DNA of 64,000 bases from Halorubrum sp. GN11_10-6_MGM (GTDB lineage: Archaea; Halobacteriota; Halobacteria; Halobacteriales; Haloferacaceae): assembly GCF_005435165.1 (NCBI RefSeq), contig NZ_SGUC01000008.1, positions 44,662 through 108,661 on the forward strand, given 5' to 3'. A program made the translations under genes and the position numbers. The notes beneath the pieces are model-generated. The model had not been told where the DNA came from and did not search any database. It saw nothing but the letters and a program-made list of their open reading frames with translations. Below are positions 1 through 64,000 of the stretch, piece by piece. Each line of letters starts with the position of its first letter. Positions within the stretch are counted from its first letter, which is position 1.

Positions 1-123
1 TTCTAGACCAGCAAGCGACGTCCGATCGTACAACGGTGTCGAATCGTACGCCGGCCAATCAGTATGCGAACGTCTTGCGATCCGTCGGAAGACCACCCGA
101 CGAGACTCCGGGGTTGCCGTCAT
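1..123 (-). CDS. N-terminal part of an unidentified protein, cut by the window edge
   Basis: An ATG at 123 opens a reading frame that stays open for 41 codons to base 1. The visible protein begins MTATPESRRVVFRRIARR and is rich in arginine at first and mixed afterwards. I do not recognise the family. The uninterrupted frame and the position at the 3' side of the HtpX operon support a real gene, but this is too short to be sure. Confidence 0.4.
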   Translation of the reverse strand, partial: MTATPESRRVVFRRIARRSHTDWPAYDSTPLYDRTSLAGLE

Positions 124-196
124 ATTCACTACCTCAGTATCTCTTATCGATGAGTTTCTCTGGAGCTATAGAGATAGTGATGTGTTAGCGGACCAG

Positions 197-439
197 TCAG
201 GAATACGTTTGATACGCGATAAAGAGCGCAATAGCGAGACATACGACACCGAGTCCACGAATGAGCCACGTCCACTGGTCGGAAAGCGAGTCGTGCTTGT
301 CTGTGCCGTAGTCACCACGACGTCGACGGGTCGGGCCAACGAATACGGACAGTCGGAGTGCTGTTTGTGGGGCGACAATCAACACAACGCCGAGTAAGGC
401 GCCGAGAACGACTGCGAGGAGTTCGCGGACCCCGGGCAT
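197..439 (-). CDS. Small two-helix membrane protein (DUF6199-like)
   Basis: The 80-residue product has a hydrophobic helix at about residues 6-30 (ELLAVVLGALLGVVLIVAPQ), a charged arginine-rich loop with a GDYGTDKHDSLSD stretch, and a second helix at about 58-76. The pattern 'helix - IAPQ - loop - helix' resembles small DUF6199-type membrane proteins; that assignment is from memory. The ATG sits directly after the htpX stop codon with no gap, so it is almost certainly co-transcribed and translationally coupled. A role in the same membrane quality-control process as HtpX is an inference from this arrangement only. Confidence 0.65.
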   Translation of the reverse strand: MPGVRELLAVVLGALLGVVLIVAPQTALRLSVFVGPTRRRRGDYGTDKHDSLSDQWTWLIRGLGVVCLAIALFIAYQTYS

Positions 440-1348
440 CTACGAGCGGAGCCGCTGGATACGCTTTTCCATCGGGGGGTGGGTGGAGACGATTTGTTGG
501 AGGAAGCCACGGTCAGAGCTGGAGATACAGAGTGCGCTCACCTGCTGATCAACGTTTGCGTCGCGGGAGCGCTGCCTCCCCCGCCCACGGCCGCGCCGAT
601 TAGCCGACCCACGGCCACGCTGGGCACGTCCAGCTGATTGTTGGGCCTGCTGGTTACCCTGATGAATCTTCTCAAGCGCGCGAGCGAGTGGTTCGCCCTG
701 CCCGATGACATCCCTGGCGTCGGCGTCGGCGACGTATTCGCGGTACCGGGAAATCGCGAGCACGAAGATCATCACGACGAACTGGACGATGTTCCCGACG
801 ACGACCGCGAGGAAGAAATCCGCGAGGTCGTTCTCGCCAGTGAACAACACGATGTACTGCGCAACGATAGCGACGATGGATGCGATGCCTTGACCGAGTT
901 GCATCGTGATGACGTCGCGATTGTCGATGTGGGCAAGTTCGTGGGCGATAACGCCTTCGAGCTCGCTCCGGTCAAGCAGTTGAATGAGTTCCTGAGAGAT
1001 GACCACGGTTCCGTTTCCGCGGCGACCGACCGCGAACGCATTCGGAACGCCCATACTGGCGATTTTCAACGACGGTTTCTTCATCTCCCTCTCTCGACAG
1101 ACGCGCTCAACGAACTGATGAATCTCTGCGTATTGGGTCTCAGGCAGGTCTTCGGCCCCGACACTCCGTAACGCGGCCCACTTGCCGACTTTATACTGGA
1201 TTCCGATCAAGAGGATGCTGCCGACGATGGCAATCGGGAGGATGCCCTCGCCGAACGCGACCATCGCTGCGGCGACGGCCACGAGGTAGAACCCCGCGAG
1301 AATTGCACCCACGACGGCCATCCGTATTTTAAGTCCAATATGTCTCAT
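440..1348 (-). CDS. htpX: HtpX-like membrane zinc metalloprotease (M48)
   Basis: The 302-residue protein has two N-terminal membrane helices (about 9-30 and 36-52), the zincin motif HELAH at 136-140, two more helices around 155-170 and 178-200, and the downstream REYVADADA segment whose Glu204 is the expected third zinc ligand. This is the M48B HtpX layout, and the length matches the family. HtpX degrades misfolded membrane proteins with its active site facing the cytoplasm. Its C-terminal third has a Q/R/G-rich insert (QQAQQSAGRAQRGRGSANRR) that is longer and more basic than usual, and it ends in the family's HPP(M) segment. It is followed directly by a small membrane protein gene, forming a two-gene unit. 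Confidence 0.95.
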   Translation of the reverse strand: MRHIGLKIRMAVVGAILAGFYLVAVAAAMVAFGEGILPIAIVGSILLIGIQYKVGKWAALRSVGAEDLPETQYAEIHQFVERVCREREMKKPSLKIASMGVPNAFAVGRRGNGTVVISQELIQLLDRSELEGVIAHELAHIDNRDVITMQLGQGIASIVAIVAQYIVLFTGENDLADFFLAVVVGNIVQFVVMIFVLAISRYREYVADADARDVIGQGEPLARALEKIHQGNQQAQQSAGRAQRGRGSANRRGRGRGRQRSRDANVDQQVSALCISSSDRGFLQQIVSTHPPMEKRIQRLRS

Positions 1349-1512
1349 GTGTGTTATGTTGTAGAGGTGGTCTCGGGAGTATACTCAGATTCGGCGTTGG
1401 CTGGTCTATCAACCCGATTCAGTCTTTGGTTGACGATTGTTCGATCGAGTCCGGCCGTCAATTCTGTATCGGGTCTGCTGTTCGCGGTGAGTCTATACAT
1501 GCATGTGTGTGA

Positions 1513-1839
1513 TTAGTCAATCGCATTACGTTCACGGTCAGCGAGGCTGACCGAGAGTTGCCCGTCGCTGTGGACCGAGACAACACACTCGGAGAGAACG
1601 AACTTGACCACTCCAGTCGATGGCGTCGACGCTCCGTCAGCTCCGCCGAACAGTTGACTGAGCGCGAACGCATGCGTCCGATCGTAGCGGGAGGCGACTG
1701 CCGAACGGGCATCGCCGGTAACGGTCGACACGGCGTCGGTGACGGCTTCGTAGAGGGGTGTTTCATTGCCCCAGCGAGCCAGGTAGCGGCCGTGCCACGA
1801 TGCTGTCAATTCGTCAGCGGGCCGAGATTCATCGGTCAT
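1513..1839 (-). CDS. HalOD1 output-domain protein
   Basis: The 108-residue protein carries the haloarchaeal HalOD1 pattern: an N-terminal amphipathic stretch (ETPLYEAVTDAVSTVTGD), a middle 'ALSQLFGG' segment, and C-terminal beta strands (GVVKFVLSECVVSVHSDG). HalOD1 domains stand alone or end signalling proteins in haloarchaea; their biochemical role is not established. I chose the internal ATG at 1839 (MTDESRPADE) because the upstream extension is cysteine-rich and unlike the family. It is monocistronic, with a weak AT-rich promoter upstream (around 1890-1920). Confidence 0.75.
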   Translation of the reverse strand: MTDESRPADELTASWHGRYLARWGNETPLYEAVTDAVSTVTGDARSAVASRYDRTHAFALSQLFGGADGASTPSTGVVKFVLSECVVSVHSDGQLSVSLADRERNAID

Positions 1840-2071
1840 TGTGTATTCGGGCGCTTCGGGTGCGCCACAACACATACTGAACGTTCGGTAAGTATCAATC
1901 TTTCCCCTCATCTCAAGTGAGAGTAGGTCGCCTCAAACCTGACAATATTCTCAGCCACAATTCTCTATCTGCCGGATATACGGCTTAAAACTAGTTTACT
2001 CGGACATATAGAGTGTATCTCATCGTGCCTCTGTCAATGGCCTTTTCCAGTTAGACGAAGGTTTTAATACC

Positions 2072-2090
2072 TACCGAACGTTTAGTCAGT
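2072..2090 (+). promoter_or_regulatory. TetR-type operator copy 1 (degenerate)
   Basis: TACCGAACGTTTAGTCAGT lies between a TATA-like TTTTAATAC and the ATG at 2094. It matches the strong operator at 9543-9561 at 13 of 19 positions, and its 14-bp core (ACCGAACGTTTAGT) is an imperfect palindrome. The position would let a repressor block transcription start of the zinc-ribbon/TetR operon. Confidence 0.5.
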
Positions 2091-2093
2091 AGT

Positions 2094-2543
2094 ATGGGAC
2101 GAGTCTCGCTCAGCAACAATCCACTACTCGCTGCGCTTCTGGGAACAGTGGTCACTGGACTTGGCCACTTGTACCTGCGGCGCTGGCTGAGAGCGCTTGG
2201 ATGGCTAGGACTCACCGTTGCTGCTTCAGTTCTGTTTCTCCCCGCGTCAACGATATCCGCGCTTAGTTCGGGTACGCTAACCGATCCATTCTCGATTCTC
2301 CCGATAGTCCTGATCAGTGCCGCTAGTGTCCTTGACGCGTATCTCATCGCGAAAGTTAGAAGACAACCCGATAGATTCCAAGCAAACACTGTCGGGTCAA
2401 CAGGGGCTGATGAATCTCCAGCCTGTCCTGCCTGCGGAAAGCCGGTCGATCCCGATCTCGGATTCTGCCACTGGTGTACAACCGAATTCAACGTTGTCGA
2501 CGTCTCCAAACTGGAACGAATCGACGAGAACCAATCGGACTGA
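2094..2543 (+). CDS. Membrane protein with C-terminal zinc ribbon
   Basis: The 149-residue protein starts with two or three hydrophobic segments (about 10-28, 36-58 and 70-88, with a GLGHLYLRRW turn between the first two) and ends in a zinc ribbon CPACGKPVD...CHWC at about 108-126. Haloarchaea have many such 'TM plus zinc ribbon' proteins of unknown function (DUF7575-like). It is the first gene of a two-gene operon: the TGA is followed after 2 bp by the ATG of a TetR regulator. A TetR-type palindrome overlaps its promoter, so it is probably the controlled target of that or a related TetR. Confidence 0.75.
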   Translation: MGRVSLSNNPLLAALLGTVVTGLGHLYLRRWLRALGWLGLTVAASVLFLPASTISALSSGTLTDPFSILPIVLISAASVLDAYLIAKVRRQPDRFQANTVGSTGADESPACPACGKPVDPDLGFCHWCTTEFNVVDVSKLERIDENQSD

Positions 2544-2545
2544 CT

Positions 2546-3154
2546 ATGGCTTCTGATTCACCCAAACAGCACTGGAGCACCGCCGAAGAAGAGATTATGG
2601 AAGCCACCTATCGAGCACTACTCAAGCACGGTTACGCCGACCTGTCGATCTCCCGAATCGCCGACGAACTCGATAAATCGAAGGCTGCTATCTACTACCA
2701 CTACGACACGAAAGACGACCTTCTGGTCGCGTTTCTCGAGTTCGCCGTCGATAGATTCGAAGAGACGATCGAGACAGAGACAGGCGACGAACCGCCAGAG
2801 GATCTCGAGCACGTTATTGAGAAGCTCCTCCCGCTTCAGCCCGACGAGGAGCAACGACAGCTCCAAGCGGTGCTAGTCGGTCTCCGTTCCCAAGCCGTGA
2901 CGAACGAGGTATTTCGCGAGCAATTCACGCAGATCGATGACCGACTGGCAGTTACCGTCCGGAGCATCGTCGAACGCGGCATCGACGACGACACTTTCCG
3001 TGATGTCGACCCGTCGCGGGTCGCGGAGCATATCCTAGCGACGGTCAACGGCGCGATGTACGGTCGCGTGACGACAGACCGCAAAAGCGCCGCGGCGGCA
3101 GCACGCGTCTCGCTGGCCTCGTACATCGACTCCGAACTGAGGTGCCGGTCGTGA
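2546..3154 (+). CDS. TetR/AcrR-family transcriptional regulator (paralogue 1)
   Basis: The 202-residue protein has an N-terminal TetR helix-turn-helix (IMEATYRALLKHGYADLSIS, then RIADELDKSKAAIYYHYDTK at about 37-56) and an all-helical C-terminal ligand/dimer domain. I chose the ATG at 2546, which follows the zinc-ribbon gene by 2 bp; the longer reading frame runs back into that gene. The DNA-binding half is strikingly similar to those of the TetR genes at 8786 and 9576, so the three are paralogues and may read related operators. C-terminal halves differ, so effectors may differ. Confidence 0.9.
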   Translation: MASDSPKQHWSTAEEEIMEATYRALLKHGYADLSISRIADELDKSKAAIYYHYDTKDDLLVAFLEFAVDRFEETIETETGDEPPEDLEHVIEKLLPLQPDEEQRQLQAVLVGLRSQAVTNEVFREQFTQIDDRLAVTVRSIVERGIDDDTFRDVDPSRVAEHILATVNGAMYGRVTTDRKSAAAAARVSLASYIDSELRCRS

Positions 3155-3261
3155 TTCAAGTGGGGAGATAGGGTGACAAATCTCAGTCGTGCGGACGCGA
3201 TCGCCGAGGCACGAACTCCACTGAAGGAAATCGGTGATCGAAGAAGGGACACTGCTCCCGC

Positions 3262-4416
3262 TCACTCGGATCGATCTGTCGATGAGGTCGGCGAGTGTGA
3301 ATCCGCCTCAGGTTGGCCGCTCAACTCGTCGTCAACGACTCGAAAGCCACCAGTCTCTTTCCTCCCCATAAGTTCACGTTGCGGGAACGGAATCTTGATT
3401 CCCTCGCGTCGGAACGCGGCCTTGACATTGTGGATGACTACTTGGGTAGCTCGCCATTTCCGTTGTGGGGTCGGTTTGTCGATCCAGAATCGCAGTTCGA
3501 GTATCACGGCCGAATCGTCGAACCGAACCGGGAGTACCTGCGGGGCGGGCTGACTCATGATCTCCTCGAGTTCCGTGAGCGCCTCCAGAGCGACAGCTTC
3601 GGCATGGTCGGGATTAACGTCGTAATCGATCCCGACTTCGACCCGGAGCCGAAGTTTCCCTTCGATGCTGCGATTGATGATGGTTCGATTGTTCACGGCT
3701 TCGTTCGGGAGCACGACGTGTTCACCGTCGAGATTACGGAGGCGGACGTTGTTGATGGTGATCTCGGTGATGAATCCTTCGTGATCGCCGATTCGGACCC
3801 AGTCTCCGATGGCGAAGGGCCGCGAAAGCATGAGAATAAACCCAGCGAGGATCGATCCGAGCGTCTCCTGGGCTGCAAACCCCAGGACGATACCCAGGAC
3901 GCCGGCTCCCAACAGAAGATCGCTTAGCTGGACACCCCACAGCGAGAACGTTCCAAACACGGCGACGACGTAGATCACGACTTGACTGACGTAGTAGCCG
4001 ACCCGGCGCTGGTGGTCAGACGTTACGCGGTGTTTCGAACTGCCACTGCCGAGGAGAAACCGCTTCAGGATACGGGTAACGGTGTACGCGGCAATGAACT
4101 GGAGTATCGTGAGCAGGAGGCGGACACCAGCCTCGATACCGAATTCGAGCACACCAACAACCGAGAGTGCGGTCCCAGCCGCGTTCCATCGGAGCACCAA
4201 GACGACGGCGGCGACGCTTGCCACCATCAAGAGGAGTCCCGCCCGGACGACCTCGGCGTTCTCCGTTCGAAGTCGGGTCTTCAGGCGCTTCCCGAGGTAC
4301 CAGATCACAGCGCCGATGAAGACTGCTGCAGCGACTACTGCCACCGTTTCGGTGAGTTCCGTGCTAGATTGAAGCGGGACAAGGAAGAACGAGAGCATAG
4401 ACACGAGTGTTCGCAC
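3262..4416 (-). CDS. mscS: MscS-family small-conductance mechanosensitive channel
   Basis: The 384-residue protein has four or five N-terminal membrane segments (about 22-40, 60-78, 88-115, 135-160) and the pore-lining helix GVLGIVLGFAAQETLGSILA (about 173-192), then the beta domain with FAIGDWVRIGDHEGFITEI and VVLPNEAV and the alpha/beta C-terminus. This is the MscS order. The channel opens under membrane tension and releases solutes on hypo-osmotic shock. The C-terminus ends in a short hydrophilic Ser/Asp/Glu tail. It is transcribed alone, convergent with the TetR gene to its left and divergent from the squalene-synthase operon. Confidence 0.93.
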   Translation of the reverse strand: MRTLVSMLSFFLVPLQSSTELTETVAVVAAAVFIGAVIWYLGKRLKTRLRTENAEVVRAGLLLMVASVAAVVLVLRWNAAGTALSVVGVLEFGIEAGVRLLLTILQFIAAYTVTRILKRFLLGSGSSKHRVTSDHQRRVGYYVSQVVIYVVAVFGTFSLWGVQLSDLLLGAGVLGIVLGFAAQETLGSILAGFILMLSRPFAIGDWVRIGDHEGFITEITINNVRLRNLDGEHVVLPNEAVNNRTIINRSIEGKLRLRVEVGIDYDVNPDHAEAVALEALTELEEIMSQPAPQVLPVRFDDSAVILELRFWIDKPTPQRKWRATQVVIHNVKAAFRREGIKIPFPQRELMGRKETGGFRVVDDELSGQPEADSHSPTSSTDRSE

Positions 4417-4508
4417 ATCTCCTTTGATAATCCACGGGTTATAGTCTGGGTAGTATCGTGGATTCGCACGGCATTCGCGAAGAGTATCCGAGGGAGTTAA
4501 GTATACCT

Positions 4509-4527
4509 GACTAATTAGTTAGTAAGT
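4509..4527 (+). promoter_or_regulatory. TetR-type operator copy 2
   Basis: GACTAATTAGTTAGTAAGT sits 27 bp before the ATG at 4554, overlapping the expected TATA position. It matches the site at 9543-9561 at 16 of 19 positions, differing only in the palindrome centre. Contains the short palindrome ACTAATTAGT. This places the small membrane protein and squalene synthase genes under the same TetR-type control as the MATE operon. Confidence 0.7.
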
Positions 4528-4553
4528 GTGTACAGGCCAGGTATTCAGCAACC

Positions 4554-4802
4554 ATGAGTGAGTCACAGAATTCGTTGAAAAATACGATACAGGTGTGGAA
4601 CGAAGAGGGGCGTCTCTATGTCGTCGTTGGCATGATCACGGCGATACTCTCGCTCGTGTTTATCCCCTTGTTTGGCCTCCTCGCCGTGTATTGCGGGTAC
4701 AAGTTATACGATACCCAAGAGAAAACAGTACTGCCTATCGTGATGGCCGGGCTCGGCGGATTTGGGTTTCTGTTCTGGGTCTATTTCCTCACTACGGTAT
4801 AA
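4554..4802 (+). CDS. Small two-helix membrane protein upstream of squalene synthase
   Basis: The 82-residue product has two hydrophobic helices (about 20-45, VVVGMITAILSLVFIPLFGL; and 60-80) joined by YKLYDTQEKT. I do not recognise a named family; similar small haloarchaeal membrane proteins are often left as hypothetical. It begins the operon with the squalene/phytoene synthase gene, 9 bp apart, and its promoter carries the TetR-type palindrome. A link to isoprenoid lipid metabolism follows only from the operon. Confidence 0.7.
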   Translation: MSESQNSLKNTIQVWNEEGRLYVVVGMITAILSLVFIPLFGLLAVYCGYKLYDTQEKTVLPIVMAGLGGFGFLFWVYFLTTV

Positions 4803-4811
4803 GCTCCCAAA

Positions 4812-5864
4812 ATGATGACCGATCCATCTCCTGAGCCAGATATCGCCTGGTGTCACGAAGCGGTACAGGACGTCTCGCGTACCTTCGCGTTGACCGTTGA
4901 GGTACTGGAAGAGCCGATGTCGTCGCACATCTGCCTGGGGTATCTGCTATGTCGCGTTGCCGATACCATCGAAGACGCCGGTCATGTCTCACCTGAATCG
5001 CAAGTAAAGCTCCTACGAACGTTCGATGCTGCGCTCGATCCCGCCAGTAACGAGACGATGAACGAGTTCCGGGCAGCGGTCGACGGTTGGTTGCCACCGT
5101 CAGCCGACCGCAGCGCCGACTGGTCCGTCGTCGCTCAGTCACCGACAATTTGGGCGACATTCACTAACCAGCCGGAATCCGTACAGACGGCCGTCATTCC
5201 GCTGGTCCGGGAGATGGTTGACGGAATGACGATGTTCGTTGAGCGCTACGCAGACACTGGTGGACTCCGTATCAACGATCGCTCCGAACTCGAACAATAC
5301 TGTTACTACGCTGCTGGTACCGTCGGCAGGCTTATTACGAATCTGCTCACCCGGGGGAACGTCTCTCAGAAACGCGCTCAAAGGCTGTACGACACAGCGG
5401 ACGAGTTTGGACTCCTCTTACAGATGGTGAACGTTTCGAAGGACGTGTACGACGATTACACAGAGGAAAACAACGTCTATCTCCCGGCCGAGTGGCTCGC
5501 TGACGAAGGGATCGATCAAGAGTCTATCCTCCGCACCGACAATCGAGAACCAGCTGCGAACGTTGTCGAACGGACGGCCTCCTACGCGGGGACGTTCCTC
5601 GATGACGCCCAAACGTACATCGAGGCGATGCCACTCACGCACGGTAATACGATGGCCGCGTGGTCCATTCCGTATTTGCTAGGCGTGGGAACAATCAGGG
5701 AACTCCACACCCGCCCTGAGGACGCACTCACCGAGTCTGGTGTGAAGATATCACGGCGAGAAGTGATTGCCGTGATGGAGGCGGCTAGTACCGCTGATCG
5801 TAACGCGATTGCTGAACTCCGCAAAACTATCGCGCACAAACCGTACCACCAAGCCCTCAACTAA
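4812..5864 (+). CDS. Squalene/phytoene synthase family protein
   Basis: The 350-residue protein shows both aspartate-rich motifs of head-to-head prenyl transferases: DTIED at 51-55 (after CLGYLLCRVA) and DVYDD at 211-215 (after QMVNVSK), plus EQYCYYAAGTVGRL at 161-174. These motifs bind the diphosphates of two prenyl donors through Mg2+. Length and the CHEAVQDVSRTFALTVE N-terminus are closer to squalene synthase (farnesyl diphosphate x2, NADPH) than to bacterial phytoene synthase, so squalene for membrane lipid mixtures is the likeliest product, but the two cannot be separated by motif alone. Second gene of a TetR-controlled operon. Two tandem ATG codons (4812, 4815) could start it. Confidence 0.88.
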   Translation: MMTDPSPEPDIAWCHEAVQDVSRTFALTVEVLEEPMSSHICLGYLLCRVADTIEDAGHVSPESQVKLLRTFDAALDPASNETMNEFRAAVDGWLPPSADRSADWSVVAQSPTIWATFTNQPESVQTAVIPLVREMVDGMTMFVERYADTGGLRINDRSELEQYCYYAAGTVGRLITNLLTRGNVSQKRAQRLYDTADEFGLLLQMVNVSKDVYDDYTEENNVYLPAEWLADEGIDQESILRTDNREPAANVVERTASYAGTFLDDAQTYIEAMPLTHGNTMAAWSIPYLLGVGTIRELHTRPEDALTESGVKISRREVIAVMEAASTADRNAIAELRKTIAHKPYHQALN

Positions 5865-5952
5865 CGACGTTCATATTCTTGTATCAGTGGAAGCGTTCGT
5901 GGATCTGAGTGGACAGCACCGTCCGTACACCATTGTAAGAATATGTTGATAG

Positions 5953-6717
5953 GGCTCTGTTGAAATCCTATTCTTCAGACAATTTCTCACCTGAAACACC
6001 CGGTCACTGAAGAGTGCGAATCAACCGGTCAAAAAATATTACATGGCGTACCCACAGCTGAGCGACCACAATTAGTGGGACTGTTCACCGATAACCCGTT
6101 TGCGGGTTACTGCGGTGAGTGTCCACAATAACATCCATAGGAACAATACTGTGATGACCAGCCCTGTCGAGGCCAACGCTCCAAGCGGGCTCATCACATC
6201 TGCCAACATCGGAAGCAAGAGCAGTAAGACAACCCCAGCTGAGATGCCTCCACCCAGACACTCAAGGAGTGGCCAGACCAGATTCTCACCTGTCTTATTG
6301 TTGTGGTCCGGGGGGGAGTACGATTCCGCTTCCGCGTTGATTGGTGTGGTCATACATACCACTCGAGCTAAACTAAAGTATTGATCGTTATAAATCTGCC
6401 GGCGAGTCTGTGGTTAAATCTGATAGGCGCAATTGACTCGAGGGAAACGCTGCTATCCTTAGAGAGCGTGAAACAGGAGATAGGGCACAAGAGATCACAA
6501 GGATTCCGTGCCATCGAGCGGGTTGTATTGACCGCATATGAGTTGGGAGTTCACTAGTAGAGAATTTTAACAGATCCGATACGTGGTCCATTCTCTGTAT
6601 TTGATACACCTCTTGTAACAAGTTACAGGAAGATCAAGACTGACCACGAGATGTGTATTTTCTGTATTGACGATAGCCAGTCAAAATGTATCTCCTAATG
6701 AGGATTTCAACAAAGCC
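5953..6717. mobile_element. Candidate 765-bp segment bounded by IS-like terminal inverted repeats
   Basis: GGCTCTGTTGAAATCC (5953-5968) and its reverse complement GGATTTCAACAAAGCC (6702-6717) match at 15 of 16 positions and face each other. Ends of this type cap haloarchaeal IS5-like elements. No transposase frame lies between; the only gene is a small membrane protein. No target duplication is visible. It may be a non-autonomous element, two ends of different decayed elements, or a solo remnant. The stretch 6354-7104 otherwise holds only AT-rich, gene-free DNA. Confidence 0.4.
6072..6353 (-). CDS. Small two-helix membrane protein of unknown function
   Basis: From the ATG at 6353 the product is 93 residues: a polar N-terminus (MTTPINAEAESYSPPD), then two long hydrophobic helices (about 37-58, GISAGVVLLLLLPMLADV, and 64-86), and a short basic tail. 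No family is recognised. An upstream GTG at 6362 is a less likely start. The gene lies inside the inverted-repeat-bounded segment 5953-6717, so it may be passenger DNA. Confidence 0.5.
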   Translation of the reverse strand: MTTPINAEAESYSPPDHNNKTGENLVWPLLECLGGGISAGVVLLLLLPMLADVMSPLGALASTGLVITVLFLWMLLWTLTAVTRKRVIGEQSH

Positions 6718-7104
6718 GGATTTCGGAAACACAAATCAACGAATCATCGACAGAGAGGTCAGAGGTATGTTTGGTATACGATGACGTTCCCGTCCCAATC
6801 CCCGTTTACCGCAGACTCAATACGATACTGTATGCTAGGTAATGTATAGTGGCGGTGAACCATATGCTCGTGCTATCCTAACCTCTGCTTGAATTCAAAG
6901 ACCAGAATATACCCTTCGGGTCCTGTATTTAGCTGAAAGTAGGCGCTAAGCCCCCTTCCTCAGCGAGTGCCGACCGAATGGGAGGTGCGAGCAGGGAGGG
7001 GATACAGCGCCGCACAGTTCTCATACACGATTCGGTAGCAGGCCTACAGACCCACGCAGTCACAACGTTTTTGCAGTAGGGTAGTATAGTATTGATCGAA
7101 CCCA

Positions 7105-7509
7105 ATGGAGTACGACCTCGACTCGGGAGCACACTCGACGTATTCCCTGCACTACCACCTGATACTCACCACGAAGTATCGGCGCGGAGTGCTAACCGAG
7201 GAGCGAACCCAATTCATTCACGAGGTCATCCGCGGGTTCACGGACAACTACGGTGTCGAACTGACGAACCTCGACGGCGAGGACGACCACGTTCACATCC
7301 TCTTCCGAGCGAAACCCACCACAGACCTCGTGAAGTTCATCAACACGGTCAAGGGCGCGACCGCCCGCCGTATCCGTAACGAGTACGAAGATGAACTGAA
7401 AACCGAACTGTGGGGCGACTCGTTCTGGAACGACTCGTACTGCCTCATCTCGACGGGGCAGGTATCGCTGGATGTGCTGAAACAGTACGTCGAAGACCAG
7501 CGGGAGTAG
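7105..7509 (+). CDS. tnpA: IS200-type Y1 transposase TnpA
   Basis: The 134-residue protein is a complete HUH single-strand transposase: HVH at 62-64 (in DGEDDHVHILF) binds the metal, and Tyr128 in LKQYVEDQ is the nucleophile that forms the 5'-phosphotyrosine link. TnpA works as a dimer on hairpins at the element ends and moves single-stranded DNA. No frameshift or missing residue is seen. It precedes tnpB by 6 bp. Confidence 0.95.
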   Translation: MEYDLDSGAHSTYSLHYHLILTTKYRRGVLTEERTQFIHEVIRGFTDNYGVELTNLDGEDDHVHILFRAKPTTDLVKFINTVKGATARRIRNEYEDELKTELWGDSFWNDSYCLISTGQVSLDVLKQYVEDQRE

Positions 7510-7515
7510 ATTGTC

Positions 7516-8757
7516 ATGTACTACGCCTACAAGTACCGTCTCAAGCCGTCCGACGCCCACCGTGAGGAGTTGGACCGCCACCGAGACATTTGTAGGCAAC
7601 TGTACAACCACACGCTCTACCGTCTCAACGAGTACCAAGACGAACACGGCGATCTGCCGTCCATGACCACCCTACGGTCGGAACTTCCCGACCTCAAGAA
7701 GTGGTGGGACGGCCTCTCGGACGTGTACTCGAAGGTTCTCCAGACCGTCGTGGAACGCCTGTTCGACAACCTCAAAGGCCTCTCCAAACTCAAGGAGAAC
7801 GGCTACGCCGTCGGTCAACTCAAGTGGAAGCCGCCACGGGAGTTCCGCAGTTTCACGTACAGTCAGTCTGGCTTCAAGCTCGACAAGAAGGGCGGTCAGA
7901 CTGTGCTGTCACTCTCGAAACTCGCGGACATACCGATTCGGCTTCACCGCGCCATCCCCGACGACGCGAACCTCAAACAGGTCACAATCAAGAAAGAACC
8001 GACAGGCGAGTGGTTCGCCACGTTCGGCGTCGAAATGGACCGCGAACCGCCCGAACCGTCTGAGAACCCCGAGAAGTGCGTCGGTATTGACGTGGGGATT
8101 CTCAAGTACGCCCACGACACCGACGGCACGGCTGTCGGGTCGCTCGACCTCTCAGACGAACGCGACCGCTTGGAGCGCGAGCAACGGAAGCTCTCGCGCA
8201 AACAGCACGGGTCGAACAACTACGAGAAGCAACGGCGTCGAGTCGCGGAGTGTCACGCCGACCTCCGACGGAAGCGCCGTGACTTCTTGCACAAGCTCTC
8301 GGCGTACTACGCTCGGGAATACGACCTCGTGGCGGTCGAAGACCTGAATGTGAAGAAGATGATGGAAACTCCGTCGAACAGCCGTAATACTGCGTCTGCC
8401 GCGTGGCGAACGTTCCTCTCGTTGCTCGAATACAAGTGTGAGCGAGAAGGGACGCACTTCGTCGCGGTCAACCCGAGAGGGACGACCAAGGCGTGCGCGT
8501 CGTGCGGCGTTTCGACCGACAAGCCGTTGTGGGTCCGTGAACACTCCTGTCCCGCCTGCGGGTTTGAGGCGGACAGAGATGCGAACGCGGCGTGGAACAT
8601 CCTTTTTCGCGGCCTCGAAGACGTAGGAGTGGGATACTCCGAATCAACGCCTGTGGAGACTGCGCTCCCTGTGGACACGCCTGTATCTGCAAAGCGCGTC
8701 GTGGAAGCAGGAAGCCCTACCCTCAAGGAGCGAACGGCGTCAACCGTGAGCGAGTAG
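7516..8757 (+). CDS. tnpB: TnpB RNA-guided nuclease (IS200/IS605 accessory protein)
   Basis: The 413-residue protein has the RuvC-like triad: Asp192 (VGIDVGILKYAHD), Glu275 (LVAVEDLN) and Asp353/Asp355 (EADRDANAAWNI), with a zinc ribbon Cys327/Cys330 (CASC) and Cys345/Cys348 (CPAC) between the last two. The N-terminal helices and 'FTYSQSGFKL' region match the guide-RNA binding half. TnpB proteins cut DNA next to a short adjacent motif using an RNA made from the element's right end, which helps the element persist. All catalytic residues are present. The last 60 residues (GVGYSESTPVETAL onward) are family-typical haloarchaeal tail whose DNA also encodes the guide RNA. Confidence 0.95.
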   Translation: MYYAYKYRLKPSDAHREELDRHRDICRQLYNHTLYRLNEYQDEHGDLPSMTTLRSELPDLKKWWDGLSDVYSKVLQTVVERLFDNLKGLSKLKENGYAVGQLKWKPPREFRSFTYSQSGFKLDKKGGQTVLSLSKLADIPIRLHRAIPDDANLKQVTIKKEPTGEWFATFGVEMDREPPEPSENPEKCVGIDVGILKYAHDTDGTAVGSLDLSDERDRLEREQRKLSRKQHGSNNYEKQRRRVAECHADLRRKRRDFLHKLSAYYAREYDLVAVEDLNVKKMMETPSNSRNTASAAWRTFLSLLEYKCEREGTHFVAVNPRGTTKACASCGVSTDKPLWVREHSCPACGFEADRDANAAWNILFRGLEDVGVGYSESTPVETALPVDTPVSAKRVVEAGSPTLKERTASTVSE

Positions 8758-8772
8758 GGTAGGGTAGTTCAC
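8640..8772 (+). ncRNA. Probable TnpB guide RNA (omega/re RNA, sense-overlapping)
   Basis: Guide RNAs of TnpB overlap the 3' end of tnpB and the right end of the element; in Halobacterium sense-overlapping transcripts are known at this place. Here the right end carries a stem CCCTACCC (8715-8722) pairing with GGGTAGGG (8757-8764), enclosing the tnpB stop codon. The extent is a guess; the guide itself would begin just after the element end near 8772. Confidence 0.4.
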
Positions 8773-8785
8773 CTGCCTCTCTGTT

Positions 8786-9403
8786 CTATGTATCTTCGCT
8801 TCCGCCTGTGTCAGCTCTGAGGACTGCGTTCACGTATTCGTCCGCGGTTCGTCTGGCCGTTGCGAGCGTTTCAGTCTCGTCCAGAACGACTGCTCGAGTG
8901 CGCCCCCCGTCGACGATGGTCATGAGTGCCCGTGCTACGTGTTCGGAGTCAACGTCAGTGAATATGTCTTCACTAATGCCGTGATCAATCACGGTCCTAA
9001 GCAGATACTGGACGTACTCGTCGTTCTGCTGGAATCGGTCGGCGAACGCTTCCTTGTACGGCGCTTGACTCCGCATCTCCAGCATTGCGATCAACAAGTC
9101 GTGGTGGTCTTCGGGAGCAACGAGCAACTTGTCGAGTAGAAGTTCCAATCGCTGTTCGGGAGCGGTTGTCTGAACCTCATGTATCGTCTCACCGAATTGG
9201 TTAAGCACATAGTCCAGAAACGCGACCAGGAGGTCATCTTTCGTGTCGTAGTGGTAATGAACGGCAGCGGTCGATTTCCCGTACTCATCGGCAATACGTT
9301 TGATCGTGAGATCTGCGTATCCGTGGTCGCGAAGCGCGCGATAGGTCGCACGCATAATCTCCTCGTCAGAATCTGACGAAGTCCGGTCCGGCGGGTCGGC
9401 CAT
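8786..9403 (-). CDS. TetR/AcrR-family transcriptional regulator (paralogue 2)
   Basis: The 205-residue protein has the TetR DNA-binding domain (EEIMRATYRALRDHGYADLT, then RIADEYGKSTAAVHYHYDTK at about 36-55) and a helical C-terminal domain ending in an acidic tail. Its binding helix region is nearly the same as in the TetR genes at 2546 and 9576. It is divergent from the 9576 gene across about 170 bp that holds the strong operator copy, so it could co-regulate it. No other gene shares its transcript; the IS element lies just downstream, with its right end 14 bp from the stop codon. Confidence 0.9.
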   Translation of the reverse strand: MADPPDRTSSDSDEEIMRATYRALRDHGYADLTIKRIADEYGKSTAAVHYHYDTKDDLLVAFLDYVLNQFGETIHEVQTTAPEQRLELLLDKLLVAPEDHHDLLIAMLEMRSQAPYKEAFADRFQQNDEYVQYLLRTVIDHGISEDIFTDVDSEHVARALMTIVDGGRTRAVVLDETETLATARRTADEYVNAVLRADTGGSEDT

Positions 9404-9542
9404 TAGTAGAATATTCGTCCTGCTCCAAATAACAGTTTTGACACACTCGTCAGAACCGTTGGCGCGATATCCTCCCGTAGCGGTTGGGTTTGACGAAAGT
9501 ATCGATAGCCCCCGGTTGAGTTTTGTACTCCCGAAGTCTTTT

Positions 9543-9561
9543 GACTAACCGGTTAGTAAGT
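9543..9561 (+). promoter_or_regulatory. TetR-type operator copy 3 (perfect core palindrome)
   Basis: GACTAACCGGTTAGTAAGT contains a perfect 14-bp palindrome ACTAACCGGTTAGT (9544-9557). It sits 15-33 bp before the ATG at 9576, over the expected core promoter of the TetR-MATE-prenyl-synthase-like operon. It is the best copy of a motif also seen at 4509-4527 and 2072-2090, hence probably autoregulatory. Confidence 0.75.
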
Positions 9562-9575
9562 AAAATATCGACTAC

Positions 9576-10175
9576 ATGGCAAACGACCCAGCCACTGAGA
9601 TCCTGGACGCCACGTACCGTGCCCTCTGCGAGCATGGCTACGCAAATCTTACACTCCAGGATATCGCTGCCGAAGCAGACGCCAGCAAGTCGTCCATCCA
9701 CTACCACTACGATTCAAAAGACCAGTTGTTCGTTGCCTTCCTCGACGACCTGTACGAGCGATTTACCGACCGAGTGGACTCTCCCGAGGGAGATACGCCC
9801 AACGAACAGCTTGAAGAGCTCCTTCAGGTTCTACTGACTACCGACGCTGAGCCGCCTCTGAGAGAGTTCCGAACCGCAATGCTCGAACTGAAGGCACAGG
9901 CCCCGTACAATTCGACTCTACAGGAACGTCTCACCGACTTCGATGAGTTCCTGATCGAACAGTTGCGAGAAATACTCGCGGCTGGCATGGACGACGGTGA
10001 GTTCGCCGACGACATCGAGCCAGCCCGCGACGCAGAATTCCTCGCAACGACAATCACCGGCGCACAGACTCGCCATGTCACAATCAACCAGTCCTCTGAC
10101 CAACTCTACGATACGATGACCAGATACATCGAGCGACATCTCCTCGCCGACGAGCAACCGGAGGTTGGACGGTAA
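9576..10175 (+). CDS. TetR/AcrR-family transcriptional regulator (paralogue 3)
   Basis: The 199-residue protein has the TetR HTH (EILDATYRALCEHGYANLTL, then DIAAEADASKSSIHYHYDSK at about 27-46) and a helical effector domain. It opens a three-gene operon: its TAA overlaps by one base the ATG of the MATE transporter. The palindromic operator lies directly upstream. The usual logic for such TetR-exporter pairs is relief of repression when the exported compound binds the regulator; the ligand here is unknown. Confidence 0.92.
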   Translation: MANDPATEILDATYRALCEHGYANLTLQDIAAEADASKSSIHYHYDSKDQLFVAFLDDLYERFTDRVDSPEGDTPNEQLEELLQVLLTTDAEPPLREFRTAMLELKAQAPYNSTLQERLTDFDEFLIEQLREILAAGMDDGEFADDIEPARDAEFLATTITGAQTRHVTINQSSDQLYDTMTRYIERHLLADEQPEVGR

Positions 10176-11674
10176 TGGGGTTGTTCAGCCGTATTGGTTC
10201 GCTCTTCAAGGGCCCAGAAGAGTTCGACCTCACATCGGGTGGAATCGCGAAACCACTGTTTTTTCTCTCGATGCCGATCGTCGTCACGAACCTCTTCCAG
10301 ACCGCGTACAATTTGGCGGACACGTTTTGGCTGGGCCAGTACAGCACCGATGCACTAGCGGCGATCAGTTTTGCGTTCCCGATGGTGTTCCTGCTTATCT
10401 CACTGGGAATGGGGATTTCAGTTGCAGGAAGCGTCCTCGTCGCCCAGTTCACGGGCGCTGATGAGGAGCGGGAAGCCGAGTACGCGGCGTCTCAAACCGT
10501 GACCTTCGCAGTCATCGCATCGGTGATCCTCGGCGCCATCGGATACTTCGCCATCGAAGACTTCCTCGCAGTAATGGGCGCGTCACAGGACGTCCTGCCG
10601 CTAGCGACGAGTTACATGGAGGTCATTTCACTGGGGCTGCTGTTTATGTTCGGTTTCGCGGTGTTCATCGCGCTAATGCGAGGGTACGGTGATACCATCA
10701 CCCCGATGCTGGTGATGTTCGGGTCGGTCGTCCTGAATATCGTCATCGACCCATTCCTAATCTTTGGGTTCGAGAACAACCCCGTTTTCGGGATGTTCGG
10801 ACTTGGTAGTCTCGAATCCACGCTATTCGCCGTAACTGGCTACACGGGTTCCGGTATTACTGGTGCGGCACTTGCAACTGTCTTTTCCCGCGGGCTCGCG
10901 CTGGTCGTCGGCCTTGCAGTCATGTTCCGAGGGACACGCGGCGTCCAGATCCACATCCGTGATATGGTTCCGAACCTCTCCTATCTGCGACGCCTCGTCC
11001 GGATCGGGTTACCTGCTTCTATTGAGGGGATGGGCCGAGCGCTGTCGATGAACCTGCTGCTGTTCATTGTCGCGTTGTTCCCGGACGCGGTCGTCGCTGC
11101 TTACGGTATCGGCACGCGGGTCTTCTCGGTTATTTTCCTCCCCGCCATCGCGGTTGCTCGGGGAGTCGAGACAATGACAGGCCAAAATATGGGTGCGGAC
11201 AAGCCGGACCGTGTCGAAAAAGCGGCAGGGCTGGCGTCGAAAGTGCTCTTCACCGTCCTCACGGTCGCGGGGGTCGTTGTCTTCTTCGTCGCGGCACCCA
11301 TCGCCGACGTGTTCACGACCGACCCCGAGGTCGTCGACATCGCCGCGCAGTTCCTTCGCTACGTCGCGTTGACCTTCGGGTTCATCGGGATTATGCGAGC
11401 CTATACGGGCAGCTTCCGCGGTGCCGGCAAGACGCTCACCGCGGCGGCGATCTCCGTGCTGATGCTCGGGATTATCCGGTTCCCGATTGCATGGATCGCC
11501 TCTGGACCGCTCGGTGAGCGCGGAATCTGGCTGTCGTTCGCGATTTCGAACGTCGTTGGAGCGATCATCGCCTATTCATGGTACCGGCGCGGCACGTGGC
11601 GCGAGAGTGACTTGACCGAATCCAAAGTCGACCTCGACGAGACCAGTGTCGAGACAGCAGCAGGTGATGACTGA
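10175..11674 (+). CDS. MATE-family multidrug/toxin exporter
   Basis: The 499-residue protein has about twelve membrane helices in two similar halves. The first half opens with GGIAKPLFFLSMPIVVTNLF and QTAYNLADTFWLGQ, and the second half repeats the pattern (LVRIGLPASIEGMGRALSMN). This is typical of MATE transporters that expel organic compounds in exchange for Na+ or H+. The C-terminal tail (DLTESKVDLDETSVETAAGDD) is acidic. It is coupled to the TetR gene by a one-base overlap and is followed after 5 bp by a prenyl-synthase-like gene, which hints that the substrate could be a lipid or isoprenoid, though this is inference. Confidence 0.93.
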   Translation: MGLFSRIGSLFKGPEEFDLTSGGIAKPLFFLSMPIVVTNLFQTAYNLADTFWLGQYSTDALAAISFAFPMVFLLISLGMGISVAGSVLVAQFTGADEEREAEYAASQTVTFAVIASVILGAIGYFAIEDFLAVMGASQDVLPLATSYMEVISLGLLFMFGFAVFIALMRGYGDTITPMLVMFGSVVLNIVIDPFLIFGFENNPVFGMFGLGSLESTLFAVTGYTGSGITGAALATVFSRGLALVVGLAVMFRGTRGVQIHIRDMVPNLSYLRRLVRIGLPASIEGMGRALSMNLLLFIVALFPDAVVAAYGIGTRVFSVIFLPAIAVARGVETMTGQNMGADKPDRVEKAAGLASKVLFTVLTVAGVVVFFVAAPIADVFTTDPEVVDIAAQFLRYVALTFGFIGIMRAYTGSFRGAGKTLTAAAISVLMLGIIRFPIAWIASGPLGERGIWLSFAISNVVGAIIAYSWYRRGTWRESDLTESKVDLDETSVETAAGDD

Positions 11675-11679
11675 AACCG

Positions 11680-12477
11680 ATGACTGACACAGAGCCTGTT
11701 CACCCCTCACAGATCGAGCGCTACTTTGAACAGGTGCTCAGCACCGGGGACGAGGCCAATCTTCCGCTCGTTCACGATGTACTGGACGATAGCCCCGACA
11801 GATGGTACGGACAGTTGGTGGTGACCGTATACGATTCACTGTCAGATCACCAGGACCGTGAGGATGTCCTTCCTTACGCCGCCGCAGTCGAATTACTCCG
11901 GGGATACGTTCGTCTCCGAAATCGGCTACTCCTCACTCTCACTGATAAACACGCGTATTCGCTTACGCTGGATCCGACAGCGGCACTGCTGGCCGGGGAT
12001 TATCTGTATACAGCGGCATTTTCGTCACTCCGTTCAAGACCCGACTCTTCGTCGAGTGAGTGTTTCGAGATACTGACGACAGCTCTCGAAACCGTCACGG
12101 AGGCATTTACGCGCACCTACACCGCGGCCGGATTCACAGACCACGACCAAGCGAAATTTCTCGATGACACTGCGGGGAGTCTCGGTGAAGGTGCGGCGGC
12201 CCTTGGAGCGACACTGGCTGGTGTCGACGAACCGGTTCGCCGACACTGCGAACGACTCGGTCGCGGGCTCAGTACCGCCCGACAGATCAACTACGTGCTC
12301 GATACGGATCCAACCGAGGCGATGGTTGTCCTGCCAACGTTCGATGAGTCACAATTCCGTCAGTATGCAGGACAGCGGCGAGATGAGGCTGCTCTGGCTC
12401 TCGACACCCTGTCAGAGACCGTCGATGTAACGCGTCTGCGAGCGTTGGCCGATGTGACTGTAACGAGACACGACTAA
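11680..12477 (+). CDS. Catalytically degenerate polyprenyl synthetase-like protein
   Basis: The 265-residue protein resembles the all-helical trans-prenyl diphosphate synthase fold, most clearly at DPTAALLAGDYLYTAAFSSL (98-117), which matches the family's 'AxLxGDxLxxxAF' helix, and at ARQINYVLDTDP (about 215-226), where the second aspartate motif should be. Neither DDxxD Mg2+-binding motif is present: the first is replaced by a RGYVRLRNRLLL helix. It is therefore unlikely to make prenyl diphosphates, and may bind isoprenoid ligands or a partner enzyme. It is the third gene of the TetR-MATE operon. Length is shorter than the usual 330-350 residues of the active family. Confidence 0.7.
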   Translation: MTDTEPVHPSQIERYFEQVLSTGDEANLPLVHDVLDDSPDRWYGQLVVTVYDSLSDHQDREDVLPYAAAVELLRGYVRLRNRLLLTLTDKHAYSLTLDPTAALLAGDYLYTAAFSSLRSRPDSSSSECFEILTTALETVTEAFTRTYTAAGFTDHDQAKFLDDTAGSLGEGAAALGATLAGVDEPVRRHCERLGRGLSTARQINYVLDTDPTEAMVVLPTFDESQFRQYAGQRRDEAALALDTLSETVDVTRLRALADVTVTRHD

Positions 12478-12549
12478 CAGAGCTGAGCTACTAATTACGA
12501 CGCACTCGATTAACTATACAGACATCTGACAGATCCGCACTGTAATCTA

Positions 12550-12607
12550 CCACGCCCTGAAATGCGTGGCATTCAGCGTGAGCTTCCTTTATAACCGCTG
12601 AGAGCGG
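12550..12607. repeat. Tandem hairpins downstream of the MATE operon (IS605 end remnant or terminator)
   Basis: Two stem-loops follow each other: CCACGC-CCTGAAAT-GCGTGG (12550-12569) and CCGCT-GAG-AGCGG (12595-12607). The first looks like the left-end hairpin ('CCCTGAA' loop) of haloarchaeal IS200/IS605 elements; there is no tnpA or tnpB beside it. A terminator between two convergent genes would look alike. Confidence 0.35.
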
Positions 12608-12646
12608 TAGGCGAATCCTCACCGTTCACTCACCCGAATTTCCGAA

Positions 12647-13339
12647 TCAGACAGTAGAAGACATCGATTCATCTGCGAACAATCCAGTGATAACCGTGTC
12701 GATCAGTGCCTCCTCAACCTCATCATAGGTTTCGTTCAGGACGATAGGTGTGTTCTGTGCTTGCGTGACGAACAGCAGCGACCGTAGGAGTCCTCGTACG
12801 ATATCCGGATCGTCTATCCGGACATCATCGCGCGCAACCCATGCTTCCGGCTGCGGTAACACGCGGAAATCTGCTTCGGCACCTGTGTCGGGTTTGTTGT
12901 CGCTATCGCCTTCACTAATCGTGCCCGTGTTATTGTCGTCCCCTGTACTGGTAGCATCATCATAGTTTGTTCCATTCAACTGCTCATCGATCCGCCGTAT
13001 CTCACCCTCCACAAACAGCCTCCGAATAAGAGGGTTCGATCGGACTTGCTTAAGCGTCGTCCGCAGGATCATTTCAGCTTCCGCCTGTGGTGTCTCCACC
13101 TCACCGACGACTGCTTCGAGTTGTTCAAATAACTGATCGCGCTCAGAGACCAGCACAACAAGATACAGTTGCTCTTTCGAGTCAAAAAACTGGTAGAACG
13201 TACTAGTACCGATTCCCACCTCTTCCGTAATATCACTCACACGCGTTCGATCGAAACCGAACTGCGCGAAAAGTTTGTGGCCCGCCTCGATCAACTCTTT
13301 GCGGATACGCTCGCGATCTTCATCGGTAAAGCGCGCCAT
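12647..13339 (-). CDS. TetR-family repressor divergent from an RND exporter operon
   Basis: The 230-residue protein has a TetR HTH near the N-terminus (GHKLFAQFGFDRTRVSDITE and EVGIGTSTFYQFFDSKEQLY, about 20-59), followed by a helical domain with a Thr/Asp/Gly-rich insert (DDATSTGDDNNTGTIS) and DPDIVRGLLRSLLFVT. It differs from the three paralogous TetRs in this window. It is divergent from the COG1361 and RND genes, and a 23-bp palindrome (13406-13428) lies between them. This is the normal haloarchaeal set-up of a local repressor for an RND-type exporter. Confidence 0.92.
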   Translation of the reverse strand: MARFTDEDRERIRKELIEAGHKLFAQFGFDRTRVSDITEEVGIGTSTFYQFFDSKEQLYLVVLVSERDQLFEQLEAVVGEVETPQAEAEMILRTTLKQVRSNPLIRRLFVEGEIRRIDEQLNGTNYDDATSTGDDNNTGTISEGDSDNKPDTGAEADFRVLPQPEAWVARDDVRIDDPDIVRGLLRSLLFVTQAQNTPIVLNETYDEVEEALIDTVITGLFADESMSSTV

Positions 13340-13405
13340 TATTGCTTCCTCGTGTCAGCTGCGACGGCTTCGTTTTTTTGCTCCATACCGAGATGCGAGA
13401 GCCCA

Positions 13406-13428
13406 AGAACAAAATGTTTATTGGTTCT
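13406..13428. promoter_or_regulatory. Palindromic operator between TetR and the RND operon
   Basis: AGAACAAA (13406-13413) and TTGGTTCT (13421-13428) form an imperfect palindrome around ATGTTTA, 67 bp upstream of the TetR start and 113 bp upstream of the COG1361 start. The spacing and symmetry fit a TetR dimer or pair of dimers. It overlaps the AT-rich part of the intergenic region. Confidence 0.55.
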
Positions 13429-13541
13429 CGGGGGGAGTAGTGAGTGTGCAACGAGCTTGCCACTTCTCGCCGAATAGTCCCGCAACGGAATTCCCCCGAT
13501 CCCGGAGTACAATCACCACGACTATCGAGGTGCGGTAGCGC

Positions 13542-15173
13542 ATGCGGACTCGCCCCCTATCCGTTGTGCTTGTGAGTGTGCTTCTCCTCACTAGTGGTCT
13601 CGGCATCGGTGCTGTCGGCGCCGAGCTAACCGGCTCCAACGCCGCGTCCGGTGTCGGCGTTGGAGCGCCCGCACAGGCCTCGAATATCGGTGGGTCTCCT
13701 GATCTCGACGTGTTCGCGCCGAACCCGAACCTTGTCCCCGGCCGGACCAACCAGATCACCCTCCAGATCGCCAACGACGGCAACCTCCGGTTCGGGAACG
13801 CTGCGAACAGTGATATTGTCACTACCGCGCGCAACGTCCGCGCTGAGGTCGAGGCGAGTGGGCCACTATCTGTCGAGTCGGGCGAGACGTCGATCGGCAG
13901 CGTGACGACAGGCGCCCCCGGCGAACTACCGGTGAGTCTGAACGTGCCGCAGGGCGTCGAGCCCGGAACATACTCGCTGGATCTAGATCTCACCTACGGC
14001 TACATCTCCTCCGGCGAGAGCCGAACCGTAACGGTCTCCCGCGACGTGGAGGTGCGCGTGCGTGACGACGCCCGGTTCCAAGTCGTTGACATCGACAGCG
14101 ACGCGCAGATCGGTGACAGCGGCACCGTTGAGGCGACGATCGAGAATGTCGGCGCGGAGACGGCCCACAATGCTGACGTGACTTTCGGGACGCAAAGTAG
14201 CAGCGTCACAGTGAGTGACGGTCAGTCCGACACCGTCCGGATCGAGGAGATCGAACCCGGCGAGACGACATCTGTCGCATACGAGGTGGGCGTCGCGTCC
14301 GATCTACCAGTCCAGCAGTACACGCTTGCCGGTTCCGTGCAGTTCGAAGACCCTGACGGGATCACCCGCACCGATGATGGGCTCTCACTCGGGATCCTCC
14401 CGCTTGCCGAACAGGAGTTCGCATTCACTAACGTGGAGTCACAGCTTCGCGTCGCCGAGGACGGCGAACTGGTCGGCACCGTTCGCAACGACGGCCCTGT
14501 TCCGGCCCGTAGCGTTGTTGTTCAGTACGCCGGCAATTCCCAGAGCGTGATCCCGGCAGAGCGGTCGACCGCTGTAGGGACGCTTGATTCCGGTGAATCC
14601 GCGAACTTCACACTGCCAATCTCGATTAGTGGCGAGGCCGAGTCCGGCCTGCGCTCGCTCGATATGGCAGTCCAGTACCGAAACGGTGAAGATGAGTTGC
14701 GGGCCTTCGAAGACCTCGTCGTCGACGCTGAGATTGCCCCTGAGCGCGACCGTTTCGACGTTGCGGTCGAGAACCGCACTATCCAGTCAGACGGGGCTCG
14801 TACCGTTGATGTCACCGTAACGAATAACCTCAACGAGACTGCCAGCGACGTCGAGGCACGGTTGTTCGCCGACGATCCGCTCGATACAGGTGATACCGAC
14901 ACGGGATACGTCCAATCACTCGACTCCGGGGAAACCACCACGATGACTTTCGAGTTGACTACTACAGGCTCTGCAACGCCGGGTAGCACGTACCCAATCT
15001 CGCTTGACTTCCGGTACGATGACGCGGACGGAGACAGCCAACTGACAGACACCTACCGTGTCCCGATAGACGTGATCGAGAGTGAGGGCGGCGGACTGCC
15101 GCTGCCAGTTATCATTGTCGCGCTGCTTGTCGTTGGGACGGGGGCGCTTGTCGTCTACCGGAGGCGGCAGTAA
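13542..15173 (+). CDS. COG1361-type secreted/anchored beta-repeat protein (RND partner)
   Basis: The 543-residue protein begins with a signal peptide (PLSVVLVSVLLLTSGLGIGA at about 5-24), continues with four or five Ig-like CARDB/S-layer-type repeats of about 100 residues, recognisable by recurring 'V.N.G...A..V' strands (TIENVGAETAHNADVTF, TVRNDGPVPARSVVV, TVTNNLNETASDVEARL), and ends in a single membrane helix (LPLPVIIVALLVVGTGALVV) with a basic RRRQ tail. It would be displayed outside the cell and anchored at its C-terminus. It precedes the RND gene by 3 bp, a standard haloarchaeal pair in which it is thought to act as a periplasmic-adaptor equivalent. Confidence 0.88.
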   Translation: MRTRPLSVVLVSVLLLTSGLGIGAVGAELTGSNAASGVGVGAPAQASNIGGSPDLDVFAPNPNLVPGRTNQITLQIANDGNLRFGNAANSDIVTTARNVRAEVEASGPLSVESGETSIGSVTTGAPGELPVSLNVPQGVEPGTYSLDLDLTYGYISSGESRTVTVSRDVEVRVRDDARFQVVDIDSDAQIGDSGTVEATIENVGAETAHNADVTFGTQSSSVTVSDGQSDTVRIEEIEPGETTSVAYEVGVASDLPVQQYTLAGSVQFEDPDGITRTDDGLSLGILPLAEQEFAFTNVESQLRVAEDGELVGTVRNDGPVPARSVVVQYAGNSQSVIPAERSTAVGTLDSGESANFTLPISISGEAESGLRSLDMAVQYRNGEDELRAFEDLVVDAEIAPERDRFDVAVENRTIQSDGARTVDVTVTNNLNETASDVEARLFADDPLDTGDTDTGYVQSLDSGETTTMTFELTTTGSATPGSTYPISLDFRYDDADGDSQLTDTYRVPIDVIESEGGGLPLPVIIVALLVVGTGALVVYRRRQ

Positions 15174-15176
15174 CCG

Positions 15177-17648
15177 ATGTCTCTCGGCGAGCGGATCGAG
15201 GCGTGGACACGGCGACTTAACGACGCCATCGTCGACAGCCCGCGCCGAGTCATCATCATATTCCTTGTTCTCACGCTGGTGTTTACCGGCGGGATAGGCC
15301 TTGTCAGCACGGACACTGAGGCCACCGATTCGTTCACCGATGGTCTCGAGGAACAGCAGGCACTTGACGCGGTTAACGAAGAATTCGAAGATCCATTCGA
15401 ATCCGATGATGAGTCCACACAACTCATCCACTCGGGAAGTAACGTTTTGACGAAAGAGGCGTTACTCAGAGACCTCCGGGTCTTAGAGGAGGTTGAGTCG
15501 CGAGACGACCTCCGGGTAGCCTCGGCCAACGGCCCAGCCACGGTCGTCGCACAGACAATCGACCCGTCGGCGACCACGGCAGCCGAACAGCGGCGCGTCT
15601 TGGAGTCGACGAGTGCGACCCGAGTCAGACAGGTCGTTCGCAGCCTCTCAGAAAATCCGCGGTTTACGGGGGCGGTTGCGACAGATTTCAATCCGACGAG
15701 CGTGAGCGCAAGCGCGTCGATTACGGTCATCTCACACGACGTGCCGGGAGAGTTCTCGGATGGGGACCTCCAAGAGGTTCAAACGACGATCCGATCGATT
15801 GCGGCTGATCAGCCAGGGGATCTCACGGCGTTCGGCAGCGGCGTGACGAACGCCGAGACGGCCAACGTCATCGGTGACTCGCTCACCATCGTAATGCCTG
15901 TCGTTGTGCTGTTGCTGCTTTTGTTCCTGGTCGTCGCCTACCGCGACCCGATCGACCTCGCGCTCGGGCTGCTGTCGCTTCTGATGACCATCATCTGGAC
16001 GTTTGGGTTCCTCGGGTTCTCTGGAATCCCATTTAATCAACAGATGATTACCGTTCCCGTGCTGTTGCTTGCGGTCGGGGTCGACTTCGGGATCCACATC
16101 ATCAACCGCTATCGCGAGGAGGTCGTCGACGGCTATGAGGCGACAGAGGCGATGCGCGAAGCGAACAACCAGCTAATGATCGCCTTCATCATCGTCACTG
16201 TAACCACTGTGTTCGGATTCGGGGCGAACGTGATCTCTGACCTCACGCCGATCCGAAACATGGGAATCGCCTCGGCGGTCGGGATCACCTTCACCTTCCT
16301 GATATTCGGGCTGTTCCTGCCGGCAGCAAAACTGGTCGTCGACAGGCTGCGAGAGCAGTACGGAGTCCCAGAGTTCAACTCGGCCCCGATCTCCTCCGAG
16401 GACTCGACGCTTGGGAAGTTCCTGACGTTTCCGGCACAGGTTAGCCGGTACGCGCCAATCGCGTTCGTGGTCGTGCTGCTCGTGACAGGGGGGATGGCCG
16501 CGGCGTACGGCAGCGGCGTCGACACCTCTTTCGAGACTGAGGACTTCCTTCCCCCGGAGGAGCAACCGGACTATGTGACCAGCCTCCCTGAGCCGTTCGC
16601 ACCGAGTGAGTACACTGTCACTGAGACGTTGAACCTGCTTGAAGACCGCTTCTCAACTAACCAGGATCAAACAGTGAAGTTGTACGTCGAAGGGAACTTT
16701 GAGGAGGGCCATGCGCTTGAGGCTCTCGCAGACCCGAACGACGATGCATCAGGCTCACTCGCAGTCGGTGACGGCGGGAGCGCCCAGCCAACCAGTATTG
16801 TGACTGTGATTCAATCTCATGCCGAACAAAATCCGGAGTTCGCCAAACTGGTCGCCCGCAACGATATCGACGGAAACGGAATTCCCGACCAAAATCTCGA
16901 CCGTATCTACGACGTGCTGTTCGCCTCGTCGTCCGGCGATCGGGCTGAGCAGTACCTCACGCCGGATCGACGGAGTGCGCAGGTCGACTACGCGATCGAC
17001 TCCGGGGCCTCGCAGGCTGAGGCCGCGGCCGACACTCGGGAGTTCGCTGAAGAGTTCCGGTACAAGACGACCGCCACCGGTCAGATCGTCGTTTTCGACG
17101 CGGTGACTGATATCATCTTCAATTCTTCAATTCAGGGACTGATCATCGCGATGGGGTTAACAGGATTGTTCCTCGTTATTGCCTACGCCGTATTGGAGAG
17201 CAAGCCGCTCCTCGGAATAGCGAATCTCTTCCCGATCTTAATCGCAATCGCATTCCTACTTGGGACAATGCGATACCTCGGGATATCACTGAACGCGCTG
17301 ACTGGAACAATTCTATCGATTTCCATTGGGCTCGGAATTGCGTACTCAGTACACGCCACTCATCGGTTCATCGATGAGTACAACGCCGGCGCCGACGCTT
17401 ACGAGTCGATGATTATCACGCTCTCGGGGACGGGCGGCGCCCTGCTCGGAAGCATGCTCACCACTTCGCTCGGGACGGGTGCGCTCGCGCTCGCCATCAC
17501 ACCCGTGCTTGGGGACTTCGGCCTCTTGATGGCGCTGAGCGTGGTGTACTCCTTCGTGTTTACCGTGATAGCACTCCCCCCAGCAGTGTTGTTGTGGGAA
17601 CGCTACCAAGGCGTATGGAGTGGGATTAATCTGTCAGTCTCAGGCTGA
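15177..17648 (+). CDS. RND-superfamily (MMPL-type) exporter
   Basis: The 823-residue protein has the RND plan: a first membrane helix (about 22-42), a large outer domain, a five-helix block with VLLLLLFLVVAYRDPIDLAL and GVDFGIHIINRYREEV, then a second helix near 420, a second outer domain, and a second five-helix block (GLGIAYSVHATHRFIDEYNA). Both halves keep the charged residues of the proton-relay helix (GVDF and its counterpart). The family exports lipids, drugs or, in haloarchaea, unknown membrane compounds. It follows the COG1361 gene by 3 bp and is controlled by the divergent TetR. Confidence 0.93.
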   Translation: MSLGERIEAWTRRLNDAIVDSPRRVIIIFLVLTLVFTGGIGLVSTDTEATDSFTDGLEEQQALDAVNEEFEDPFESDDESTQLIHSGSNVLTKEALLRDLRVLEEVESRDDLRVASANGPATVVAQTIDPSATTAAEQRRVLESTSATRVRQVVRSLSENPRFTGAVATDFNPTSVSASASITVISHDVPGEFSDGDLQEVQTTIRSIAADQPGDLTAFGSGVTNAETANVIGDSLTIVMPVVVLLLLLFLVVAYRDPIDLALGLLSLLMTIIWTFGFLGFSGIPFNQQMITVPVLLLAVGVDFGIHIINRYREEVVDGYEATEAMREANNQLMIAFIIVTVTTVFGFGANVISDLTPIRNMGIASAVGITFTFLIFGLFLPAAKLVVDRLREQYGVPEFNSAPISSEDSTLGKFLTFPAQVSRYAPIAFVVVLLVTGGMAAAYGSGVDTSFETEDFLPPEEQPDYVTSLPEPFAPSEYTVTETLNLLEDRFSTNQDQTVKLYVEGNFEEGHALEALADPNDDASGSLAVGDGGSAQPTSIVTVIQSHAEQNPEFAKLVARNDIDGNGIPDQNLDRIYDVLFASSSGDRAEQYLTPDRRSAQVDYAIDSGASQAEAAADTREFAEEFRYKTTATGQIVVFDAVTDIIFNSSIQGLIIAMGLTGLFLVIAYAVLESKPLLGIANLFPILIAIAFLLGTMRYLGISLNALTGTILSISIGLGIAYSVHATHRFIDEYNAGADAYESMIITLSGTGGALLGSMLTTSLGTGALALAITPVLGDFGLLMALSVVYSFVFTVIALPPAVLLWERYQGVWSGINLSVSG

Positions 17649-17888
17649 CATCTCAACAATATATTTTCTACCCCCGTCTCAGAGGTAGGAAGAATACGGG
17701 GAACCGGACACCTCTTGACGAATTTATCGAGAACAGAGGAGAACATCTGTGTCTTTGTGGGATGAATCCAGCTACTCTGTTGAATCCGCAGAAGGCGTCG
17801 GGATCGGGTCCTCCTGTACTCGGTTCAGGACCGCTGCCGAGAGAATTCGGAGATGGAATCTTGGCAGAGGGCGAGAAGATCGAGATCA

Positions 17889-18248
17889 CTAGGTGGATAG
17901 GTCCAATTCATCGACGACGAAGAGCGAAAGCTGCGCCGACTGGCGCAGCAGCACTCGACAGACGCTCATGCTGATCCGGTCGAACGCTTTACACAACGTG
18001 GACGGCGCAGAGAGATCGGCCGCGTTGAGGCCGATCTCCCCGGTTATTTGTGGCATCTCTTTGAGCAGGTCGATCGTCATGCGGTACGACGAATCGAGGT
18101 AAATCCGCAGACAGTGAAGGGAAACGAGTGCGTAGTCGGCGAATCCGCCGCCACCTTCCGGGGCGGCGGATTCGCCTCCATCGCCAGTAACTCTTTGAGC
18201 AACCGGTACAACCTCCCCGATGAAGCGGGAGATTTGCGTCATGGTCAA
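17889..18248 (-). pseudogene. Transposase remnant, N-terminal part (IS5-like ISH family)
   Basis: The frame encodes MTMTQISRFIGEVVPVAQRV, DYALVSLHCLRIYLDSSYRM and PSTLCKAFDRISMSVCRVLL. The last phrase matches the start of the second transposase remnant at 26956-27391 (ASTLCKAFRRLDMAVWRVIL), so both belong to one IS5-like family. Only about the first 110 residues remain; the catalytic DDE part is absent. A Gly/Glu-rich insert (GGESAAPEGGGG) interrupts the N-terminus. An IS-end-like CTCTGTTGAATCC lies near 17779. Confidence 0.75.
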
Positions 18249-18386
18249 CGGAACTCTCCCGCTTCAACTCCTTTGATTTAGCGGCCTACCTCGCCTCCGT
18301 ATGGCGATTCAACACAGCCAAATTAACCTACTAGTGGCGATGCGAGCTCAAAACAGTGAAGCCTCGAAGCTTGTCCCCGAGGTAGT

Positions 18387-19040
18387 TCACAAATCCTCGT
18401 CTAACGCCCCGTAGAGCCCTTTTTGGATCCGCGCCGCGACTCCAGTGAGGTGCGCCTGTCCGAATGTCGCCACGATCAACGCCCCTACAGAGTTGTACAT
18501 CTGGTCGAGAACCGTGTCATCAAGCCCATGCTGAGCGAGCGGCATCGAGATCCCGGTCTTGGCGGAGACGATGTCAAGCGCGAACTCGAACAGTTCCCAG
18601 ACGACGCCGAACGCGAGCACCACCACAAAGATGAACACAAACGCGAAGCGCGCTGGGATCTCGACTTGATCGCTGTGGAGGTCAATCGCTCGCAGCGTCG
18701 TGTATCCTGCGCCGGCGACCAGCGACGCCGAGAGAGCGTGCGTGAGGTGATCCCACCACGGGATCAGCGCATAGAACCATGCCGATCCAAGCGTGTGGAG
18801 GAACACCGCCGACGTAATCCACACGCCAAGCCATGGATTGGGGGGAATGTTGTAGTTGCGTTCAAGCAGCGCCGGAATGAACGTGACGAACAGACCGATC
18901 CCACCATTAGTGATCGCCTTCGGCTGGCCGAACACCACGCCGTAGCCAACGATAGCGACCAAGAGAACCTGCATCACCCTCGTAATCCGCCGCTGCGTCC
19001 GAAGCGACGAGTGATCCCGGAGGGTGCCTCGAACACTCAT
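18387..19040 (-). CDS. Polytopic membrane protein, DUF2238-like
   Basis: From the ATG at 19040 the product is 217 residues with about six membrane helices. Conserved-looking polar residues lie inside helices: WWDHLTHALSASLVAGAGYT at about 93-112 and VVLAFGVVWELFEFALDIVS at about 142-161, the D..H and E(L)FE pattern of DUF2238/YjdF-type proteins of unknown function. The start overlaps the previous gene's stop as ATGA, so the two are translationally coupled. The longer frame upstream is a shadow of that gene. Confidence 0.75.
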   Translation of the reverse strand: MSVRGTLRDHSSLRTQRRITRVMQVLLVAIVGYGVVFGQPKAITNGGIGLFVTFIPALLERNYNIPPNPWLGVWITSAVFLHTLGSAWFYALIPWWDHLTHALSASLVAGAGYTTLRAIDLHSDQVEIPARFAFVFIFVVVLAFGVVWELFEFALDIVSAKTGISMPLAQHGLDDTVLDQMYNSVGALIVATFGQAHLTGVAARIQKGLYGALDEDL

Positions 19041-19744
19041 CGGCGCACCACCCACCCTATCACTCGGCGAAGATATGCTTCGCGCCGCCGGAAGTACGCG
19101 TCGAAGAGGATCCCGGCGACGAGTCCGGCCAGCGTAACGTAGAGCCACTCGATCATCAGCGCCTCGTTGGTCGTCAGCAAGTTGGTACCGAGCATCCGAT
19201 CGGCGTTCCACCGTAGGACCGTCCACGCCGCCGCCGTTGCCAGCGTCGTCATCACGACGAAGACCACGGCGAACCAGTGTGTCACGCGTAGCGTGGTGAA
19301 CATCTGAAGTTCCACAGTGATGATCAGCGCGAACGCGGCGATCGCGAGATACGCTGCGAACGTTCCCATTTCTCCCCCGAAGAGCGCACGCACCAGAACC
19401 GGCAACAGCGCGAGCCCGAGCACCTCCCATGGGAGCATCACTTTCGGGTCTCGCGCCGCGACCGCCGGTGCGGCCACAACGACGATCATCGCGGCGATGA
19501 TAGCCATCGGGAGGAGGTCGAATTCGAACAGGCTCTCGACGAACACTCCCGCGAGCACCGTCACCATCGCCCACGCGACCAACGCGTTCGTCCGCCCGCT
19601 ACGGAGCAACCGCCCCAGTCGGCCCTCAATAGCGTCTCCTTCCAGAACGTCAAGTTCGGAATCAGACGGATCGACTCCGTCAATCTCAGCCCCAGAGTTT
19701 CCATCTGTGGCTTCCGAAGCGGATTCGTCGGAATTCATACTCAT
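19037..19744 (-). CDS. Polytopic membrane protein of unknown function
   Basis: The 235-residue protein has an acidic Ser/Asp-rich N-terminus (SDESASEATDGNSGAEID), then six or seven membrane helices from about residue 52 on, several with RN/RW caps (TVLRWNADRMLGTN, ALMIEWLYVTLAG). The end is arginine-rich (FRRREAYLRRVIGWVVRR), which fits a cytoplasmic tail. It forms an ATGA-coupled pair with the DUF2238-like gene. A physical complex of the two is plausible. Confidence 0.75.
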   Translation of the reverse strand: MSMNSDESASEATDGNSGAEIDGVDPSDSELDVLEGDAIEGRLGRLLRSGRTNALVAWAMVTVLAGVFVESLFEFDLLPMAIIAAMIVVVAAPAVAARDPKVMLPWEVLGLALLPVLVRALFGGEMGTFAAYLAIAAFALIITVELQMFTTLRVTHWFAVVFVVMTTLATAAAWTVLRWNADRMLGTNLLTTNEALMIEWLYVTLAGLVAGILFDAYFRRREAYLRRVIGWVVRR

Positions 19745-19942
19745 ATTCGGTCCGCCCCTCAGATATGGATTGCCTTTACAACACGCCAGACAGGCGCACT
19801 TTTGCCCGTCACGTCTATCTTTCAGCCATGAATTATCGACGCTAGTGAATATTCACACGCTTGATTGCTGAAAAAATTCGCCACCGATTCGCTTGGTATG
19901 ACCTCAGTACTAATCGACATCTGATCAGAATATATCGCCTAG

Positions 19943-19959
19943 GGGGATTTCAACAAAGG
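19943..19959 (+). repeat. Solo IS end (GGATTTCAACAAAGG)
   Basis: GGGATTTCAACAAAGGA is nearly the right-hand inverted repeat of the segment at 6702-6717. No partner end or transposase is nearby, so it is a decayed insertion scar or a stray end in the AT-rich gap upstream of the potassium channel's 3' end. Confidence 0.35.
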
Positions 19960-20014
19960 ATATCTCACTTGGGTCGCTGTGGGTGTCCCGTACCGATCGC
20001 CTTGGAGTATAGTT

Positions 20015-21205
20015 CTAGTGATTACGATTGTCTTCTTGCTTCTTTTGTAAATGTTGGACGACCTCAGTTGCTGTGTCTTGTTGGGTCCGAGCAGATTCTG
20101 CCAATAATTCTCCGCCCACGAGCGCCGGACTAATTATCGTATTGGCTCCTACAAAGCGGAATTTCTCAATATTCTCATTATTTGTCGCTGCAGCAACAAT
20201 CCAGATATCGTCGTCTTGTTTTCTCACGGTGATTGCCGTCATAATGTCTTCTGCGTCGTCTTCTGTAGCAATAACGACGGCACGCGCCGTATCTAGCCGA
20301 GCTCGTTCAAATGTCTCATTCGATGTCCGAGAACCATGTAATTCTAAAACATCTGATTCAGTGAAGCTTTGGGGCGCATCCGTATCAGAAATAACCAATA
20401 TTGAGCAATCTCTCTGTAAATTATCAATAATTGGGGCGGTCAATTGATCATTTCCAGCGACAATGATATGATCTGAAAGTTGGTCAAGTTCAGCGTCGTC
20501 TGTCATACCTAATGCCTCGGTAAACCGGTTCTCAATAGCGGGAGTTAAGAGTGTACCAAGTGCGACAGCAAACGTAGCCGTGCTAACGATTAAGACAGAC
20601 AGCGCGTATAAGCGGGCAAATCCACTTTCCGGAATGGGCGTGGCATCGCCGTATCCAACCGTGCTTCCAGTTACAATCGTAAAATAAAATGCATCTAGTA
20701 GAGTGTCAATTCCCCGGAACTCATTCCGAAGTGAATACGTTCCAATCGTACCGTACGCCTGCGCGCCGACCAAAGCCAAGCCCGCAGCAATTTGCGTGTC
20801 TGTCAGTGTGACGTTTCGATCGAATACCCCTTCTTTAGATAATAATATCACAAATACGACGAGAGAGAGCAGTACAAGCGGTGTCGAAAATACGCTTGAC
20901 TGAAGAACTCCCTGAATCGTTACCGTGGGAACGAGAAAGAGAGATACGTACCACGCAGCCCGCCATCGTCGCCGAAGACCGTAACTGGTGAGAAAAAGAA
21001 GGAACCCAGTTAGCGACCCTGTAAAGCCGGCAGACTCTGTCGCACTTAATGGCAACTGATCGGCAATAAAATTAATTTTTGCGGCACCTGTTAGCGTCGC
21101 CACACCTGTTACTATTGACAGAACAGAAAGTACAGCAACTAACTGTACGATTCCTTTCGTGGATTTTATATAACTAATTGAAACGGATTTTGCTGTGTCA
21201 GTCAC
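20015..21205 (-). CDS. Potassium channel with RCK/TrkA-N domain
   Basis: The 396-residue protein has an unusual N-terminal membrane part with four helices (about 18-40, 60-76, 83-100, 108-124), then the two-helix pore with selectivity filter TVGYGD (182-187), and a C-terminal Rossmann RCK domain (LSDHIIVAGNDQLTAPIIDN at about 233-252). The second 'G.G' of the nucleotide site is changed to GNDQL. The channel likely passes K+ and is gated by a ligand at the RCK domain. The gene is noticeably more AT-rich than its neighbours, a sign of transfer. It stands alone. Confidence 0.9.
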   Translation of the reverse strand: MTDTAKSVSISYIKSTKGIVQLVAVLSVLSIVTGVATLTGAAKINFIADQLPLSATESAGFTGSLTGFLLFLTSYGLRRRWRAAWYVSLFLVPTVTIQGVLQSSVFSTPLVLLSLVVFVILLSKEGVFDRNVTLTDTQIAAGLALVGAQAYGTIGTYSLRNEFRGIDTLLDAFYFTIVTGSTVGYGDATPIPESGFARLYALSVLIVSTATFAVALGTLLTPAIENRFTEALGMTDDAELDQLSDHIIVAGNDQLTAPIIDNLQRDCSILVISDTDAPQSFTESDVLELHGSRTSNETFERARLDTARAVVIATEDDAEDIMTAITVRKQDDDIWIVAAATNNENIEKFRFVGANTIISPALVGGELLAESARTQQDTATEVVQHLQKKQEDNRNH

Positions 21206-21418
21206 AGTTCTATCACGTAATTACGTATCGGGATTCTCAGACAATTCTGACGCTGTGAAGCCACCATCTTGAGCGAGATCTTACGTAACACGAGATCAAT
21301 TGGATTCACTCTGGTCATAAGTTCTTGCTAGAGGAATAGAATCTTGAGTCCTGACAAACAAAAAGTCACCCACGCCACACCAACATACCTTTCTTGTAAT
21401 GTGGCAATTAGTAGGTAA

Positions 21419-22588
21419 ATGGAATATAGCTCAGGACTACGACGGCGGATCATCTTCGGAATTGGAGGGTTAGGATTAGTAGCTGCTGTCATTTTTGTTT
21501 TAATCCAGTTTCAGGCAACGCTCATATTTGCAATCTTTCTCTACTACGCAAGCCGCCCAATTTATCGTAAACTCGAGAACCTCTCGCTTCCGTCGCGACT
21601 CCAAGGCCATCGCGTTCCCTATCGCCGTCAAGTTCTTGCCATGGTTACAATTGCTATTTTCCTACTGCCGTTTCTCTTTTTGCTCACATACACCCTTGTA
21701 CTGGTAGTACCCGAAATCCAACGGCTCGCTGGAGGGGATGGTCCTGGTGTAGCATATCTGTCTGCACTACAGTCGGCACAAGGAAGTGGACTTCCGGGTC
21801 CACTCGTAGGGCTAGAAATCAGTGACATACTTGTGCTGAGTCCTGAGGAAGTCGTAGCAATCCTCAACGACCCCGCAGTTCAGACATGGGTCGAACAAAT
21901 GGTTGCTACGCTGACCGGTTCAGTCGGGTTCATCGCAAACGCAGCACTCCATGGATTCATTCTTCTGGCCGGGACATATTATATGCTTACTGACGGCTCA
22001 CGACTTGTAGACTGGTTTCTCGACAATTTTGATGAATCAGGTGTTGTCGGGTCATACGCGGTAGCTGTTGATGATGAACTGTCTTCCATCCTCTTCGGTA
22101 ATATCTTAAACGCATTTGTGACCGGTATCATCGGAATTCTTGTCTTTTCTGGATATAATCTCGTTGCACCAGGAGCAGTAAACGTTCCATTTGCGCCCCT
22201 AGTCGGCGCACTCACAGGAGCAGGAAGTTTAATACCAGTTGTGGGAATGAAAATTGTGTACCTCCCTGTCGGAGCAATTCTCGCGATAGCTGCTGTCACC
22301 AGTGGTCAGGCAAGCGCGTTCGGCTTCGTGATCCTGTTTCTCGTTTTGGCGTTCGTAGTCGTTGATACGATTCCTGACTTTCTAATCCGCCCGTATGTGA
22401 GCGGCAACCGGACACATGTGGGCCTACTGATGTTTGCCTATATTCTCGGACCGATCGCGTTCGGGTTCTACGGGATTTTTCTTGGCCCAATACTGCTTGT
22501 CCTCCTCGCAGAGTTCTTTAGAACTATTGCATCGTACGTTCTCACCGGCAGACAGCCACATGAACAATCAAGTCTCTCGGACTACTGA
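21419..22588 (+). CDS. AI-2E family transporter (PerM-like)
   Basis: The 389-residue protein has about eight membrane helices and the family pattern: a long second loop (about 90-170) rich in charged residues, then DELSSILFGNILNAFVTGII, a GAGSLIPVVG turn, and DFLIRPYVSGNRTHVGLLMF near residue 325. The family exports autoinducer-2 or ions in bacteria; in haloarchaea the substrate is unknown. It is monocistronic, and like the channel beside it uses more AT codons than the flanking core genes. Confidence 0.9.
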   Translation: MEYSSGLRRRIIFGIGGLGLVAAVIFVLIQFQATLIFAIFLYYASRPIYRKLENLSLPSRLQGHRVPYRRQVLAMVTIAIFLLPFLFLLTYTLVLVVPEIQRLAGGDGPGVAYLSALQSAQGSGLPGPLVGLEISDILVLSPEEVVAILNDPAVQTWVEQMVATLTGSVGFIANAALHGFILLAGTYYMLTDGSRLVDWFLDNFDESGVVGSYAVAVDDELSSILFGNILNAFVTGIIGILVFSGYNLVAPGAVNVPFAPLVGALTGAGSLIPVVGMKIVYLPVGAILAIAAVTSGQASAFGFVILFLVLAFVVVDTIPDFLIRPYVSGNRTHVGLLMFAYILGPIAFGFYGIFLGPILLVLLAEFFRTIASYVLTGRQPHEQSSLSDY

Positions 22589-22750
22589 ATAGCCCGCTAA
22601 TAGCAATGTTTGTCTCCATATCTGTGAACAGAAGCCGAGACGCATCTTACCGACCAACACCTAGAGACATCAAATACTACGTGGACACAGCGGTCATTTG
22701 GATACAGACGGAAACACATAGTTAGCTACGGGCCAACCTTCTAAGCATCC

Positions 22751-23485
22751 GTGTACACAATCGCTGACCTACCTATCGGGAATACACTCCAGACGGTTGA
22801 ATACGATCTCGGGCTCGAATCGGCACTCCGTCAGATGTCTGAGTACAGCTACACACAGATCGGTGTCGAACGCGACGGCGAGTTGGTCGGGATTGTCACC
22901 TACAGATCAGTCGTCCGGACTCTCCTTGCATTCCATCAACTGGAGGTCGGACACAAAACGCTCGATAAGATTTCGGTCGGCGCAGCAGTCGAAGATGCAC
23001 ACACCATCAGCGAGGATGAGAACCTTCTGGCCATATTCGATGCACTCGCAGAATACACGTACATCGTGGTCGATCGAGACGACGAGTGGCGGATTCTAAC
23101 CGACTACGACCTCCTGACACGACTGAAACAGATGCTTGAGCCGTTTCTGTTGATCGAGTCCATCGAGATGCAGTTGCGCAAGATTTTCACGCGAGTGTTC
23201 GGTGATGCGCTGTCGGAGCAGCTAGCCGAAACGTTCGACGAGGAACACCCACTGCCAACGCCAGCGTCGATCGAGCATTGCAGTTACGCACACTATGCCC
23301 AATTCATCTCGATTCATTGGGGGGAATTTGAGTCGCTCTTTGATGATCAACAGGACGTGATCCGCGAGTTAGTGCTTGAAATCGGGGATATGCGAAATCA
23401 GCTCTTCCACTTTCGAGTCGACGACCCGGACGAATTTGACCGAGACCTGCTCCGCTTCGGTCAGTCGTACTTTTCCTCCGTGTGA
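22751..23485 (+). CDS. CBS-pair protein with HEPN (Swt1-like) C-terminus
   Basis: The 244-residue protein starts with GTG. Residues 10-120 form two CBS motifs (GVERDGELVGIVTYRSVVRT and VVDRDDEWRILTDYDLLTRL), normally an adenosyl-ligand sensor. Residues 130-244 resemble HEPN domains of the Swt1 type: a long helix (IESIEMQLRKIFTRVFGDAL), 'HWGEFESLFDD' and the RNase-type signature Arg215-Asn216...His220 in MRNQLFHFR. HEPN proteins with R-x4-H often cleave RNA. So the protein may be a nucleotide-sensing ribonuclease or its remnant; neither activity is proven. No partner gene is adjacent. Confidence 0.7.
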   Translation: MYTIADLPIGNTLQTVEYDLGLESALRQMSEYSYTQIGVERDGELVGIVTYRSVVRTLLAFHQLEVGHKTLDKISVGAAVEDAHTISEDENLLAIFDALAEYTYIVVDRDDEWRILTDYDLLTRLKQMLEPFLLIESIEMQLRKIFTRVFGDALSEQLAETFDEEHPLPTPASIEHCSYAHYAQFISIHWGEFESLFDDQQDVIRELVLEIGDMRNQLFHFRVDDPDEFDRDLLRFGQSYFSSV

Positions 23486-23588
23486 CTTCTGAGTTCGTGC
23501 GCGGGGGGTCCTGAGTATCATACGGCTTGTCGGCAAATCGAGCAACTGGCTTGGGCTCTATGTATTGAAAGAGCCAGTCTCAACTACT

Positions 23589-23660
23589 GGTGGACCCCCA
23601 ATTTGATTCACGCACCCGCAAATCGCCAGACTACAGTCCATCAGCAATGTGTTACACAAG
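23589..23660 (+). repeat. Left long inverted repeat flanking the histidine kinase
   Basis: A 72-bp stretch including CCCAATTTGATTCACGCACC and AGTCCATCAGCAATGTG aligns with the reverse complement of 26313-26386 with few mismatches over its whole length (for example AATTTGATTCAC and CAGTCCATCA are shared). It lies 10 bp beyond the kinase stop codon. Confidence 0.75.
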
Positions 23661-23670
23661 ATTTAAACGT

Positions 23671-26169
23671 CTATTTATTCACGAAATTAACGTTCGTGAT
23701 CTCAAACCGTGCTCCACCGTCCGTCCCGTCCGTAACGCGAATCTGCCAGTCGTGAGCATCGACAATCTGTTTGACAATATTCAGTCCGAACCCAGTTCCA
23801 TTTGCCGACTGCGAGTAGCCGAGCTCAAAGACAGCGTTGCGTTCGTCGGGCGGAATGCCTGCCCCATCGTCTTCAACATAGAACCCGTCGGTTAGTTCTC
23901 CGACCGTCACTGTCACTTCTGGCCCACCGTGTTCAACCGCGTTTCGAAACAGGTTCTCAAATACTTGCTTGAGACGACTGCTGTCTGCCCACACGGTTCG
24001 GTCGACGGTAGTAATTACGCGTCCCTGCTCCATCTGAACGTTCTCCCGACACCTGTCAGCTATCGTCGCGAGATCAACCGGCTGAGTGTCACTCACCTCT
24101 TTATTATCCCGAGCCAAAATGAGAAGATCTTCAATCAGCGCCTCCATCCGCTCTAGTGCTCGGCGGACACTGTCGAGATGGTCGTTGTCACACTCGTCGG
24201 CCACCAAGTCAAGATGCCCGGTAGCAACGTTCAGCGGGTTCCGAAGATCGTGAGACACAACGCTGGCGAACTCTTCTAGTCTCTGTTGGCGTTCTATCCG
24301 CTGAGTAATATCTTGAAACGTGCCGCGCACACCAACGATTTTGCCATCCTCACGCCAAGGCTCGCCGCGGGTACGAACCCATCGCACCTCATCGTCAGCT
24401 GTGACGATGCGTAACTCCAAGTCGTATGGTTCCCCGTCAGTTAACACTCGCTCGACGGCATCCTGAATCGTTGTCTGATCTTCGGGATGATAGAGCCCGA
24501 CTGTGTTCTCGACTGTTGGTTCGAAGTCCATGTTGACGCCGTGAATCTGGTAGACTTCATCGGTCCATCGGAGTGACTCTGTTCGGCGGTCAAGCTCCCA
24601 GCCACCGACGTTTGCGACGGTCTGGGTCTGTGAAAGGAACTCGTTGGCCTGCTCAAGTTCTTGATTTTGCTGCTTACGAGTCGTGACATCACGATATAAC
24701 CATATGTTCGCTTCACCTTCGGACAGGGTATATGGCACGTAATCACGTTCCAACACGCGACCATCTGTGAGTTGGAGTTCCTCGTTTTGAACCAGCTCCC
24801 GGTGTTCAAGTCGCTCGGAAATCACTTCGATGAACGCCTCTGGGTCGGTGAATCGGGATTTAAATTCTTCAGCTGCTGTGGCGCAGTCGCGTCCAATTAC
24901 TTCCTCACTGTCGATCGGAACGCCAAGTGTTTCGCCCAACTGGCCGTTTGCCATGAGTACGTCACGTTCAGCGTCTTCAACGAGTACGCCCATCGGCAGA
25001 TTTTCGACGATTGTGCGAAGAACAGTATTTGTCTGCTCAAGCTCTTGTTTGCGCTCTTTACGCTCGCTGATATCACGCAAAATCCCAACTGACCCCTCGA
25101 AAGACTCCCCTTCGTAGGGTAAGACGCCCATGTGATCCTCACAGGGAATTGGCTCACCTTGATTGGGCAGAATCTCGATCTCAAACTGTATGCTGTCGGG
25201 ACCGTCCGACGAGAGAATCCGCCCAAGGTGATTTTTCGAGCGGTCGACCACCTCCGATGATTTGATTAGTGTTGGTGACGCTCCAATAATTCTCTCACGC
25301 TCGTACCCAACCAGTTCGATGAACGCGTCGTTCACGTATTCGAAGTGTCCTGTTTCATCAAGTACGTAGACCGGGTCGTTGAGAGTCTCGACGAGTGTTC
25401 GAAATTGAGTGAGTGCCATCTCCTGTTCCTGTTCCACAGAGCGATCCCGTACCGAACAGACTAGCTCACTGGCGTCCGTCTGCGCAACGGTATGATCTTC
25501 GACGAAGGTCGTCCCATCGGCCCGGAGCCCAGTCGTCTCTCCGCTCCAGTAGCCGTCCTCGGCGACCGTCGGCAAGATAACGTCTCGTACGATCGCTGTG
25601 TCGCTGTCGGGGTAGATCAGTTCCCAGTGTTCCCCCTCCATCTCGTTGGGGTCATATCCGTAGATGTCTGCGTAGGCCTGATTGACGTAGATAAACTCAT
25701 CGTCCTCATTAAGGATGCTGATGCCTTCTTGCGCCGTTTCAATGGCTTTGCGCTGCCGTTTGCGCTCTTTGTCTGCACGATATCGTTCGACGGCGTTTCG
25801 CAGTCGGTTCGCCAATACAGTATACTGGTCAGCTACACGCTTTTTCTGGAGATAATCAGTCACGCCAGCGGAGATAGCTTCACCAGCAACCTCCTCAGAG
25901 CCCTTGCCAGTAAACAGCACGAATGGCAGGTCAGGGAAGTTTTTTCGGACAGATTTGAGAAATTCAATACCGTTCTGTGAAGGCATATCATAATCAGAGA
26001 CGATACAGTCAAAGTCGCCAGAAGAGAGGTGTTCTAGCCCCTCACTGGCGCTCGTCGCTGTCGTGACGGTGAAGTTATCATCCTCGCGTTTCAGAAACTC
26101 CGCAGTTAACTCAGCGAAGTCTGGTTCATCGTCGACATGAAGCACATGGATGCTTGCTTCACTGTTCAT
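23671..26169 (-). CDS. REC-multi-PAS sensor histidine kinase
   Basis: From the ATG at 26169 the protein has 832 residues. Order: an N-terminal receiver domain (HVLHVDDEPDFAELTAEFLK with acceptor Asp in FDCIVSDYDMPSQNGIEFLK, and GKGSEEVAG), four PAS/PAC domains (each with 'DITER/DVTTRK/DITQRIERQ' linkers), the HisKA phosphoacceptor ASVVSHDLRNPLNVATGHLD, and the HATPase domain (NLFRNAVEHGGPEV, DDGAGIPPDERNAVFELGYS, GTGFGLNIVK). It is cytoplasmic, with no membrane helix. The stimulus is unknown. No response regulator gene is next to it. I rejected the ATG at 26295, which would add an unrelated 42-residue lead. Long inverted repeats flank the gene. Confidence 0.95.
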   Translation of the reverse strand: MNSEASIHVLHVDDEPDFAELTAEFLKREDDNFTVTTATSASEGLEHLSSGDFDCIVSDYDMPSQNGIEFLKSVRKNFPDLPFVLFTGKGSEEVAGEAISAGVTDYLQKKRVADQYTVLANRLRNAVERYRADKERKRQRKAIETAQEGISILNEDDEFIYVNQAYADIYGYDPNEMEGEHWELIYPDSDTAIVRDVILPTVAEDGYWSGETTGLRADGTTFVEDHTVAQTDASELVCSVRDRSVEQEQEMALTQFRTLVETLNDPVYVLDETGHFEYVNDAFIELVGYERERIIGASPTLIKSSEVVDRSKNHLGRILSSDGPDSIQFEIEILPNQGEPIPCEDHMGVLPYEGESFEGSVGILRDISERKERKQELEQTNTVLRTIVENLPMGVLVEDAERDVLMANGQLGETLGVPIDSEEVIGRDCATAAEEFKSRFTDPEAFIEVISERLEHRELVQNEELQLTDGRVLERDYVPYTLSEGEANIWLYRDVTTRKQQNQELEQANEFLSQTQTVANVGGWELDRRTESLRWTDEVYQIHGVNMDFEPTVENTVGLYHPEDQTTIQDAVERVLTDGEPYDLELRIVTADDEVRWVRTRGEPWREDGKIVGVRGTFQDITQRIERQQRLEEFASVVSHDLRNPLNVATGHLDLVADECDNDHLDSVRRALERMEALIEDLLILARDNKEVSDTQPVDLATIADRCRENVQMEQGRVITTVDRTVWADSSRLKQVFENLFRNAVEHGGPEVTVTVGELTDGFYVEDDGAGIPPDERNAVFELGYSQSANGTGFGLNIVKQIVDAHDWQIRVTDGTDGGARFEITNVNFVNK

Positions 26170-26312
26170 GAACCAATACAGCCATGGCTGGATAATAACA
26201 CTATTCAAGCATTTCTCAAGACAGAAATTCGGAGGGTCGCTGACACGCGGCGTTTCACTGGGATAGCGGCGGAAACTCGATGGTACAGCTGACACTCGCT
26301 GACTCTGTTACC

Positions 26313-26386
26313 TTTGCGTAGCACATTGTTGATGGACTGCGGTCTTTCGGTTTGCGGTGTGTGAATCAAATTGGGAGTTCACGGTA
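26313..26386 (-). repeat. Right long inverted repeat flanking the histidine kinase
   Basis: The reverse complement of this stretch reads through CCCAATTTGATTCACACACC, GCAAACCGAAAGACC and GCAGTCCATCAACAATGTG, matching the left copy at 23589-23660 with few changes. Together they bound about 2.8 kb with the kinase as sole gene. The rest of 26170-26537 is AT-rich promoter-like DNA with nothing else recognised. Confidence 0.75.
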
Positions 26387-26537
26387 GAGATGCTTAGAAG
26401 GTCGATTAGTTCCCCCGCTCAACTAGCGACGACTGTACCAACAATCTCCTACAGAAGAGCGACCGTACAGAAAACGGGGGTTTTCTGAACACCAGCATTA
26501 GAACTAATATTAGCCCTAACAGTAGGCCTATACAACG

Positions 26538-26690
26538 ATGGCGAAAACGCGAGTCAGTCAGGGGGCGAACGGCCAGTACAAAGTGACGGTGCCGAAGGGG
26601 CTCGCCGAAGCGATGGACCTCGACGGCAAGCGTCTCGACTGGAAGGTTAAATCAGGGAGCTCCCTGGAGGTGACAGTGGTCGATGAGTAA
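26538..26690 (+). CDS. Small AbrB/SpoVT-like DNA-binding protein
   Basis: This 50-residue gene reads MAKTRVSQGANGQYKVTVPK then GLAEAMDLDGKRLDWKVKSG and ends in VVDE. The 'G.Y.VTVPK.LAEA....G..LDW.V..G..L.V' pattern is the swapped-hairpin AbrB fold. Its stop overlaps the ATG of the serine-recombinase gene (ATGAGTAA), the arrangement of a small regulator coupled to a recombinase. It is shorter than the usual ORF cut-off. A purine-rich AT-rich promoter precedes it. Confidence 0.75.
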   Translation: MAKTRVSQGANGQYKVTVPKGLAEAMDLDGKRLDWKVKSGSSLEVTVVDE

Positions 26691-26955
26691 AGCGCTCGCG
26701 TGGATCCGGAAGTCGAAGGGTGACGATGACGACGTCGGACTCGAAGTCCAGCGTGGACTGGTCCGAGGTCTCGCGAGGGACGTCGCCGGCCAGGTGGAAG
26801 TTCTCGACCTCGGGATCCACACTGGCTTCTCGTCGATGACCCGAGACGATCCGGCGGGCCTCCTTGACCAGAACGAGCGCGTTCAGGAATGTGTCGGCGA
26901 GCTCGAAGCCGGCGAGTATTCGCACCTCGTGGCGTGGGACGATCGCCGGATGTGA
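26683..26955 (+). pseudogene. Serine recombinase N-terminus, truncated by an inserted element
   Basis: The protein begins MSKALAWIRKSKGDDDDVGL and continues EVQRGLVRGLARDVAG..., with the strand/loop pattern of serine resolvases (Y/W-IR-S, GLEVQR), TRDDPAGLLDQNERVQECVG and HLVAWDDRRM. The nucleophile Ser11 lies in IRKSKGD. It stops after about 90 residues, just where a recombinase would continue 'DRRxxR' into helix E and the DNA-binding part. The sequence after 26956 belongs to a transposase remnant on the other strand, so the gene was cut by an insertion. Overlaps the AbrB-like gene by 8 bp. Confidence 0.7.
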
Positions 26956-27391
26956 ACTCACGATGCTTAATCAGTGGCCGAACCTCGTGTTGCCGGGCAA
27001 GTCGCCTGATCTTCTGGTCGTCGTAGCCCTTGTCAGCGAGCAGAATATCGATACTCTTAGGATTGCGCTTGATCAACGACGGAGCGATCTGGCTATCGTG
27101 TTTTCGTGTCGTCGTCACATGTAAATCGAGGATCGCGTTTACCTTCGCATCGACCAGTAACGTCACCTTGAGCTGCTGAATCGTGAGTTCAGCGCGTTTC
27201 GTGTAGTGCTTCGAAGCATGACGGCGGTCGAACCCTGACGCATCAACTCCAACAACGCCGCTCGTCGGAAGTAGTGTCGTTGAGAGAGTCAATATAACAC
27301 GCCATACAGCCATATCAAGCCGTCTAAACGCCTTACAAAGCGTTGAAGCAGTAGGATATCGATCGTGTACAGTAGACGAGCAGCGAGACAT
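26956..27391 (-). pseudogene. Transposase remnant, middle part with DDE residues (IS5-like ISH family)
   Basis: The frame encodes ASTLCKAFRRLDMAVWRVIL, then GVVGVDASGFDRRHASKHYT (first Asp of the DDE triad), KVTLLVDAKVNAILDLHVTT and SIDILLADKGYDDQKIRRLA (second Asp). The usual C-terminal Glu part is missing. Upstream of the start, sequence no longer matches a transposase N-terminus in this frame. The remnant adjoins the serine recombinase on one side and the DUF6498 gene on the other. Confidence 0.8.
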
Positions 27392-27516
27392 CGGCCACGA
27401 TGATCGACGTGACAGTCGTCTGTCGGGCGGAACGCAGCGATGCTCTCACAGAGTGGGTCGACCCGCCCTTACCAGTGCTTATGAACACGGCCGAGCGTTT
27501 CAGGAAACGAAGACGG

Positions 27517-28974
27517 ATGCCCTCCATCGCTCACCACAGTCGACGGACTTCTTCCGGAGTCACCGGGTTCCTCCCTATCCTGATCGTCAACCTGATCCCG
27601 CTCGTCGGTGTGCTCCGCCTCGGCTGGGACCCTGCGACGCTCGCCGTGGTGTACGCGGTCGAAGTTGTGCTTTCGATCCCGCTAGCGGGCGTAAAGGCAC
27701 TGTTCGCGGCCCGACCGCCGCCCGAAGACCGTGAGTCGGGCGTGATAAGCGTCACCGAAGCGCCGCTGGCGAGCAAGCGCGGTGCGGTCCGTCCAGTTAC
27801 GTGGCTGCCCCCCATTCACCTTCGGAACATCCCGTTCACAGCGGCGGTCTGCGGCGCGGCCGCGTGGATCACGTTAGTCGTCGGCGTCGCGTTCTCGCAG
27901 GAGTTCAACGTGCCGGCCCTGTTCTCTCGTCCGGCGGTGCTCGCGTCAGCGCTTGCGCTGGTCGCAGGCCAGACGATCGATATCGCCCGGGACTATGTCG
28001 GCCGGCAACGGTACGCAGAGACCTCGCCGTATGCGGTCGTTGAGACTCCGATGAGGCGGGCGTTCTTCCTCGTGTTCGCCCTGTTCGCGCTCCCGCCCCT
28101 CAACGCGGCGGGGGGCGGGGTCGCCGTGCTCGCTGCGTTCGTCGTCGTCAAGCTGCTCGTCGAGTGGTCGTCGTTTCGGGCGACACACGGCGATGATGCC
28201 TCCAGCAGCGGCCGGGTCTCCAGCTGGCTCGCCGGCCCAGCCGACTCCCCAGACCAACCGGAACCGATCAGGGTTCCCGACGCCGAACCCGATGCCCAAG
28301 TTCCGGCTCATCGTCGGACCACCGTCGTCACCGCGGTCCTCAAAACGCTCACCAGTGTCGCTCCGGTCTACGCGACTGGCTTCTTTGTCGTGTGGATCGC
28401 CGGGCTTGGGCTGTTCGTTGGCGACGCTCCCGGCGCAGTCGTCGTTGGGTCCGGGGTCGCCGTGTTTGCGATCTACCTCGGCGCGCTCACCGTGAACGCG
28501 GCGGGGTTTGCGCTCACCTATGCACCGGTCGAGTACCGGCGGTACGGGGACCGGCTGATTGCGTACGACACGTGGCTTGACGAGCCGCAGTGGGCGGCCT
28601 CCGTCGACCGCCTCCGCGATGCGCGCGTGGTCCACACCCGGCTCCCGGACCGGGCGTTCGGCACGCGGACTATCGAGCTGACCACCGGGTTTGGTGACGA
28701 CGAGACGGAGCGGTCCGTCGGCCCAGTCGCTGATGGCGAGGCGCTCGTCTCCACGTTCGATCTACCGGTTCGATCCACCGATCTACCGCCGATGGATCGG
28801 CGAATCGCCGTGGTCGCGGTCGGTGTCGGGAGCGCTGTCGGTGTCAGTGCGGTTGCGTGGCTCGTGGGGCCGTGGCGATCGTCGAGTGGTCTTGTGCAGG
28901 GTATCGTTCTGTTGCCGTTCCTCGTCTGGCCGACGTGGTTGTTGTGGCGGCGCGCGTACACCGAGCCGGAGTGA
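27517..28974 (+). CDS. DUF6498-type polytopic membrane protein
   Basis: The 485-residue protein has about ten membrane helices; the opening GFLPILIVNLIPLVGVLRLG followed by WDPATLAVVYAVEVVLSIPL is the DUF6498 signature. A cytoplasmic Pro/Asp-rich loop (about 225-260, DSPDQPEPIRVPDAEPDAQV) separates two halves. A beta-rich segment (VEYRRYGDRLIAYDTWLDEP) sits near residue 340. Function unknown. Starts at 27400 or 27481 are possible; I prefer 27517 because the extra N-terminus lies partly over remnant IS DNA. Strongly G+C-rich, like core haloarchaeal genes. Confidence 0.8.
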   Translation: MPSIAHHSRRTSSGVTGFLPILIVNLIPLVGVLRLGWDPATLAVVYAVEVVLSIPLAGVKALFAARPPPEDRESGVISVTEAPLASKRGAVRPVTWLPPIHLRNIPFTAAVCGAAAWITLVVGVAFSQEFNVPALFSRPAVLASALALVAGQTIDIARDYVGRQRYAETSPYAVVETPMRRAFFLVFALFALPPLNAAGGGVAVLAAFVVVKLLVEWSSFRATHGDDASSSGRVSSWLAGPADSPDQPEPIRVPDAEPDAQVPAHRRTTVVTAVLKTLTSVAPVYATGFFVVWIAGLGLFVGDAPGAVVVGSGVAVFAIYLGALTVNAAGFALTYAPVEYRRYGDRLIAYDTWLDEPQWAASVDRLRDARVVHTRLPDRAFGTRTIELTTGFGDDETERSVGPVADGEALVSTFDLPVRSTDLPPMDRRIAVVAVGVGSAVGVSAVAWLVGPWRSSSGLVQGIVLLPFLVWPTWLLWRRAYTEPE

Positions 28975-29034
28975 CCGGTTCGGTTAGAACCCTCACAAAG
29001 AACATATTCCCTCCGTTGCGGTCAATACAAATAC

Positions 29035-29439
29035 CTACTCTAACACACGTTCACTCTCGGTCTTTCGCTGTTCTGGTTCTTCCGTTTCGATGAGTTGATC
29101 GAGACGTCGCTCAAATGCTTCGTCGTCAATTTCGCCCTCCGCGTATCGTCGTCGAAGCGTTTCAATCGGTGTCTCATTTGCGTCGTCTATCTGCTGGTCG
29201 TCCTGTGGACTGGATGCTGGAGCCGCATTCGCCTGACGGACGACGCCTAGTGTTAATTGTCCTGATATTCCGAGTATTACTGTACTGACCAAGAGAAACA
29301 AGAGGCCTGCCGCAACGTTTCCACTCAGTCCGATAAGTCCGAGCACAAACGCGGGGACACCGAGCAAACCGCCGATGATAGCAATCGCAGTTCGACCAGC
29401 GGGGCTGTGGGGGGCATAGCGGTGGACCAATTCGTACAC
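29035..29439 (-). CDS. SHOCT-domain membrane protein
   Basis: The 134-residue protein has two hydrophobic helices (about 18-40 and 44-66) and a C-terminal SHOCT domain, ETPIETLRRRYAEGEIDDEA at about 88-107 followed by FERRLDQLIE. SHOCT ('short C-terminal') domains are oligomerisation or binding modules common in haloarchaea. The start is GTG (MYELVHRYAPHS), probably leaderless. Monocistronic. Confidence 0.85.
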   Translation of the reverse strand: MYELVHRYAPHSPAGRTAIAIIGGLLGVPAFVLGLIGLSGNVAAGLLFLLVSTVILGISGQLTLGVVRQANAAPASSPQDDQQIDDANETPIETLRRRYAEGEIDDEAFERRLDQLIETEEPEQRKTESERVLE

Positions 29440-29614
29440 AATACCTCTATGACCATTTTACAACTTAAAAATCGCGGAAGTGGAACTGAACCCCTCTAGA
29501 AGATGTATATCTGCTTGGTTAGCGGGACGGAATACTAGCGAGTCAGCATACACGTTCTATCGGTTAGTTCTGGATTTAGATGGAGAAAAACGGAGTTTCC
29601 GTGCTATCTACACT

Positions 29615-29690
29615 CTCTGTATCTCGCACCTCACTACTGACAGAAACTGAGAAGATCTCGTGGGCATTGTTGAATACAGTGCGCGAGTCT
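29615..29690 (+). repeat. Direct repeat copy 1 (76 bp)
   Basis: CTCTGTATCTCGCACCTCAC begins a 76-bp unit ending GTGCGCGAGTCT. It is repeated at 30065-30140 with about six differences. Neither copy is coding. Also similar at its beginning to 52003-52018 (CTCTGTATCTCGCAC), suggesting decayed insertion-element ends. Confidence 0.65.
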
Positions 29691-29794
29691 TGCACGGAGT
29701 GACGTCTCGATTTCAGGCAAACGAAGTGCTCAGTACAGAGGAGACGCCTTTCACAGGCAGGTCCTCGGTAGAGAGCGTCATCTCTCTGGAACGG

Positions 29795-29992
29795 TCACTC
29801 CGCTATTGAGGCCACTGACGGAAGGACGAGCCCGGTCACTGCCATCACCATGCCAATGGCGACTAGTATAGAACCCAAAGTCATGTCACCAGGTGTAGTA
29901 AACCCACGTGTGTACATCTGCAGGTCGTGAAACCCACCAGCCAGTACGAATGCGATGCCACACAGTTGGAGTCTCGTCTCAATGGAGGACAC
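29795..29992 (-). CDS. Small membrane protein between the direct repeats
   Basis: The 65-residue product from a GTG start has two hydrophobic helices (about 7-25 and 38-58) joined by HDLQMYTRGFTTPGDM. No family is recognised. It lies between the two 76-bp direct repeats, so it may be cargo of a small mobile unit. Low confidence because of length. Confidence 0.4.
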   Translation of the reverse strand: MSSIETRLQLCGIAFVLAGGFHDLQMYTRGFTTPGDMTLGSILVAIGMVMAVTGLVLPSVASIAE

Positions 29993-30064
29993 AATCGATA
30001 TCCCCAGGGGGCGAATTTAATCCCTGTCGATATTCAGTAGCGATGTCTGTTTGCTGAGTACAAC

Positions 30065-30140
30065 CTCTGTATCTCGCATCTCACTACTGACAGAAACTGA
30101 GAAGATCTCGTGGGTGCTGCTGAATACACTGCGCGAGTCT
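30065..30140 (+). repeat. Direct repeat copy 2 (76 bp)
   Basis: Second copy of the unit at 29615-29690, in the same direction, 450 bp away. It ends in TACACTGCGCGAGTCT compared with TACAGTGCGCGAGTCT in copy 1. Confidence 0.65.
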
Positions 30141-30277
30141 GTCACCCATCTACAGGCTGGGTGGTATGACGGTTGTACAACCACCATGGATTCTACTACC
30201 CCAGATCGAGGGTCACTACTGCGACCAACAATCTGCTTCCTATGAGCGTACTCGAAACGGATAGTCAGCTCTATCCC

Positions 30278-30320
30278 TTGACATCCTCTCCGCCCTGAAG
30301 GGCGAAGATTCCCACGGCCC
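30278..30320 (+). repeat. Orphan IS200/IS605 left end
   Basis: TTGACATCCTCTCCGCCCTG, hairpin CGCCC-TGAA-GGGCG (30291-30304), then GAAGATTCCCACGG is the left end of many haloarchaeal tnpB elements. No tnpA or tnpB follows; TbsP does. It is a solo end left after deletion or a non-autonomous unit. Confidence 0.6.
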
Positions 30321-30419
30321 CGCACCGCTGGTTTGGGATGGTTACGGTTTGTAACCGACAAACTAGTCCAATCCTCAGATATCATATCTGTTAAGCACAT
30401 ATCGATAAAATTACAAAAT

Positions 30420-31199
30420 ATGACCAAACAATACATTTCCACTCAGATGATTCCCGAACGAGACGAGCCAGCATTGTATATCAATCCTCGCTCTGAACAA
30501 ATCGCAGCCTTCGCAGAGGAAGCAGTAGCGGTTGAGGACCAGCCCAAGGTCCGACTGCTCGCAGACTTAGATGAAATCAAAGACGCCCTCCACAGTTTCC
30601 TCACGGCCTCAAAGATCGCCGAACTCATCCACCGGGAGCAACTCAGCCTCCGAACACTCACGGAGCCAGTCCAGAATACCATCTTCACAACCGAGTCTGA
30701 GGCTGTAGTTCCTGTGATGGACAAGCACAGTATCTCGAGTTCAGATCCCGAGCTGGTCTCATCAGTCTACGGTGAGTTCGACTCCAGATTCGAGGCTGCC
30801 GAGCAGTATCACCTCCGGACACCTGCCCTCTCAGTAGTGAAACAGACGCTCCGAGAAGAGATCGGCGACGATATCGCAGCCGAGCTCGACGAAGTCCTCG
30901 CACACGCTGAAGAAATTTCCAACAGCAACGAATACCTCAGTATCGTCGAGATCATGCTTATCCTCGCAGCCCGCAACGAGGTCCTCCTCTACGACATCTC
31001 GAAATGGGGAGAGGATACAGGTATCGCTTCGAAAGCAACCTTCTCACGGGCCAAATCAGCACTCGAAGATGCTGGCCTCATCGAGACTGAAAAAGTCCCA
31101 CTAGACATCGGTCGCCCCCGACTTCGGCTTATCGCAACCGACGAGCTCGCGACAGCAAACCTGAAAACACTCTCCACCGAGATCCAGTCTCCGCTGTAG
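30420..31199 (+). CDS. tbsP: TbsP-like transcriptional regulator
   Basis: From ATG 30420 (MTKQYISTQMIP) the product is 259 residues. The pattern matches DUF5821/TbsP, a regulator that in other haloarchaea cooperates with TrmB in sugar and gluconeogenic control: an N-terminal alpha/beta part, PVMDKHSISSSDPELVSSVY near residue 100, and a C-terminal winged helix (IVEIMLILAARNEVLLYDIS, then KATFSRAKSALEDAGLIE). I rejected the upstream start, which covers the orphan IS end. The promoter AAAATTACAAAATA lies immediately upstream. Confidence 0.85.
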   Translation: MTKQYISTQMIPERDEPALYINPRSEQIAAFAEEAVAVEDQPKVRLLADLDEIKDALHSFLTASKIAELIHREQLSLRTLTEPVQNTIFTTESEAVVPVMDKHSISSSDPELVSSVYGEFDSRFEAAEQYHLRTPALSVVKQTLREEIGDDIAAELDEVLAHAEEISNSNEYLSIVEIMLILAARNEVLLYDISKWGEDTGIASKATFSRAKSALEDAGLIETEKVPLDIGRPRLRLIATDELATANLKTLSTEIQSPL

Positions 31200-31368
31200 C
31201 ATCTGCCCCACGACAGCCACCGACTATCGAGACGGGAATACGGTGCTTCTCCAACTCAAGCGTGAGATGAAGCAGTCAAAATCACTGTATAGAGGGTGTG
31301 AAACGTATTCTATAACACGCAGTCACCAGATCAATAGTATTTCAAAACTCGACTACGAAAATTGCGAC

Positions 31369-31650
31369 ATGTACGATCTTACTGGCTTTCAGCGCGATCT
31401 GCTGTACGTAGTTGCCGGACTTGATGACCCCCACGGACTCGCGATCAAAGACGAGCTCGAGGACTACTACGAGAAGGAAATCCATCATGGTCGGCTCTAT
31501 CCAAATCTTGATACGCTCGTTGAGAAGGGGCTCATCGAAAAAAGTCAGCGCGACCGACGGACCAACGAGTACAGCGCTACTCGCCGGGGCACTAGAGAAA
31601 TCGAAGCTCGGACTGAATGGGAAGCTGGATATATTGACCACGACGGGTAA
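31369..31650 (+). CDS. PadR-family transcriptional regulator
   Basis: From ATG 31369 the product is 93 residues, a one-domain PadR protein: MYDLTGFQRDLLYVVAGLDD, then ELEDYYEKEIHHGRLYPNLD (recognition helix GRLYPNLDTLVEKGL) and a basic wing (KSQRDRRTNEYSATRRG). Haloarchaeal short PadR regulators of this type lack the long C-terminal dimerisation helices. A TATA-like element lies near 31335. Solo gene. Confidence 0.9.
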   Translation: MYDLTGFQRDLLYVVAGLDDPHGLAIKDELEDYYEKEIHHGRLYPNLDTLVEKGLIEKSQRDRRTNEYSATRRGTREIEARTEWEAGYIDHDG

Positions 31651-31806
31651 TCGAACCGCTGTGTCCGAGGACTGTTTGACTCTAGTACTTCGCGTCTCTC
31701 GAAAGCCGAACCAAACTTCGAACTCGACTAAACACCCGACAGAGGAGCAACAACTGTTTGTCAATAAGAAGAAAATTTGATTATGATCGAGATCTAATTA
31801 TGAACT

Positions 31807-32109
31807 ATGAGCAAGACAGAACAATCAAACAACTCTGAAAAAGAGATTGTCGCCGTCACTAAGCACGGCCAGGCGACCATCCCAAAACGGTTCCGCGAAA
31901 AGCTCGGGATCGAAGCGCCTGGGAAGGTGTTGTTCCGGGAAACCGAAGCTGGAGAGGTGATCGTTGAACAGGTCCGCTCACCGAGCGAAATGCGCGGCTT
32001 TGCCGCCCGTAGCGAAGCGAGTACGGACAAGCCTGCGTCCGAGATCCTCAAAGAGAAACGCGACCAAGACCGGAAAGAACGCGACTCGCAGTTCACAACT
32101 GAAGAGTAA
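31807..32109 (+). CDS. AbrB/VapB-type antitoxin
   Basis: The 100-residue protein has a swapped-hairpin AbrB domain (VAVTKHGQATIPKRFREKLG at about 16-35, GKVLFRETEAGEVIVEQV) and a charged C-terminal tail (SEILKEKRDQDRKERDSQ) that would wrap a toxin. The TAA overlaps the ATG of the PIN-domain gene by one base, the hallmark of a VapBC module. It likely represses its own promoter with the toxin. Confidence 0.88.
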   Translation: MSKTEQSNNSEKEIVAVTKHGQATIPKRFREKLGIEAPGKVLFRETEAGEVIVEQVRSPSEMRGFAARSEASTDKPASEILKEKRDQDRKERDSQFTTEE

Positions 32110-32528
32110 TGTCGGTTCCTGACCGCGTTGTCTTCGACGCCGAGCCACTGATAGCACACGCCGACGATGAACTAGGCAGCGAGGTTGTAGAAGAGTATCT
32201 CGACGCGGTCGCAGTCGAGGACACCGTCGGCTACGCCAGCTATGTGAATCTTGCTGAGATCCGGTACACAATCGCCCGGAAGTACGACCGCGACACAGCC
32301 GACGAGTATCTCGACTGGCTGACCGATCTCGGTATCAAAACGGTAGATGCCGGCGATACTTGGACGGACGCCTCGGAGTATACGCTCAAGTATAATCCTG
32401 CGCTTGGCGACTCGTTTGCGCTGGCAACAGCTGAACACGTCGATGCGACGCTCTTAGCTGGCGGTGACGACGATTATGACGACGTCTCCGACATCCCGAT
32501 CGAACGGTTCCGCGACGGTTCCGCGTAG
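32109..32528 (+). CDS. vapC: VapC-type PIN-domain ribonuclease toxin
   Basis: The 139-residue protein has the PIN acid residues: Asp10 (VVFDAEPLIAHADD), Glu in NLAEIRYTIARKY near residue 50, and Asp in ALGDSFALATAEH near residue 99. PIN toxins cleave RNA, often tRNA, unless held by the antitoxin. The last part (LLAGGDDDYDDVSDIPIERF) replaces the common 'TGDxDF' by a D-rich variant. The partner AbrB-type gene lies directly upstream. Confidence 0.9.
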   Translation: MSVPDRVVFDAEPLIAHADDELGSEVVEEYLDAVAVEDTVGYASYVNLAEIRYTIARKYDRDTADEYLDWLTDLGIKTVDAGDTWTDASEYTLKYNPALGDSFALATAEHVDATLLAGGDDDYDDVSDIPIERFRDGSA

Positions 32529-32637
32529 GCACCCGTTCGAAGATCTGGCTTGTCTGTGGCCCCCAACATTCTATGAGCGTCTGACGCACTCTTAAGACTC
32601 TCCGATATCTTTGCTCTCTTTGAGGACAAAGACACGT

Positions 32638-33417
32638 ATGAGACTCGGAGTTACCAACCAGAAAGGCGGTGCCGGGAAGACGACCACGACACTGAACGTC
32701 GCCGGCGCACTGAACCAGCGTGGCCATGATGTTCTTGTCATCGACCTCGACCCACAGGGACATGCCACTGAGGGGCTCGGCTTCGAAGATCTGTACGACG
32801 ATCCCGACCGTGACTCGCTGTTCGATGTCCTCCCTGATCTCGACCGGATGGGCGACCTCGAGCAGTTGGCCGTCGAGCATCAGGAGGTCGATGTCGTCCC
32901 CAGCCACGAGCGGATGATCAACGCCGAGGACGAGCTCGCGAACGTGATGAAGCGCGAGGAACGCCTCGACATGCTCTTTGACGAGAGCGACGCCGACCAG
33001 CGCTGGGACTACATCCTTGTCGACTGTCCCCCGAACCTCGGTGTGCTCACCGACAACGCGATCGTCGCGACCGGGAACGTCTTGATCCCCGCGCAGGCGA
33101 AGTCGACGAGCATCCGCGCAATCGAGCTCCTGTTCAAGCAGCTCCGGAGTATCGAGTCTGCGTTCGGCGACGTGGATGAGGTTGGACTCGTTGCGAATGA
33201 GGTCGGCGTCGACGGCGAGGCCGAGGAGATGATGGAATGGTTCAAAGACGTCTTTGAGGACAGAGAGAATTGTGAGGTCTTTGAGATCAGAAAACGCGTC
33301 GCACTACAGCGTGCGTGGAACGCCGGCGTCTCCATCTTCGAGCACGATGAGGACAGCGACATGGAAGAGGTGTACCTCGACGTCGCCCGCCACTTGGAGG
33401 ACTACCCCAATGCCTGA
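32638..33417 (+). CDS. parA: ParA/Soj-type partition ATPase
   Basis: From ATG 32638 the protein has 259 residues with the deviant Walker A NQKGGAGKTTTTLNVAGAL at about 7-25, VIDLDPQGHATEGLG and the Walker B-like VDCPPNLGVLTDNAI. ParA uses ATP-dependent DNA binding to segregate plasmid or chromosome copies. I rejected the 9-residue upstream extension. The last bases overlap by 8 bp the next gene, its likely ParB-like partner. Located in the plasmid-like half of the window. Confidence 0.92.
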   Translation: MRLGVTNQKGGAGKTTTTLNVAGALNQRGHDVLVIDLDPQGHATEGLGFEDLYDDPDRDSLFDVLPDLDRMGDLEQLAVEHQEVDVVPSHERMINAEDELANVMKREERLDMLFDESDADQRWDYILVDCPPNLGVLTDNAIVATGNVLIPAQAKSTSIRAIELLFKQLRSIESAFGDVDEVGLVANEVGVDGEAEEMMEWFKDVFEDRENCEVFEIRKRVALQRAWNAGVSIFEHDEDSDMEEVYLDVARHLEDYPNA

Positions 33418-33826
33418 TGGCAACGAGAAGCGGGACCGGAACCCCTGGGACGATCGATATGACCACGAAGACGAAGACGCCGGCCACGAAGACGACACGT
33501 TAACCTCGGAAACGGTAGAGACATCAGAAGCATCAAATACGTCAAAGACCTCAAAGAGCAAAGAAACATCAAAGATGTCTAAGAGTTCAACGACGACAGA
33601 GAGCGAGGAGAGCAGCGGGACTGTTCGGGAGCGGAAGAACGTGAACATGTACCTCCCCGAGACGCTTGTCGATGATCTCCAGCTCCGTTACTCGGAGCTA
33701 AATGTCGAGTGGCGACGCCGCCACGGCGAGGACATGCCGAAGAACGAGGAGTTCTACCCGGCAGCGGTCCGGGCTGCGCTGGGAGAGTCGTCGATCGAGG
33801 AAGAGCTGGGCCTCGATGAGCAATAG
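33410..33826 (+). CDS. Partition-partner candidate (acidic linker plus RHH-like domain)
   Basis: The 138-residue product, overlapping parA by 8 bp, has an acidic N-terminus (NPWDDRYDHEDEDAGHEDD), a low-complexity Ser/Thr/Lys linker (about 40-70) and a C-terminal part ERKNVNMYLPETLVDDLQLR that begins like ribbon-helix-helix proteins (strand then two helices with FYPAAVRAAL). Such 'ParA + small DNA-binding protein' pairs replace ParB in archaeal plasmids. The DNA target (centromere) is not identified; the arrays at 37.4 and 41.3 kb are candidates. Confidence 0.65.
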   Translation: MPDGNEKRDRNPWDDRYDHEDEDAGHEDDTLTSETVETSEASNTSKTSKSKETSKMSKSSTTTESEESSGTVRERKNVNMYLPETLVDDLQLRYSELNVEWRRRHGEDMPKNEEFYPAAVRAALGESSIEEELGLDEQ

Positions 33827-34079
33827 CTGCGAACTTTCTATAGCGATATGCGATACATTACACTTCGATCGTGGGGCGTTGTCCGCGATTGATCCCGGAT
33901 CGAGCCGTGTTTACCCCGGCTTCGAAACAAGAGGATCCACCTCCTCACGGGTGTGAACGCGCCAGACACCACGTTTTCGGTGGTTATATGCCTAGATTCC
34001 GAGATTAACGAGGCTATCCCGAGCAGTGGACCCACACAACGATCTCCGAGGTAGTGGTGCTCATAAATTGAGTAACCTA

Positions 34080-34328
34080 TCAGCACTGCCGGTCGATCCA
34101 CTGACACCACTTCTCGAAGTCTTCCGCTCCGGACTGGTCTGCGATGTTACGGAGTGTTCCAGTTCGGATCCGATCGTGTTGCGGGACGGAGACGACACGG
34201 ACATCGTCGTCGTTCGTCGGGTGCTCGTATCGAAGCTTGACGTGGCTGCCGGTCCGATCAACGATAGCAAAACGATTCTTCGAGAGTGCTTTGACGACAT
34301 CGCGTCCAGAAAAATCAGGCGCTCCCAT
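34080..34328 (-). CDS. hicA: HicA-type mRNA interferase toxin
   Basis: The 82-residue protein shows the HicA double-stranded-RNA-binding-like fold: FSGRDVVKALSKNRFAIVDR, catalytic His29 in RTGSHVKLRY, VSVPQHDRIRTGTLRNIADQ. Typical HicA length. It follows the HicB-type gene (34334-34636) with 5 bp between, so the order is antitoxin then toxin. Confidence 0.88.
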   Translation of the reverse strand: MGAPDFSGRDVVKALSKNRFAIVDRTGSHVKLRYEHPTNDDDVRVVSVPQHDRIRTGTLRNIADQSGAEDFEKWCQWIDRQC

Positions 34329-34333
34329 CCGAC

Positions 34334-34636
34334 TTACTGCATGAACTCGGGGAGGCCATCGTGCTCGTCGCGAGCCTGCTGGACTTCATCAGGATCGATA
34401 CCAAGTTCCTCAAGCACTTCTTTTTCCTCCTCCCAATTGTCGACCGGGTCACCAGTTTCTCCCTTGTGAAGTGCGACTGCCTCGTCAAGATTGTCGAGGG
34501 CATCTTGCCGTGTCTCACCCTGGCTCGCGACACCAGTCGCCTCGTCACGGGCGACCCACCAGCCGTCGTCCGCCTGAGTGAGCGTAATCGTTCGCCCACT
34601 CCGGACGTCGTCGTTCGTACTCGTTTCGGTGCTCAT
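34334..34636 (-). CDS. hicB: HicB-type antitoxin
   Basis: From ATG 34636 the product is 100 residues with the degenerate RNase H-like HicB core: ITLTQADDGWWVARDEATGV, ASQGETRQDALDNLDEAVAL. It continues in a helical tail (NWEEEKEVLEELGIDPDEVQ) that in other cases carries the DNA-binding part; here it is short. Translationally grouped with hicA downstream. I rejected the longer upstream frame. Confidence 0.88.
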   Translation of the reverse strand: MSTETSTNDDVRSGRTITLTQADDGWWVARDEATGVASQGETRQDALDNLDEAVALHKGETGDPVDNWEEEKEVLEELGIDPDEVQQARDEHDGLPEFMQ

Positions 34637-34862
34637 TATCACCGTGTTACCTGAGCGGCGTGATAAGCATTCGGCCGTTGAGCGGCATTCCGTACAGAAT
34701 CGACTCAACAACCGAGACATATGCGTACCCTGTAGTTGATGTCAGTCACGTTCGCAGGAGGTCTATCTGAAACAGATTTGCCAGAATATACTGGCTACTA
34801 TGCCCATTCTCGTCACTGTCCCGCATTCATAGCAGATTCTTGAAACAGAGGGGATGATCGAC

Positions 34863-35327
34863 TTATGCTGAATCTTCGTCCTCAGGTGGATCTTGGTCAG
34901 TTGATTGGATTTCTTCCTGAAGCCTCTCCGCGAATCCGGACTGGTCAATAAATCCACCTCCCATACTGGCTGTCAAGACATCCTGCTGATGACTGAGCCA
35001 GTCCTTGAATGACTCATCTGTATCGATATCAAGTGTGTATTGATATCCAGTCTGAGGGACCTCAATCGGGTCCATGGTCTGCCTGAAATTCAGCCACTGG
35101 GTCGGATGAATCTCCTCTGCTAAGAGCTGTTCAATCACGGCAATGATCTCGTCGTTCGAGATCTCACGACGCAACGTCGGAATAAAATCCACCATGACGT
35201 CATCCGGTGTTTCGTTTGACAGGTAGTGGAGATAGAGAGTGGTACCAATCCACTGCTGTTTGAATGAGTCCAATCCACTATCAGAAAGCTCCGAGACAGC
35301 TTTCACCCTCGCGTACGGTGCCGACAC
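34863..35327 (-). CDS. Hypothetical protein (154 residues), 5' end overlapping a plus-strand gene
   Basis: The product reads FKQQWIGTTLYLHYLSNETP, DDVMVDFIPTLRREISNDEI, then 'HPTQWLNFRQTMDPIEVPQT' and an acidic tail. I do not recognise a family. G+C is lower than in the plus-strand frame starting at 35239, and the two overlap by about 90 bp at their 5' ends, where MSAPYARVKA seems to be antisense to the other gene's FTLAYGAD. One of the two 5' ends is probably a deletion junction near 35290-35300. Confidence 0.5.
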   Translation of the reverse strand: MSAPYARVKAVSELSDSGLDSFKQQWIGTTLYLHYLSNETPDDVMVDFIPTLRREISNDEIIAVIEQLLAEEIHPTQWLNFRQTMDPIEVPQTGYQYTLDIDTDESFKDWLSHQQDVLTASMGGGFIDQSGFAERLQEEIQSTDQDPPEDEDSA

Positions 35328-35658
35328 GAACGAAGACTTCCCGGACCACGTCGACGTTGCTCGCGACGCCCTCGAAGACCCCGACGAGCTGATGGGATAC
35401 TTCTTGGTGGCGATGACCGAGGGGAAGACCGACTACTACTCTAGCACGGTCCTCGGCGGCGGCACGCCGGTCGCCCTCGCGACGGTCAAGGAGATCGGGG
35501 AACTCGCGCAGGCCCTCCTCAAGCACGGGTACGAGAACGGTGTCTCCGACCGCATCCCTGACGAGCTCGCCGACGTCGGTGCGCTCGGCTACCAGCTATA
35601 CTGGAAGCGAACCGCCTACCCCGACGACCTCCTGGAGGTACACCTCGACGATGATTGA
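35239..35658 (+). CDS. Hypothetical protein, possibly 5'-truncated
   Basis: From about residue 20 on the protein looks well formed (TAFTLAYGADTNEDFPDHVD, VARDALEDPDELMGYFLVAM, TVLGGGTPVALATVKEIGEL), while the first 19 residues (MVPIHCCLNESNPLSESSE) are not haloarchaea-like and are antisense to the preceding gene. The true start was likely lost in a rearrangement. No family recognised. High G+C codon use. Confidence 0.5.
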   Translation: MVPIHCCLNESNPLSESSETAFTLAYGADTNEDFPDHVDVARDALEDPDELMGYFLVAMTEGKTDYYSSTVLGGGTPVALATVKEIGELAQALLKHGYENGVSDRIPDELADVGALGYQLYWKRTAYPDDLLEVHLDDD

Positions 35659-35782
35659 AATCGCCTACACCCCCTGCCGCAACAACTGGTTCGACTAGAG
35701 GTCAGTGGGAGCCACGTAGTTCACGAAGACTTGGTGGACCTCGGTATCCAATATGATGGTTAAGACAAACCCAGCGGCCTGG

Positions 35783-36289
35783 TCACAATCCAAGCACACC
35801 CGCAACGGCACCCCCAGCACCGACTGCGACCACCGAGGCGGCGGCGCCGAGCGCGAGGAGCGCGTAGTTCGCGATCGGGTTCGCCGCCTTCGCGACGTCG
35901 AGCGTGTACGTGTCGTCTCGGAGCGGCCCGAACGGGCGGATACCCATCGGTGTGAGCACGTCCGCTAGGAGGTGGCCGACGACGATCGTGGCACCGACGA
36001 CAAACCCGAACGCACCGAGCACGACGGCGCCGGCGAAGCCGGCAGCGCTGCCGAGGAGAGCGCCCGCGACGGCGAGGACGCCGCCGACGAGGAGCGTGAA
36101 CCACACGGTGTGTGTCGGTCCGCGGTGGCGCACGAACGGCACGCGCTGATCCCAGTCGGGGACCATGGCACCGGCGACGGCGACGGCGCCGCCGGCGAGG
36201 GCGAGCTCGACGCCGCCGAGGGCGATCGCTACGAACCCGACCGGCGCGTACGCGACGAGCGAGGCGCCGTAGTGACCTGGTCGGTACAT
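35783..36289 (-). CDS. YdjM/DUF457-type membrane-bound metal-dependent hydrolase
   Basis: From ATG 36289 the product is 168 residues with four or five helices and the family's histidine/aspartate motifs: MYRPGHYGASLVAYAPVGFV, AGAMVPDWDQRVPFVRHRGP (D-D and H residues), THTVWFTLLVGG, and VVGHLLADVLTPMGIRPFGP. The family is thought to be metal-dependent hydrolases induced by DNA damage in bacteria; the substrate is unknown. Longer starts at 36442 are rejected because the added segment matches no family and lies over the integrase end. Confidence 0.85.
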   Translation of the reverse strand: MYRPGHYGASLVAYAPVGFVAIALGGVELALAGGAVAVAGAMVPDWDQRVPFVRHRGPTHTVWFTLLVGGVLAVAGALLGSAAGFAGAVVLGAFGFVVGATIVVGHLLADVLTPMGIRPFGPLRDDTYTLDVAKAANPIANYALLALGAAASVVAVGAGGAVAGVLGL

Positions 36290-36450
36290 CGTGTCTGAGG
36301 CGAGGAGCGCCAGCGGCAACAGCCCTTCGACACCCCGAGTGTTTCGAGCTCCTGACGCTTGTGAGAACTGCTCCTCTGTAAAATAGCAAGGGGCGATTAT
36401 GACGGAGTTCGATACACAAAAAACACCGTCGACATCAAGCACCTCGGCTT

Positions 36451-37305
36451 TTACGCCGAAGCGAAGTCATCGAGCGTGCTGCTCTGTGTCTCTTCGATCG
36501 TCGGGGGGTGCTGGCTCTCCTCGTCGTCGTGGAGGTACTCCGGTTCGGGGCCGGACCGCGGATTCGTCCCATCGGTGGCGTCGTATACGGCCGCTGTCGG
36601 ATCGGGGAGTTCGGCCGCATCCGTCACGGTGTGGTCCTCCTCGGTGTCGGTGCTGGCGAGCTGGTTGATCCGGTCGGCGAGTTGGTTGCCGGTGGCCTGG
36701 ATGTAGGCGACCGCGACCCGCATATCCTCCCATCCCATCAGTGCTTGGAGGTAGTGAGCTTCCATCCCCTGCTCGGCCCAGTAGAACGCCGCAGCGGCTC
36801 GGAGCGCATGCGGGTAGAGCCGATCTAGGCTGGCGCGTTCCTGGAGCGTGTTCACCCGGCGATTGATCGTCGACTGAGCGACGTCGAGGTGGCCGACCTC
36901 GTCGACGAACGTCTCGACGATCTCGATACTGCGCTCGGAGTAGCCGTAGGGGATCGCGCGGATGCTGGCCTCATATTTCGGCTGCCAGTACACCTCGAGC
37001 GCGTCCTCGGCGTCGACGTCGTCGTGTGTCTCCGCGAGTTCTTGGACGCGCTCGCGACAGTACCGACACGAGCAGTCATCGAGCCCGGGGATTTTGATGA
37101 TCTTCCTGTCGCGGTCGACCCACCCCTCATGGAAATGTATCAATTCACCCGACCGGAGAGTGAGCCGCCCGCTGGCGTGGCAGATGAATCTGTCCTCCAC
37201 CCGGCGGCCGGGAGTGTCGGCGAGCCCGGCCGCTCGGAGTAGTCGCTTGAACTCATCCCGGCTGGGGGCGTCGGCGGAGGCGTGTCTTACAAGTGCCGAA
37301 CTCAT
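36451..37305 (-). CDS. Tyrosine recombinase/integrase (XerC-like, plasmid or virus type)
   Basis: The 284-residue protein has a Cys-rich N-terminal region (CSCRYCRERV), then the catalytic half: IRAIPYGYSERSIEIVETF (first Arg), STINRRVNTLQERA, the H-x-x-R motif in LYPHALRAAAAFYWAEQGM, and the nucleophile Tyr in MGWEDMRVAVAYIQATG. These fit pHK2-like or halovirus integrases. It ends in an acidic Pro/Gln-rich tail. The attachment site is not known; a 47-bp dyad and a short iteron set lie just upstream (37444-37724). Confidence 0.87.
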   Translation of the reverse strand: MSSALVRHASADAPSRDEFKRLLRAAGLADTPGRRVEDRFICHASGRLTLRSGELIHFHEGWVDRDRKIIKIPGLDDCSCRYCRERVQELAETHDDVDAEDALEVYWQPKYEASIRAIPYGYSERSIEIVETFVDEVGHLDVAQSTINRRVNTLQERASLDRLYPHALRAAAAFYWAEQGMEAHYLQALMGWEDMRVAVAYIQATGNQLADRINQLASTDTEEDHTVTDAAELPDPTAAVYDATDGTNPRSGPEPEYLHDDEESQHPPTIEETQSSTLDDFASA

Positions 37306-37443
37306 GGCTGATCAATCTCCTCGGCATCTGGCGACGGTTGAATTCGGAGCATGGTGAGCGGTATAACCTATCTCGGATATATCTCTATAAGAAGTTTCTT
37401 GAATTCGCATTAGTAGTATATGAAAAAATAAACAAGAGGTCGA

Positions 37444-37551
37444 CGCAAAAGCGGGGTGAGGCGACGATCGTCGATTCCTAGCGCAAAACCCATGCGTCGG
37501 TGTTGCGCTGCTCGGCGCAAAAGCGGGGTTCAACGGACGCAAAAGCGGGGT
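37444..37551 (+). repeat. Three CGCAAAAGCGGGGT repeats (iteron-like)
   Basis: Identical 14-mers start at 37444, 37516 and 37538 (spacing 72 and 22 bp), with one partial copy (GCGCAAAACCCATGCG) at 37481. They lie upstream of the integrase, in a gene-free stretch 37306-38049. The pattern fits iterons for a replication or segregation protein or arm-type sites for the integrase. Confidence 0.6.
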
Positions 37552-37677
37552 GTACGCCGGGAGGGCCCTCCCGGCGGTCTGAATCTCCGCGTTGGCTGTG
37601 GCGAGAGACTGCCCGAGGAGACCGGGTGTGCGGTCGAGGATGTCGGTCGACCGCGAGAGCGCCGAGGTGGCGATTGA

Positions 37678-37724
37678 CCTTATGTATACTCAGGTCCGTA
37701 ATTAGGTCGAGATGCTACATAAGG
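37678..37724. repeat. 48-bp dyad, copy A
   Basis: CCTTATGTA (37678-37686) and TACATAAGG (37716-37724) with 29 bp between. In this copy the right arm extends as ATGCTACATAAGG, the reverse complement of CCTTATGTAGCAT in copies B and D. See also copies at 44015, 45273 and 50524. Confidence 0.8.
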
Positions 37725-38049
37725 TGACAGTACCAGAAGTCGGGAGATCCACGTTATACTGATGTGTGGAGCCACTTTGGCGGCGCGACCGACACCCGAT
37801 GTCGACGCAGTCGGGCGTGTTCGATCCGATAGGTAAACCGCCAGCAACGTGTCTGACGCACCGAACTGTCAGGACGCCCGACGGGACGCGGTCAATCTTA
37901 ACTACAATCCGGGCGGTGAAGTGACAATGTTGGTTAATCTGGGTCGCTCTTGTGTAGAGCTGCGGAAAGACGATTTTACATTTTGTACACCTGCCGCCGT
38001 CCAGCGATCTGAGTCCTAGTTGGCGTAGTTAATTCGCTGTGGGTACAAC
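37725..38049. other. Gene-free stretch
   Basis: Between dyad A and the short gene at 38050 I see no promoter, repeat or coding signal I could support, apart from AT-rich patches near 37900-37980. Confidence 0.4.
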
Positions 38050-38277
38050 TCAACGGCCCCTTTCCGTGTTTCTACGTAGAAGCGCCGGATCTCGCTCAAG
38101 CGCAGCCGTTGACACAGTCCCAACTACGTCGGCAATACTTCCAGAGTCATACTCGATCATCATGGCGATCAGTTGCTCAAATACTTCCTCAGAAACGGTG
38201 AGACTGGTGTATCTGTCCGACGGCGTTACCAAATTGCGGCAAGTACGGATCAGCCTACGGTACGATGTTGACCTCAA
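38050..38277 (-). CDS. Short protein with RHH-like core, possibly degraded
   Basis: The 75-residue frame contains YTSLTVSEEVFEQLIAMMIE and YDSGSIADVVGTVSTAALER, a strand-helix-helix pattern like ribbon-helix-helix antitoxins or plasmid copy-control proteins. The N-terminal 20 residues are basic and unlike such proteins, so the start may be lost. Low confidence. Confidence 0.35.
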   Translation of the reverse strand: MRSTSYRRLIRTCRNLVTPSDRYTSLTVSEEVFEQLIAMMIEYDSGSIADVVGTVSTAALERDPALLRRNTERGR

Positions 38278-38526
38278 CTAGGGTTAAATCTCGGAAGTAC
38301 GATTAGCCAATACAACGTGCTCCGTCGAAAAGTGGCGGTCAGTCTCTTACGTCCCATGTCCTAGTTCACACGCTCATAATATAGCGGCTTTCTATCGGAT
38401 CAACACAGCAAATTATCGGTGTTTCTAGGTCTTCTATCCCGTTTCTAACAATGTGTTATATGACATTACGAGACCACAATATCTAACATCTAATTAGTCA
38501 TTAGTTCACGACATGGTGGTACTCAG

Positions 38527-39162
38527 ATGGATTTGAACAAGACTGACCAGCTGATTTTAGCAAAGCTCAGAGAGGGGCGATGTACCCCCCGATATTTAGC
38601 CGATGAACTCAACCGAAACCAGTCATACGTGAGTCAACGACTACGACATCTTCAGAATGAAGGACACGTTGATCGTGTACATCGAGGGTTGTACCGCAGT
38701 GCTGCCGTTGACTCATCTCATGTTTCAGCTGAAGATCTGGTTGAATCGTATGAGCCAGCGGAATTAGTGTCCTCAGTTACCAACTGTAGTCAGCACGATG
38801 CTACTACTAATGAAGTGTTCCCAAAGCCGTCATCACTCTCGATCGAATTCGGTACCGATGATGTCTCGACCGTAGTTTCACGTGTCTGTCAATCTGGAAC
38901 GAGCGAAGAGCAACAAGTCTTGGAGTCCATCTTTCGCGATATCTTATGGACACTCATTCAGGATGGCCAGATAACGAGCAAGGAACTGCGCGCAAAAGTA
39001 AACCGTCTAACTGATATTGATGTCGTCGACCTTCGTGATATTCATCAATATATGACTAAAATAAAGAACCGACTTACAACCCACCCCCAGATTACTTTGA
39101 AACGTAACTCACCGTCGCAGAAGATAATCTATACTCGCGAATCACCTGTCCTCCGTATATAA
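38527..39162 (+). CDS. MarR-like winged-helix transcriptional regulator
   Basis: The 211-residue protein starts MDLNKTDQLILAKLREGRCT and continues PRYLADELNRNQSYVSQRLR, HLQNEGHVDRVHRGLYRSAA: the typical haloarchaeal winged helix found near plasmid genes. The rest is a helical domain without recognised ligand site. An AT-rich palindromic patch CTAATTAGTCATTAGTTC lies near 38493, just upstream, possibly its own operator. AT-rich codons suggest acquired DNA. Confidence 0.8.
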   Translation: MDLNKTDQLILAKLREGRCTPRYLADELNRNQSYVSQRLRHLQNEGHVDRVHRGLYRSAAVDSSHVSAEDLVESYEPAELVSSVTNCSQHDATTNEVFPKPSSLSIEFGTDDVSTVVSRVCQSGTSEEQQVLESIFRDILWTLIQDGQITSKELRAKVNRLTDIDVVDLRDIHQYMTKIKNRLTTHPQITLKRNSPSQKIIYTRESPVLRI

Positions 39163-39568
39163 TGGCAGACCACGTTCAGAATGAAACTGACCGTGGTGAA
39201 AGAGACACTCAGCCCGATTAATGTAGACACCGTCAGGCCGAAGTTCCAGACAAACAACACGCCCGCCCCACACTAACCCACTCCTAAATACACTAGCACC
39301 CCCGGCCATCTCCCACACGACTCCTCACCCACGCCTGTCTCACTCTCGACGCAAAACTATTGGACGACTCTCTTCAGGCTCACTATCCACTGGCCGTTGA
39401 GGTACAAGAAGCGTGTCCCATACTCGCTCATCACCATCGAATCCCTCAAACTCGGAATCACACTTCCGAGAGTGATATCATCGAGTCACTGTTTCAACCC
39501 AGCGAGATGCGATCAGTTTCTGCTACCGATTTTCCCGCTTCAGTGATTCCTAACGCGGAAATGGAAAA
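39163..39568. other. Gene-free stretch before the tandem repeats
   Basis: No gene supported. There is one isolated 'CTCGACGCAAAACT' at 39347 that resembles the repeat unit that follows and the 37.4-kb iterons, so it may be a diverged copy. Confidence 0.4.
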
Positions 39569-39715
39569 CGACCCCCCGACTGTCGACGCAAAAATGACTC
39601 ACGAATAGAGCGCGACCCCCCGACTGTCGAAACAAAAATGGCTCACGAATGGACCGCGACCCCCCGACCCTCAATACAAGGCTAACACACGAGTAGAACG
39701 CAACCCCTCGGCGAA
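39569..39715 (+). repeat. 44-bp tandem repeat, 3.3 copies
   Basis: CGACCCCCCGACTGTCGA occurs at 39569 and 39613, CGACCCCCCGACC at 39657, and a decayed CAACCCCTCGG at 39701, exactly 44 bp apart. The unit also contains AAAAATG(A/G)CTCACGAAT. Non-coding on both strands. It abuts the left end of the ISH3-like element. Confidence 0.85.
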
Positions 39716-39770
39716 GTATTCTCAGCAAGCCACACCAATACTGACTCTCTAGCTCTCAGCTATCGAAGAC

Positions 39771-41170
39771 CAACTTCAGTACTTCACAAAGCCGCTTAGT
39801 TAGAACGCCTGCTTGCTGAAGGTGTGTCTACGACCCAGCAAGCAGACAGTGAACTCCACGAAGACCAACTCCTTAACTTCCTCGTCAACCAGCTTGACGA
39901 GGAAGTTACTCTGAACCTCGCCAACAACGCTGAAATCGATACAGAGGACATCCACGAGGTCCTCGTCGGCGCAACCGCCGACGGGACCTCGATCTCGACG
40001 CTCTGTGCGTCGAGTCAGAACGCCCCCGCTGCCAACACGATCCTCTACCATCTCCGGACGAAGTTCGAGCCGGAACGGCTCGAACGAGTCGCTAACACGC
40101 TCCTTCGACGAGATATCGTCGAACTGCTTCCCGAGCAGGTGGAGGTCTGTGTAGACCTCCACCTGCGGCCCTACTACGGTGATGAAGACGACACGGAGAA
40201 CCTCTATCACTCGGAAGCCAAGCGTGGAACCACCGCGTTCCACGCCTACGCCACACTCTACGCGCGTGTGAAGAACAAACGCTACACGCTGGCGGTGCGC
40301 CGTCTCGAAGACGGCGACACCGCCAGCAGCGTCCTCGCTGAGTTCTTCGGTGTCCTTGACGGCCTTGACACCGATATCAAGGCCGTCTATCTTGATCGCG
40401 GATTCTACGACAGCAAGTGCCTCACGCTGCTTCAAGCACATAACTACGCGTACGTAATCCCGATCATCCGGTGGGGGAAGACGATTCAGCAAGAGCTCTC
40501 GGAAGGGTGGAGTCGTGTCATTCAGCATGATCTGACAGGGAAACTCGACGGTCACAGCTGGACCGTCGAGTTTCCCGTCTACATCGATTGTACGTACCTG
40601 AACGGGAAGTATGACGACCACGGTGTGGCGCGTCACGGCTACGCCGCTGACGCGCCGTTCATCGAGAGACCACGCGACGCTCGATACCACTACGCGAAAC
40701 GGTTCGGTATCGAGTCGAGCTATCGGTTGTCCGAGCAAGCGATAGCGACGACAACGACACGAGATGCGATGGTGAGACTGCTGTTCGTTGTGGTGAGTTT
40801 GTTGTTACAGAACGCGTGGCGGTATCTTCACTACGAATATGTGGCGACGCCCCGCCGTGGCGGGCGTCGCCTCTGGTGGTGGCCGTACAAGGAATTCGTC
40901 AATATGGTTCGACGGGCTGCGTGGACGGCCCTCGCGGTACGTCGGGCCGTCCCCGCGAATCGACCACCAGACGACCGGTTCCACCGGTAGTCACTGACCG
41001 AGTACGCCGTCTCGTGAGTGGCAACGCTGTCGCGTCGGCGGCTGAGCGCCGCCGACAGCGACAGCTGCGGCTTCGAACAGCATCGATCAATCGCTACTGA
41101 TGATTCATTTCGACAGAACAAGTGACTCAAGTCAGGTTAGCTGACGATGCTTTGTGAGGTACTGAACTTG
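39771..41170 (+). mobile_element. ISH3-family insertion sequence, 1400 bp, apparently complete
   Basis: The ends CAACTTCAGTACTTCACAAAGC (39771-39792; core given as TTCAGTACTTCACAAAGC) and its near reverse complement at 41149-41170 match at 20 of 22 positions. It contains one intact transposase gene. Size fits ISH3-type elements. Flanking bases (AAGAC and TGCCA) do not match, so no target duplication is visible; recombination between copies is possible. Confidence 0.85.
39824..40990 (+). CDS. ISH3-family transposase
   Basis: The 388-residue protein matches the ISH3 family throughout: LHEDQLLNFLVNQLDEEVTL at the start, VCVDLHLRPYYGDEDDTENL (first Asp), AKRGTTAFHAYATLYARVKN, DTDIKAVYLDRGFYDSKCLT (second Asp), AKRFGIESSYRLSEQ (Glu) and the basic C-terminus PRRGGRRLWWWPYKEF. 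It starts with GTG at 39824. All DDE residues are present, so it could be active. Confidence 0.95.
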   Translation: MSTTQQADSELHEDQLLNFLVNQLDEEVTLNLANNAEIDTEDIHEVLVGATADGTSISTLCASSQNAPAANTILYHLRTKFEPERLERVANTLLRRDIVELLPEQVEVCVDLHLRPYYGDEDDTENLYHSEAKRGTTAFHAYATLYARVKNKRYTLAVRRLEDGDTASSVLAEFFGVLDGLDTDIKAVYLDRGFYDSKCLTLLQAHNYAYVIPIIRWGKTIQQELSEGWSRVIQHDLTGKLDGHSWTVEFPVYIDCTYLNGKYDDHGVARHGYAADAPFIERPRDARYHYAKRFGIESSYRLSEQAIATTTTRDAMVRLLFVVVSLLLQNAWRYLHYEYVATPRRGGRRLWWWPYKEFVNMVRRAAWTALAVRRAVPANRPPDDRFHR

Positions 41171-41300
41171 TGCCAGCGTCCTCACACCCCACATCTCCCA
41201 AGTCAGCCTCACTCCTTTCGCGATAGCTACCGGCTCGATCACCTCACTACTCAGTGCTTCCTACCACATTTAGTATGGTTTTCACAGCCCAACCGGCCCT

Positions 41301-41770
41301 GTAAATACCAGACAGCACCGGGATTGCGGTAGTCCATATATAGTCTCGTAAATACCAGACGGCACCGGTATTCGGCGGGTGCGTATTAATTAGCAAGTCC
41401 CAATCGCACGACCACCTGGCATTTGCCTATTTACCAGACGGCGGCATGATATGGTCTTCTCGTATATAGTCTCGTAAATACCAGACGGCACCGGTATTGC
41501 GGGGGTGTGTATTAACTCTCAGAACACGAGGTGCGACACGCGAACCACCAGCATAAATACCAGACGGTGGCGTGATACGGCCGTCTCGTATATATTCTCG
41601 TAAATACCAGACGGCACGGGGATTGCGGCATTCTGTATATAGCCGGTGAACTTGATTCAGATTCTCCAGTAATACCAGACGGCGTGGCGATTGACACCTC
41701 CTATATTAATTTATGTATTCTATCTATCTTTTCCTGTAAATACCAGACGGCGGCGGGATTACGGGGGTTC
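41301..41770 (+). repeat. Eight-copy TACCAGAC iteron array
   Basis: TACCAGAC starts at 41306, 41353, 41432, 41479, 41558, 41605, 41673 and 41741. Intervals are 47, 79, 47, 79, 47, 68 and 68 bp. The full unit is (TA)AATACCAGACGGCACCGG followed by an ATTGCGG-like motif. Spacers alternate between a type ending in GTATATAGTCTCG and a longer type, so the basic period is 126 bp. Non-coding; AT-rich GTATATAG elements recur. Origin, centromere or promoter array is open. 41171-41300 and 41771-42060 hold nothing else recognised. Confidence 0.85.
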
Positions 41771-42060
41771 GTATATAGAATTACACCGGCGACAGCGTCT
41801 ACATACGTTCAGCCATACGACGAGAGAGCTTTAGGGACTCTATTAATGAACTTGGAGCTGTGTAATACGTTCAGCCGAATTCACACAATTAGGGTTCAGG
41901 GCAGATGAAGTTCAGTAGATAGTCGCGTAGCGAACGATTCGGGCCGGAGCCAAGAAACAGGCGGGGGAAAGTGGGGGAGACGGGAGGCGGACGAGGAGGG
42001 GACTATCAAGGATATGATAGTGGATGGAACCCTGAGTGAGCGGCGCAGCGGACAGGGGAT

Positions 42061-42540
42061 GCGAGGCGATGAACAGGGACCAACGACAGGCGAGTAACGA
42101 CCAACAACCAGAGGCGACGGACACCACCAACATCGACGGCGACGAGAGACAACCGACCACTCGGAGCGACGACCGAACCCGACGAGGCTGACCGACGATC
42201 GATACACCGAGAACGCGGACCCGACGGTCGACGACGGACCACCAGCTGATCGATAGCACCCCAGAGGCAATTGACGACACCAACACCGAGACTGGCCCGG
42301 CGGCACCAATCCGACGAGCGACGACGAGAACCGACTCGGAGAGGACACGGATCAACGACGACCGGTGGCGACCAGCCCGACGACCGGGAAGCGACACGGC
42401 GACCTTGACCACCGACCAGCATCGAGGATGGACCAGGAGGCGAACGGCGACGAGGGAGACCACCGAGACGACACGACACCCGACGACGAACAGCGGCGGC
42501 GGGGCAACGACAGAAGGTGGGGGCCAGATCACAATGCGAG
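42061..42540 (+). other. T-depleted, CGA-rich tract
   Basis: Counting line by line, the plus strand has only 25 T in 480 bases (about 5 percent) while A, C and G are balanced and GAC/CGA triplets dominate. No plausible gene: frames on the plus strand are broken or unlike proteins, and the long minus-strand frame is antisense to the MCP remnant. A transcript from the plus strand would be almost without U. Confidence 0.8.
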
Positions 42541-42719
42541 AGTGCGGGGTGGGGCGCGGTCGACGACATCGAGAATCGCGGTCGCGATGTGAGCGGTGTG
42601 GTGTGGGTGGGCGGGGAGACGCGACCGTGACCGTACCAGATGTGACGCGACGGTGGGGCGGAGGCGACAACAGCGAGACAGCGATACTACGGGAGCGGCG
42701 AACCGACGGGGACGGCGAA

Positions 42720-43300
42720 GGAAATGACGACATCGCGGACCTCAAAGACGAGTTCGAAGAAGTCGAAGAGCTCGTCGGTGTGATCAACGACATCGCCGAG
42801 CAGACGAACATGCTCGCGTTGAACGCCAACGTCGAGGCGGCGCGGAGCAACAGCGACGGCTTCGCGGTCGTCGCCGACGAGGTGAAGAACCTCGCGAATC
42901 GCTCGCAAGACCAAGCTGACGAGATCGAAGACATTGTCGCGAGGATCAAGGAGAAGGCTTCCAAAACCACCGCCGAAGTGGACGCAGCCAACGACGTGAT
43001 ACAGTCTGCGAGAGACGACATCAAGCCGTCCTCGAGAACCAAAAACAAATTCTCACGGCAGTTGAGCAAACTGAGAGTGGGATCACCGAGATCGCGGAGG
43101 CAACAGACGAACAGGCAAGCGTGACCGAAGAGATATCGAGTGCCGTCGACGACGTCTCCGAACGGGCGACCATCGTGAGCGAGGAAATCGCAGAGATCGC
43201 GGCCGAAAACGAGAGCCAGACAGAGATGGTCTCGGATCTCACCCGGCAGGTTGAACAGATTGACCGTAAACTGGCGAGTGTGATGAATCGGTCAGTTTGA
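42720..43300 (+). pseudogene. Methyl-accepting chemotaxis protein fragment with frameshift
   Basis: The first frame gives VEELVGVINDIAEQTNMLAL, NANVEAARSNSDGFAVVADE and VKNLANRSQDQADEIEDIV, the conserved MCP signalling tip. After DAANDVIQSARDDIK near 43025 the frame breaks; one base later it continues AVLENQKQILTAVEQTESGI, TEIAEATDEQASVTEEISSA to the stop at 43298. One base is missing at the junction. The sensor, membrane and HAMP parts are gone, so the gene cannot function as a receptor. Confidence 0.85.
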
Positions 43301-43664
43301 GCGGTCCGCGCCCCACAGACAGAACAACACACCCACACCACGTTTCCGCCGTTATCTCCGGAATATCGATAGTTCAGGCCATCTCCTGTAGCCGTCTTTT
43401 TTGACATCTCCCTCTGTCTTCAGGCGGAAGAACCCTGACCACAGTTGGGATCTATAACATCGCGTACGATGGCTACTCATGACCTATAGTCACGCTGCTG
43501 TCCCCGGAACAGTACTTTCGCCCCGCTCGCCCGAACTATAAGTCACAGAGTCTCTAATTTTGAAGAGAGGGGGCACCACTGAGCCGGTTCCAACAACCGG
43601 ATCAGCTCCAGAACGGTGTCACACGCTCCCCCTCCCCCTCGAAGTAGCCCGTGAACTCGTGAGA
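43301..43664. other. Gene-free stretch after the MCP remnant
   Basis: No supported gene or repeat. Contains a 'ATCTCCTGTAGCCG' patch and an AT-rich region near 43490-43560 that may be the promoter of the zinc-finger pair. Confidence 0.35.
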
Positions 43665-43832
43665 ATGACTCCTGATGACCCAGAGACTGTCCGTGGCGAC
43701 TGCTCGTTCTGTGGCGAGACAGTCACGAGTCGGCACGCAATCATCCACTATGAGACCGCTGGCGGCGACACAGGCGTGTGGGCCGAATGCCCCAGCTGTG
43801 GCGAGATCGTTGACCCCACCGATGCTAAGTAA
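43665..43832 (+). CDS. Small zinc-finger protein (DUF7837-like)
   Basis: From ATG 43665 the product is 55 residues: ETVRGDCSFCGETVTSRHAI, then IHYETAGGDTGVWAECPSCG and EIVDPTDAK. Two CxxC pairs (CSFC, CPSC) would bind one zinc. Such small haloarchaeal zinc proteins are common near plasmid genes; function unknown. Its end overlaps the next zinc-ribbon gene by 11 bp. An upstream start at 43560 is possible. Confidence 0.65.
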   Translation: MTPDDPETVRGDCSFCGETVTSRHAIIHYETAGGDTGVWAECPSCGEIVDPTDAK

Positions 43833-43977
43833 ACAGTTCATCCGGCAGATCGCCAGGCTCGAGCTGCCATCGACAACGCACCACGAGTGCCGTCACTGTG
43901 GGTACAGCGTGGAGAAGGACGTTGATGAGTGTCCACAGTGTGGCTCTAAAGAAATTGCGGCCTACGATCTCAAGTAA
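43822..43977 (+). CDS. Small zinc-ribbon protein
   Basis: The 51-residue product MLSKQFIRQIARLELPSTTH then HECRHCGYSVEKDVDECPQC GSKEIAAYDLK carries CRHC and CPQC, a minimal zinc ribbon. It overlaps the preceding small zinc gene, so the two form a unit. A degraded copy of its tail lies at about 45180-45234, part of a segmental duplication. Confidence 0.65.
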   Translation: MLSKQFIRQIARLELPSTTHHECRHCGYSVEKDVDECPQCGSKEIAAYDLK

Positions 43978-44014
43978 TTGCTGAAGTGGTCACAGTTGGT
44001 GGAGAAGTTTAATG

Positions 44015-44062
44015 CCTTATGTAGCATCCGAACGCTAACATGGCATCAATTATTACATAAGG
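44015..44062. repeat. 48-bp dyad, copy B
   Basis: CCTTATGTA (44015-44023) and TACATAAGG (44054-44062), 30 bp apart. The ATG of a decayed DUF6788-like gene begins 2 bp later, so the dyad covers its promoter. Confidence 0.8.
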
Positions 44063-44063
44063 T

Positions 44064-44409
44064 ATGGAGGAGCCGCCACCACCGACCTCGCTACCCAAGT
44101 ATCTCGCAAAAGGCTCCCAAAGCAGGATACGGAGACGCTCCACGAGATACAGAGCTACGTTGGGGTACTCATCGAGTATCGCGACCAGCCACTCGGCACC
44201 GATGAACTTCCCGAGACAGCTGAATCCGTCAACAAGCCCGACAGTTCAGGAACTGGACCATCGTCAAAGAGAAGATCACCTGTGGCGACGACAGCTGTAA
44301 GTGCGCCAGCGGAGATCGTCAGGATATGCACGGCCCGTATCTCTACCGCTACTATCGTGAGAATGGGACGATGAAATCAGAGTACATCGGGAAGCCGGGA
44401 AGTGGGTAG
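44064..44409 (+). pseudogene. DUF6788-like gene, frameshifted copy
   Basis: It begins MEEPPPPTSLPKYLAKG like the intact copy at 45322, then loses a base (CTCGCAAAAGGCTCC versus CTCGCAGAGGGGCTCC), and again near 44247 (GGAACTGGACC versus GGAAGCGGGACC). Past that the frame gives KITCGDDSCKCASGD and YLYRYYRENGTMKSEYIGK and stops at 44407. Two single-base deletions make it a pseudogene. Confidence 0.85.
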
Positions 44410-44492
44410 TGGTGAGTCGGTCAACGTCGACTAACGAGCATCCCGGGAGAGATACGCTTTTCACTGTACGCACACTTAGACAACGGTATACG

Positions 44493-44594
44493 ATGAACTG
44501 GGATAGTGAGCGAGAAATGGCCAAAGACGTCGAGGAGAACGAGGAACTGTACGAGGCGCTCGCAGACGACGATACCGACGACGACAAAGAGTAA
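44493..44594 (+). CDS. Tiny acidic protein convergent with the Doc-like gene
   Basis: Starting at ATG 44493, the 33-residue product is MNWDSEREMAKDVEENEELY EALADDDTDDDKE, highly acidic and helical-looking. Its stop abuts the stop of the Fic/Doc-like gene. It could be a small antitoxin-like or unrelated peptide; there is no proof it is made. Confidence 0.35.
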   Translation: MNWDSEREMAKDVEENEELYEALADDDTDDDKE

Positions 44595-45095
44595 TCAGCG
44601 ATACTCTTCAGGAAGGACCTCGCCGAAGAACTGAAGCCAGACGCGATACAGCTCGTCCGTTTCATACAATCTGTCGAGATGGATCGGAGGTATCTCTCTT
44701 CGAACGTCGTGTGACTCAGCTCGCACCCGTTTGACCCGCTCCGTCGACCATTCTCCCGGTTCGATCCCGTTGTCACGGAGCAGCTTTCGCAATGTAACGA
44801 TCGCAGTACGGTGGTTCCCATCCGGGAAGAAGTGTTTCCCTACGAGCGCGTGTATCCAGAGCGCGCACTGTTCGGGAAGCGGCCGGTCAGTTGGGAACTC
44901 CTCGAGAACCCGTTCGAGATCGCCGTTTCTCACTCGCCAGATCTCCTTTCGCTGTTCAAGGAACGACTCGTCGTGTGGATTGTCGTAGTGATGGCCGTCT
45001 GCTCTCAGAAATTGTGTATTCCGGAATTTGAAGTTCTCCGGCTCGATCGACGAAAGATCCGTGATACGAGGGGCTGGATCCGTCGAGTCTCCCAT
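44595..45095 (-). CDS. Doc/Fic-family protein
   Basis: The 166-residue protein has a Fic core with the loop HFFPDGNHRTA (His88-Arg96), the Doc-like HxFxDGNxR active-site motif that transfers a phosphate (Doc) or AMP (Fic) to target proteins. N-terminal ENFKFRNTQFLRADGHHYDN and helices around match. An inhibitory Phd-like partner is not visible upstream; the neighbours are tiny acidic and zinc genes. So it may be a stand-alone Fic enzyme or an orphan toxin. Confidence 0.85.
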   Translation of the reverse strand: MGDSTDPAPRITDLSSIEPENFKFRNTQFLRADGHHYDNPHDESFLEQRKEIWRVRNGDLERVLEEFPTDRPLPEQCALWIHALVGKHFFPDGNHRTAIVTLRKLLRDNGIEPGEWSTERVKRVRAESHDVRREIPPIHLDRLYETDELYRVWLQFFGEVLPEEYR

Positions 45096-45109
45096 TCGTT
45101 ACACGCCCC

Positions 45110-45234
45110 AACTCATTCGATCTACATTACTTGTGGGGGAGACATGCGTATACGGTTCCTCATCAGACCCGGTCGATACTGATGAATGCCCACAGGGTAG
45201 CTCTCACGAGATTGCGACCTACGATCTCGAGTAA
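45110..45234 (+). pseudogene. Decayed copy of the small zinc-ribbon gene
   Basis: The last codons encode VDTDECPQGSSHEIATYDLE, matching VEKDVDECPQCGSKEIAAYDLK of 43822-43977, with one cysteine lost (CPQC to CPQG). The upstream half is not recognisable. It is the left end of the second copy of a duplicated block. Confidence 0.7.
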
Positions 45235-45272
45235 TTGCTGAAGAGCTCACAGTTGGTAAAGCGAGTTCAACT

Positions 45273-45320
45273 CCTTATGTGTCACCCGAGCGCTAAAGTG
45301 GGACTAGTTGTTACATAAGG
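45273..45320. repeat. 48-bp dyad, copy C
   Basis: CCTTATGTG (45273-45281) and TACATAAGG (45312-45320), 30 bp apart, one base differing from copy B's left arm. The ATG of the intact DUF6788-like gene follows at 45322. Confidence 0.8.
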
Positions 45321-45321
45321 T

Positions 45322-45669
45322 ATGGAGGAGCCGTCACCACCCACCTCGCTCCCGAAGTATCTCGCAGAGGGGCTCCCAAAACAGGATACGGAGACACTCC
45401 ACGAGATACGGAACTACGTCGAGGCGCTCATCGAGTATCGCGACCAATCGGTTGACACCGAGGAGCTTCCCGAGACTGCGGAGCCCGTCGACGAGTCCGA
45501 TGGCGCAGGAAGCGGGACCGTCGTCAAAGAGAAGGTCACCTGTGGCGACGATAGCTGTAAGTGCGCCAGCGGAGACCCCGCGGATATGCACGGCCCGTAT
45601 CTCTATCGCTACTATCGTGAAAACGGGACGATGAAATCGGAGTACATCGGGAAGCCAGGAAGCGAGTAG
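45322..45669 (+). CDS. DUF6788-like small Cys-containing protein
   Basis: The 115-residue protein starts MEEPSPPTSLPKYLAEGLPK, has a helical middle (ETLHEIRNYVEALIEYRDQ) and ends in VKEKVTCGDDSCKCASG and GPYLYRYYRENGTMKSEYIG. The pattern C-x4-C-x-C then 'HGPYLYRYYR' is a small, possibly metal-binding module common in haloarchaeal plasmids and viruses; role unknown. The 48-bp dyad lies immediately upstream. An ancestral copy at 44064 is broken. Confidence 0.75.
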   Translation: MEEPSPPTSLPKYLAEGLPKQDTETLHEIRNYVEALIEYRDQSVDTEELPETAEPVDESDGAGSGTVVKEKVTCGDDSCKCASGDPADMHGPYLYRYYRENGTMKSEYIGKPGSE

Positions 45670-45733
45670 GGTGGATCAGGATAGTCGGGGTTCCAACGAT
45701 CCCAGTCAAATAGACAGTGCCAGTAAAACGACG

Positions 45734-46165
45734 TTACAGCGCTCGTGAGTCGGGTTCGACGATGCTGGCAAACGCGACGTTTGCTTGGACTTGCTCGATC
45801 TCGACCGACAGCTCATGACCTGGTTGTCCGCCGGGAACGATCACGACGTAGCCGCGTTCAACCTTCGCAATGCCGTCACCTTGATCACCAGTCGTCTCGA
45901 TCGTCACATCGCGGACCTCACCCTCATTTACTGGAGGAACGTCCGATGTTGGAGTTTCCTCTTGTACAATTGATTGGGGTTGGTCTTTCTGGGTCTTCTG
46001 TTCTTTCGAAGATTCCGATGTAAGGACGGCAATACGGTACGTTTCGTCGACAGCGAGCGTGTCATGTTCGACTTCATTCGACGGAATGTCCACGACATAT
46101 GACCCATCACGTTCTTCGATTTGAGCACTGAACAGAGAACGAAACGAATCAGGAATTTCAGTCAT
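45734..46165 (-). CDS. TRAM-domain RNA-binding protein
   Basis: The 143-residue protein ends in a TRAM domain (about 80-140): VNEGEVRDVTIETTGDQGDG, IAKVERGYVVIVPGGQPGHE, then VEIEQVQANVAFASIV. The N-terminal half (SYVVDIPSNEVEHDTLAVDE) is a family-specific strand region. Archaeal TRAM proteins act as RNA chaperones or tRNA binders. It lies between the duplication block and the origin. Confidence 0.9.
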   Translation of the reverse strand: MTEIPDSFRSLFSAQIEERDGSYVVDIPSNEVEHDTLAVDETYRIAVLTSESSKEQKTQKDQPQSIVQEETPTSDVPPVNEGEVRDVTIETTGDQGDGIAKVERGYVVIVPGGQPGHELSVEIEQVQANVAFASIVEPDSRAL

Positions 46166-46284
46166 CGGATGTCAATAGTGTAGGAAGCACAGAGTATCTA
46201 AATGTCCCGTATCAGAATCTTGGAGAGACGGGTACTATTGTGAATGAAGCGATCGTATCTCAGAGGGTCGGACCAGTGTCTACA

Positions 46285-46735
46285 CACCATAGCGTCCGCT
46301 GTTCTCAGAGAGCGGCTAGACAGAACAGCGGACACGGTGGTGTGGCACCCACTAAGTGGTCGATAGCGTGAGGGAGAGAACGGCGGACACGGTGGTGTCC
46401 ACCAGTAGTGTACGGCCTAGATCATCAGTGGAAGTACCTAATCTGGAGAAAGAGAACAATAGAGTGGATAGTTAGTATTGTTGAACCCTCCCCCCACAGT
46501 GTCCGCAGTTCTATGCGAATCAAGTGGGAGACTTATTTGTGCTACCTACTAATCATATAGTCTATTCTTGATACTACGGACCAGTAGTAATACTATAGTA
46601 ATAAATCTATCTATATTTCAGAGCCAGTATAGAGTGCTTTGATTAAAATTTCTATTAACAGCGGACATAGTGGGGGGAGGGTGTGACAGCATGATATAAA
46701 TAAGAAGAGAACGGCGGACACTACGGACGGGGTGG
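46285..46735. other. Replication origin with repeated Orc boxes
   Basis: Boxes with the consensus GAAC(A/G)GCGGACAC.GTGG lie at 46285-46306 (minus), 46321-46345, 46376-46400, 46486-46512 (minus), 46657-46681 and 46708-46735 (plus). The inner pair 46486-46512 and 46657-46681 extend into CCCTCCCCCC/GGGGGGAGGG and face each other across a 144-bp AT-rich stretch with many TATAGT-like words, a likely unwinding element. This is the standard haloarchaeal oriC design, next to orc1/cdc6. Confidence 0.88.
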
Positions 46736-46773
46736 TTTTATAATGGAAGCGATTTATTGATAGACGTACGACG

Positions 46774-48018
46774 ATGGGAATGTTCGAGCGGGACACGGAT
46801 ATTTATCGTGACCGGGACGCCCTTCGTGAGGACTACCAACCCGAGCAGCTGGTCGGTCGAGACGAGGAACTCAACACATATCAGACGACCCTACAGCCAG
46901 TTATTAACGGTGAGCAACCGAACAACGTCTTTCTCTACGGTAAGACAGGTGTCGGGAAGACAGCCGCAACGAGATATCTTCTTGATCATCTTCAGTCCGA
47001 TGCGGCCGCGTACGACGATATTGATCTCTCGGTGGTTATGCTCAATTGCGACGGCCTGACATCGAGCTATCAGATCGCGACCCGCTTAGTTAACGAGTTT
47101 CGGGACGACACCGATCAGATCAGCACGACCGGGTATCCACGAGCTGCCGTCTACGATATGCTCTGGAACGAGTTAGACACTAATGGGGGGACAATTCTGA
47201 TCGTCCTTGACGAGGTCGATCACATCGAGGATGACTCCATCCTCTATCAGTTGCCGCGAGCTCGAGCGAATGGTAATCTTGAGACAGCCAAGACTGGGAT
47301 TATTGGTATCTCGAACGACTTTTCATTTCGTGAGGACCTCTCCCCGAAGGTACGATCTTCACTGTGTGAGGAGGAGATCCACTTTCCTGCTTATGACGCC
47401 ACAGAACTACAGCAGATTCTCCAGCAACGAGCCGATGTCGCGTTTCACAAGGGCGTTCTTGAGGAAGGCGTCATCCGCCTCTGCGCTGCCTATGGGGCAA
47501 AGGATGCCGGCGACGCTAGGCAATCACTCGACCTACTGATGAAAGCAGGAGATATCGCTCGCGATGACTCTGCTGAACACGTAATCGATGAACACGTTCG
47601 TCAGGGCCGGACATCACTCGAACGGGGGCGAATTCGTGAAGGAATTGGGGGCCTCACCCAGCATGGGCACCTCGTGTTGTATGCCGTGTTGACGCTCGAT
47701 CAGCAGGGGAAGACTCCGGTTCGCTCGCGGGATGTTCGACCCCGATATACGAGTATGGCCGAGCGGGCAGGGATCAACCCGCTCGTTACACGCCGGATGC
47801 GTGATCATCTTAGCGAACTCATTATGCTCGGGATTCTTGATGTCACCGAGCGCAATGAGGGTCGCCGCGGTGGAACCTACCGCGAGTATTCTGTGTCAAT
47901 GGACCCAGAGCTAATCATCTCTGCGATGGCTGATACTGTCGAACTCGTTGGAATCCACGAGTCGATAGAGAAGTTGCTTGAGCGGGAATCTACGTCAACC
48001 CTCCAAGACTATCAGTAG
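46774..48018 (+). CDS. orc1: Orc1/Cdc6-type replication initiator
   Basis: The 414-residue protein has the AAA+ core: LYGKTGVGKTAATRYLLDHL (Walker A), ILIVLDEVDHIEDD (Walker B), GIIGISNDFSFREDLSPKVR (sensor 1) and the winged-helix C-terminus (VRSRDVRPRYTSMAERAGIN PLVTRRMRDHL). It binds the origin boxes upstream and loads MCM. A plus-strand AT-rich promoter with TATAATGG precedes it. Its position next to the box array makes this replicon self-sufficient. Confidence 0.95.
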   Translation: MGMFERDTDIYRDRDALREDYQPEQLVGRDEELNTYQTTLQPVINGEQPNNVFLYGKTGVGKTAATRYLLDHLQSDAAAYDDIDLSVVMLNCDGLTSSYQIATRLVNEFRDDTDQISTTGYPRAAVYDMLWNELDTNGGTILIVLDEVDHIEDDSILYQLPRARANGNLETAKTGIIGISNDFSFREDLSPKVRSSLCEEEIHFPAYDATELQQILQQRADVAFHKGVLEEGVIRLCAAYGAKDAGDARQSLDLLMKAGDIARDDSAEHVIDEHVRQGRTSLERGRIREGIGGLTQHGHLVLYAVLTLDQQGKTPVRSRDVRPRYTSMAERAGINPLVTRRMRDHLSELIMLGILDVTERNEGRRGGTYREYSVSMDPELIISAMADTVELVGIHESIEKLLERESTSTLQDYQ

Positions 48019-48039
48019 TTCTTTTCGTGTGTTGGTTTC

Positions 48040-48122
48040 TCCGGACATCGTGGTGTCCGTTCCGCTCGGAGGCACACTCTCGTATGGATCGGTCGGACGA
48101 TAACAGCGGACAGTCCGGTGTG
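48040..48122. repeat. Downstream Orc-box-like elements
   Basis: CCGGACATCGTGGTGTCCG (about 48041-48059) and AACAGCGGACAGTCCGGTGTG (48102-48122) echo the origin box consensus. They lie just behind the orc1 stop. They may be extra initiator sites or autoregulatory. Confidence 0.6.
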
Positions 48123-48408
48123 ACGGTAGTTGCGTTCGATTGAAATATGAAGATATGACGCCTTGTTGAACGCAAGACAGCGTCGGGGTAAGATCAAATC
48201 TACACAGTATTATAGCGTTAGAGGCGCTCTTATTAAGAACCGTGAAAAGCGGCCATCTGCGTATACTGGTTTTATACTGAGGAACCAATTAACTGGTCAA
48301 TATAAACCGCCAATGGCGTGAAAAACAGCTGATAGAGTTACTCACTTTCATGTGTCCTGTGTGATCCTATGCAGTCAGAGTTCGATACTCCCGATTCAAT
48401 AGCGTATA

Positions 48409-48903
48409 CTATGGAAATTCGCGGCCACAGTCTGGACAGAAGGTTTCGCCGCCATCCAGCAGAGAGAGGCACTTAACGCAGAGACGATTGCTTGGACGGG
48501 TGGCGATATCCTCCAGAAAGTCCATCGCAGTCTGTGACGCAACCCCTGGCCGATAGCCGTTAGCGTACCCCGGCAGTGTTGAGGCCCATTGGACCGTTCC
48601 CTCATCATCGACTACCGCAACGTTCCCAGCGATATCGAGTTTCCCGTAGCGTTTGAACGCCTCTGACGGTGTCTGGTCGATAGTTTGGTTCAGGGCACGG
48701 TTACGTTTGAGGTCGCGCTCATAGACATCCTCAGGCCTTGAGGACCGTATTTCGCCTGGGAAGTTCGCGATCGTCCCGTGCTGCTCGTCGATCCGGTCGA
48801 TCTCGACAGCGATGCCGTGCGTATCATACAGCGTTCGAAAGAGTCGTAGCGTATGGTCGTGCCATTCTCGGATCTCCGCATCAGCGTAGTAGCGGAGAAT
48901 CAT
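48409..48903 (-). CDS. Hypothetical protein with C-terminal zinc ribbon
   Basis: The 164-residue protein starts MILRYYADAEIREWHDHTLR and has LYDTHGIAVEIDRIDEQHGT, a central 'NVAVVDDEGTVQWASTLPGY' segment, and a C-terminal zinc ribbon CVKCLSLLDGGETFCPDC. I do not recognise the family. Its ATG overlaps the stop of the upstream gene (ATGA), so the two are one operon; the region behind orc1 otherwise has no gene. A nuclease-associated role is possible but not supported. Confidence 0.65.
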   Translation of the reverse strand: MILRYYADAEIREWHDHTLRLFRTLYDTHGIAVEIDRIDEQHGTIANFPGEIRSSRPEDVYERDLKRNRALNQTIDQTPSEAFKRYGKLDIAGNVAVVDDEGTVQWASTLPGYANGYRPGVASQTAMDFLEDIATRPSNRLCVKCLSLLDGGETFCPDCGREFP

Positions 48904-49259
48904 GTGTCCTGCTCAGTGTTTTCTGCGGCTGCGATGCGGTCCGAGAGGCTTTGGGCGAGCCACTCGTTGGCGAGTTCGCTCGCACAATCGACCATCTGTT
49001 GATGGCTCATCCCCTCGGTTTCGAATGATTTGTAAACGTGCCATTGTTCCGCGCCTGGATCAAAGACAATCACATGTGTCTTCGCTTCCATATCCAGCAG
49101 GAACGCTTCGATCGTACTAGGAGACGATCCCGGAAAGCCCATAGCTCCGCGAACTTTTGGATTGTCGGTTTCGCCAATCTGCTTCACGATATCGTCGGTA
49201 ATGGGCTGGCTCGGAAGCGACGAGAGAAACGAAGGTGTGGTTTCTAAATCATCGGTCAT
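48900..49259 (-). CDS. Hypothetical protein, first gene of the pair
   Basis: The 119-residue protein includes PITDDIVKQIGETDNPKVRG, AMGFPGSSPSTIEAFLLDME and HVYKSFETEGMSHQQMVDCA. No known domain is seen. It is coupled by a 4-base overlap to the zinc-ribbon gene. Typical plasmid-like hypothetical with acidic composition. Confidence 0.65.
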   Translation of the reverse strand: MTDDLETTPSFLSSLPSQPITDDIVKQIGETDNPKVRGAMGFPGSSPSTIEAFLLDMEAKTHVIVFDPGAEQWHVYKSFETEGMSHQQMVDCASELANEWLAQSLSDRIAAAENTEQDT

Positions 49260-49433
49260 GCGTGGCGATTCGTGGTGAAATATCTTGAATCCGTGGACCT
49301 AGTCGTATCTTCCTGTTATATTTCACCTCCGTCACCGTAACGAAAAAGTGACTACCACCACCCGATGACGAATCTATCGATAATCTCTGTGAACAACCTT
49401 AGACATTTACTATCGCGCTCTCTCACTACGAAT

Positions 49434-50426
49434 ATGTCGTTTCGGGTCAGCTGGCACAATCTCCTTGAGCGGTTAGATGACCTCCCGGAAGGAGCGACGC
49501 TTCGGACACCACTCTCGAACGACCGGTTTCAGATAACTGGCGTCCAGGAACACCGCGTCATCATCAGATTCTCAGATAGCGGTGAGTCGCGACCGATTCA
49601 AAAAGACCAGTTTGAGACACTATATCGACGTGTCTCCGACTCTACCGATGGGTTCGACCTCGATCGACTCCCACCCGATGCGGATCCATACCCGACGGTA
49701 TTGAGTCTTCATCCACGATTCGAGGTGAACGACGACCGAGGTGTGATAATCGAGACCGAAGCGCCAACCACCTCATTGTTGCTAGACGAGGACCCGTCCT
49801 CTGAGCCTGCTCCCGACGAACGGACAGAACCTGATCTCGATGTCTACGCGGATGCGCTGTTGCTCGTCGACGCGCTGGAACGTCACGAGGTTACAGCGCT
49901 CGAAGGTGTCGAGACAGGGACACTCATCGACCTGTATACCTTGCTCTCGGACGTTCAACGGAACGCCAACGACCTCCGCAAGGAGATCGCGGATACGCTC
50001 TTAGACCGACTCCATCACGACCGACCGGTCTCGGGATCGTACGGCTCGGTCCAGCGGACGGCTCGGACGAACCGCTCGCTCAAAGACGACGAGGAGGTGC
50101 TGGACACGCTCGAATCAGCCGGGATCAACCGTGATCGGGTGGTGAGCGTTGATCGCGGGAAGGTTGACGACGCCCTCGAGGTGACTGATGTTGCCGAAAG
50201 CGACGTCTACGAGATTGACGAAACCGAGTACGTTCGGAAAGCCGAGGTGGACGAAGATCGCAAGGAGACGCGACTCCAAGGGCTGAAAGACCAACTTGCG
50301 GCGAGCGATGCTGACGATGCCGACCAGCTTCGCGACGAAGTCGAAGAGCTGGAATCGCGGATCGAGGAACTGACCGAATTCAAGTCTGGACAGTCGTATC
50401 ACACGCGCTCGAATGCCGACCGGTGA
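49434..50426 (+). CDS. Acidic coiled-coil protein of plasmid/virus type
   Basis: From ATG 49434 the protein has 330 residues: an N-terminal domain (MSFRVSWHNLLERLDDLPEG, TPLSNDRFQITGVQEHRVII), a long acidic middle, and a C-terminal coiled coil (VDEDRKETRLQGLKDQLAAS, DQLRDEVEELESRIEELTEF). The segment YADALLLVDALERHEVTALE also looks helical. I cannot name a family; similar genes sit beside plasmid origins in haloarchaea. The longer start at 49365 adds an unlikely hydrophobic lead. Confidence 0.65.
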   Translation: MSFRVSWHNLLERLDDLPEGATLRTPLSNDRFQITGVQEHRVIIRFSDSGESRPIQKDQFETLYRRVSDSTDGFDLDRLPPDADPYPTVLSLHPRFEVNDDRGVIIETEAPTTSLLLDEDPSSEPAPDERTEPDLDVYADALLLVDALERHEVTALEGVETGTLIDLYTLLSDVQRNANDLRKEIADTLLDRLHHDRPVSGSYGSVQRTARTNRSLKDDEEVLDTLESAGINRDRVVSVDRGKVDDALEVTDVAESDVYEIDETEYVRKAEVDEDRKETRLQGLKDQLAASDADDADQLRDEVEELESRIEELTEFKSGQSYHTRSNADR

Positions 50427-50523
50427 GTCGGTTTGATGACGTGACGAAAAGAACGAACAGGCCACGGCCGAGGGCAATTACGACGCAAGGACTCCAGAAC
50501 CGTTGATCGTCGTTGGGCTATGA

Positions 50524-50571
50524 CCTTATGTAGCATTCCATCACGTTTTCCCACCAGTTTGATACATAAGG
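50524..50571. repeat. 48-bp dyad, copy D
   Basis: CCTTATGTA (50524-50532) and TACATAAGG (50563-50571), same 48-bp length as copies B and C. No DUF6788-like gene follows here. It lies in the 300-bp gap before the winged-helix gene at 50726. Confidence 0.8.
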
Positions 50572-50725
50572 CATCGACCCCGCTGCGTGGGTTAACTCGA
50601 AAACGCCCATGCGGGTTTGTCGTGCTACCGAGTGGGAGAATTGGTACAATAATCACGGCCAATCTCATAACGAGTGTTAGCGACAGAAAGAACGATTATA
50701 ATGAATACACGTTAGCTGTTGGAAT

Positions 50726-51079
50726 ATGAGTGCGTCACAGGGTGAAGTCGATCTCTCGGAGGACGAACGTGCGGGTCTTGAACTGGTCCGTGAGACAGGT
50801 GGGATTCACCAGAGCGACTTTTGGAAAGAGCTAGATGTCTCTTCGCGAAAAGGAAGCCGACTAGTCGAAGCGCTTGAGAGTGCCGAGCTGATCCAGCGTG
50901 AGGAAACGGTGTACGAAGGTCAGCGGACCTACTATCTCGAACCAACAGCATCTGATCGTGACTTTTCACTGCTGATGGCGGGTGACATGCTCTCGCCATT
51001 CATTGGTGAAGAAGAGGTCGATCCGCAGGCAGACGCCTTCTCCCAATGGCTGATGAACATCACGTACGAGGAAGAGTGA
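50726..51079 (+). CDS. Winged-helix transcriptional regulator
   Basis: The 117-residue protein has VDLSEDERAGLELVRETGGI, HQSDFWKELDVSSRKGSRLV (recognition helix) and EALESAELIQREETVYEGQR, a single winged helix, then an acidic tail (GEEEVDPQADAFSQWLMNIT). Such one-domain regulators are common in haloarchaea. The TATA-like AACGATTATAATGAAT lies at about 50690-50705. No clear partner gene. Confidence 0.85.
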   Translation: MSASQGEVDLSEDERAGLELVRETGGIHQSDFWKELDVSSRKGSRLVEALESAELIQREETVYEGQRTYYLEPTASDRDFSLLMAGDMLSPFIGEEEVDPQADAFSQWLMNITYEEE

Positions 51080-51107
51080 CTCTTTTCTCGAGGGCTTCTG
51101 GCGGCCT

Positions 51108-51239
51108 TTAGTCGCCAAATCTCATACCTGTATTGAGGTAGGACTCAATATCCTCAATTGGGTGCCCATCTCGGATGAACTGCTTGTAGTCCTCGAACGC
51201 GTCGTCGCGACCAGCGGGGAGGATCACGATTCCGGTCAT
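51108..51239 (-). CDS. Short conserved-looking protein fragment
   Basis: From ATG 51239 the product is 43 residues: MTGIVILPAGRDDAFEDYKQ FIRDGHPIEDIESYLNTGMR FGD. It looks like the start of a larger haloarchaeal protein ('LPAGRDDAFEDY...DGHPI') whose rest is missing, which would make it a fragment. The family is not certain. Confidence 0.4.
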   Translation of the reverse strand: MTGIVILPAGRDDAFEDYKQFIRDGHPIEDIESYLNTGMRFGD

Positions 51240-51416
51240 GCTTGAGTGGAAATCACTAGTGGGAATCAAATAATTGGCTACAACTCTACGGAAAGGCTCT
51301 TTTGAATTCCTCATTTGGTGATATATTCTCGGAGCCGTGCTGAACCCAGAGCGTGAGTCGGTTGGCTGGGTGGCAAACGTGCCCGCGGACACCGGCCCGT
51401 TCACGAGTCGAGACAG

Positions 51417-51941
51417 TTAGTGCCCACTAAGCCGACGGCGACGCTGGGAGGCCCACCCTGCGACCGCTCCGAGGGGAACGAGCAGGGCACCGACCAGCGG
51501 ACTCCACGCAGTAGCGACGGTTCGAGTAACATCGACAGCAGTCCACAGCGGTTCCGGATAGAGCTGTATTGCGTAGTGTAACCCCTGCCCGGTAACGATA
51601 CTGAGGAGGAGTGGAAACAGTAGTACGTACACTCCTGCCAGTATTGGGACGAGTGCCACGATTCCGAGGGCCATCGCGCTACCCACGAACGCTCCCTTTT
51701 CCGGAGTAGATACCCGAGAGATGACCCGTCGCCAGACGATTGTGCCCAGCACAAATCCCGCGACAAACGCGAACTGTGGCGCGTGTCCGACCCAGTACTG
51801 CGCGTCTGGCGACAGCCGTAACGGGATTACCATCGCCACGAGTAAATAAAGGAGGGAGGCGGCGAGTGCCGCCGCCGCCGTGACGACCCCGGCACCCATA
51901 TCCTGCCACCACGTCACCGAGCGTTGCTGCCACGTGACCAT
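51417..51941 (-). CDS. Polytopic membrane protein of unknown function
   Basis: The 174-residue product from ATG 51941 has four or five hydrophobic helices (AGVVTAAAALAASLLYLLVA, APQFAFVAGFVLGTIVWRRV, GAFVGSAMALGIVALVPILA, LLSIVTGQGLHYAIQLYPEP and GALLVPLGAVAGWA). No family recognised. It lies between the plasmid-like part and the molybdate/tungstate transporter, transcribed in the same direction as the latter, 155 bp away. Confidence 0.65.
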   Translation of the reverse strand: MVTWQQRSVTWWQDMGAGVVTAAAALAASLLYLLVAMVIPLRLSPDAQYWVGHAPQFAFVAGFVLGTIVWRRVISRVSTPEKGAFVGSAMALGIVALVPILAGVYVLLFPLLLSIVTGQGLHYAIQLYPEPLWTAVDVTRTVATAWSPLVGALLVPLGAVAGWASQRRRRLSGH

Positions 51942-51997
51942 ACGGCCTTGAACGCTGCGTGGGAATATAACTGAGCGCAACCGGTCTGTGACAGGTG

Positions 51998-52053
51998 TAT
52001 CCTCTGTATCTCGCACGCCGATTCTATCAGCTCTTAAGGACTTCAACAGAGCC
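51998..52053 (+). repeat. Decayed insertion-element end
   Basis: CTCTGTATCTCGCACGCCGA at 52003 matches the start of the 76-bp repeats at 29615/30065, and GGACTTCAACAGAGCC (52038-52053) is like the IS end at 6702-6717. It suggests one family of element left ends at four places in the window. Confidence 0.45.
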
Positions 52054-52096
52054 GCAGAGTCGTATTCGAGGGTACACTCGGACCTGTACCGGTGGG

Positions 52097-52939
52097 TCAT
52101 TCTATTGAGTTCGAGGCTTCTTGCTCCACCACGGTCGGCACCCCGGCGAACCGCTGTACTGTAGCGACCACAACGAGCGTGACCGCCAACAGCGCGAGTG
52201 CGAGTGGAACAATCGCGTCGATACCGCCGGCGATAAAATCGACCCAGATACGTGTTGGTATCGTTCGAGGATTGTACGCGACCATCATCGTTGCGCCGAA
52301 CTCGCCGATGGCCCGCGAGAACGTGAGTATAACACCGGCGACAATCGCTCGTCTCGCGAGAGGGAGCGTCACGCGTCTGAACGTGGCTATCGGCCCGCAC
52401 CCGAGTGATCGAGACGCCTGTTCAAGCCGCTCATCAATTGATCCGAATCCAGCGCGGGAGGTAATCACGACGAACGGCGCGGCAACGAACGTCTGTGCGA
52501 GCACGATGCCGACGAGACTATCCGTCAGCGGTAGCCCGACCTGCGCCGCGGCCGCTCCAATCGGTGTGAACCGCCCAACCACACTGAGCAGCATCGCCCC
52601 GCCAACGACCGGCGGGACGACGAGTGGAAGCACGACCAGCGCCTCAACAAGTCGCTTCCCTGGAAACGTCTTGCGTGCAAGGACGTACGCGAGCGGAACG
52701 CCGAACACGGTCGAAATCGCGGTAGCGACGGGCGCGGTGAGGAGCGAGTTCCGGACCGCCGTCCGGCTCGTCGTCTGTAGCAGGGTCTCAACGACGGGAA
52801 CCGATCCGGTTCGGCCGAGGAACACCACGAAGGGGAGCGCGAAGTACACGAGCAGAACCACTCCGAGAACTCCAAAGACCAGCAGCGGGGGTACACGTCG
52901 TGATTTCGTGGCTGAGCGAGTTACATCAACAAGGCTCAT
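52097..52939 (-). CDS. wtpB: Molybdate/tungstate ABC transporter permease (WtpB/ModB-like)
   Basis: The 280-residue protein has six membrane helices and the permease EAA region: ASRSLGCGPIATFRRVTLPL near residue 195 followed by RRAIVAGVILTFSRAIGEFG ATMMVAYNPRTIP, the WtpB/ModB signature. It forms the channel for molybdate or tungstate. Its ATG overlaps the stop of the binding-protein gene by 4 bp. The matching ATPase gene (wtpC/modC) is not present in the window. Confidence 0.88.
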   Translation of the reverse strand: MSLVDVTRSATKSRRVPPLLVFGVLGVVLLVYFALPFVVFLGRTGSVPVVETLLQTTSRTAVRNSLLTAPVATAISTVFGVPLAYVLARKTFPGKRLVEALVVLPLVVPPVVGGAMLLSVVGRFTPIGAAAAQVGLPLTDSLVGIVLAQTFVAAPFVVITSRAGFGSIDERLEQASRSLGCGPIATFRRVTLPLARRAIVAGVILTFSRAIGEFGATMMVAYNPRTIPTRIWVDFIAGGIDAIVPLALALLAVTLVVVATVQRFAGVPTVVEQEASNSIE

Positions 52940-53856
52940 TCGCTGCTCACCTCGATTGGAGCCTCTCCATGCGTTCTCGGGAATTCCTCCGTCTCGAACC
53001 CGTTCTCACGGAGAGCCTTATCGGCGTTCGCAAGGAATCTGACGAATTCGCGCCCGGCGTTCGGCGAGTCCGCACTTTCGAGCACCGTCGCGTTGTACAC
53101 GATCGGCGCACCGGTCGCCGTGTACCCGTCGTCCGTCGTGTATGAGACCTCCGCGTACCGGTCGGCATACTCCGGGTTCGAGAAGTTGTACGCGTCCGGG
53201 AACGAGTGAAACGGAAGCCCGTGGTCCGCGGCCATGTTCCGGTAGACGACCGCGGCGGCGCGGTTCCCCGTTTCGACGCCGGCGAGCAGCTGTGGTTCCT
53301 CCGGCTCCCGATAGGCGGCCTCGGTGACGGTCTCGGCGAAGCCGTCGAGCCCGTGTTCCCGCTCGGCGAGTCGAAACGCGTGGATGGCGCGGTATCCGAG
53401 GGGATCAAGATCGGGATCGCTTATCGCGAAATTACCGCTGTCGGCCTCACGCGCAACCTCATACCACGGATCGCCCGCATTTAGTCGTTCCCCGAACCGT
53501 GTGTCGGGAGCATAGGCGATCCCGATGGCGTTGGACGCGAATGACACGTCCCATGCCGAGTGAGTGTCGTAGAGTCGGTCGCGTAATAGCCTGGCGTCAG
53601 CGCTCACGACAACGTCAGGGTACTTCCGGTCGTCCTCGACCATCCGCATCACCGCGTTGGTGCCGTAATATTCCCCGCGAACGGCGAGTCCCGTCTCCTC
53701 TTCGAACCGCTGTCCGAGGTGTTCGTCGAGGACGACCGCGAGGCTCCCGGCGGCGAGAACGGAGACAGAATTGCCGCCACCGAGGCAGCCAGCAGCCCCG
53801 ACTCCGCCCCCGGCCGCGAGTGTCGCGAGGACCGATCGACGGGATCGCGATTGCAT
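52936..53856 (-). CDS. wtpA: Molybdate/tungstate-binding lipoprotein (WtpA-like)
   Basis: From ATG 53856 the product is 306 residues: Tat-type signal SRRSVLATLAAGGGVGAAGC with lipobox AAGC, then VSVLAAGSLAVVLDEHLGQR and NAVMRMVEDDRKYPDVVVSA DARLLRDRLYD, the periplasmic-binding fold of WtpA/ModA. Ligand-site residues are typical (SFASNAIGIAYAPD, YNFSNPEYADRYAE). It would feed oxyanions to the permease encoded downstream. Its proximity to a molybdopterin enzyme operon and mobB supports Mo/W supply. Promoter region has a palindrome at 53903. Confidence 0.9.
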   Translation of the reverse strand: MQSRSRRSVLATLAAGGGVGAAGCLGGGNSVSVLAAGSLAVVLDEHLGQRFEEETGLAVRGEYYGTNAVMRMVEDDRKYPDVVVSADARLLRDRLYDTHSAWDVSFASNAIGIAYAPDTRFGERLNAGDPWYEVAREADSGNFAISDPDLDPLGYRAIHAFRLAEREHGLDGFAETVTEAAYREPEEPQLLAGVETGNRAAAVVYRNMAADHGLPFHSFPDAYNFSNPEYADRYAEVSYTTDDGYTATGAPIVYNATVLESADSPNAGREFVRFLANADKALRENGFETEEFPRTHGEAPIEVSSE

Positions 53857-53902
53857 GGGAAAGCCTTCAGACACCAGTTGAATATAACCTTCTCAAGTTA
53901 CT

Positions 53903-53916
53903 ACTTCGTGAGAAGT
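53903..53916. promoter_or_regulatory. Palindrome upstream of wtpA
   Basis: ACTTCGTGAGAAGT (ACTTC-GTGA-GAAGT) lies about 50 bp before the wtpA start in an AT-rich promoter (AAGTTACTACTTCGTG...AGAAGTAATTG). It could be an operator for a metal- or oxyanion-responsive repressor. Confidence 0.45.
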
Positions 53917-54030
53917 AATTGCTTAAGATTATATTTCGACAATCTCCAAGTTATTCGCGGTCATATCTAATTACGACGCCAGATCTGAAGGGAGACCTTC
54001 GACTGAGCGCGAGCTTCAGCGTGCCGTTGC

Positions 54031-55086
54031 CTACTGGTTCTGCCCAATTTCGACGGCACCGTTGGCGTGCGAACGTCGCCGCTCTCGACCGACTTGGTCC
54101 ATCGTCCGTTCAGCGAGCTTTCGGAACGCTCGTGCCGGCTCCGAGTTACCGTCGGAAACGACGGGCTCTCCGACCTCGCACCCCTGTTGGATCGCGGGGT
54201 CGAGCGGGATCTCGGCGAGGAGCGGGTGATCGAACTCGTCGGCGAGTCGCTGGCCCCCGCCGGTCGCGAACACGTCGTGTCGAGTCCCGCACTCGTCACA
54301 GACGAACCCGCTCATGTTCTCGACGACGCCGAGTACCGACGTATCATGTTTGTCAAACATCCGAACGCTCTTTCGGGCGTTATCCAGCGAGATGTCCTGC
54401 GGCGTCGTCACGGCGAGCGCACCCAAGACCCCTATCTGCTGGAGCAAGGTCAGCTGTACGTCCCCCGTTCCCGGAGGCAAGTCGACGACGAAGTAGTCGA
54501 GATCTCCCCACTTAGTGTCGTGTAGTAGCTCTGTGAGTACCTTATTGACCATGGCGCCCCGCCAGATGACCGGATCGTCGTCACCGACGAGGAAGCCGAT
54601 GCTCATCAGCTTGAGTCCGTGGCTCTCGACCGGTCTGATTGTCTCGTCGTCTTCCGCCCTCCCCGGTTCATCCTGTACGCCAAGCATCCGCGGGATGTTA
54701 GGGCCGTACACGTCGGCGTCGAACAGTCCAACATTGGCCCCCCGCTCGGCCATCGCCGTCGCAAGATTCACCGAAACGGTGCTTTTGCCGACGCCGCCCT
54801 TCCCGGAGGAGACAGCGATCACGTTCGGTGCGCCGTCCATCTGGCCGGCGGGCGTCGTATCGTCGATCTCGACCGAGAGAACTGGTTCGTATCCCTCGTC
54901 CCGAACGGCGGCTCGAACGTCCTCGGTTATCTGTGTCTCGACCGGCGAGTGCGGGGCACCGAGTGCGAGCGGTACGTGGGCGGTATCTCCATGGAATTCG
55001 ATGTCTCCGACGAGACCGAGCGAAACAATGTCGTCATCAAGGGCCGGATCCTCGACCCGTGCGAGCGCGTTTTGAAGGGTAGCCAT
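54031..55086 (-). CDS. mrp: Mrp/NBP35-type iron-sulfur carrier ATPase
   Basis: The 351-residue protein has an N-terminal DUF59-like part (LARVEDPALDDDIVSLGLVG) and the ATPase with APNVIAVSSGKGGVGKSTVS (Walker A) and VVDLPPGTGDVQLTLLQQI. The region NMSGFVCDECGTRHDVFATG (CDEC) supplies cysteines for a bridging [4Fe-4S] cluster. It delivers Fe-S clusters to enzymes such as the DMSO-reductase-type iron-sulfur subunits nearby. It starts one base from the stop of a 56-residue gene upstream. Confidence 0.92.
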   Translation of the reverse strand: MATLQNALARVEDPALDDDIVSLGLVGDIEFHGDTAHVPLALGAPHSPVETQITEDVRAAVRDEGYEPVLSVEIDDTTPAGQMDGAPNVIAVSSGKGGVGKSTVSVNLATAMAERGANVGLFDADVYGPNIPRMLGVQDEPGRAEDDETIRPVESHGLKLMSIGFLVGDDDPVIWRGAMVNKVLTELLHDTKWGDLDYFVVDLPPGTGDVQLTLLQQIGVLGALAVTTPQDISLDNARKSVRMFDKHDTSVLGVVENMSGFVCDECGTRHDVFATGGGQRLADEFDHPLLAEIPLDPAIQQGCEVGEPVVSDGNSEPARAFRKLAERTMDQVGRERRRSHANGAVEIGQNQ

Positions 55087-55256
55087 TAGTAGATCACGTG
55101 GTTAGGCTGCGGGGCGAATTGCCGCACTTTGCCGTCGTCGACCGTAATATCGTGGGCGGTGCCCTCGATGGGCGCCGGCCAGTCGTGGAACGCTATAGAC
55201 TCGAGACAGGCCTCTGAGCCTTCAGGCGCCCTATAGTCACCATGGTCTCGGCACAT
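55086..55256 (-). CDS. Small protein coupled to mrp, outside normal ORF length
   Basis: An ATG at 55256 opens a 56-residue frame (MCRDHGDYRAPEGSEACLES IAFHDWPAPIEGTAHDITVD then DGKVRQFAPQPNHVIY) whose TAA overlaps by one base the ATG of mrp, the classical coupling. Contains two cysteines, and Pro/Asp-rich segments. I do not recognise the family. The frame and the exact overlap make it likely real. Confidence 0.65.
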   Translation of the reverse strand: MCRDHGDYRAPEGSEACLESIAFHDWPAPIEGTAHDITVDDGKVRQFAPQPNHVIY

Positions 55257-55561
55257 GTTCGTGTGTAATATCTCGAGCGGCCAAGCCGTATTCCTGAATA
55301 TTACAGGGTTTTAAACCTATCAAGCGTGCTCTAACGAATTACTGCTGTACCGCCCGGTCCGAGCGAGCGATTCGAGTAGGCGCTGTGTGGCGAGAGTTTC
55401 TACAGCAGAGTACAATCCATCCACCGAGATCATCGGCAGCTTCCGTCACACGACGGTGGTGTTTTGGCCGTCTCGTCATTCATAAGAATATATAATGACT
55501 AACATAATTTAGCGGAGCGAGTTTACTCTTTTCAGCGGAATGTACTCGTACGGGTTTACCA
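55257..55561. other. Divergent promoter region
   Basis: Holds AT-rich parts with TTTTAAACC at 55310 and CATTCATAAGAATATATAATG near 55480, probably promoters of the mrp unit to the left and of the HTH gene at 55562 to the right. No gene seen in it. Confidence 0.5.
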
Positions 55562-55960
55562 ATGGCAACGAACGGTGCGGGCGACGGTGGGCATACGGTT
55601 CTAATAGAGACCGATCCGAGTGTCGATATTGCGGCCGTCTTAGGTACGATTGCGGATCTCGATATTGACGGAATACGAGTTCGTGATATCCGCGCCAAGG
55701 AGCGCTCAACGGTAACAATTTCCCCCGAGAAGCTGACAGAGGTACAGCGTCGGACATTGCTTCGAGCGGTTGAAGCTGGATACTACGCCGAGCCACGGGA
55801 AGCGACACTCGCAGACCTATCAGCGGAGTTTAATGTGTCTAAGTCGGCGATTTCACAACGCCTCCACGGCGCTGAGGCGACAATCGTTCGGCAAATAGGC
55901 GAAGAGATGACTCACGGGCGGGTACTGGATCCGACAATGGCGTCTAGTCAAGGGGAGTGA
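55562..55960 (+). CDS. HTH-10 (bacterio-opsin activator-like) transcriptional regulator, short
   Basis: The 132-residue protein has a short beta-rich N-terminal part (HTVLIETDPSVDIAAVLGTI) and the HTH-10 core: PEKLTEVQRRTLLRAVEAGY, YAEPREATLADLSAEFNVSK and SAISQRLHGAEATIVRQIGE. These regulators control genes in haloarchaea, e.g. dms. The N-terminal sensor part is small. It lies upstream of the redox genes. Confidence 0.85.
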   Translation: MATNGAGDGGHTVLIETDPSVDIAAVLGTIADLDIDGIRVRDIRAKERSTVTISPEKLTEVQRRTLLRAVEAGYYAEPREATLADLSAEFNVSKSAISQRLHGAEATIVRQIGEEMTHGRVLDPTMASSQGE

Positions 55961-56051
55961 CGGCTCGAATCTGTCGAACCGACCGAGGCAGTATCGTCAC
56001 GTCATGGAAATTCTCGGGTCGCTTTTATCTGTGCTCTCTAGATGTCCGTGT

Positions 56052-56387
56052 ATGTCTGATGCCATCGAAGACACCGACGAACTCCCGTCGACGGCGGGTG
56101 AACTCGCCGCTGAATTTCCCGAGGTGTGGGACGAGTACTCCGATTTAGGCAAAGCCTGTTCGGAAGCCGGCCCGATCGAGGGCGAAGAGAAACGCCTCGT
56201 CAAACTGGCGCTGGCGGCCGGCTCTGGGTCGGAGGGAGCTGTCCACTCCCACGTCCGGCGAGCGCTCGAGGAGGGTGTCGATCCCGAGGCGTTACGACAC
56301 GTCGCTCTGCTGGCTGTGCCAACAATCGGGTTTCCGAAGGCGGTGGCAGTGCTAACGTGGATCGACGACATTGTGGATACAGAGTGA
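56052..56387 (+). CDS. AhpD/carboxymuconolactone decarboxylase-like protein
   Basis: From ATG 56052 the product is 111 residues with the all-helical CMD fold (PSTAGELAAEFPEVWDEYSD, GEEKRLVKLALAAGSGSEGA VHSHVRRALEEGVDPEALRH, VPTIGFPKAVAVL). The family's CxxC peroxidatic pair is missing: the usual site reads SEGAVHSH, with one cysteine near residue 34 (KACSEAG). It may not be a peroxidase. It follows the short HTH-10 gene by 91 bp in the same direction. Confidence 0.8.
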   Translation: MSDAIEDTDELPSTAGELAAEFPEVWDEYSDLGKACSEAGPIEGEEKRLVKLALAAGSGSEGAVHSHVRRALEEGVDPEALRHVALLAVPTIGFPKAVAVLTWIDDIVDTE

Positions 56388-56478
56388 GCAACCAGTTCAC
56401 TCGTCTCGTCTTCTCGGCCGTTCTAAAGGCCGATAACCCGAGACAACGTCTTATGCTCGTTCGTCGTACGCACCGATT

Positions 56479-57135
56479 ATGGGACTGACAGAGCGATCGT
56501 CGAACGGAGAGAGTGGCGACACGGAAGAGACCCGTCGCCTCTACGTCGAGTTCGAGCTATCTGCGTCTGGCGCGGTCGCCTGTCCCGTCGAGGTCTACGG
56601 CCGAGACGCCGACCGGATCGACCGGCAGTCTTCCGACGGAGAGTGTCACACGGAAACAGCGCGCGATCACGACGACGAGACGGAGGGAGGCCCGACTGAT
56701 ACCGAGATCCGTCACTCGAAAACCGAGATCACATCAGAATGTTTCTGCCCAATTTTCTTTGACTACGATTGTATTCCGAAGATCACGGAGGTCACCGACG
56801 AAGCCGTTGTCATTCAGGCGTTCCTCCCGGACCGCGACCACCTCTCCGCGCTGATAGACGATCTCAGAGAGGCGACGGACGACCTCTCGTTGCGCCGTCT
56901 CACCCGGGTCGACTCCGTCGACGGCGACCGGTCGAACCGCGTCACCCTCGACCTCTCCACGCTGACCGAGACCGAACGGGAGACGGCCGCGATGGCGGTT
57001 TCGTCGGGCTACTACGAGACGCCGAGGGAGACGAGCGTCGGTGAACTCGCTGCGGACCTAGACATCACGAAGTCGGCGATGTCGCAGCGGCTGAGCTCGG
57101 TGGAGTCGAAACTTGCGCTCGCCGCCTTCAGGTAA
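56479..57135 (+). CDS. dmsR: HTH-10 regulator with Cys-rich sensor segment (DmsR-like)
   Basis: The 218-residue protein has an N-terminal domain, a cysteine cluster (SECFCPIFFDYDCIP, about 86-100; earlier Cys35), VIQAFLPDRDHLSALIDDLR and the C-terminal HTH-10: LTETERETAAMAVSSGYYET, GELAADLDITKSAMSQRLSS. The cysteines could bind a metal or redox ligand. The Halobacterium dms operon is led by an HTH-10 activator DmsR of this kind, and this gene sits directly upstream of the reductase operon, so the name is by position and similarity. Confidence 0.8.
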   Translation: MGLTERSSNGESGDTEETRRLYVEFELSASGAVACPVEVYGRDADRIDRQSSDGECHTETARDHDDETEGGPTDTEIRHSKTEITSECFCPIFFDYDCIPKITEVTDEAVVIQAFLPDRDHLSALIDDLREATDDLSLRRLTRVDSVDGDRSNRVTLDLSTLTETERETAAMAVSSGYYETPRETSVGELAADLDITKSAMSQRLSSVESKLALAAFR

Positions 57136-57249
57136 GCCGTCCGGCTCTCGGGACGGTCATCGATCTGCGACGATAAGGCGTGTGAAATACCAAGGTAGTA
57201 TTCTATCTGTGCTATAATATAATAATTGTTCGCCAATAACTCGCGGTGT

Positions 57250-57272
57250 ATATAAGATGCTGTAGTATACAG
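57250..57272 (+). promoter_or_regulatory. Promoter of the reductase operon with palindrome
   Basis: TATATAAG (57250-57257) is a good archaeal TATA box. A palindrome CTGTA-GTA-TACAG (57260-57272) lies just inside, where a regulator would meet the transcription start. The next ATG is at 57316. Confidence 0.6.
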
Positions 57273-57315
57273 CGCGAGTCGTATCGCGGTCTACTCACAA
57301 CATACAGTTAGAGCC

Positions 57316-57558
57316 ATGAGTGACCCACAGCAGCCGAGACTGACGCCGATTGATGAGTGGGAAGATGAAGCTGAAGCGATGTTAGATGATGTCGAATATG
57401 ACACTGATCTCGGTGTGCAGATGGCTCGTGATGCGATTCGGGTCTCAAATGGAGAGCTGACTGACGCCGAGTTCCACGAGAAGTACCACGAAGCAGTACT
57501 AGAAGAGTTCGGCGAGGACGAACGCCCGACGAAGCCGGAGGGGTTCGAGGATGACTGA
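57316..57558 (+). CDS. Small acidic protein leading the reductase operon
   Basis: The 80-residue product MSDPQQPRLTPIDEWEDEAE AMLDDVEYDTDLGVQMARDA has two acidic helices and ends KPEGFEDD. Small acidic proteins with this look precede molybdopterin oxidoreductase genes in haloarchaea, sometimes labelled ferredoxin N-terminal or DmsE-like; I cannot confirm either. The stop overlaps the catalytic gene's ATG by 8 bp, so it is coupled to it. Chaperone or assembly roles are possible. Confidence 0.7.
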   Translation: MSDPQQPRLTPIDEWEDEAEAMLDDVEYDTDLGVQMARDAIRVSNGELTDAEFHEKYHEAVLEEFGEDERPTKPEGFEDD

Positions 57559-60034
57559 CGGGAAAGCGTACAGACGAGACGTACTGAAGGCCGGTGGAGC
57601 CGCTGCCGCCCTCGGAGTCGGGGGGAGCGGATTTCTCCAGACGCTGGTCGAGAGCGAGGAAGATCAGCCGTCGACCTCCGGGTTCGAGAGCTTTGTCGGT
57701 CAAAACGACGTCGTCCAGACCGTCTGTTCGCCCAACTGTCGGGGGAAGTGTCCGATCGACGTTCACGTTCGCGACGGTCAGGTGAAGAAGATCGAACCAC
57801 ATCCACCGGAAGACGAACAGTACAAGCGAGCCTGCGTGCTCGGGCTGTCGCACACGCAACGCGTGTACGACCCGACGCGACTGAAGTACCCGATGAAGCG
57901 GGCGGACTGGTCGCCTGACAAGCCCAATCCACAGGGACGCGGTCCGGACGCGGAGTTCGAGCGCGTCTCGTGGGACGAGGCGCTCGACCTCGTCGCCGAC
58001 AAGATGCAGTCGTTAAAAGCCGACCACGGCGCCGAGAGCGTCCTCTTCCACGAGGGGTCGGGGAACTACGGGCAGTCGGGGAAATCGTTCAAGCGGCTCG
58101 CCTCGCTCTTCGGCGCGACCCAGTCCGCCTGGGGTATCGACACCAACGTCGGTCGCGGCTTCAACCGCGTCACTGGTGTCGGTGCCTTCCTCCCGCCGAC
58201 GAACGAAGCCGAAGACTGGGAGAACGCGAACACGATCATCGTCTGGGGATCGGATATCTTCTCCAGTCAGTTCCAGATGGACGCCTCGAAAATCCTCGAC
58301 GCGATCGAGAACGGGGCGAAACTCGTCGTCGTCGATCCGGTGTACACGACGACGGCGTCGAAGGCGGACCTGTGGCTCCCCGTCGAGCCCGGCAAGGACG
58401 TGCACCTCGCGCTCGCGATGATGCACACCGTCTTCGAGGACGAGACGTACGACGAGGACTTCCTCCGGAAACGGACGACTGCTCCGGCGCTGATCCGGAA
58501 GGACACCGGGGAGTTGCTCAAGGCGAGCGATGTCTTCGAAGACGGCGGCGAGAATCAGGTCGTCGCCGTCGAACGCGGGAGCGGTAGCCCGGTCGCACTG
58601 GAACCCGAAACCGGCGGCGCGTACGCGCTCTTCGGAGAGTTCACCGTCGACGGCGTCGAGTGCGAGACGGCACTGACGCGGCTTCGAGACCACGTGGCGG
58701 ACTACGCTCCCGAGAAGGTCGCAGAGACGACCGGTGTCGACGCCGAGAACATCCGGACTGCGATCCGGTGGCTGGCGACCCGTGGTCCTGGCGGTATCGC
58801 GCCGAGCTACGCACTCGGCCGATACAAACACGGACACATCTTCGGGCAGGCGTACGCCATGTTGATGGGGATGACCGGCGACTACGGTCGTCACGGCAAC
58901 ATCCACGCCCACCACTCGGGCGGTGCGACGCTTGCTGCCGGTGACTGGGCGAGTCCGAGCGACGCCGACCCCGGACCGTCGCTGACTTTCCCCGAGTATC
59001 CCGACGCGATGATCGACGGTGACCCGCACAAAATCAGGGCCGTCTACTCCATCGAGTCGAACATGATGGGGAACCAGTTCCCGGACCGCCAGCGGTTCAG
59101 AGAGGCCATCAGAAGCCTCGAGATGTACGTGGTCGCGGACATGCACCACACGGATACGGTCCAGCACGCGGACATCATCCTCCCGGTCCCCCACTGGTTC
59201 GAGCAGGAAGACATCAGCTCGGGCTGGGGGTCCCATCCGCATCTCGGCTACCGCCACAAGGTACAGGAACCGATGTGGGAGGCCAAAGACGACTACTACG
59301 CCATCCGCGGACTCGCGGAGCGGTTCGGGTACGGCGATCGCTTCCCGGAGACGAAACGCGACATGCTTCGGAAGCTCGCCGGCCGAGACGACGACATCGA
59401 CTTCGACACGCTGTTCGAGCAGGGGACGCAAAAGAAAGAGAGCGTTCCGATCGTCAAGTACACCGATGCGTTCCCCACCGAAACGGGACGCATCAAGATG
59501 TACGACGACGACGCCCCGAGCGAAGAGGGCGTCACGTTCGACGTGCCGCGACCGCTCGAAGACCGGACGGCCGACGACTACGAGCAGGCCGACGAGTACC
59601 CGCTGATGTTCATGCAGAAGCACAGTCGCTTCCGCATCCACTCGCAGTACGAGATGCTGAACTGGGTTCGCGAGATCAATCCCGAACCGCAGCTTGACAT
59701 CCACCCGAAGGACGCGAAGGCACGGGGCATCGACGACGGCGAGTACGTCCGGGTGTACAACGACCGGGGCGAGATGGTCGTGAAAGCGAAGTACAACGAC
59801 GCATTCCAGCCCGGTCTGGTCAACACCGATCAGGGGTGGTGGAGCCGCGACTTCGTCGAGGGTCACCTCCAAGACCTCACGCACAACGAGGTCAGTGAGG
59901 TCGGCCAGACGATGGCGTTCTACGACGTGCGGGTGGCGGTCGAATCCGCACCCGACGACGTCGACACCGATAAATACGGATCTGACAACCCGCGCGGGAG
60001 CGGTGCCAAAGCGACTCCCACAGGAGGTGACTGA
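57551..60034 (+). CDS. dmsA: DMSO-reductase-family molybdopterin oxidoreductase, catalytic subunit
   Basis: The 827-residue protein has a Tat signal (AYRRDVLKAGGAAAALGVGG), a [4Fe-4S] site Cys59-x3-Cys63-x3-Cys67...Cys95 (VCSPNCRGKCPI... KRAC), and the bis-MGD domains (HEGSGNYGQSGKSF, GIDTNVGRGFNRVTG, ALGRYKHGHIFGQ, MHHTDTVQHADIILP, NTDQGWWSRDFVEGHL). WGIDTN (194-199) is where the Mo/W ligand residue is expected; Asp197 is a candidate ligand, instead of Ser or Cys. It likely reduces DMSO, TMAO or another S/N-oxide in anaerobic respiration and faces outside. The substrate cannot be read from sequence. Confidence 0.9.
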   Translation: MTDGKAYRRDVLKAGGAAAALGVGGSGFLQTLVESEEDQPSTSGFESFVGQNDVVQTVCSPNCRGKCPIDVHVRDGQVKKIEPHPPEDEQYKRACVLGLSHTQRVYDPTRLKYPMKRADWSPDKPNPQGRGPDAEFERVSWDEALDLVADKMQSLKADHGAESVLFHEGSGNYGQSGKSFKRLASLFGATQSAWGIDTNVGRGFNRVTGVGAFLPPTNEAEDWENANTIIVWGSDIFSSQFQMDASKILDAIENGAKLVVVDPVYTTTASKADLWLPVEPGKDVHLALAMMHTVFEDETYDEDFLRKRTTAPALIRKDTGELLKASDVFEDGGENQVVAVERGSGSPVALEPETGGAYALFGEFTVDGVECETALTRLRDHVADYAPEKVAETTGVDAENIRTAIRWLATRGPGGIAPSYALGRYKHGHIFGQAYAMLMGMTGDYGRHGNIHAHHSGGATLAAGDWASPSDADPGPSLTFPEYPDAMIDGDPHKIRAVYSIESNMMGNQFPDRQRFREAIRSLEMYVVADMHHTDTVQHADIILPVPHWFEQEDISSGWGSHPHLGYRHKVQEPMWEAKDDYYAIRGLAERFGYGDRFPETKRDMLRKLAGRDDDIDFDTLFEQGTQKKESVPIVKYTDAFPTETGRIKMYDDDAPSEEGVTFDVPRPLEDRTADDYEQADEYPLMFMQKHSRFRIHSQYEMLNWVREINPEPQLDIHPKDAKARGIDDGEYVRVYNDRGEMVVKAKYNDAFQPGLVNTDQGWWSRDFVEGHLQDLTHNEVSEVGQTMAFYDVRVAVESAPDDVDTDKYGSDNPRGSGAKATPTGGD

Positions 60035-60036
60035 CG

Positions 60037-60867
60037 ATGACAAAACACGGGCTCGTAATCGACCAGGAGCGGTGTATCGGGTGTCAAGCGTGCGCAGTGT
60101 CGTGTAAACAGGAGAACAACGTTCCGATGGGGCAGTTCTGGAACCGCGTTCTCACCGAGGGCGGTGAGAAGATGGACACTCCCTCGGGCGGCTACCCCGA
60201 AGACGGCGGGAGTGGGTCACTGGACATGCAGTACCAGCCGACGGCGTGTCAACACTGCGAGAACGCGCCGTGCGTCAAGGTCTGTCCGGTCAACGCGACG
60301 TACACCCGCGACGACGGCATCGTCGAGATCGACTACGACAAGTGTATCGGCTGTCGCTACTGTATGGCGGCGTGTCCGTACAACGCTCGGGTGTTCAACT
60401 GGGACGAACCCGAACACATGCCAGAGGAGGGAACCGGTGACGTGGAGGCCCGACCGCAGGGCGTCGTCGAGAAGTGTACGTTCTGTAGCCACCGCGTCGA
60501 CGAGGGGCTCGATCCGGCCTGCGTCGTCAACTGTCCGGCCGATGCCCGCATCTTCGGTGACCTCGACGACGAGAGCAGCACCGTCTCGAAGTACATCGAC
60601 AAGTACGAGACGGACCAGCTGCTCGAAGACCGCGGGACGGACCCGAACACGTACTACATCAGCGGTGAGATGAGTCCGGGACGCCCGCAGACGTCGGACA
60701 AGATGGAGAGCGAACTCGACGACGTCTCGCCGTGGTCCGACGGTGACGACGATGTTCCGTCGAAGGAAGCCGACAGTGCTGGTGGCGAGTCGAGTGGTAG
60801 CAGCCACTCGGTTGAGGGTGGCGAGATTCCGTACGCTACGCCTGCGAAATCGGGAGGTGACGACTGA
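60037..60867 (+). CDS. dmsB: DmsB-type ferredoxin subunit with four [4Fe-4S] clusters
   Basis: The 276-residue protein has four cluster motifs: CIGCQACAVSC (10-20 region), CQHCENAPCVKVCP, CIGCRYCMAACP, and CTFCSHRVDEGLDPACVVNCP, 16 cysteines in all. It carries electrons between the membrane subunit and the catalytic subunit. The C-terminal 60 residues are an acidic low-complexity tail (EADSAGGESSGSSHSVEGGE). A good Shine-Dalgarno GGAGGTGA (60023-60030) precedes the ATG by 7 bp; the previous stop lies just before. Confidence 0.92.
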   Translation: MTKHGLVIDQERCIGCQACAVSCKQENNVPMGQFWNRVLTEGGEKMDTPSGGYPEDGGSGSLDMQYQPTACQHCENAPCVKVCPVNATYTRDDGIVEIDYDKCIGCRYCMAACPYNARVFNWDEPEHMPEEGTGDVEARPQGVVEKCTFCSHRVDEGLDPACVVNCPADARIFGDLDDESSTVSKYIDKYETDQLLEDRGTDPNTYYISGEMSPGRPQTSDKMESELDDVSPWSDGDDDVPSKEADSAGGESSGSSHSVEGGEIPYATPAKSGGDD

Positions 60868-62171
60868 TGGCAGCGAAGACCGGATCGTCGCGCGTTGCGA
60901 TCCCCTCGTTCGGCGGAAAGGGCAAGCTCTGGATCGGCCTGCTCGTCGCGCTCATGGCCGCTGGGATCGCTGCGTGGGGGTACCAGCTCACGACGGGGCT
61001 GATCGCCACGGGAATGCGCAACGTCTTCTCGTGGGGGCTGTACATCATGATGTTCGTCCTGTTCGTGGGGCTGTCGGCGGGCGGACTCATCATCAGTAGC
61101 GCGCCGAAGTTCTTCCATTCGCACCGCTACGAGGGCTTCGCCCGGCTCGGAGTGCTGGTCAGCCTCGCGTGTATCATCGTCGCGGGGCTGCTCATCCTGC
61201 CGGACATCGGTCGTCCGGGGCGGATATACCAGTTTTTCACCTCGCCGGACTTCCGGTCACCGATGGTGTGGGACTTCGGTATCGTCCTGCTGTACGGACT
61301 CTTAAACCTCTGGTACCTGTGGCTCTTGACCCGACGTGACCTGGCCGCGCGCGGGTCGGCCCTCGCGCTCGGCTTCAAAGACACCGAGGCGGGCCGTGAG
61401 CGCGATCGAACGCTGATGTTCTGGACGGCAGCAGTCGCGCTTCCGACCGCGGTCGCGCTCCACTCGGTGACGGGCTGGATATTCGCGACGCAGGTCGGTC
61501 GCGGCGACTGGTTCAGCCCGCTCGTCGCCCCGGTGTTCATCGCGAAAGCGCTCGTATCCGGGCTCGGCCTGCTGCTGGTCGTGTCGGTCCTCGCGGACCG
61601 GTACACGAACTTCGAGGTCGACCGAGAGGAGCTCACGAGCCTCGGCAAGATCCTCGGGATCTTCCTCGCGTTCCACGTGGTGTACCTCTTAGCGGCCGAG
61701 CGGCTACCACACGCTTGGGCGGATCACTTCGAGTTCTGGGCCATCATGAGTAACTTCCTGATCGGAGACTCGGTGTACTTCTGGCTGTGGACCGTCGTTG
61801 GTGGCGCAGTCCCACTCGCTATGCTGGCACTCCCGCCTCTCCGAAAGCGCGTATCAGTCATCTTTACCGCGAGCGTGCTCGCGGTCGTCGGGACGATGTT
61901 CGAGGGGATTCGCCTCGTGTTCACGGGGTACGAGGTCGCCAACATCGACTCTGCGCCCGGCATCTCGCTCGGCGGCGAGTACACCGGTATTACGACCGAT
62001 ATCTGGGCGACGGCAGGGGCCTACACCCCGACGCTCGTTGAGATCGCTGTCACCCTCGGCATTATCGCCTTCGGGGCGTTTATCGTCACGCTCGGCCTGA
62101 AGTACGTGCCGATTCAGCGAGTTGACGCTGAGCCATCGTACGCGACTGACGGCGGAAAACAAGACCAATGA
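60867..62171 (+). CDS. dmsC: NrfD/PsrC-type membrane anchor (DmsC role)
   Basis: The 434-residue protein has nine or so helices (WIGLLVALMAAGIAAWGYQL, TGMRNVFSWGLYIMMFVLFV, ARLGVLVSLACIIVAGLLIL, and more) in the NrfD pattern, with GLSAGGLIISSAPKFFHSHR and MVWDFGIVLLYGLLNLWYLW typical of menaquinol-oxidising partners. It has no haem-binding signature. It passes menaquinol electrons to DmsB. It overlaps dmsB by one base and has GGGAGGTGA as a ribosome site. Confidence 0.9.
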   Translation: MAAKTGSSRVAIPSFGGKGKLWIGLLVALMAAGIAAWGYQLTTGLIATGMRNVFSWGLYIMMFVLFVGLSAGGLIISSAPKFFHSHRYEGFARLGVLVSLACIIVAGLLILPDIGRPGRIYQFFTSPDFRSPMVWDFGIVLLYGLLNLWYLWLLTRRDLAARGSALALGFKDTEAGRERDRTLMFWTAAVALPTAVALHSVTGWIFATQVGRGDWFSPLVAPVFIAKALVSGLGLLLVVSVLADRYTNFEVDREELTSLGKILGIFLAFHVVYLLAAERLPHAWADHFEFWAIMSNFLIGDSVYFWLWTVVGGAVPLAMLALPPLRKRVSVIFTASVLAVVGTMFEGIRLVFTGYEVANIDSAPGISLGGEYTGITTDIWATAGAYTPTLVEIAVTLGIIAFGAFIVTLGLKYVPIQRVDAEPSYATDGGKQDQ

Positions 62172-62752
62172 CGGACCAAACTACCGCGTCGACCGAACGT
62201 GAGCGGTCGACCGAACGGACCGACGAAAGCGACGCGTTCCAGTCGGACGCAGCGGCGACATACGCGGTCCTCGCCGAGTGTTGGCGGGAGCCCAGCCCCC
62301 GGCTCGTCGCGGCCGTCGAAGCGGGCGAGTTGGAACCGGTGTTCGGCGACCTCGGATCGGTAGACCTCAAGGACCTTCGAACCGAACACACGCGGCTGTT
62401 TATCGGCCCGGCAGGACCGCCGTGTCCGCCGTACGAGAGCGTCTACCGCGACCGCGACGACCCCGACGAACTCGGTCCAGTCAAGGGGCCCGCTACGATG
62501 GCGGTCGCGCGCTGGTATCGAGAGTTTGGCGTTCAGCCCGCTCAGGACCATTCTGACCTTCCAGACCATATCGCGACGGAGTTAGAGTTCGCCGCGTACC
62601 TGGCGGAAGAAGGGTTCGATGAGCGGCTCGAACAGTTCTGTGACGAACATCTCAACACGTGGACTGAAGCGTTTTTGGAGCGTGTTGAGGACAAGACATC
62701 TGAACAGTTCTATGAGGCGCTAGCGGCGACAACCCGGCAGGTGGTGGGATAG
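62168..62752 (+). CDS. dmsD: TorD/DmsD-type maturation chaperone
   Basis: The 194-residue protein is the helical TorD chaperone: AATYAVLAECWREPSPRLVA, EHTRLFIGPAGPPCPPYESV, AVARWYREFGVQPAQ and a C-terminal 'EQFCDEHLNTWTEAFLERVE'. It binds the Tat signal of the catalytic subunit, holding it until the cofactor is inserted. ATGA overlap with dmsC completes the operon. Confidence 0.9.
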   Translation: MTDQTTASTERERSTERTDESDAFQSDAAATYAVLAECWREPSPRLVAAVEAGELEPVFGDLGSVDLKDLRTEHTRLFIGPAGPPCPPYESVYRDRDDPDELGPVKGPATMAVARWYREFGVQPAQDHSDLPDHIATELEFAAYLAEEGFDERLEQFCDEHLNTWTEAFLERVEDKTSEQFYEALAATTRQVVG

Positions 62753-62875
62753 CTGAGCCACTCGGCTTACGAACTCGACGGCGTCTCGGCGGTATTATCG
62801 ACCGAGTCGCCACCGCGCAGGTACCGCTTTTCCGTGGGTTGCTCTTCTCTTGAGAGAGCCGCGGACGTGGGGCAG

Positions 62876-63607
62876 TCAGACTGTCTCAACCAGTTGATCG
62901 AGCGCCTCGCCGATCGCCTCGTTCGCTCTTGTTGGGCCGTCGGCCAGTGCTACCACGTAGACGAGATCGTCATGTTCGTCGAAGAGAGACTGCTGACGGT
63001 GGACGCGCGCGTCACGGACGCCGTCCGTCGAACGGAGGCGGCGTTCCGCCGCTTCGACCTGTGTTTCCACGTTATCAGTGGAAGCCAGTTCAGCCTCCAG
63101 TACGGTACTCGTCGCGATACTTCCGGAAGCGCTTGTACCGACTGAGCCACGGAGCGCGGTCACGAGGGACGCCGGTGTCTCGTAGGAGGGGAGGGTTTCG
63201 ATGATGTCCGTCACCTCGTCGAAGTCAAGATCGTCAGCGCTGGCTGCCGTAACTACTTCCGGGGCTGTAACCGGTCTATCGCCGAGCGACACCTTCGGCA
63301 GGTGACTGTCGCTAAACCCCTCGACGATGGCGTAGTCACACTCGATTGCGAAGTCGTCGAGCACGTCGCTAAGCGTTCGCTGGTCGCCGGTACCGAACCA
63401 TCCTCCGTCGTCGGTGAGACCAACGGTATACATCGAGCCAGCCGCTCGATGTCTGGCGGTGTCTTTCCCATCGGTATCGATGTCTGGCTCGTGAGTGAGG
63501 CGCTTGACGGTTCCCACCGCCCCGTGAGCACTGAGGCGAGACGCGAGCTCTGCGACAGTGGTTGTCTTTCCGGAGTCGGACGGTCCGGCGACGCCGAGTA
63601 CTTTCAT
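62876..63607 (-). CDS. mobB: MobB GTPase fused to a degenerate MoaE-like domain
   Basis: From ATG 63607 the product is 243 residues. Residues 1-150 are MobB: KVLGVAGPSDSGKTTTVAEL (P-loop), AVGTVKRLTHEPDIDTDGKD, AIVEGFSDSHLPKVSLGD. Residues 160-243 look like a MoaE-related domain (AAERRLRSTDGVRDARVHRQ, LVYVVALADGPTRANEAIGE) lacking the catalytic lysines of molybdopterin synthase. It attaches nucleotide to molybdopterin in cofactor biosynthesis. It is convergent with the reductase operon and supports its cofactor supply. GTG at 63619 would add four residues. Confidence 0.85.
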   Translation of the reverse strand: MKVLGVAGPSDSGKTTTVAELASRLSAHGAVGTVKRLTHEPDIDTDGKDTARHRAAGSMYTVGLTDDGGWFGTGDQRTLSDVLDDFAIECDYAIVEGFSDSHLPKVSLGDRPVTAPEVVTAASADDLDFDEVTDIIETLPSYETPASLVTALRGSVGTSASGSIATSTVLEAELASTDNVETQVEAAERRLRSTDGVRDARVHRQQSLFDEHDDLVYVVALADGPTRANEAIGEALDQLVETV

Positions 63608-63894
63608 ACTCTTACTCACAGAGAAGCTGATATATAGCGTCCGGAAGCGCTAGATCAGAGCGACTCATTCGGTCGTCACAGCGGCTGTTCGCATGTAGAT
63701 GAGATTCTTCAGACCGAGGCAAGACTATACTTTTATATTTAGTTAATTAGGTTAATTGTTAAGGAGCAGGCTCAGGGTCGCTGAGAACTACTGCTTTACT
63801 GTTAGGCACAATGAATTCCCCAGACACTCGTCTCCACGAACTTCCCTCACTATCCACCCCGATTACTGTCTCGGAGCGTGTCATAGAATCCATC

Positions 63895-64000
63895 TCATAG
63901 CTTCTCACAGCCCGGTAGGTTTCCGCGCTCGTAGTTGGTGATGGCAATAACGAGCCGTAGGCACAGCGCAACGAACACTTCTGTTCGTGCGTGGACGCGG
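63895..64000 (-). CDS. C-terminus of a transposase, cut by the window edge
   Basis: The minus frame open to the edge reads RVHARTEVFVALCLRLVIAI TNYERGNLPGCEKL and stops at 63895, identical in style to the C-termini of haloarchaeal IS5-like transposases. The element would end a little further left, near 63750-63890. The rest lies outside the window. Confidence 0.7.
   Translation of the reverse strand, partial: RVHARTEVFVALCLRLVIAITNYERGNLPGCEKL

What the first reader, a model, noticed from the sequence alone, without database searches (positions are those of the whole stretch)
37678..50571. Four dispersed copies of a 48-bp dyad (CCTTATGTA...TACATAAGG)
Copies at 37678-37724 (47 bp), 44015-44062, 45273-45320 and 50524-50571 (48 bp each) have 9-bp inverted arms separated by about 30 bp with different interiors. 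Two sit directly before DUF6788-like start codons, one after the integrase, one before a winged-helix gene. The strict length over varying interiors means the arms are bound as a fixed geometry by one factor. It may be an operator, a recombination site or a segregation site specific to this replicon.
Basis: seen in the sequence. Interest (0 to 1): 0.85.

Follow-up and report, generated by a model that had tools for sequence, protein, structure and literature searches.

The report
Plasmid protein and its dispersed tags
Several dispersed copies of a 48-base mirrored DNA motif on this Halorubrum contig are the likely landing sites of an unstudied small protein, DUF6788; the same gene-plus-motif pair recurs on plasmids and viruses of archaea and on a few bacterial plasmids, with motif letters that change together with the protein, and it is predicted to help such replicons control themselves and be kept by the cell.

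Summary
The four copies exist (one has a mismatch), and a fifth lies upstream on the same contig. Allowing 3 mismatches at N29 and N30, no other copy was found in the 3.32-Mb genome. The motif is not peculiar to this replicon: 59 of 63 DUF6788 (PF20586) genes examined have such a dyad just upstream, usually ending within 8 bp of the start codon. Arm sequence changes with protein clade (CTTATGTAAC, CTTGTGCAAC, CTTACCAAAC, CTTATCAAAC) while geometry stays similar. Further dyads in a locus are of the resident type. The pairing recurs on plasmids of Methanothermobacter, a cyanobacterium, a bacteroidete and Rhodothermus. Arms mostly deviate singly, so each is probably read as duplex DNA. Dyads lie mostly outside genes, some in convergent gaps, and near Orc1/Cdc6 in 31 of 36 loci that have it. 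Best reading: DUF6788 binds the dyads, represses itself and marks the replicon for maintenance. Binding is well supported by inference; maintenance only moderately. In phages phiH and PhiCh1 the segment between two dyads is inverted, so recombination is a live rival. Nothing found in print.

The parts
37678..37724 (.). dyad, type 1 arms, N29; between integrase and HTH gene
44015..44062 (.). dyad, N30; operator position in front of a broken DUF6788 gene
44064..44409 (+). broken DUF6788 gene (two frames match)
45273..45320 (.). dyad, N30, one mismatch in left arm; operator of the intact DUF6788 gene
45322..45669 (+). DUF6788 gene, 115 aa, proposed dyad-binding protein
   Evidence: PF20586 37.2 bits, cut-off 27.2
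50524..50571 (.). dyad, N30; about 98 bp after ORF 49365-50426 and 155 bp before the winged-helix gene
46774..48018 (+). Orc1/Cdc6 replication initiator; dyads 1.4 kb before and 2.5 kb after its stop-to-stop frame
32596..33417 (+). ParA homologue (stop-to-stop frame), E 1.7e-145 to the PhiCh1 ParA query
36451..37305 (-). tyrosine integrase, about 370 bp from dyad 37678
50726..51079 (+). winged-helix gene (DUF7343/MarR-like, below cut-off)

Best explanation
The dyads are the predicted binding sites of DUF6788, a small protein encoded directly behind two of the window's copies, which likely represses its own promoter and would use further dyads spread over the replicon for replication control or segregation. 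Shown: dyad next to gene, arm type tied to protein clade, resident-type dyads elsewhere in the locus, intergenic placement where tested, Orc1/Cdc6 neighbourhood. Inferred: a dimer whose C-terminal beta sheet reads one 9-12-bp arm per subunit; left arm upstream of a TATA-like box and right arm near the transcription start, so that occupancy shuts the promoter; bound dyads paired or bridged, which would tag the replicon in the manner of ParB or KorB. Untested: binding, dimerisation, repression and stability.
For: (1) 59 of 63 DUF6788 ORFs have a CTT-beginning dyad with arms matching in 8 or more of 11 positions just upstream (loci not all independent, and CTT was required). By a measure that presumes no motif, 53 of 64 reach at least 10 of 12, against 14 of 1280 shuffles. 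(2) Protein distance and arm distance correlate, Mantel r=0.725, largest of 2000 permutations 0.170 (clades are not independent, so this is not a phylogenetic test). Among 28 proteins under 80% identity the two top columns share 1.488 of 1.901 bits with the arm centre; both lie in the C-terminal strands, and the S/W/R column fits S with TGT, R with TGC, W with CCA, TCA or CCT. (3) Of 62 DUF6788 loci scanned, 3 have no dyad of the five types and the rest hold one type only, apart from T1 with its one-base variant T5 in L185 and L222; reversed-arm control 3 hits in 1,176,161 bp. (4) Arms mostly deviate singly (172 one-arm, 27 both-arm deviations in 225 dyads), which fits duplex half-sites better than a paired stem. 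(5) In phiH the record's transcription start of T8 lies in the right arm. (6) Same arrangement on plasmids of Leptolyngbya (5 exact dyads, one with N14), Methanothermobacter (5), Tunicatimonas (1, before the operon holding DUF6788) and Rhodothermus (4). (7) All 20 type 1 dyads found (up to 4 mismatches) in five annotated stretches of four plasmids are outside listed genes, where 49-77% is coding (gene tables incomplete). (8) Orc1/Cdc6 in 35 of 61 DUF6788 loci; with the window, a dyad lies within 2.6 kb on both sides of it in 15 of 36 loci and on one side in 16 (loci were chosen around DUF6788, and no background rate was computed).
Against: No binding data. Both-arm deviations exceed the independent expectation (27 against 14.5), perhaps through subtype mixing. 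Same-type genes coexist in one genome (G224: five fetched, all T1 or without operator; G228: five of its six fetched, all T2), which is odd for a segregation tag with incompatibility. A ParA match is present in only 22 of 61 loci. In several records ParA overlaps a small gene that could be its own partner. 19 of 21 virus records with dyads lack a DUF6788 match, though many are fragments. Of 30 dyad-bearing genomes checked, five have no DUF6788 match and six only weak ones. L170, L182 and L187 have no operator, and phiH has it one gene upstream. Type mixing at genome level: G252 (T1 gene) has T3 dyads on other contigs, and contig C24 of G224 holds a T1-type locus and a T3 dyad. One dyad lies inside an Orc1/Cdc6 open frame (L225). 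PL100, with many dyads, was unstable in culture. Structure searches gave no clear relative. The two divergent DUF6788 proteins in L300 and L301 break the residue-arm rule, and L298 has no dyad at its start.
Confidence: 0.6

Rival explanations
1. Plain regulon: DUF6788 is a plasmid transcription factor and every dyad is an operator of a neighbouring gene; nothing to do with replication or segregation.
For: The DUF6788 operator sits over its promoter region; the second dyad of phiH and PhiCh1 lies upstream of ParA; one PL100 dyad is 10 bp from a gene start.
Against: By hand, 4 of 14 dyads that are not DUF6788 operators lie between convergent genes; so do single dyads on pLBX, Halalkalicoccus and Haloplanus plasmids and two on the Rhodothermus plasmid, where there is no promoter to control. 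Many others are hundreds of bp from a listed start.
Confidence: 0.25
2. Recombination site: dyads are crossover points for inversion or module exchange by a nearby tyrosine recombinase, with DUF6788 as accessory protein.
For: The DUF6788-ParA segment between the two dyads is inverted between phiH and PhiCh1 while outer flanks stay collinear (inversion 2 in PMC6210493, passage seen), with Int2 next to one dyad. 27 of 1203 homology endpoints fall within 6 bp of a dyad edge, 5.6 expected. One flank family (window 50572 onward) occurs at 12 sites with several different partners across the dyad. Weak fold likeness of residues 51-115 to integrase arm-binding domains.
Against: Integrase matches in only 18 of 65 scanned loci. 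Most of the 27 endpoints lie at DUF6788 operators, as expected if gene and operator travel together, and gene boundaries were not controlled for. A 24-31 bp centre of unrelated sequence is unlike known tyrosine recombinase cores (recalled). Ordinary recombination between the repeats would also invert the segment.
Confidence: 0.13
3. Mobile repeats (MITE-like) or a chance motif.
For: Copies are dispersed; palindromic small repeats are known in Haloquadratum (PMC3119063, passages seen).
Against: Interiors differ while arms and placement are kept; arms covary with a neighbouring protein. The 18 bacterial loci look like chance background: none has a DUF6788 match in the held DNA.
Confidence: 0.02

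Closest known systems
KorB / O_B of IncP plasmids and ParB / parS (recalled)
   Same: plasmid-encoded protein, autoregulated, with several palindromic sites dispersed over the replicon
   Different: DUF6788 matches only PF20586 and no ParB or KorB family; half-sites are asymmetric, 9-12 bp, and mostly 24-31 bp apart; ParA matches in only 22 of 61 loci
matS/MatP and Noc/NBS chromosome site systems (recalled)
   Same: short dispersed sites read by one protein that organises a replicon
   Different: here on plasmids and viruses, with an autoregulatory copy and a protein not known to be related
phiH / PhiCh1 L-region (MK002701, MK450543)
   Same: DUF6788 gene, dyads and ParA in the replication/lysogeny region
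   Different: arms are CCTTATCAAAC; the dyads are not annotated in the fetched stretches, nor mentioned in the five passages of PMC6210493 that I saw

Membership tests
PF20586 (DUF6788) | profile score over curated cut-off | tested here: met
   37.2 bits against 27.2 for window 45322-45669
autorepressor with operator | conserved site over the promoter region of its own gene | tested here: met
   59 of 63 ORFs; TATA-like boxes seen by eye in interiors; phiH start site in the right arm
autorepressor with operator | binding and repression measured | not testable with these tools
   -
ParABS partition | ParB-type centromere-binding protein family | tested here: not met
   only PF20586 found at E 0.01 in Pfam
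ParABS partition | linked ParA ATPase | tested here: inconclusive
   22 of 61 loci, three ParA queries
ParABS partition | site stabilises the plasmid | not testable with these tools
   -
tyrosine recombinase crossover site | 11-13 bp arms around a 6-8 bp core (recalled) | tested here: not met
   9-bp arms with mostly 24-31 bp between them
tyrosine recombinase crossover site | rearrangement endpoints at the site | tested here: inconclusive
   one phage inversion bounded by dyads; 27 of 1203 endpoints, 5.6 expected
MITE / small mobile repeat | copies alike along their whole length | tested here: not met
   interiors differ
arm-binding / AP2-like DNA-binding fold | fold match | tested here: inconclusive

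The most novel reading that the evidence does not exclude
DUF6788 and its dyads are a cross-domain replicon identity system: a new class of centromere-like machinery, with a C-terminal beta-sheet reader whose arm code has diversified by clade and whose dispersed sites are bridged to pair, segregate or copy-control plasmids and extrachromosomal proviruses.
Probability: 0.35. Interest if true: 0.9.

Novelty: new variant of a known kind. Interest (0 to 1): 0.8.

Why it matters
It gives a likely function and a DNA target to a domain of unknown function found on archaeal and bacterial plasmids and on the classic haloviruses phiH and PhiCh1. It supplies a ready candidate recognition code (arm letters against a few residues), and it makes the poorly known question of how haloarchaeal extrachromosomal replicons are kept directly testable.

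Tried and rejected
RNA or DNA stem-loop: thought unlikely because most deviations in one arm are not matched in the other, although both-arm changes are above the independent expectation. Chance: rejected. Mobile cassette bounded by dyads: homology often starts at the operator's outer edge, but this fits gene-plus-operator inheritance, so it is left open. ParA as obligatory partner: not supported. Sequence search of solved structures: only two designed TIM barrels over 31 residues, taken as chance. Fold searches listed no convincing relative. Literature: DUF6788 and PF20586 are in no paper of the held library. For arm strings, one search listed 5 of 2,062 papers, none with the string, and one search listed 15 of 31 papers, none by title on archaea or plasmid sites. 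Searches gave listings only. I saw passages of PMC6471424, PMC6210493 and PMC3119063 and section 10 of the last, and no whole paper. Viral scans: 14 new contigs with perfect CTTATGTAAC dyads have no DUF6788 match in the held DNA nor in their records.
Full report
OBSERVATION. The dyad CCTTATGTA-N29/30-TACATAAGG is present at 37678, 44015 and 50524 exactly and at 45273 with one mismatch. A fifth copy is at C190:23814. Allowing three mismatches at N30 and N29, these five are the only ones found in the 3,321,212-base genome. In 170 genomes of the family the exact pattern with N26-33 occurs in 31, reversed controls in none; shorter spacers N0-25 occur in none. Spacers above 33 were not scanned genome-wide; in the fetched loci only a few lie there.

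WHAT THE DYADS MARK. Across fetched loci the right arm often ends 1-7 bp before a gene whose product begins with a motif like PPxSLPKYL, which is PF20586/DUF6788. PF20586 was then sought in 392 genomes of the order: 58 match. I fetched 57 stretches around such genes and 3 of the window's own contig. With those, the two phages, PL100 and the window, an iterated profile gave 65 hits; two are frames of the broken window copy. Of the other 63, 59 have an inverted repeat with CTT-beginning arms just upstream (some loci are near-identical, such as L200 and L216). The four without: phiH, whose operator precedes the upstream gene of the same direction, L170, L182 and L187. In 49 operators measured, the AAG end of the right core lies 2-8 bp before the start codon.

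ARM CODE. Arms differ by clade: CCTTATGTAAC (T1; Halorubrum, Haloquadratum, Halococcus, Halocatena), CCTTGTGCAAC (T2; Halalkalicoccus), TCTTACCAAAC (T3; Haloplanus, Halobacterium, Haloarcula and others), CCTTATCAAAC (T4; phiH, PhiCh1), CCTTGTGTAAC (T5). Protein and arm distances correlate (r=0.725, permutations at most 0.170). Among 28 proteins under 80% identity the most informative columns are S/W/R and Y/V/A, both in the predicted C-terminal strands (AlphaFold2 mean pLDDT 82.9, pTM 0.64). W goes with CCA, TCA or CCT arms, S with TGT, R with TGC. The distant plasmid proteins of Methanothermobacter, Tunicatimonas, Leptolyngbya boryana and Rhodothermus have S or N and TGT arms, while L300 and L301 break the rule. 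Scanned loci contain dyads of the resident type only, apart from the T1/T5 one-base mix in L185 and L222; L170, L175 and L176 have none of the five types (L175 and L176 have variant arms). This is the main argument that DUF6788 itself reads the arms. Clades are not independent, so the statistics overstate certainty.

GENOME-LEVEL LINK. By hand (assuming the two order draws are the same 392): of 94 genomes of the family in the draw, 20 have an exact T1 dyad; 17 of these have PF20586, two more (G117, G006) have a DUF6788 match with profile A1, and one (G142) has none. The other five PF20586-positive genomes of the family (G065, G066, G067, G068, G071) have T3-type operators. The exact T3 pattern is in 33 of 392 genomes: 17 of them have PF20586; of the other 16, seven match A1 below E 1e-8, six weakly and three not at all. 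In all, of 30 dyad-bearing genomes given to A1, 19 match below E 1e-8, six weakly, five not. Of 30 T3 loci of 3 kb or less, 8 hold a DUF6788 match, so most T3 dyads there are remote from the gene.

BEYOND HALOARCHAEA. The Leptolyngbya boryana plasmid pLBX has a perfect dyad before its DUF6788 gene and 5 exact CTTGTGTAA dyads in 505 kb, one of them with N14. Rhodothermus marinus pRHOM17201 has 4, though its DUF6788 gene shows only one clear arm. Methanothermobacter pRMAS01 has 5 CTTATGTAA dyads in 22 kb, including one 48 bp before the operon and one 20 bp after DUF6788. Tunicatimonas has one just before the operon. Leptolyngbya NIES-3755 plasmid3 has no CTTGTGTAA dyad.

MECHANISM. Duplex reading: 172 one-arm against 27 both-arm deviations in 225 dyads, with 14.5 both-arm expected if independent. 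Interiors at DUF6788 contain TATA-like boxes (judged by eye); in phiH the annotated T8 start lies inside the right arm. So autoregulation is likely. Of the 20 type 1 dyads checked against gene tables all are intergenic, 4 of the 14 that are not DUF6788 operators in convergent gaps (classed by hand). Dyads lie within 2.6 kb of Orc1/Cdc6 on both sides in 15 of 36 loci, on one side in 16, and inside the open frame in 1; often one of them is the DUF6788 operator itself, the loci were chosen around DUF6788, and no background was computed. In the window they bracket Orc1/Cdc6 46774-48018. I therefore favour a maintenance role by pairing or bridging, which is inference.

AGAINST AND RIVALS. No ParA match in 39 of 61 loci. 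Same-type copies coexist in one genome. Many virus fragments have the dyad without the gene. The phiH/PhiCh1 inversion has its ends at the dyads to within about 35-80 bp and agrees with inversion 2 of PMC6210493 (31,932-34,126; passage), so a recombination role is possible.

NOVELTY. No paper in the held library names DUF6788 or PF20586. The general logic (plasmid regulator with dispersed sites) is known; the family, the geometry and the arm code appear new.

Noticed in passing
L183, L184, L185, L192-L194, L212, L242, L334; Methanothermobacter L296; pLBX L311: DUF6788 genes are flanked by a dyad on both sides, the second shortly after the stop codon; unexplained.
   Followed up: partly
L060 5255-5303, L081 130-178: Dyads with a third arm CCTTATGTA inside the interior, in direct orientation to the left arm.
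   Followed up: no
L315-L328 (IMG/VR contigs): 14 virus contigs with perfect CTTATGTAAC dyads, four with N18, and no DUF6788 match in the held DNA or the records.
   Followed up: partly
window 50572 onward and flank cluster 2: The flank leading to the winged-helix gene is joined across the dyad to several different partner flanks in other loci.
   Followed up: partly
window 44595-45095: Fic/DOC-like gene (just below cut-off) between the two DUF6788 copies.
   Followed up: no
L134 3988-6182 (phiH) against L135: DUF6788-to-ParA block inverted between phiH and PhiCh1, bounded by the dyads.
   Followed up: yes
L300, L301: Divergent DUF6788 proteins without the Cys cluster have TAACCAACA-type dyads near their starts; for L300 the match does not exceed the best of 100 shuffles.
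   Followed up: no
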